Source: Parvularia atlantis (lineage: Eukaryota; Opisthokonta; Rotosphaerida). From it: a stretch of 24,133 nt of DNA. Location of the stretch: assembly GCA_943704415.1 (NCBI GenBank), contig CALSCO010000255.1, positions 1 through 24,133 on the forward strand. The letters run 5' to 3'. A program made the translations under genes and the position numbers. Below, in pieces: positions 1 to 24,133 of this stretch. Below the pieces are notes generated by a model. The model was not told the DNA's origin. It worked only from the letters and a program-made list of their open reading frames with translations, and ran no database searches. How positions within the stretch are numbered: position 1 is the first letter of the stretch; the number at the start of each line of letters is the position of its first letter.

Positions 1-61
1 GCCCGCCCGCCTTCGGCCGCATCGGACAGCAGCCCACGCAGCAGCCCACGCAGCAAGGAAG
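1..61 (+). promoter_or_regulatory. 5' flank of the TauE/SafE-like gene
   Basis: This is the short stretch upstream of the first ATG at 62. It contains a tandem 12-bp repeat (two copies of a CAGCAGCCCACG-like unit, about 27-54) and then AAGGAAG directly before ATGG, a good eukaryotic start context with a purine at -3. No TATA box is visible. It probably holds 5' untranslated sequence, but it is cut by the window edge. Confidence 0.35.
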
Positions 62-1990
62 ATGGCAGAGCTCTGGCTCCTCGCGCTCGTCGGCGCCCCG
101 GCCTCGTTCCTCTCGGGCTTTGCCGCGGCCGCGATGTCGTTCACGGCGTGGTGCGCGCGCGCTCTCACGCACTGCACTGCACTGCACTGCACTGCACTGC
201 ACTACACGCACGCACGCTCGCTCACACTGCGCACCGCAGGAACCTGATCGTGCCGCTCATGTTCGCCGCGTTCGGGCTGCCCGTCTTCCAGGCGCTGTTC
301 ATCAGCGTCATGCTCGACGTCTGCAACGGCATCACCCTCACGCTCGTCTACGGCCTCAGCGGCAAGGTCGACTTCCGCTACGGCATCACCTTTGGCGCCT
401 ACGCCGCCGTCATCGGCGTGTCCATCGCCATCGCCGCCTCCAACTACATCGTCGAGAAGCAGGTGTGCCCGCTGGTCGTGCTCTGCTGGCCGTTCTGTAC
501 TCGTCACCCACTAGCACTCACGCACGCACCCACGCACGCACCCACGCGCCCGCACTCACGAGCACGCCCTGCCACGCACTCACGCGACCGCACCTCCGCA
601 GGAAAAGCTCAAGACGGCGTCGTCCTTCGTGCCGTTGCTCATCGCTATCCAGTTCCTCGTCCGGTGCGCGCGCACACCCCCTGCCGCGAACCAGCTCACA
701 CCGCGCACCACACAGCGGTCTGCTCGCCCTGCGCAACAAGCGCCGCACCGAAAAGCTCCAGCGCGAGCAGGCCGCTGCGTACGGCATCGGCGGCGACGAG
801 AGCGCCGAGGCCGCCGCCGCCGCCGAGGACGACGGGCTGACCAAGGGCTACGTCGCCGTCGACCACCCGGCCGACTCCTCGCGTGACCTGGACCTGACCG
901 ATGCAGCCACCGGGGTCGAGGAGAAGGTGCGCGCGTACGGCGCCTGCTCGGTCGCCGTACTCACGCTGCGTTTAGGTCTCTGTGCCGCGCACGCGCTTCC
1001 AGGCGTCACCGAACGAGCGCACGCCCCTCGTGTACTCGTCCTCGCCCAGCCTCAACGCCGAGGTGGCCATGGCCAGTGCCGCCGAGGCCGGCAAGGTCGG
1101 CGCCGTTAACGACGCGGACGACTACATCGACGACGAGCAGGTGCACACACCTCGCTCAGACGCGCACACAGCCTCACACGCGCGCACACAAACGTCGCAG
1201 AACGTCAACCAGGTCTCGTCCTGGCGCTTCTGGCTGTACCTGTTCACGGAGCGCTTCACGCCCGACGAGGACATCCTGCACCAGCCGCTCAAGTACACGG
1301 GCGTGCGCATCGGTGCGCCTGCCCGTGCCTCGTCCGCCGTGCAGCAGCGCCTGCTCACCCCGCGCGTGCGCGCCAGCCGTCACGCTCCTTGTCTTCGCCA
1401 TCCTCGGCGGCGTCGCGGGGCTGCTGTACGCCGGCGGCGGCATGTTTTACGCCAACATCATTGTCAACGCGTGGGGCGCCAAGGCACGAGTGGGCGCATG
1501 CAAAGGACGCGTCGCTGACCGAGTGCGCACCGCGCAGATCCGCACCGCCGCTGGCACGGGTTGCTTCATCATGACGATGGTCATGGTCATGATCGCGTTT
1601 ACGTTCATCGGCAACGAGGGCATGGACGACATTAACAACCTGTACCACGTGCTCGTCACCGTGCCCTTTGGCGTGCTCGTGCGTCTGTGCAGCGCGCCGG
1701 CCGCGGTCGCTGCTGACACGGACGTACGCGCGCGCGGTCGCCAGGGGTCGCTCGTCGGCGCGCGCCTCGCCCTGCGCATCTCCGACATGGTCATGTTCTT
1801 TGTCATCTTCGGCGTGTGCGTGGCCCCCTCGCGCGCCTGCCGCCTCGTCTGCCAACGCGCTCGCTCGACGCACAGCTCCATGACGCTCTTCATCTACATT
1901 GTCGTGCAGAACCGCGTGCTGTCCGACTCGGGCTCCGACTCGTCCGTGCCGACCGAGGTCGCGCTCGACGTGCTCCGGCGGTGGTGGTGA
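62..1990 (+). CDS. TauE/SafE (TSUP) family membrane transporter, ten exons, 433 aa
   Basis: The proposed exons are 62-150, 240-462, 602-663, 716-926, 976-1140, 1201-1312, 1377-1489, 1538-1678, 1745-1815 and 1876-1990. They sum to 1302 nt, close in frame, and all use GT-AG junctions. The protein has two hydrophobic halves of the kind seen in the TSUP family, which exports sulfite, sulfonates or other small organic anions across a membrane. Each half has a glycine-rich helix (LGGVAGLLYAGGGMF in the second) followed by helices ending near G..VD/D and GSLVGARLALR. Between the halves lies a charged cytoplasmic loop of about 150 residues with acidic and Ala-rich stretches. The start at 62 gives a hydrophobic first segment. 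Exon 5 could instead begin at 1003, and the 48-nt intron 1490-1537 has no stop and keeps the frame. The substrate is unknown. The family call is fairly firm; some exon edges are not. Confidence 0.75.
170..203 (+). repeat. CACTG pentanucleotide microsatellite in intron 1
   Basis: About six to seven head-to-tail copies of CACTG (ACTGC) lie inside the first intron (151-239) of the transporter gene. The intron runs on into CACGCACGC-type repeats. A similar CACGCACGCACC-type array lies in intron 2 at about 519-550. The arrays are not coding in the proposed model. Confidence 0.85.
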
Positions 1991-2161
1991 GCTCGTCGCG
2001 CCCCCACCCTCCACCCCTCGCACGTGCTACTATCAACCCCAAAAACGCTTCCTGTCCCTGTTGCACGCGGACTGTGCATGACCCAACTGGCATAGTACAC
2101 GAATCATATCGACGGCAGCAGCATCACGAGGCTCAGCAGGCTGCGCGTACGCCGTGTGGCG

Positions 2162-3832
2162 TCAGTGCTCGTCGCGCGCACATCGCGGCATCGCGACGCA
2201 CCGCTCGGCCACGGCGGCGTGCAGCGGCAGCAGCGATATCTGTGACGGCACCGCCCACGGCGTCGTCAAGTATGTGCCCTGATGGAACCTGCTCGCGCCG
2301 CGTCAGCCCCGTGCGCCTCGCCGCTGGCACCTGCTCCGACGCACTGCCGCGCAATGTCCACCAGGATCGACACGGCCGACGTGCTGTCGAGCGTCCACGA
2401 CGCGTACGGCGAGCCCGAGATGTCGCTTTCGGGTCGGTACAGGTGCCGCGACAGGGTGAACTGCGCCAGCACGTGTTTGCTACACGCGAACAGGCGAGAG
2501 TGGCGAGAGGCGGGCCACACCTGCAGCGCCTGCACCGTCTCCGAGTCGAACCACCGCGCAGGATCTTGCGCGCCGTTGTCGGTCTGGAACAGCAGGCCCG
2601 AGCAGAGCGGCTGCAGCCCCGGCTCGAACGACGTCTGTGTGTGTGCGTGAGCCGGGACGACCACGCCGAGTGCGTGCGCGCTTGTCGCACCCGGTGCGTC
2701 ACCACAAACTGGCGCGGCGAGCGGCCGTTTGCGTCGCCACCCTGTTCGCCGCCCAGGCGCGCGTCGATCAGATGCAAGCCCTGGTGCACGACCAGCTCGA
2801 GCCACGACACAGACGCGACCCACGGACCCAGAAAGTGAGAGCGCTTCTGCTCCGGCGCTGCGTGTGCGGCCGCAGGTAAGCCGAACTGCGCGCGTCGTCA
2901 ACAGGGTGCAGTGCACCGCTATGCGACAGCAGCCGCGCGCTCTCGGTCGGCGGCGTCGCGCGCATGCTGCTCGTCGTCGTGTGGCACACAGTGAGCCAGT
3001 CTGCGGCGCCGCCCCGTCAAAGCACAGCGGCCGCGACTGCCTCACGCCAGCGCACCCGCGAGCTCGCCGGCTGTGTACGTGCCCAGCTTGGTGATGACCA
3101 CATGCCAGCCAAACGACACCAGCGCGGCAATCGCGAGCGTGTGCCGCCAGATCCGGTTGAGGAAGCTGCGCGCGACGGCGACCGCGTGGGTCAAAGGCCG
3201 GTGGCTGCGAAGCGAGCACGCGCGCGCGCGCGTGTGCACACACCGGTGGCGCAGTGACAGTGCCGTGCTCTGCTCGCCGTCCTGGTTCAGCGGCGCCACG
3301 TCCACCTCGAGCACCTCGCCGCGGTCGTCCGTCCAGCACGAGACCAGCCAGCCACTGCGCCGCGCCCGTACGCATGAGCGCACGAAGCAAGGCGTGCGTG
3401 TTCACGCACGTCTCCTCTGACACGGCGTAGGCCACATGCAGCACACGCTCGAGCGAGGCCGGCGGCGGACACAGCGTCGTGAGGTCGAGGCTCGGCGCGA
3501 GCGAGATGCGTCCGCCAGGCTTCGGCCGGCCAAGGGTGAAGGCGGGCGCGTGCAGCGAGCTCTGGCGCATGCTCTTGCCCAGCTGCAGCGACACCTTGCC
3601 TTCAACGGTGTTGCTGTGCTGCGGCTGCGTGCGCGCGAGTGATCACGACGCGCGCATCCTTCCAACCAGGCACGCACCACCCGCGACCGGCACCGGTTGT
3701 AGACCGCAAACGACAGCTCGCGCAGCTGTGCGTTGTACTGCCCGCGGAACAGGCACGGCACGAGCACCGTCTCGGCGCGCACGAGCTGGTAGTGCACGGG
3801 GTACTGCACGTACGGCGGCGCCGGCTGGCCCG

Positions 3833-3883
<51 letters not shown>

Positions 3884-6800
3884 GCGCGCTGTCGTCCACA
3901 AACTTCTTCATCTGCACGAAAATCTGGCACAGGCCCACGAGTTCGCCCATGCTCTCGCACGGGCTGACGCAGTACACGACGACGTGGTCTGCGCACGTCG
4001 CGTGCGCACAAATCGCCGTGAGTGCACGCGCAGAGGCCAGGCGCGGCCACACGCACGACTCTCCGGCAGCTTGCGCACGTAGCTCTTGATCAACTGCGCC
4101 AGCGCCTGCGCCTGCTCGCGGAACGCCGAGACGCCGTTGCTATGATTCGTGCGCATGGCGTCGGGCAGCGGCGTCGTCTCGGCCGACGCGGTCGCCGACA
4201 CGGGGGTGCTGCTGGCCATGGCCGATGCCGACGCAAGCGCGGCCAGCGAGCCCGCGTTGAACGACGTGAACGCCGACGTCGTCCCTGCACTCAACGGCAC
4301 CTGCGCGGCCGCGGCTCAGACGTCCCCGTCCACGCAGTGCACGCTTGCACGCACCTGCACGAAGCCGTCAATGAAAATGGTGTCGCCCACGCGCGCCAAC
4401 GAGCTCGTGTCGACGGGCTGGTGCCGCCCGAGCTTGCACACCTGAACACGCCCGCGCAAGCAAATGTCAGCAGAGCGTGCACCCGCGGAGCCGGCGCCAC
4501 CTGGTAGTAGCTCGTCAGGTCGCGGAAGAACGACGTCGCCGCGCGCAGCAGGGGCAGGCTCTGCGGCACCAACACAACGTAGTGCACGTCCTTCGGCCCC
4601 GACAGCGGCTCGAGCGACATGCGGTCCCAAAAGTGCAGGATGCTGCGCCGCGGCGGCGGCATCAGTGGTGCATCGGCGAGCAGCGCCAGCACCGCCGGCG
4701 ACGCACGAAGGGTTCGCCTGAATCCACTGGTTCTCGTGGCCCATCACGATCTGCGGCGGCGCCATGCGGTGCACGCCTGTGTTGGTCAGCTGGCCCCTTT
4801 TCTTCCGGCTGAACCGACGATTCTTCTCGTACACGCCGGACGACTCAATGTCTGCGACGGCCACGCGCACCAGTCAGAGCGCGCCGCAGCCTGACGCAGC
4901 CACGCGCACCCGTGAGCTCGCTCAGCTGCTGCAGCGTCAACGGACCGCGCACGCCGCGCAGCGCCCCCGCAGCGCCCAGGGCGGCCGGCGCTGCGTCAAG
5001 CTGCAGCGTGCGCAGCACGTGCCGCAGCAAGTCCTGCAGCTGCATGAGCGTGCGCAGCGACTGGCCCGACGCTGGCAGCTGCATCACGCGGAGCACTGGC
5101 GAGGCGCCGGCATCAGCACCACCGCTCCCGAGCAGCGGGGCAAGAGCACAACGCACGCTTTCGCACGCTCGCGTCGCTGCCAAAGCCCGTGTGCGCGGGC
5201 TCGGCGAGCTTGATCTGGTGCATCAGCTGCAGCATGCGCAGGCGCTGCAGAGGCGCCGACGGCGGCTCGAGCAGGCCAAAGGGGTACGCGACAATCGACT
5301 GGTGCTTGAGCATAAAGACAATCTCAAGCTGCGCGCCGCCCCAGCGTCATGTGATGCGCCGCCGGGCACGAGCGACCTCCGCGCACCAGCGCTCGCCGCT
5401 CCGTCAGCCCCAGCGACAGCGGGATGTCCGTGCCCATGCCGTCCGCCGTCGGTGCAATCGGCCAGGCGTACGGGCCCGGCAGATACGGGTAGTCGGTCGC
5501 AGGGTCTAAGAGAGCAGCGAATGTGAGGGGGGTGCACGCGGCGAGGGCTTGTGCGCGAACCGTGCGACGGCGAGAGGGTGCTGCGGACCCACTGATCGCG
5601 CACGACGCCCTTGCCCGCGTCCTGCAGTGCGCACCCAAGCGCTTGCAGCTGCAGCGTAGCGGGTGACGCGCTGTTAGACTGTGCGCGCGCGCACACAACA
5701 TCGCACGGCGCGCACCAGCGACGCGATCGTTGCGCAAACGTCCGCCGTCGGTCGGATGGCCACGCGCGTGCGGCTGCCGTTGTGCGGCGACAACGCCGAG
5801 CCGGGCGAGACGCGCGTGCGGCGAGCGGCACCCGAGGCGTGCCAGGTCGGCAGCTCAGCGGCCTGCGACGGCGTCAACACCGGCCGTGCGCACACGCGCG
5901 GTTCGTGCACCTGCGCCGATGCCTGCTGCTGTGCTTGAGCGAGCGACTTGCGCAGCCGGCGCAGCTCCGGGTCGGCGCCCGGCCCGTCCTCGCCGTCGCT
6001 GTCGTCGCCGTTGCCGTCGGCCTCGCTGTCGCTGCTGCTCTCGCCACTGTCGCTGCTGCTGCTGGCACTGCTGCTACCACTGCTACCGCTGCTGCTGCAG
6101 TTGTCGCCGCTGTGCGTGCCGTTGCTGCCGGAGCCTGCCTGCTGCGGCGTGCTCGCCATCGACATCATCTCGGCGCTCGACAGGCCGCTCGTGGGGCCGA
6201 TGGCAGCTGTGTCGGCCGTGTACGCTAGGCGCGGCTTCTTGTTTGCCGTGAACGAGGCCGTGACGTCCGGCTGGAAGGGGTACTTGCCAAGGGCATTGGT
6301 GCTCGACGGCAGGGCCGCGGCTGCACGCGTCTGTCTGTCGGGGCTCTCGGCCAGCCGTTGTTGATGCTGCTCGTCGCCGTGCTGTGGCTCACGACCGTGC
6401 TGCGGCGACTGCATCGCGCCCAGGCCAAGCCCCTCCGCGAGGCCCATCGGCAGCACCGGCGCAGACGGCGCGCCCGGAACGTCCCACGCCAGGAAGCCTG
6501 CGTCCACGTCCATGCCGTCGCTCCCGAGTGGCAGGCCGATGTCTATGCCGAGCACGGCGAGCGAGCCGTCGCCGTCGTGCGCCTCGCTCTTGATGACGCT
6601 GCCCGTGGCAGCGGCGACATCGAGTGCCCCAGAAGAGGCGCTGCCGCCCTCGTCCTGCTGTGCGGTGCCCTCCGACATCGCGTGCTCGCCGCCGTCATGA
6701 GCGCCCGCCGCCTGCCCTGCGCCGTCGCTCTCGTTGTCCGCCGATGGCTGCAGGGGTGGGCGCGTCAGCAAGGCGCATGCTGGCTGACGCGCACGGTCGC

Positions 6801-9321
6801 AGACCTTCTTCTGCTCGAAAAAGTACAGCAGGTCGTTGAAGTCGTAGCTCTCCTCGCCGTCGACGTTGCCCGCGCCTTCGTCGCCCGCGAGCGCACTGCG
6901 CGCACCAGTGCACGTCAGCTGGTCGGTCGCACGTGCGCGGCAGAGAGCAACGCACGTGGGCGGGCGGATCGCCGTGCTGGCTGACGGCGCGTGCGAGCCG
7001 TAGCTCGAGTCGTGCGCGATAGCAGCGCCGTTCCCGCTTCGGCTGAGCGTGGTGGACGCGAGGGCAGCACCGCTACCGCCGGTCGTGCTGCCCGCACCGC
7101 GCATGCCAGCCGCGACCAGCTGCGCATACGACGTGCTCGATGGTGCCGAGTACCTGTTTGCAATGACGTGAGCGCACACGGAACGACCACGCGAAAAAAA
7201 AAACGCACGTCGGCGGCGACTCGACCGGCGGCATGCCGGACGTGTCGGCGTGGCGCACCATCAGGTCTGCACGGCTCCAGATGCCGACGGTGTTGCTGCG
7301 TGTGTCGCGCTGGTGCTCAGCCGCCTGCGCGCATAGACGACGACCGGCACGACGCACTAGGGCGGCCGCTGCAGCTCGGCCCGCAGTGCCTCGGCCAGCT
7401 GCTGCGACACGTTGCGCATGAGCAGCGCGTCGATCGGCTGCAGCAGCTGGTCCATGGGCGCCGACGTGGGCAAAAACACGCTGCGCCCGGCGCCCGGTCT
7501 CAATCGCACGCCTGCAACGGCGGCGACACAAGCAGTCGCACCTAAACACCGGCACGACCATCTCGGTCTGGTTGACGCTGCACACGACTGAGGCCGGGAA
7601 GAGCTCTGGGACGACGTCGGCGCCCGTGTCGTCGCTCGGCGAGGGCGTCGCCATGGCTTCTGCCACCATAGTGCTTGAGCACGCGCGGGACGGTCGAGCA
7701 AGGGCACGGCGCACCGCGCGCAAAGACACCGGGCGTGGTGGGCGAGGCGACCTCGATGCGCTCGGCAGGCCGGACGACGTTGGTCCAGAGCGACCACATG
7801 CTGTGCGCGGCAAGGGCGGGCGCGTTGCGCAGGACGCGGCCCTCCATTCCGACGGGGCCGACGAGCACTGTCAAACCGTGAGCGCTGCATGTCGCGCAAG
7901 CCCGCGGCGCACCCGGCACGTCGCTGAGCTCGTTGAGCGTAGCGGCGCTGAGCGGCAGCGCTGTGCGCGCTTTGACGTGGTGCAAGCGCTTGGCCCAGAG
8001 CAGGTACAGGCCAAACTGGCACAGGAGCGTCTCGCCGGTGAAGGTGAACGCGGGCTTGCACGCGGGCACGCTGCGCGGCGGGCCTTGGTGACCACGAGCG
8101 CGCGGGCGATCCCTGGCGGGCCGCGCGGCGCACCAGGCCGCGGCGTCGATGGCGGTGGCGGCGGTGCCCTCGGGGAAGACACAGTACGGGCCGAGCGGGA
8201 CAAAGCCGCGGGCGACGAGGTGGCGCAGCACGGCGGCGCGGACGGCCTCGAGGAAGCACTCGTGGGCGCGGTCGCGTTCGGCTGTGACGGTGCCCTTGCC
8301 GACCGCTGTCGGTGCGCGGTGAGACGGCGCGCGCGTGTGGTGGGTGCGTGTGCGCGCGACGCACGGCGCAGGCTGGCGACGACGGCAGCGGGCAGGGCGC
8401 GCAGCAGGTCGGGCGCGCCTGCAGACGCCGCGGTGGCCGGCGCAGACGACGCTGCGGCGGCGGGCGGGTCCGGGGCGAGGGCGACGCCGGGCAGCGCGGC
8501 GGGCGCGCGAAAGACCCACAGCTCCCAGACGTGCTCGTGGACGGCGTGCTGCGGTGGCGGAGGAGGCTGCGCTGGCGGCGGCGGGACCTCGAGTGGCGCG
8601 GGCGAGGTGAAGGCGCTGCTGATGCCCGGTGTGGCCGTGGGGGTCGCAGTGGGCGTGAGCGCTGGTGCTGCTGGTGCTGCTGCTGGTGCTGGTGCTGGTG
8701 CTGGTGCTGCTAGTGCTGGTGCTGCTAGTGCTGGTGCTGGTGCTGCTGCTACTGCTGGTGCTGGTGCTGCTGGTGCTACCGCCGCCGCCGTCGCCGCCAC
8801 TGCCGGCGTGGTCACCACCGGCACAGCCGCGTCGAGAGACACCGCGCGGTGGGTCCAGGTGCAGCACACGCCGTGGCGCGCGAGCTCGACAAAGGCGCCG
8901 AGGACGGGGTTGTGGCGCTCGAGGCCCTTAGGGCGACCGGGTGGCGGGCGGCGTCAGCGGGGCGCGCGGGGGCCCCGACCACGGCGCACCGCGACCGACG
9001 CGCCGCCGAGGACGTGCGCGGCGAGGGCGCGGTGCGCGGCGCTGCCGGGTGCGGCCTCGGTCCACTCGTACGCGGCCCACTCGACCTCGCTGAGCCCCGT
9101 CTGTTTTGCGGGTGTGGGCGGCGTGTGAGCGGGTGTGTGTGGTGTGCGGCGTGTGTGTGGTGTGCGGCGTGTGTGCGGCGTGTGTGGTGTGCGGCGTGTG
9201 TGCGGCGTGTGCGTGTGGTGTGCGGCTTGTGCGGCGGGCGACGCACGCAGGCCGACACGTTGCTCAGCTGCTGATCGTCCATGGGTGCGACGCGATAGTG
9301 GTCTTGACGGGTCCCGCTCAT
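2162..9321 (-). CDS. MED13: Mediator complex subunit 13 (MED13), about 28 exons, about 1900 aa
   Basis: MED13 links the CDK8 kinase module to core Mediator in the nucleus and helps repress or tune RNA polymerase II transcription. The N-terminal domain is read from exons near 9.3-7.4 kb: NPVLGAFVELARHGVCCTW, then an Ala/Pro linker, ELWVFR, and VLVGPVGMEGRVL. A long acidic, Ser-rich low-complexity middle (about 6.76-5.67 kb) follows. The C-terminal domain is unmistakable: PPQIVMGHENQW, ILHFWDRMSLEPLSGPKDV, YVVLVPQSLPLL, FFRDL, CKLGRHQP, ELSFAVYNRCR, RVLHVAYAVSEETGWLVSCW, PLCSGLLFQTD, and a final SLLPLHAAV close to the stop (2162-2164). The size falls between yeast (about 1420 aa) and human (about 2170 aa). 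The first exon is 9259-9321, and a second in-frame Met lies at 9282. Introns are GT-AG wherever resolved. The gene ends 171 bp from the convergent transporter gene. The call is firm; individual exon edges in the low-complexity middle are less so. Confidence 0.88.
3834..3881 (-). repeat. CAG/CTG tract encoding 16 glutamines in MED13
   Basis: Sixteen CAG/CAA codons on the minus strand (a CTG array with one TTG on the plus strand) encode a polyglutamine run. It follows KKFVDDSAR in the MED13 C-terminal region and precedes a Pro/Gln-rich stretch. MED13 and other Mediator subunits often carry such runs. The nearly pure array is likely to vary in length. Confidence 0.9.
8660..8777 (-). repeat. Ala/Pro hexamer array in MED13 N-terminal linker
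   Basis: About twenty copies of GCTGGT/GCTGCT-like units on the plus strand read on the coding strand as alternating Ala and Pro codons (APAPALAAPA type). It is a flexible linker inside the MED13 N-terminal domain, between the conserved CCTWTHR segment and ELWVFR. It is a likely site of length variation. Confidence 0.8.
9120..9236 (-). repeat. Irregular GTGTGTGCGGC minisatellite in MED13 intron 1
   Basis: The first MED13 intron (9101-9258, 158 nt) is mostly an irregular tandem array of 10-20 bp GTGTGCGGC/GTGTGTGGT units. It starts GTGTCGG and ends AACAG on the coding strand. The units are too short and irregular, and lack unique spacers, to be a CRISPR array. In other frames they give the artificial Cys/Val/Arg or His/Thr repeats. 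Confidence 0.85.
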
Positions 9322-9363
9322 CGGCCGCGCACCACAGAAGCACAACGAGCACGCGCCAAGCCT

Positions 9364-14889
<5,526 letters not shown>

Positions 14890-15056
14890 TTGGCGCGCGG
14901 GCAGACGGCGAAGGGAAGCGGCGGTTGTGGCGCGCGAACCGAGTCGACACAAAAGCGCGCCAACCGCGCCCATTGGCCGTGACGTCACCCGTGGCGCGAC
15001 CAACGGGCATCGAGTCGCCTGTGGCCCGAAGCCTTGCTCGTACATGTGCACACCTC
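14890..15056. other. 167-bp gap upstream of SMC3
   Basis: This gap lies between the CorA stop and the SMC3 start, both on the minus strand, so it must hold the CorA 3' end and the SMC3 promoter. On the plus strand it contains ATTGGCCGTGACGTCACC around 14972-14989. That includes a CCAAT-type element on the minus strand (ATTGG on the plus strand) and a palindromic TGACGTCA, the classic CRE/ATF core. Both are plausible promoter elements for SMC3. Their use is inferred. Confidence 0.45.
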
Positions 15057-16410
15057 TCACAGCAGCTTGTACCACCGGAACAGGATCACCAGGTACGCCC
15101 CGAGCAGCGCCTGCAGCAGCACAAAGATCGCAAAAGGCCACGCGCTGGACGTGTACTCGGCCCGCCCCGGGAAGTAGACGTTCATCCCGCCAATCCCCGC
15201 CAGCGCGTTGACCGGCAGGCCCACCGTCGCCACGGTCGCAAACACCTTCATCGACCGGTTGTTGTCCTTGTCGCGCTCGGCCACGTCAAGGCTGATCTTG
15301 GCCAGGTAGTTGGCCTGCAGCTGGTTGAGCGAGTCGCGCGCGAGCGCCACCGTGCGCAGCAGGTCGTTGAGCCGGTCGGTCACGTCGCGCACGTGCGAAT
15401 GGCTGCGCTCGGTCAGCACCGGGAACCCGCTCGCACCCACGCCCCTGAGCGCGCGCGACGCGTGAGCGCGAGTTCGGTCGCGGCTGCTCACGAGCCCGCA
15501 CCGGATCACGTCGCGCTTGCTCAGCAGCAGCCGCTGCAGCAGGCTCAGCCGCGTGCGCGTGGACGACATGCGCAGCAACACGTCGTCTTTGTCGGCCGTG
15601 CCTTGCAACGCGCGCACGCCGTGAGCGAGCAATGCCGCGGACGGCAGCAACAAAGCGCAAGCGCACCGAGCACCAGCGCGAGCTCGTGCAGCGACTCGAC
15701 ATCGTCCTCCGTACCCTGGATCGCGGGCGTCCACAGGCGCAGGTTCTCGAGCAGGACAAGGTACATGACGCGCTCGGGGCTGAGGGCCCCCGCGTTGCCG
15801 CGACGCACGGTCTCCATCAGGTGGCGCAGCGGGCTGGCCGGCTCGTGGTGCAGCGTGACCAGTGCCTGCGCCGGGAGGCGAGGCTGAGTGCACGGCACGG
15901 ATGCCCGCGGCGCGCAGCGCACCTTGGCAAAGATCAGCAGCGTCACAAACCCGGCGTCGTCCTGCTCCCCCTGCCCGATGCTGAGGCGCAGGCACACGAC
16001 CATGTACTGCTCGTGGATCTCGCAGCGCTCGCTGAACTGCGCCTCTGTCACGGCAGCGGCGGTGCCCTCGGTGATGCCCATGAGCTGGCGGATGTGCGCG
16101 CACACGCGCGCGTGAGTGTGCGCGATGTGTGTGCGCGCGCCACGTCACTCCGCTCGCGCAGCACCCAATCGCCCCAGCTCCACACGCGCCGCGCACGCAC
16201 CCGCGCCAGCAGCCGCAGGTCCTCCCACGTCGGGCCCTCCACGTCGAGCCAGAAGCCCTGGTCACGCTCGAGCAGTGACCGCGCGATGTTGAGGTTCCAC
16301 TCGTCGAAGCAGAACACGTCCTGCAGCCGCGGCCGCGCCGACGGTCGCACATCGTTGCGCAGCAGGTGGTACTTGCCGCTCGCCGCAAGAAAGCCGCCCC
16401 GTCCCGCCAT
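15057..16410 (-). CDS. CorA-type Mg2+ channel/transporter, five exons, 352 aa
   Basis: The exons on the minus strand are 16201-16410, 15923-16084, 15667-15865, 15502-15601 and 15057-15444. They total 1059 nt, stay in frame and use GT-AG introns of 57-116 nt. CorA proteins form pentameric channels for Mg2+ and similar divalent ions. The cytosolic part includes DVFCFDEWN, an acidic EGTEDDVE segment and a long helical region (VRDVTDRLNDLLRTVALARD). It is followed by the diagnostic end: helix FATVATVGLPVNALAGIG, the GMN motif in GGMNVYFPG, then a second helix (FAIFVLLQALLGAYLVILF) and a basic RWYKLL tail. The GMN selectivity motif is intact. No targeting peptide is clear, so whether it sits in the plasma membrane, vacuole or mitochondrion is open. 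The start at 16410 is the first Met in the frame after the upstream gap. Confidence 0.9.
16093..16142. repeat. Alternating purine-pyrimidine (CG/TG) tract in CorA intron 1
   Basis: Almost uninterrupted alternating GTGCGCGC/ACACGCGC sequence fills part of the first CorA intron (16085-16200). Such tracts can adopt Z-DNA. A similar tract lies at about 3218-3243 in a MED13 intron. The structure is inferred from base order only. Confidence 0.5.
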
Positions 16411-16523
16411 CTGGGGCTGCCGCGCGCGCACGCTGACCCAGGTGAAGGATCAAAGTGGCTAAGATCCAGTTAACACTCCAATGTTTGCGCTTGTGTGTAC
16501 AAATAGACCGCGACAAGCCGCAG

Positions 16524-18497
16524 TCAGCGCACGACGGAGAAGTTGCCGAAGCGCTTTGCGGCCGCGTCAAACAGCGCCGGCCGGTCCTCGGGGTGCGCGA
16601 TGTCGATCAGCGCGCGCGCACGCTGCCGCAGATTCAGGCCAAACAGGTCCACCCTGCCGTACTCGGTCACGACCCAGTGCACATGCGCGCTGCACAGTCC
16701 GTCACGTCAGCGCGCCTGGCCGGCCGTTCGCGCCACACGCCCGCGCGCGCACCGTGTCGTCACCACACCGGCACCGGGCGCGAGCGTCGGCACGATCTTG
16801 GGCTTGCTCTTGCCGCTGCGCGACTGCACGGCGATGATCGGCTTGCCGCCGTCCGACAGCGCGGCGCCGCGCATAAAGTCCTAGCCGGACGGCCTCTGTG
16901 TCAGCACACCTGCACAGCTGCACATGCGTGCGCACGTGCCATCTGCCCGCCGATGCCTGAGATCACGCGCGTCCCGGCCGAGTCGGCGCACACCTGGCCC
17001 GTCAGGTCGATCTCCTGCGTGCGCACGCAAACCGCGCATCAGCTGTGTCCGCCAGGCGCGCGCCAGCACGCCAGCACTATGGCCGAGTTGATCGCCACGA
17101 CGCGCGGGTTCTGCTTGATCACGGCCGGATCGTTCACAAAGTGTGACGGCGCCAGGTGCACGAGCGGGTTGTCGTCCACAAAGTCGTACAGCTCCTGCGA
17201 GCCTGTCGCGTGCGTCAGCATTAGCAAAAGAACACGCTCCGTACAGCGCGCGCCCACCGGCCAGGAACGAAGCCACGATGTGGTTTGGCGCAATCTTTTT
17301 AAACCGGTTGGTGATCACGCCGCGCCGCACGAGGTCGATCACCCCGTTGGCAAACATCTCCGTGTGGATGCCCAGGTCCTGCACGCGCAGGCGTCAGGCC
17401 GGCCACGACAGAGCAACAGCACACCTTGTGGAACTTGAGCGCGCCCAGCACGGCGTCGGGTATCTGCCCAATGCCCATCTGGAGCGTTGACCCGTCCTCA
17501 ATCAGCGACGCGATGTGCTCGCCGATCTTGGCCACGTCCGGCGGCACCGTGCCTGCGGGCAGCACCGGTAGCGGCTCGGTGTGCTCCACGAGGTAGTCGA
17601 GGTTGCTGACGTGGATCAGGCCGTCGCCGTGCGTGCGCGGCATCTTCTCGTTCACCTGTGCGCGCGAGTGCATGTCGGTCGCGGCAGCGCTGCCGCAAAC
17701 GTATCCGTGCACCTGCGCGATCACAACGTGCGCATGCTGCACCGCGTCCAGCGTGATGTCGATCGACGTGCCCAGCGAGCAGAAGCCGTGCTTGTCGGGC
17801 GGCGACACCTGCACCAGCGCGACGTCGATCGGCATCCTGCTGCGCCGTCAGCGCGAACGAGCACACGGTGCACGGCACACGCACCGTCCATTGCGGAACA
17901 GCAGCGCGATCTCTGACAGGAAGATCGGCACAAAGTCCGACCCGCCGCTCTGCACGGCCTCGCGCTGACGCACGCGACCGCGTCAGCCACCGCATGAGAC
18001 GCGCGGGCGCCGCACCTGCGACGGGCCGACGAAGAAGTTGGTCGTGTGGAAGTTGCGCTGGTACTTGGCGTCCGAGTACGGGCACGCGCCCTCGACGTGG
18101 ATGTGGCACACCTGGCCCCGAGCGCCGCACCCGTCAGCGCATGAGTCATACGCTGGCCGTCGCGCAGCGCGCCTCCACATCCTCGACCGCATGCGCCGCG
18201 TCCGCGTCGGCCAGGCGCGTCATGCACTCGACCAAGTGCCGCGGGTACGCCGACGTCGAGTGTACAAACACGCGCTGATGGCTCTTGATCGCCTCGCGGA
18301 CGGCCTCGAAACCGCTGACCACGCGCGGCGTGCGCGGCACTGCGACGGCGCGCGTCAGAACGCGCAGGGCACAGGCAACGGCGCGCACCTCGGCCCGCGA
18401 GCTGTGAGCGCAGCAGCGGCAGCGACGACGACAGCGACCCGGCCACGGGCGGCACCGACGTCGTCTGGTACGCGCGGCGAGCGAGCGCGGCGAGCAT
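16524..18497 (-). CDS. Acetyl-CoA hydrolase / 4-hydroxybutyrate CoA-transferase family enzyme, about 11 exons, about 490 aa
   Basis: This family moves CoA between acetyl-CoA and acids such as succinate or 4-hydroxybutyrate, or hydrolyses it, usually in mitochondria (yeast Ach1 type). Seen in order are a basic, acid-free start MLAALARRAYQTTS that looks like a mitochondrial presequence, FVHSTSAYP, NFHTTNFFVGPSQ, VALVQVSPPDKHGFCSLG, and NEKMPRTHGDG. These are followed by LQMGIGQIPDAVL, LGIHTEMFANGV, INSAI joined to EIDLTGQVCADSAGTRVISGIGGQ, DFMRGAALSDGGKPI, HVHWVVTEYG, and AHPEDRP near the end. The Glu in EIDLTGQV sits where the family's catalytic glutamate is found. The intron 16881-16939 must begin with GC to restore DFMRGA, and 18112-18172 may be another GC-AG intron. 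An alternative GT site at 18151 would add seven residues. Substrate preference cannot be read from the sequence. Confidence 0.9.
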
Positions 18498-18865
18498 GAT
18501 GACCGGCGCGGAGATGACTCAAATCGCCGGCATTAGTGCGGCGCACACGCAGAGCCGCGCAATGGCAGATGCCAGATCGCGAAACGGGTCCAGTTCGTGG
18601 TTGCTGCACTTTCCCGATCCTCGCTCCACGTGCGCTGCGCCCCAGAGCGCTTCATGGCCGACATGAGCCGCGAGTGGCTTCCCAGAGACGACCACGACCG
18701 CGACCGCGACCGCGGCTTCAAGTTGTGGCTCTGCTGGTGGCTGTTGTCATCTCTCGTCATCGTCTTACCTCACCCGCTTACCTCAGCCATCTCGGCCTAC
18801 GTCAGCAACCGCCTAGTCCCCTCTTAAACCGTGCCCCACCCCCTCTATTGTCTGTCTTCCGTCGC
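18498..18865. other. 368-bp gap between the CoA-transferase start and the ROCO stop
   Basis: The left third should hold the promoter of the CoA-transferase gene. A direct GACCGC-type repeat lies near 18698-18714. The right third (18772-18865) is the outer part of the left inverted-repeat arm described below. No TATA box and no RNA gene are seen. Confidence 0.5.
18654..18827 (+). CDS. Candidate small membrane protein, 57 aa
   Basis: An ATG-started frame on the plus strand begins MADMSREWLPRDD, continues with a DRDRDR charged stretch and then one strongly hydrophobic segment (LWLCWWLLSSLVIVL), and stops at 18825-18827. It is the only plus-strand frame in this gap with a membrane-segment look. 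Its 3' half lies inside the left inverted-repeat arm, and chance is a real alternative. No family was recognised. It is listed only as a candidate. Confidence 0.15.
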   Translation: MADMSREWLPRDDHDRDRDRGFKLWLCWWLLSSLVIVLPHPLTSAISAYVSNRLVPS

Positions 18866-18888
18866 TTACGAACCACGAAGTCTTACAC
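18772..18888 (+). repeat. Left arm of a roughly 117-bp inverted repeat flanking the ROCO gene
   Basis: This arm matches the reverse complement of 24001 to about 24117 with only a few substitutions and small indels; the inner 36 bp are identical. It covers the last codons of the ROCO gene (reading VRLRGS then TAA on the minus strand) plus about 94 bp of 3' flank. Similarity stops abruptly at 18888/24001, on the gene side. Confidence 0.9.
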
Positions 18889-21800
18889 CAGGCATCGAGT
18901 TCGCGAGGTCGGTGCGGCGTGCGTCCACGAAGGCCTGTCGCACCTCCTCGTCCGTCTTGCCCGCGTTATACGCCATCCGCAGGAACGCGATCGCCTCGTC
19001 CGCAGGCGTGTGGACGCTGTGCATGCGGTTGCGCCACTCGTCCGCGTTCACGCCCAGGTGGCCCGCCACCGCCGTCCAGTCGCGGCCCAGCTTCTCACCC
19101 ACCTGGGTGAGCCATTGGTTGCGTGCGGCGGGGCCCATGACCGCGAGGGCCATCGGCGGTGCTCGCGGGTAGGTCGACCAGGCCAGCACGGCAATATCGA
19201 TGCCTTGCTGAGGGTACTCGGCCACCTCGATCTCGCAGTTGTTCCATCGGCAGACGAGGTCTCGGTGCTCCTTGCACAGCCACATGCACGTGCCGGATGG
19301 GCCGGACGGGCAGCCGTCGCGCACGACTGGCGTGCGGAAAAGGCCGGAGGTTTCCAGATAGCCGTGCTGCGGCGCAAGGGGGGTGTAAGGCACAACAAAC
19401 CGGCACAGCGCACGCACCAGAGGTTTGTCCAGCAGCGTCTGTGCGACCTTGAGCGCGTCGTCGCGGAGGCGCTTTGGTTGTATGTTTTGCAATTGTACAT
19501 AGCGATCGTCGAGTGGCGCCCACGTGTCCATCTCGTCAAGGGACCTTGCAGCACTGTAAAGGAGAGCGCTCAGTGCAGGGGCCATCTGCCCAAAGCTGAC
19601 AGATGGCACAGCCAAGTGCAGATCGCGAAGCACATTTGTCGTGGCCTTCAGAGGCACAGCAAGGCTCTGAATGTCGTCTTGCACAGTCATCAAGACCGGA
19701 TGAATGCCAGGAAGGGGGTGGCACAGCGGTTGCTCGGCGCCAAGTTGGAACTCGCACAGTGGCAGGAGAAAGATCTTGGGGTTGTTCGTTGAGACCGTTG
19801 CCCAACCGCGCGGGTCGTCGGACGGGACGGGCAGCAGGAGAAACGGGAAGCTGCACTCCAGTAGGCTGTTGGCAAGTTGCGCATGAAAGCTCCTGGCCTT
19901 GTCGATTGCACGTAGAATGTCATTGCTGAACGGCAGCATTGTCACAGAAACTGAGTCCGAGTGCGGCATCAGATGGGCGCCACGAGTGAGTAGCCGACTT
20001 GGCTGGAACGAGCCATTGTGGCTCCGGCACAGAGTCTGATGGCCTGATGCCGTGACGAGGTTTTGCTCAGCCACGTAGCCCAGGTCCTGCAGGCAGTCGG
20101 GCCGACACTCGGGGCACTCGAGCAGATCGGTGCGCTGCACACCGGGGTCCAGCGACAGACAGTCGGTCACGACGGCCGCAATCTCGTCAAGCAGGCGCAT
20201 CGCCGTCAGCGCGTTGCTGCATCGCGTGCGCATCTCCAGCCGACCGCCAACACCGTCTGGGGCCGTGTGCAGCAGTAGCAGGCCCTCAGCGACGTGATTC
20301 TTGTCGTGCAGTCGCGCGTAGTTGCGCCCGAGATCCTGCTCGTAAATGCGCTTGCGCAGCCGGTTGATCACGCGTGGCACTAAGTGCGACAGCAGCACGT
20401 CCAGGTCGACAATGCGATGGAACTCGGACAGGGTAGCGGTTGTCTTGTGCCAGTCGTGCAGCTGCTTGGCCGGCTCGCCCGCGGGCAGCAAAGCGGGAAA
20501 GACGACGACGGCGTGCCCGTTGCGGGTCGCAGGGAAGCACACGTCAAAGTGCACCATGAGGTCAAGAAGCCTGTCACTGACCGGTGCTGCTTTGTTGATG
20601 CGCCAAATCTTGTGGAGGCGATCGCGACGGATGATGCCGTCGCTGAAATCATACGTAAGGCCGTCCGCTCGTACTTGCACGCGGCCGCTGTGGTCGTGCG
20701 GGTCGGACGGGCGATGCAGTTCGCCGAGTGTGTGCTGCGTGAGGAATGTAGGCGACAGCACGATGATTTCGGTCACGCTAGGCTGGCAGACGAGCCGACC
20801 CCACGCGTCCAGCTGCCGCAAGGCACGATCGACCATGTCGCGAGGCAGCTTGACCAGGTCGCAGACCTCCTCGAACGTCATGATGGGCAGCTGAGAGCGT
20901 CGGGTGGTCTCGTCGTCGAGCGCCTTCTCGATGATGAGGAACTCGCTCGGCACCAGCAAGCCATCACCGGCGAGGTGACTGGCGCATCGGTTAATGGTGC
21001 TCTGCACGAGGTCGAGACCGTCGAAGTTGCAGGTAGCCGAGTCAGGGACGCAGCTGACCTCAACAATATCATCCTCCCGTAGCCACTTCGTGTCCAGTTT
21101 AGCCTCCTTGGCCGTCTCAAGCACAAACTGGCGTCGATCGGCAATGGAGTCCTCGTTCCGCAATGCCGCAGGCAGTTGATCCACGTGCGTGCCCACGACA
21201 ATGATCGCAGCGCGGGTGTAGGACAGCCTGTCGTCGCGGTCGAGATGCACACGCAGTGACCGCATCCAGAACGCAAGCGCATTCCACGCCCGGTCCTGCC
21301 TGCTTAGCCGCGAAATGTCCCATTGGATGTCGCAATGCTTGGTCACGTCCCACATAACGACGTAGAGCGCTCGGTTGCTCAGGAAGTGGTGATGCGAGTT
21401 GTAGTACTCGTGCTGGCCGGCAAAGTCCCACGCTGACATCTGGACATTTGAGCCAGGCGAGGTGAAGCTGCGGATGTCGATGCCATGCGTGGCCTTGTTG
21501 TCAGTGGCAAACTGCAGACGTCGAAAAAACGCGTCGCTGGAAGCGGCGGGGGCTGACATGGCGATCCAGTCGCTTGTCAGTGGCAGAATCGCAGCCCATT
21601 TGACCAACATGTCGGGGATCGTCATCATCATCCACTTGAGACGAAAGTCTGCCACTCGGAAGAGAATGATCTGACCGTCCATTTGTCGCATAACCCAATT
21701 GTTGTTTAATACCCGCCGTGCGATGCAAATGCCCCCGATCTTCTCAATAATGCTCAGCAGATTTCCTTGAATTTCGGCCGTGCATGGACGGCCCTGGTAC

Positions 21801-23524
21801 TCCACGTCCAGGCGCAGCGGACCCAGAATGTTCAGCAGCGTCGTCTTGCCCGTGCCCTCGTAGCCGACGACGAGCATTTTGACGCGGCGGTTGGGGTTGT
21901 CGATGTCGGGATTGGTGAGAAGGTAATTGATGAGCGATTGGACTCCTCCCTGCAGGACGTTGGCGGGAATCGGCACAAGCAGACCAGCAGCCGGAAGCGG
22001 AACGCTGTCGATGCTGGAGGCACAAACGAATGAGTGACTTCATTAATGACTACCATCACCACGCACACAAGAGTCTTGAGCGTCAAAGAACGGGACTTAT
22101 TGAAGGTAGTGATGAGAGATTCCGCCAGCGCCTTGGCGCCCTTGACACCGATTCCGTTGTCTGCATGCAGCCAGAAGGGGTCACCAGTCACACGCTGCAC
22201 GCCACATGCTCTGCACACGGCACCACGCACTGTTAAGGTTCAGCGACTTGAGCATCTTGTTGGTCTTGAGCGCATCCGCCAGCGCTACAGCACCCTCAGC
22301 GCCAATTTCGTTGGCTGCATGCAGCGAAATGGGGTCAGCATCCACTGCACGACAAATGCACCTCATACAGCACCACGTACCACCGAGGATCAGGAAGACC
22401 AGCGCCATGTTAGACTTCAGTGAGTCGGCCAGCGCCTTGGCGCCCTCATCACCAATGCTGTTCCCTGCATGCAGCCATAAGGGGTCAGCACGCAAGCTGC
22501 ACGCCACGTGCACTGCACGCGACACTACGCACGATAAAGGTCCAGCGACGTGAGCGTTGTGTTGTCCTTGAGCACGCCCGCTAGCGCCTTAGCGCCCTGA
22601 GCACCAATACTGTTTTCTAGAAAGAGCAGGTTGAGCAAGTCATTACTCGGCGCAATTTCGAGCACCATGTACCTTGGAGGTTCATCCGTGTGAGTGTCTT
22701 GTTGCTTTCGAGCGTGCTTGCCAGCGCTTCGGCACCGACATTCCCAATGCTGTTCCCTGAGAGCAGCTGTGGGTGAGCACTGAAAGCACCCAAGCGCGTT
22801 ACGTACTATAGATGTTCAGCGAGGCGAGCGTCGTGTTGCTCTTAAGCGCAGACGCCAGTTTCATGGTGCCCTCTGTTCCGATTTTGTTTTCTGTAAAATC
22901 AGGTGGTGTCAGTGTGCACCACTCAGCGTTTGGTACCAAGCACCATGGAAGTCCAGCGATGTGAGGGTTGTGTTGTTCTTGAGGGCGTCGGCCAGTGCCT
23001 CGGCACCCTCAGCGCCAATGTTGTTGTCTGGATACAGCCAGGTCACGTTGGGCTGACCTTTTCCAAGGCGTAACGTACGTCCGAGGCCCAGATAGGTAAT
23101 CGCTGAGTTTTCCTTGAGCGTGCCCGCCAGCGCCTTGGCGCCCTCATCACCAATGCCGTTCACTGCATGCAGCCAGAAGAGGTCAGCACGCAAGCTGCAC
23201 GCCACGTGCACTGCACGCGACACTACGCACGATAAAGGTTCAGCGAGGTGAGCGTTGTGTTGTCCTTGAGCACGCCCGCTAGCGCCTTGGCGCCCACATC
23301 CCCGATGCTGTTGCCTGGACATCGCCACGTCGCGCTGGCGAGTTCAGCACCGCACCAACGAACAAGCTTCGCGCACCGTGAAGGTCCAGCGAGGTGAGCG
23401 CCGTGTTGGTTCTGAGCGCGTCGGCCAGTCCGTGCACATGCTGCGGCGTGAGACGGTGCGCCTGCAACTCCTTCACGCTGTTGCCGCGCACGGCTGCGAC
23501 GGCCGCTTCGCCCTCCGCCTGCAT
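18866..23524 (-). CDS. LRR-Roc-COR-Death domain protein (ROCO family, NLR-like), 11 exons, 1331 aa
   Basis: The exons are 23377-23524, eight 84-nt exons (23231-23314, 23079-23162, 22944-23027, 22807-22890, 22673-22756, 22533-22616, 22381-22464, 22231-22314), then 22069-22160 and 18866-21949. They total 3996 nt and are in frame. Residues about 1-304 are ribonuclease-inhibitor-type leucine-rich repeats (NxIGxxGAxALAxxLKxN). The Roc GTPase follows, with P-loop GYEGTGKT (about 333-340), DFAGQ (about 479-483) and THVD (about 558-561). COR comes next, with a Cys cluster CPECRPDC, a FLLPLCE segment and a C-terminal Death-like domain (QWLTQVGEKLGRDWTAVAGHLGVNADEW, about 1248-1320, to ARRTDLAN). ROCO proteins are GTP-regulated scaffolds, and the LRR-plus-Death layout recalls innate-immunity or cell-death sensors; that role is inferred. 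About 100 extra residues separate the P-loop from the next GTPase motif. The start is the first Met of the LRR frame; a longer N-terminus is possible. Confidence 0.87.
22429..22597 (-). repeat. LRR exon-intron-exon duplicated segment, copy A
   Basis: This segment matches 23127-23295 at about 162 of 169 positions. It spans the end of one LRR exon, the whole 68-nt intron 22465-22532 and part of the next LRR exon. The intron differs from its partner (23163-23230) at only two sites. Confidence 0.93.
23127..23295 (-). repeat. LRR exon-intron-exon duplicated segment, copy B
   Basis: Partner of 22429-22597 at a constant offset of 698 bp. Because the intron is conserved as well as the coding parts, common descent by recent duplication or gene conversion explains the match better than selection on the protein. 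Confidence 0.93.
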
Positions 23525-24000
23525 GCACGTGGTCACCTTCTCGTGTGACGGGTAAACTGCTCTGGCATGGGGCCCGAATGTGGTTTCTGGCACATGGCGT
23601 CATTGCCCGCATCTCATTTCCGTCGGCTAAACTTTCGCGCCATCGCTCTGTGCCACTTTCAAACGCTGGCTTCCCGCGCGCGTCTCGTTTGGGCAACTGA
23701 CGGCGACTGTGCCACGCCGCGTGCGCCCAGCAAGAAAAGTTCACGCATGAGTGCCTGCCTCTCGCGCACCCTACATTGAGCAGTCACAAGGCGGATTGTG
23801 GTGTCAAGGCCAACGCGCCAATTCTGAGTGGGCTGGTCGCACTCAAGGGCCATCGCCGCCTGACCGATCTGCGCACGGTGAGTATCCGATCACCAGTTCC
23901 TGAGCGAATGCATCTTCCCTTCCAGACGGTTTACGTTACTGGCACGAGCGCACCGCCTCCTCCCCTTCCGCGCGCGTGGGCGACGACGAGGCAGTAGGCA
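23525..24000. other. Upstream region of the ROCO gene
   Basis: This 476-bp stretch lies between the ROCO start and the right inverted-repeat arm, and must hold the ROCO promoter if the start at 23524 is right. No TATA box is obvious. The only coding-like signal is the plus-strand spliced frame listed separately. Confidence 0.4.
23731..23997 (+). CDS. Possible 3' exons of an unrecognised plus-strand gene
   Basis: A frame open from 23701 could begin as an exon after CCCAG at 23726-23730, with an ACTGAC branch-like site upstream. It reads QEKFTHECLPLAHPT and later ANAPILSGLVALKGHRRL, then reaches a good 5' splice site GTGAGTAT. An intron of 48 nt (23878-23925) ends in a pyrimidine tract and CAG. 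Continuing in phase 0 the frame ends at TAG 23995-23997. The 48-nt segment is itself open, so splicing is not forced. In another phase the last exon would run into VRLRGS-stop inside the right repeat arm. No family or 5' exons were found, so this may be a gene remnant or chance. Confidence 0.2.
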   Translation, partial: QEKFTHECLPLAHPTLSSHKADCGVKANAPILSGLVALKGHRRLTDLRTVSIRSPVPERMHLPFQTVYVTGTSAPPPPLPRAWATTRQ

Positions 24001-24117
24001 GTGTAAGACTTCGTGGTTCGTAAGCGACGGAAGACACAACACAGGGGGGTGGGGCACGGTTTAAGAGGGGACTGGGCGGTGGGTGACGTAGGCCGAGATG
24101 GCTGAGGTAAGCGGGGT
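24001..24117 (-). repeat. Right arm of the inverted repeat flanking the ROCO gene
   Basis: This is the reverse complement of 18772-18888. On the plus strand it begins GTGTAAGACTTCGTGGTTCG and then TAA, the same codons that end the ROCO gene on the other strand. What lies just inside it (before 24001) does not resemble ROCO coding sequence. The distance between the inner edges is about 5.1 kb. Confidence 0.9.
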
Positions 24118-24133
24118 CGGGGCTGACGTAGGC
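24083..24133 (+). repeat. Direct repeat at the window edge
   Basis: TGACGTAGGC occurs at 24083-24092 and again at 24124-24133 with a roughly 41-bp period, ending exactly at the window boundary. The left arm has one matching GCCTACGTCA at about 18796-18805. It may be the start of a longer tandem array that the window cuts off. Confidence 0.45.

Follow-up and report, generated by a model that had tools for sequence, protein, structure and literature searches.

We identified a gene in the window (the whole 24,133-nucleotide stretch analysed here) whose product is probably an NLR-like sensor of the Roco class that acts inside the cell, combining a leucine-rich repeat (LRR) sensor, a Roc-COR switch, and a Death-domain output. 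The gene lies on the minus strand with its ATG at 23524 and its TAA at 18866–18868, as the earlier note had placed them, and removal of ten predicted GT-AG introns of 50–70 nt each leaves a protein of 1353 residues with no internal stops, slightly longer than the 1331 residues first proposed. The order of domains in that note (LRRs, Roc, COR, and a C-terminal Death-like domain) was borne out, and is laid out along the stretch as follows:

18866–23524, minus strand: whole gene, 11 exons, 1353 residues, in the order RI-type LRRs, Roc, COR, linker, Death (spliced model with Pfam LRR_6, Roc, and COR-A)
23377–23524, minus strand: exon 1, with the start codon and the beginning of the LRR array
22231–23314, minus strand: exons 2 to 9, eight 84-nt phase-1 exons, one 28-residue LRR per exon
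22067–22160, minus strand: exon 10, a degenerate last LRR, joining the Roc exon
23121–23272, minus strand: last half of exon 2, intron 2, and first half of exon 3, nearly identical to 22423–22574
22423–22574, minus strand: partner of the preceding tract, in exons 7 and 8 and intron 7
20963–21895 (ends approximate), minus strand: Roc GTPase region (Pfam Roc, best stretch 21517–21329; P-loop piece aligned to the Roc of LRRK2)
21497–21820, minus strand: Roc insertion of 108 residues from the P-loop helix to switch I, versus about 11 in LRRK2
20486–20950, minus strand: COR-A domain (Pfam COR-A, E=1.9e-8 in the open reading frame and E=2.0e-8 in the genome search)
18887–19126, minus strand: Death domain, residues 1268–1347 (phmmer, PIDD profile, AlphaFold2 model, structural matches, and reversed control)
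18866–18886, minus strand: last six codons (VRLRGS) and stop, inside an LTR-like repeat
18745–18887, plus strand: that LTR-like repeat, on the 3' side of the gene, TGTCATC...CTTACA (inverted match and repeat family)
24002–24133, minus strand: second, inverted repeat copy, 5' of the gene; the contig ends within it

The LRR part matched Pfam LRR_6 in nine stretches (E=2.3e-51). A pattern for 84-nt phase-1 LRR exons, composed after these exons had been seen, matched eight times in the window and never in 20 shuffles of the window and of locus L072. Two tracts of the array are nearly identical, with 9 differences over 152 nt inside them against 27 over 84 nt in the outer exon halves; introns 2 and 7 are 97% identical, and the ends of the tract fall inside exons. 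Gene conversion is the likely cause. Positive selection on the LRRs was considered and dropped, as dN fell short of dS in each of the four exon pairs and the one joined pair tested, and variable positions were scattered across the repeat.

Downstream of the array, the Roc region carries a P-loop (GYEGTGKTT, 21865–21839), a DFAGQ motif (21427–21413), and a THVD motif (21190–21179), all on the minus strand, and profile searches supported both domains that had been read from the sequence: Roc scored above the Pfam cut-off (E=3.6e-10), and COR-A, covered over its full profile, reached 34.8 bits in the open reading frame, just below the cut-off of 35.3, and 37.5 bits, above it, in the genome search. 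A Roc with P-loop, G3, and G4 motifs followed directly by COR places the protein in the Roco family. Neither NACHT nor NB-ARC was among the Pfam matches of the Roc-to-Death reading frame and the LRR part, which keeps the protein outside the NLRs proper. DAPK proteins have a protein kinase and ankyrin repeats ahead of Roc-COR-Death, where Pfam gives LRR families and neither of these; LRRK proteins have a kinase and WD40 following COR, and the 389 residues past COR-A had no Pfam match at all at E≤10. The Roc insertion matched no known domain in Pfam or the PDB at E≤10, and a PH domain considered there was dropped on this result.

The C-terminal domain is identified as a Death domain by several sequence tests. 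The Pfam Death profile by itself is weak, at 16.4 bits where the cut-off is 22.6 (E=0.0098), and its match covers profile positions 8–81 of 86. When the last 104 residues were searched against the PDB with phmmer, the Death domain of PIDD was the best match (E=0.0011) and Death domains made up five of the six matches at E≤10; the same residues reversed gave none. A profile that included the PIDD piece reached RIPK1 at 5.9e-5, and 19 of its 22 matches were Death domains, two of these being PIDD by construction. Sequence support includes PIDD, CRADD, and RIPK1, and assignment to the Death superfamily is by sequence similarity, with Pfam Death below its own cut-off. The earlier note had proposed a structure prediction: a single-sequence AlphaFold2 model of the C-terminal region has a mean pLDDT of 80, and Death domains head the list of its structural matches, though with modest scores. 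Against PHROGs, the last 104 residues gave a single match (E=0.069). A search of the genome with PF00531 had no matches and so missed even the window gene's own Death domain; this insensitive search found no partner Death protein.

These domains suggest how the protein may work. A horseshoe of about nine RI-type LRRs would bind a ligand or a guarded host protein, and binding would alter the GTP state or the dimer state of the Roc-COR switch; GTP-dependent dimers have been proposed for Roco proteins (in the portion of PMC4104024 available to us). This change would release or cluster the C-terminal Death domain, which could then recruit Death-fold partners or form a signalling platform, with a possible role in defence or cell fate. 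Because the 84-nt phase-1 exons are interchangeable, exon duplication and gene conversion among them can alter the sensor with the frame kept, and may be how it is reshaped. We judge it rather unlikely that the protein, instead of sensing for defence, does housekeeping or cytoskeletal signalling, the kind of role put forward for Dictyostelium Roco proteins, with a Death domain that only binds other proteins, like that of ankyrins. Reports link Roco proteins to chemotaxis and the cytoskeleton (PMC4104024, as available in part), and ankyrin Death domains are among the top structural matches of our model; a modular LRR array with a near-identical tract, and a relative ending in a lipase, nevertheless point more towards a sensor. 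By sequence, moreover, the domain is closest to the Death domain of PIDD, a death-signalling protein.

That lipase-ended relative is a second Roc gene of the genome, on contig C128. A single Roco gene had been assumed until a 1219-residue open frame in the list of Roc matches led to it; it ends in a class-3 lipase domain (Lipase_3, E=8.7e-20) and has similar LRR exons upstream. Its Roc scores 26.5 bits over the whole frame, below the cut-off of 27, and 27.5 bits, above it, over the N-terminal part; COR was not detected by Pfam on the frame or by the COR-A genome search, which found the window gene only. The two proteins align poorly, with a best E of 0.092 across 34 residues. Upstream of the C128 frame, all ten LRR motifs picked are followed, at one shared LRR position, by a phase-1 GT donor, and six of them have an AG exactly 84 nt earlier, against backgrounds of 0.053 for GT and 0.040 for AG; the ten motifs were chosen by eye after the frames had been read, and the fit may be favoured by this. 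LRR exons of 84 nt also occur at four other loci (L054, L062, L063, and L064), making them a habit of this genome, not a mark of receptors; by pattern there are none at the LRR genes L050 and L067, L051 and L068, L061, L065, and L066, in a scan set up to skip overlapping copies, whether of the window gene or of repeat loci.

Few close relatives came to light. A protein search of the genome found only the window gene and a 43-residue piece on contig C310, where a decayed 38-residue relative (L023) lies; six short peptide patterns from the Roc-to-Death frame, whose reach is close relatives only, gave 18 matches in genome contigs and two in viral contigs, none confirmed. The genome has 43 Roc matches, 12 of them with loci, of which seven were scanned for motifs and six read as frames; these six look like Ras- or Rab-type GTPases, that of L034 being preceded by a long N-terminal part, and further Roc-COR genes may lie among the remaining matches. 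The paralog count proposed at the outset added a second Roc gene and a 38-residue relic, and from the part of the 43 matches read, the window gene is not the sole Roc gene of its genome. With two output-bearing Roc genes and one relic seen, there is no sign of a large receptor expansion, and the C128 gene points to a small group of receptors whose outputs can be exchanged.

The surroundings of the gene bear on its origin. LTR-like copies lie on both flanks, with bordering bases that hint at an inversion, and VRLRGS, the end of the protein, also terminates an OrfB-like frame adjoining another copy of the repeat in L008. It is unlikely, we think, that the gene, or what is left of it, arrived recently by horizontal transfer from a donor of lower GC content (such as an animal or a different protist) and was kept at an LTR-rich spot, its Death domain having come along, perhaps partnerless. 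Base composition fits such a transfer: GC3 is 0.752, whereas fragments of eight other genes range from 0.911 to 0.991 and the C128 frame has 0.877, and GC is 0.60 against 0.69 in the rest of the window. Methylation decay is a weak explanation of the low GC3 (CpG observed/expected 1.05 versus 1.25; TpG 1.37 versus 1.32). Three window donors read GTACGT, a form absent from ten C128 donors, and Trichoplax, an animal, has Roc-COR proteins with Death domains (PMC4104024, partial text). Against transfer, the other LRR loci share the 84-nt phase-1 exons, donors are GTGCG or GTACG in eight of ten window introns and GTGCG in eight of ten at C128, and C310 holds the decayed relative. A decaying or mis-assembled copy, its 3' end cut by an LTR insertion and its contig joined through a repeat, is improbable: the stop codon lies inside the repeat, the left copy, bordered by CTGT and CCAG, lacks a matching target-site duplication, and the contig terminates within the right copy, but 1353 codons are open with consistent splice sites and GTPase motifs, the Death match spans nearly its whole profile, and the same repeat family on both flanks and on 16 contigs of the assembly means that the gene sits in a genome carrying that repeat. 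The exons and GTPase motifs are intact, as the earlier note held, and the gene may be live, a reading drawn from frame, splice sites, and motifs; its 3' end has been rewritten by the repeat and its base composition is atypical. In the window, Rfam gave nothing above its gathering score and no tRNA was found. A PADLOC search had no match at E≤0.01, and an NCBIfam search two weak matches, far under cut-off.

The host resembles an opisthokont of the fungal side, to judge by genes located on other contigs of the assembly: EF2 scores higher with yeast than with animal sequences, four Zn2Cys6 matches exceed the cut-off, and EF-1A carries a stretch that we take to be an opisthokont mark. These support the non-animal host that had been supposed, in a genome that is small, GC-rich, and fungus-like. 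EF-1A as a whole fails to separate animals from yeast (790 versus 777 bits), and SMC3 pieces in the window do not help placement, at 315, 291, and 220 bits with chains that are presumably human, S. pombe, and S. cerevisiae. An exact 17-base motif of 18S rRNA had no match in the assembly. A lineage-specific sensor with a death-signalling output, as first suggested, is plausible on this sequence evidence.

PIDD1 shares LRRs and a Death domain with the window protein and supplies the best match to the latter; to our knowledge it has no Roc-COR switch. NLRs of animals, plants, and fungi likewise pair a repeat sensor and nucleotide switch with a Death-fold or enzymatic output, but switch by NACHT or NB-ARC where the window gene has Roc-COR. 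The combination of LRR, Roc-COR, and Death is already known in animal Roco proteins, and it is the lineage here that is unexpected. In Trichoplax, Roc-COR is surrounded by LRR, TPR, CARD, and Death domains (according to the available parts of PMC4104024 and PMC11378527). With this set and with DAPK1, the window gene shares Roc-COR plus a Death domain, and differs in its fungal-side-looking host, its lack of kinase and ankyrin repeats, and its Roc insertion of about 100 residues, Trichoplax being known here by description, not sequence. The LRR-ROCO genes of brown algae, candidate immune receptors numbering 9–47 per species, also have one LRR per symmetric exon ahead of Roc (PMC11378527, as far as its text was available); their exons are 72 bp in phase 2, versus 84 nt in phase 1 here, with RI-type LRRs, a Death domain, and few genes. 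The pattern-recognition candidates of Acanthamoeba include an LRR-ROCO GTPase, similarly in a unicellular eukaryote but an amoebozoan, with no Death domain named for it in the accessible part of PMC4053784.

We put forward, tentatively and as doubtful, that a host on an early branch of the fungi, or closely related to them, has retained a Roco-based equivalent of NLR immunity, in which LRR sensors built of interchangeable 84-nt exons and reshaped by gene conversion are joined to one class of GTPase switch with Death or class-3 lipase outputs. If true, Death-domain signalling and LRR receptors reach beyond animals among opisthokonts, into a group reported to be without Roco genes. In the portions available, a 2014 paper describes fungi and yeasts as without Roco genes (PMC4104024), and fungal NLRs are described without LRRs (PMC5485727); LRR-Roc-COR-Death and LRR-Roc-lipase genes on the fungal side would move both statements. 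The window gene adds a one-LRR-per-exon Roco case beside the brown algae, its visible tract showing how such arrays may change, and a fungal-side LRR-Roc-COR-Death gene would let ideas on how Death-domain signalling arose be tested beyond animals.

We find that the window, which is the whole of contig C58 in an assembly of 16.25 Mb and 616 contigs, carries an LRR-Roc-COR gene with the following features around it:

23524 (ATG) to 18866 (TAA), minus strand: LRR-Roc-COR gene, spliced model
17299-17847, minus strand: acetyl-CoA hydrolase/transferase N-terminal domain, neighbour of the gene
15060-15887, minus strand: CorA-like transporter, neighbour of the gene
about 9600-15000, minus strand: SMC3, neighbour of the gene
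18745-18887 (left) and 24002-24133 (right): LTR-like repeat copies, mutually inverted, by sequence comparison

The gene model has 11 exons and ten GT-AG introns of 50-70 nt, with zero internal stops. The single gene model of the earlier note stands, with 1353 codons in place of its 1331 residues. The claim that ribonuclease-inhibitor-type LRRs, Roc and COR share one gene is borne out by Pfam matches to LRR_6 (E=2.3e-51, nine stretches), Roc (E=3.6e-10) and COR-A (E=1.9e-8). The COR-A score is 34.8 bits in the ORF, just short of the 35.3 cut-off, and rises to 37.5 in the genome search. Exons 2-9, each 84 nt and of phase 1, encode one 28-residue LRR apiece, and exon 11 holds Roc, COR-A and a long C-terminal part. 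The nearest solved sequence to this Roc is that of LRRK2 (8.3e-10); whereas LRRK2 has about 11 residues from the P-loop helix to switch I, the window gene has 108 there, and neither Pfam nor PDB yielded a match to the inserted residues at E<=10.

A Roc search of the genome gave 43 matches, one of them inside a 1219-aa frame on contig C128:

L072 (G000:C128:4000-13999), 3171-6827, plus strand: gene with Roc and class-3 lipase, its LRR exons at about 1530-3170

The paralog count that the earlier note had proposed yields at least this second Roc gene, with a lipase and without a detected COR (Pfam on the ORF; COR-A search of the genome), and a 38-aa stretch on C310. The C128 Roc scores 8.2e-6 (26.5 bits) over the whole ORF and 3.9e-6 (27.5 bits) over the N-terminal part, the cut-off being 27, and the C-terminal class-3 lipase (8.7e-20) contains GHSLGGA. 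The window and C128 Roc proteins share a distant likeness (best E 0.092). The C310 stretch (L023 1501-1614) is 47% identical to window-gene residues 1192-1229 and has an internal TAG (an alternative alignment gives 43 aa at 42%); it may be what is left of a further Roco-like gene, or else a shared cysteine-rich module.

The LRR exons recur beyond the window. A pattern for 84-nt phase-1 LRR exons, designed with exons 2-9 already known, matched the window eight times, at exactly those exons, and never when the window and L072 were shuffled 20 times. A phase-1 GT donor follows all ten LRR motifs upstream of the 1219-aa frame, at the LRR position seen in the window gene, with an AG exactly 84 nt ahead of it in six; these motifs were chosen by eye, which may bias toward a fit. 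The 84-nt pattern, stricter than this choice and blind to it, matched four times at the C128 locus and once or a few times at each of four other loci (L054, L062, L063, L064). Because the pattern also matches these loci, the 84-nt phase-1 LRR exon is, judged from sequence, a habit of this genome. Further ribonuclease-inhibitor-type LRR genes lie at L073 (C424), L074 (C559) and L075 (C137), with one to three such exons apiece; the C137 stretch has an additional frame, TPR-like by eye.

Within the array, introns 2 and 7 share 97% identity, more than their flanking exons do (87% and 73%). The tract that spans intron 2 and the adjoining halves of exons 2 and 3 has 9 differences in 152 nt from its counterpart around intron 7, and the outer exon halves beside it have 27 in 84 nt; introns 3 and 8, the next pair at the same offset, are absent from the intron pairs above 60% identity. 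The tract fits best a gene conversion of about one repeat unit, ending within exons. In the LRR exon pairs tested, dN is below dS.

The two flanking repeats are 93% identical over 115 nt (96% and 87% when two parts are compared separately) and belong to a family with at least 24 matching pieces, query counted, on at least 16 contigs, several close to contig ends. A typical copy starts with TGTCATC and ends with CTTACA. By eye, the flanks of L003-L011 and L013-L017 show 4-bp target-site duplications at seven of the 14 loci (L004, L007, L010, L011, L015, L016, L017) and none clear at the other seven; L004, L007 and L015 have a flanking repeat in common, and their duplications may be a single event. 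At L008 (C574) the copy directly adjoins two domains, a chromodomain (E=4.1e-10) and the C-terminal domain of an integrase (E=6.8e-8), which leads us to interpret these repeats as the LTRs of a Ty3-type element with a chromodomain. The left copy beside the window gene has no matching target-site duplication in its flanks, and the right copy extends past the contig end. The left 5' flank (18741-18744, CTGT) and right 3' flank (23998-24001, CTGC) agree at three of four bases, which weakly suggests that the stretch between the copies was inverted.

L008 also holds, at about 911-1522 on the plus strand, a frame resembling OrfB/IS605 (E=0.00031, which does not reach the cut-off), presumably of TnpB or Fanzor type. 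This frame ends in VRLRGS inside the repeat, identical to the six terminal residues of the window gene, whose final six codons and stop fall within the left copy. The original 3' end of the window gene therefore seems to have been trimmed or replaced by the repeat, right behind the Death domain.

The supposition of a protist or fungus host agrees with markers on other contigs, which together favour a fungus or close relative. The scores of EF2 (L049, C387) are 589 bits for 1n0u, a yeast entry by its label, 558 for 9rvu, and 523 and 479-511 for structures that we ascribe, from their entry codes, to Drosophila and vertebrates, the latter lowered because vertebrate EF2 is longer in the compared region. 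Zn2Cys6 has four matches above cut-off in the assembly, and EF-1A (L042, C464) aligns with human EF-1A through WFKGWKKLDKKGAEVKG, which we take to be an opisthokont mark. The SMC3 of the window does not discriminate host affinity. None of the contigs bearing EF-1A, EF2 or Zn2Cys6 is among the at least 16 with the C58 repeat; the two sets being disjoint, the link of C58 to the markers presumes a one-organism assembly and draws on similar neighbour GC3 (SMC3 0.911, CorA 0.950, acetyl-CoA hydrolase 0.925). GC3 is 0.752 in the window gene, 0.877 in the C128 ORF and 0.911-0.991 in fragments of eight other genes. A GTPase fragment at L038 (C351), which we name TypA/BipA-like from its motifs, is unexpected for a fungus-like nuclear genome and could hint at contamination.

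The literature, as excerpted, reports Roc-COR with Death, CARD and LRR in Trichoplax and describes fungi and yeasts as without Roco genes (PMC4104024), and fungal NLRs as without LRRs (PMC5485727). An Acanthamoeba LRR-ROCO GTPase is counted among pattern-recognition candidates (excerpt of PMC4053784). Brown algal LRR-ROCO genes, proposed immune receptors, have 72-bp phase-2 LRR exons (excerpt of PMC11378527), in contrast to the 84-nt phase-1 exons here. Searches on Roco with Death in protists, choanoflagellates, unicellular forms, sea urchins and fungi, Thecamonas Death, LRR-ROCO exon shuffling and fungal NLR death-folds returned no description of a fungal-side gene of this kind, a weak absence in a scope that left most subscription journals outside.

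We propose that the LRR array would sense, Roc-COR would switch and the Death domain would recruit, the observed part being the architecture. This is by analogy with Roco proteins, proposed to be GTP-dependent dimers (excerpt of PMC4104024), and with Death-like domains, which serve as adaptors (PMC8195603 and PMC7159879, in whose excerpts Roco appears in the reference list only). The best pointer is the C128 lipase in place of the Death domain, a hint that the C-terminus may be an output slot.
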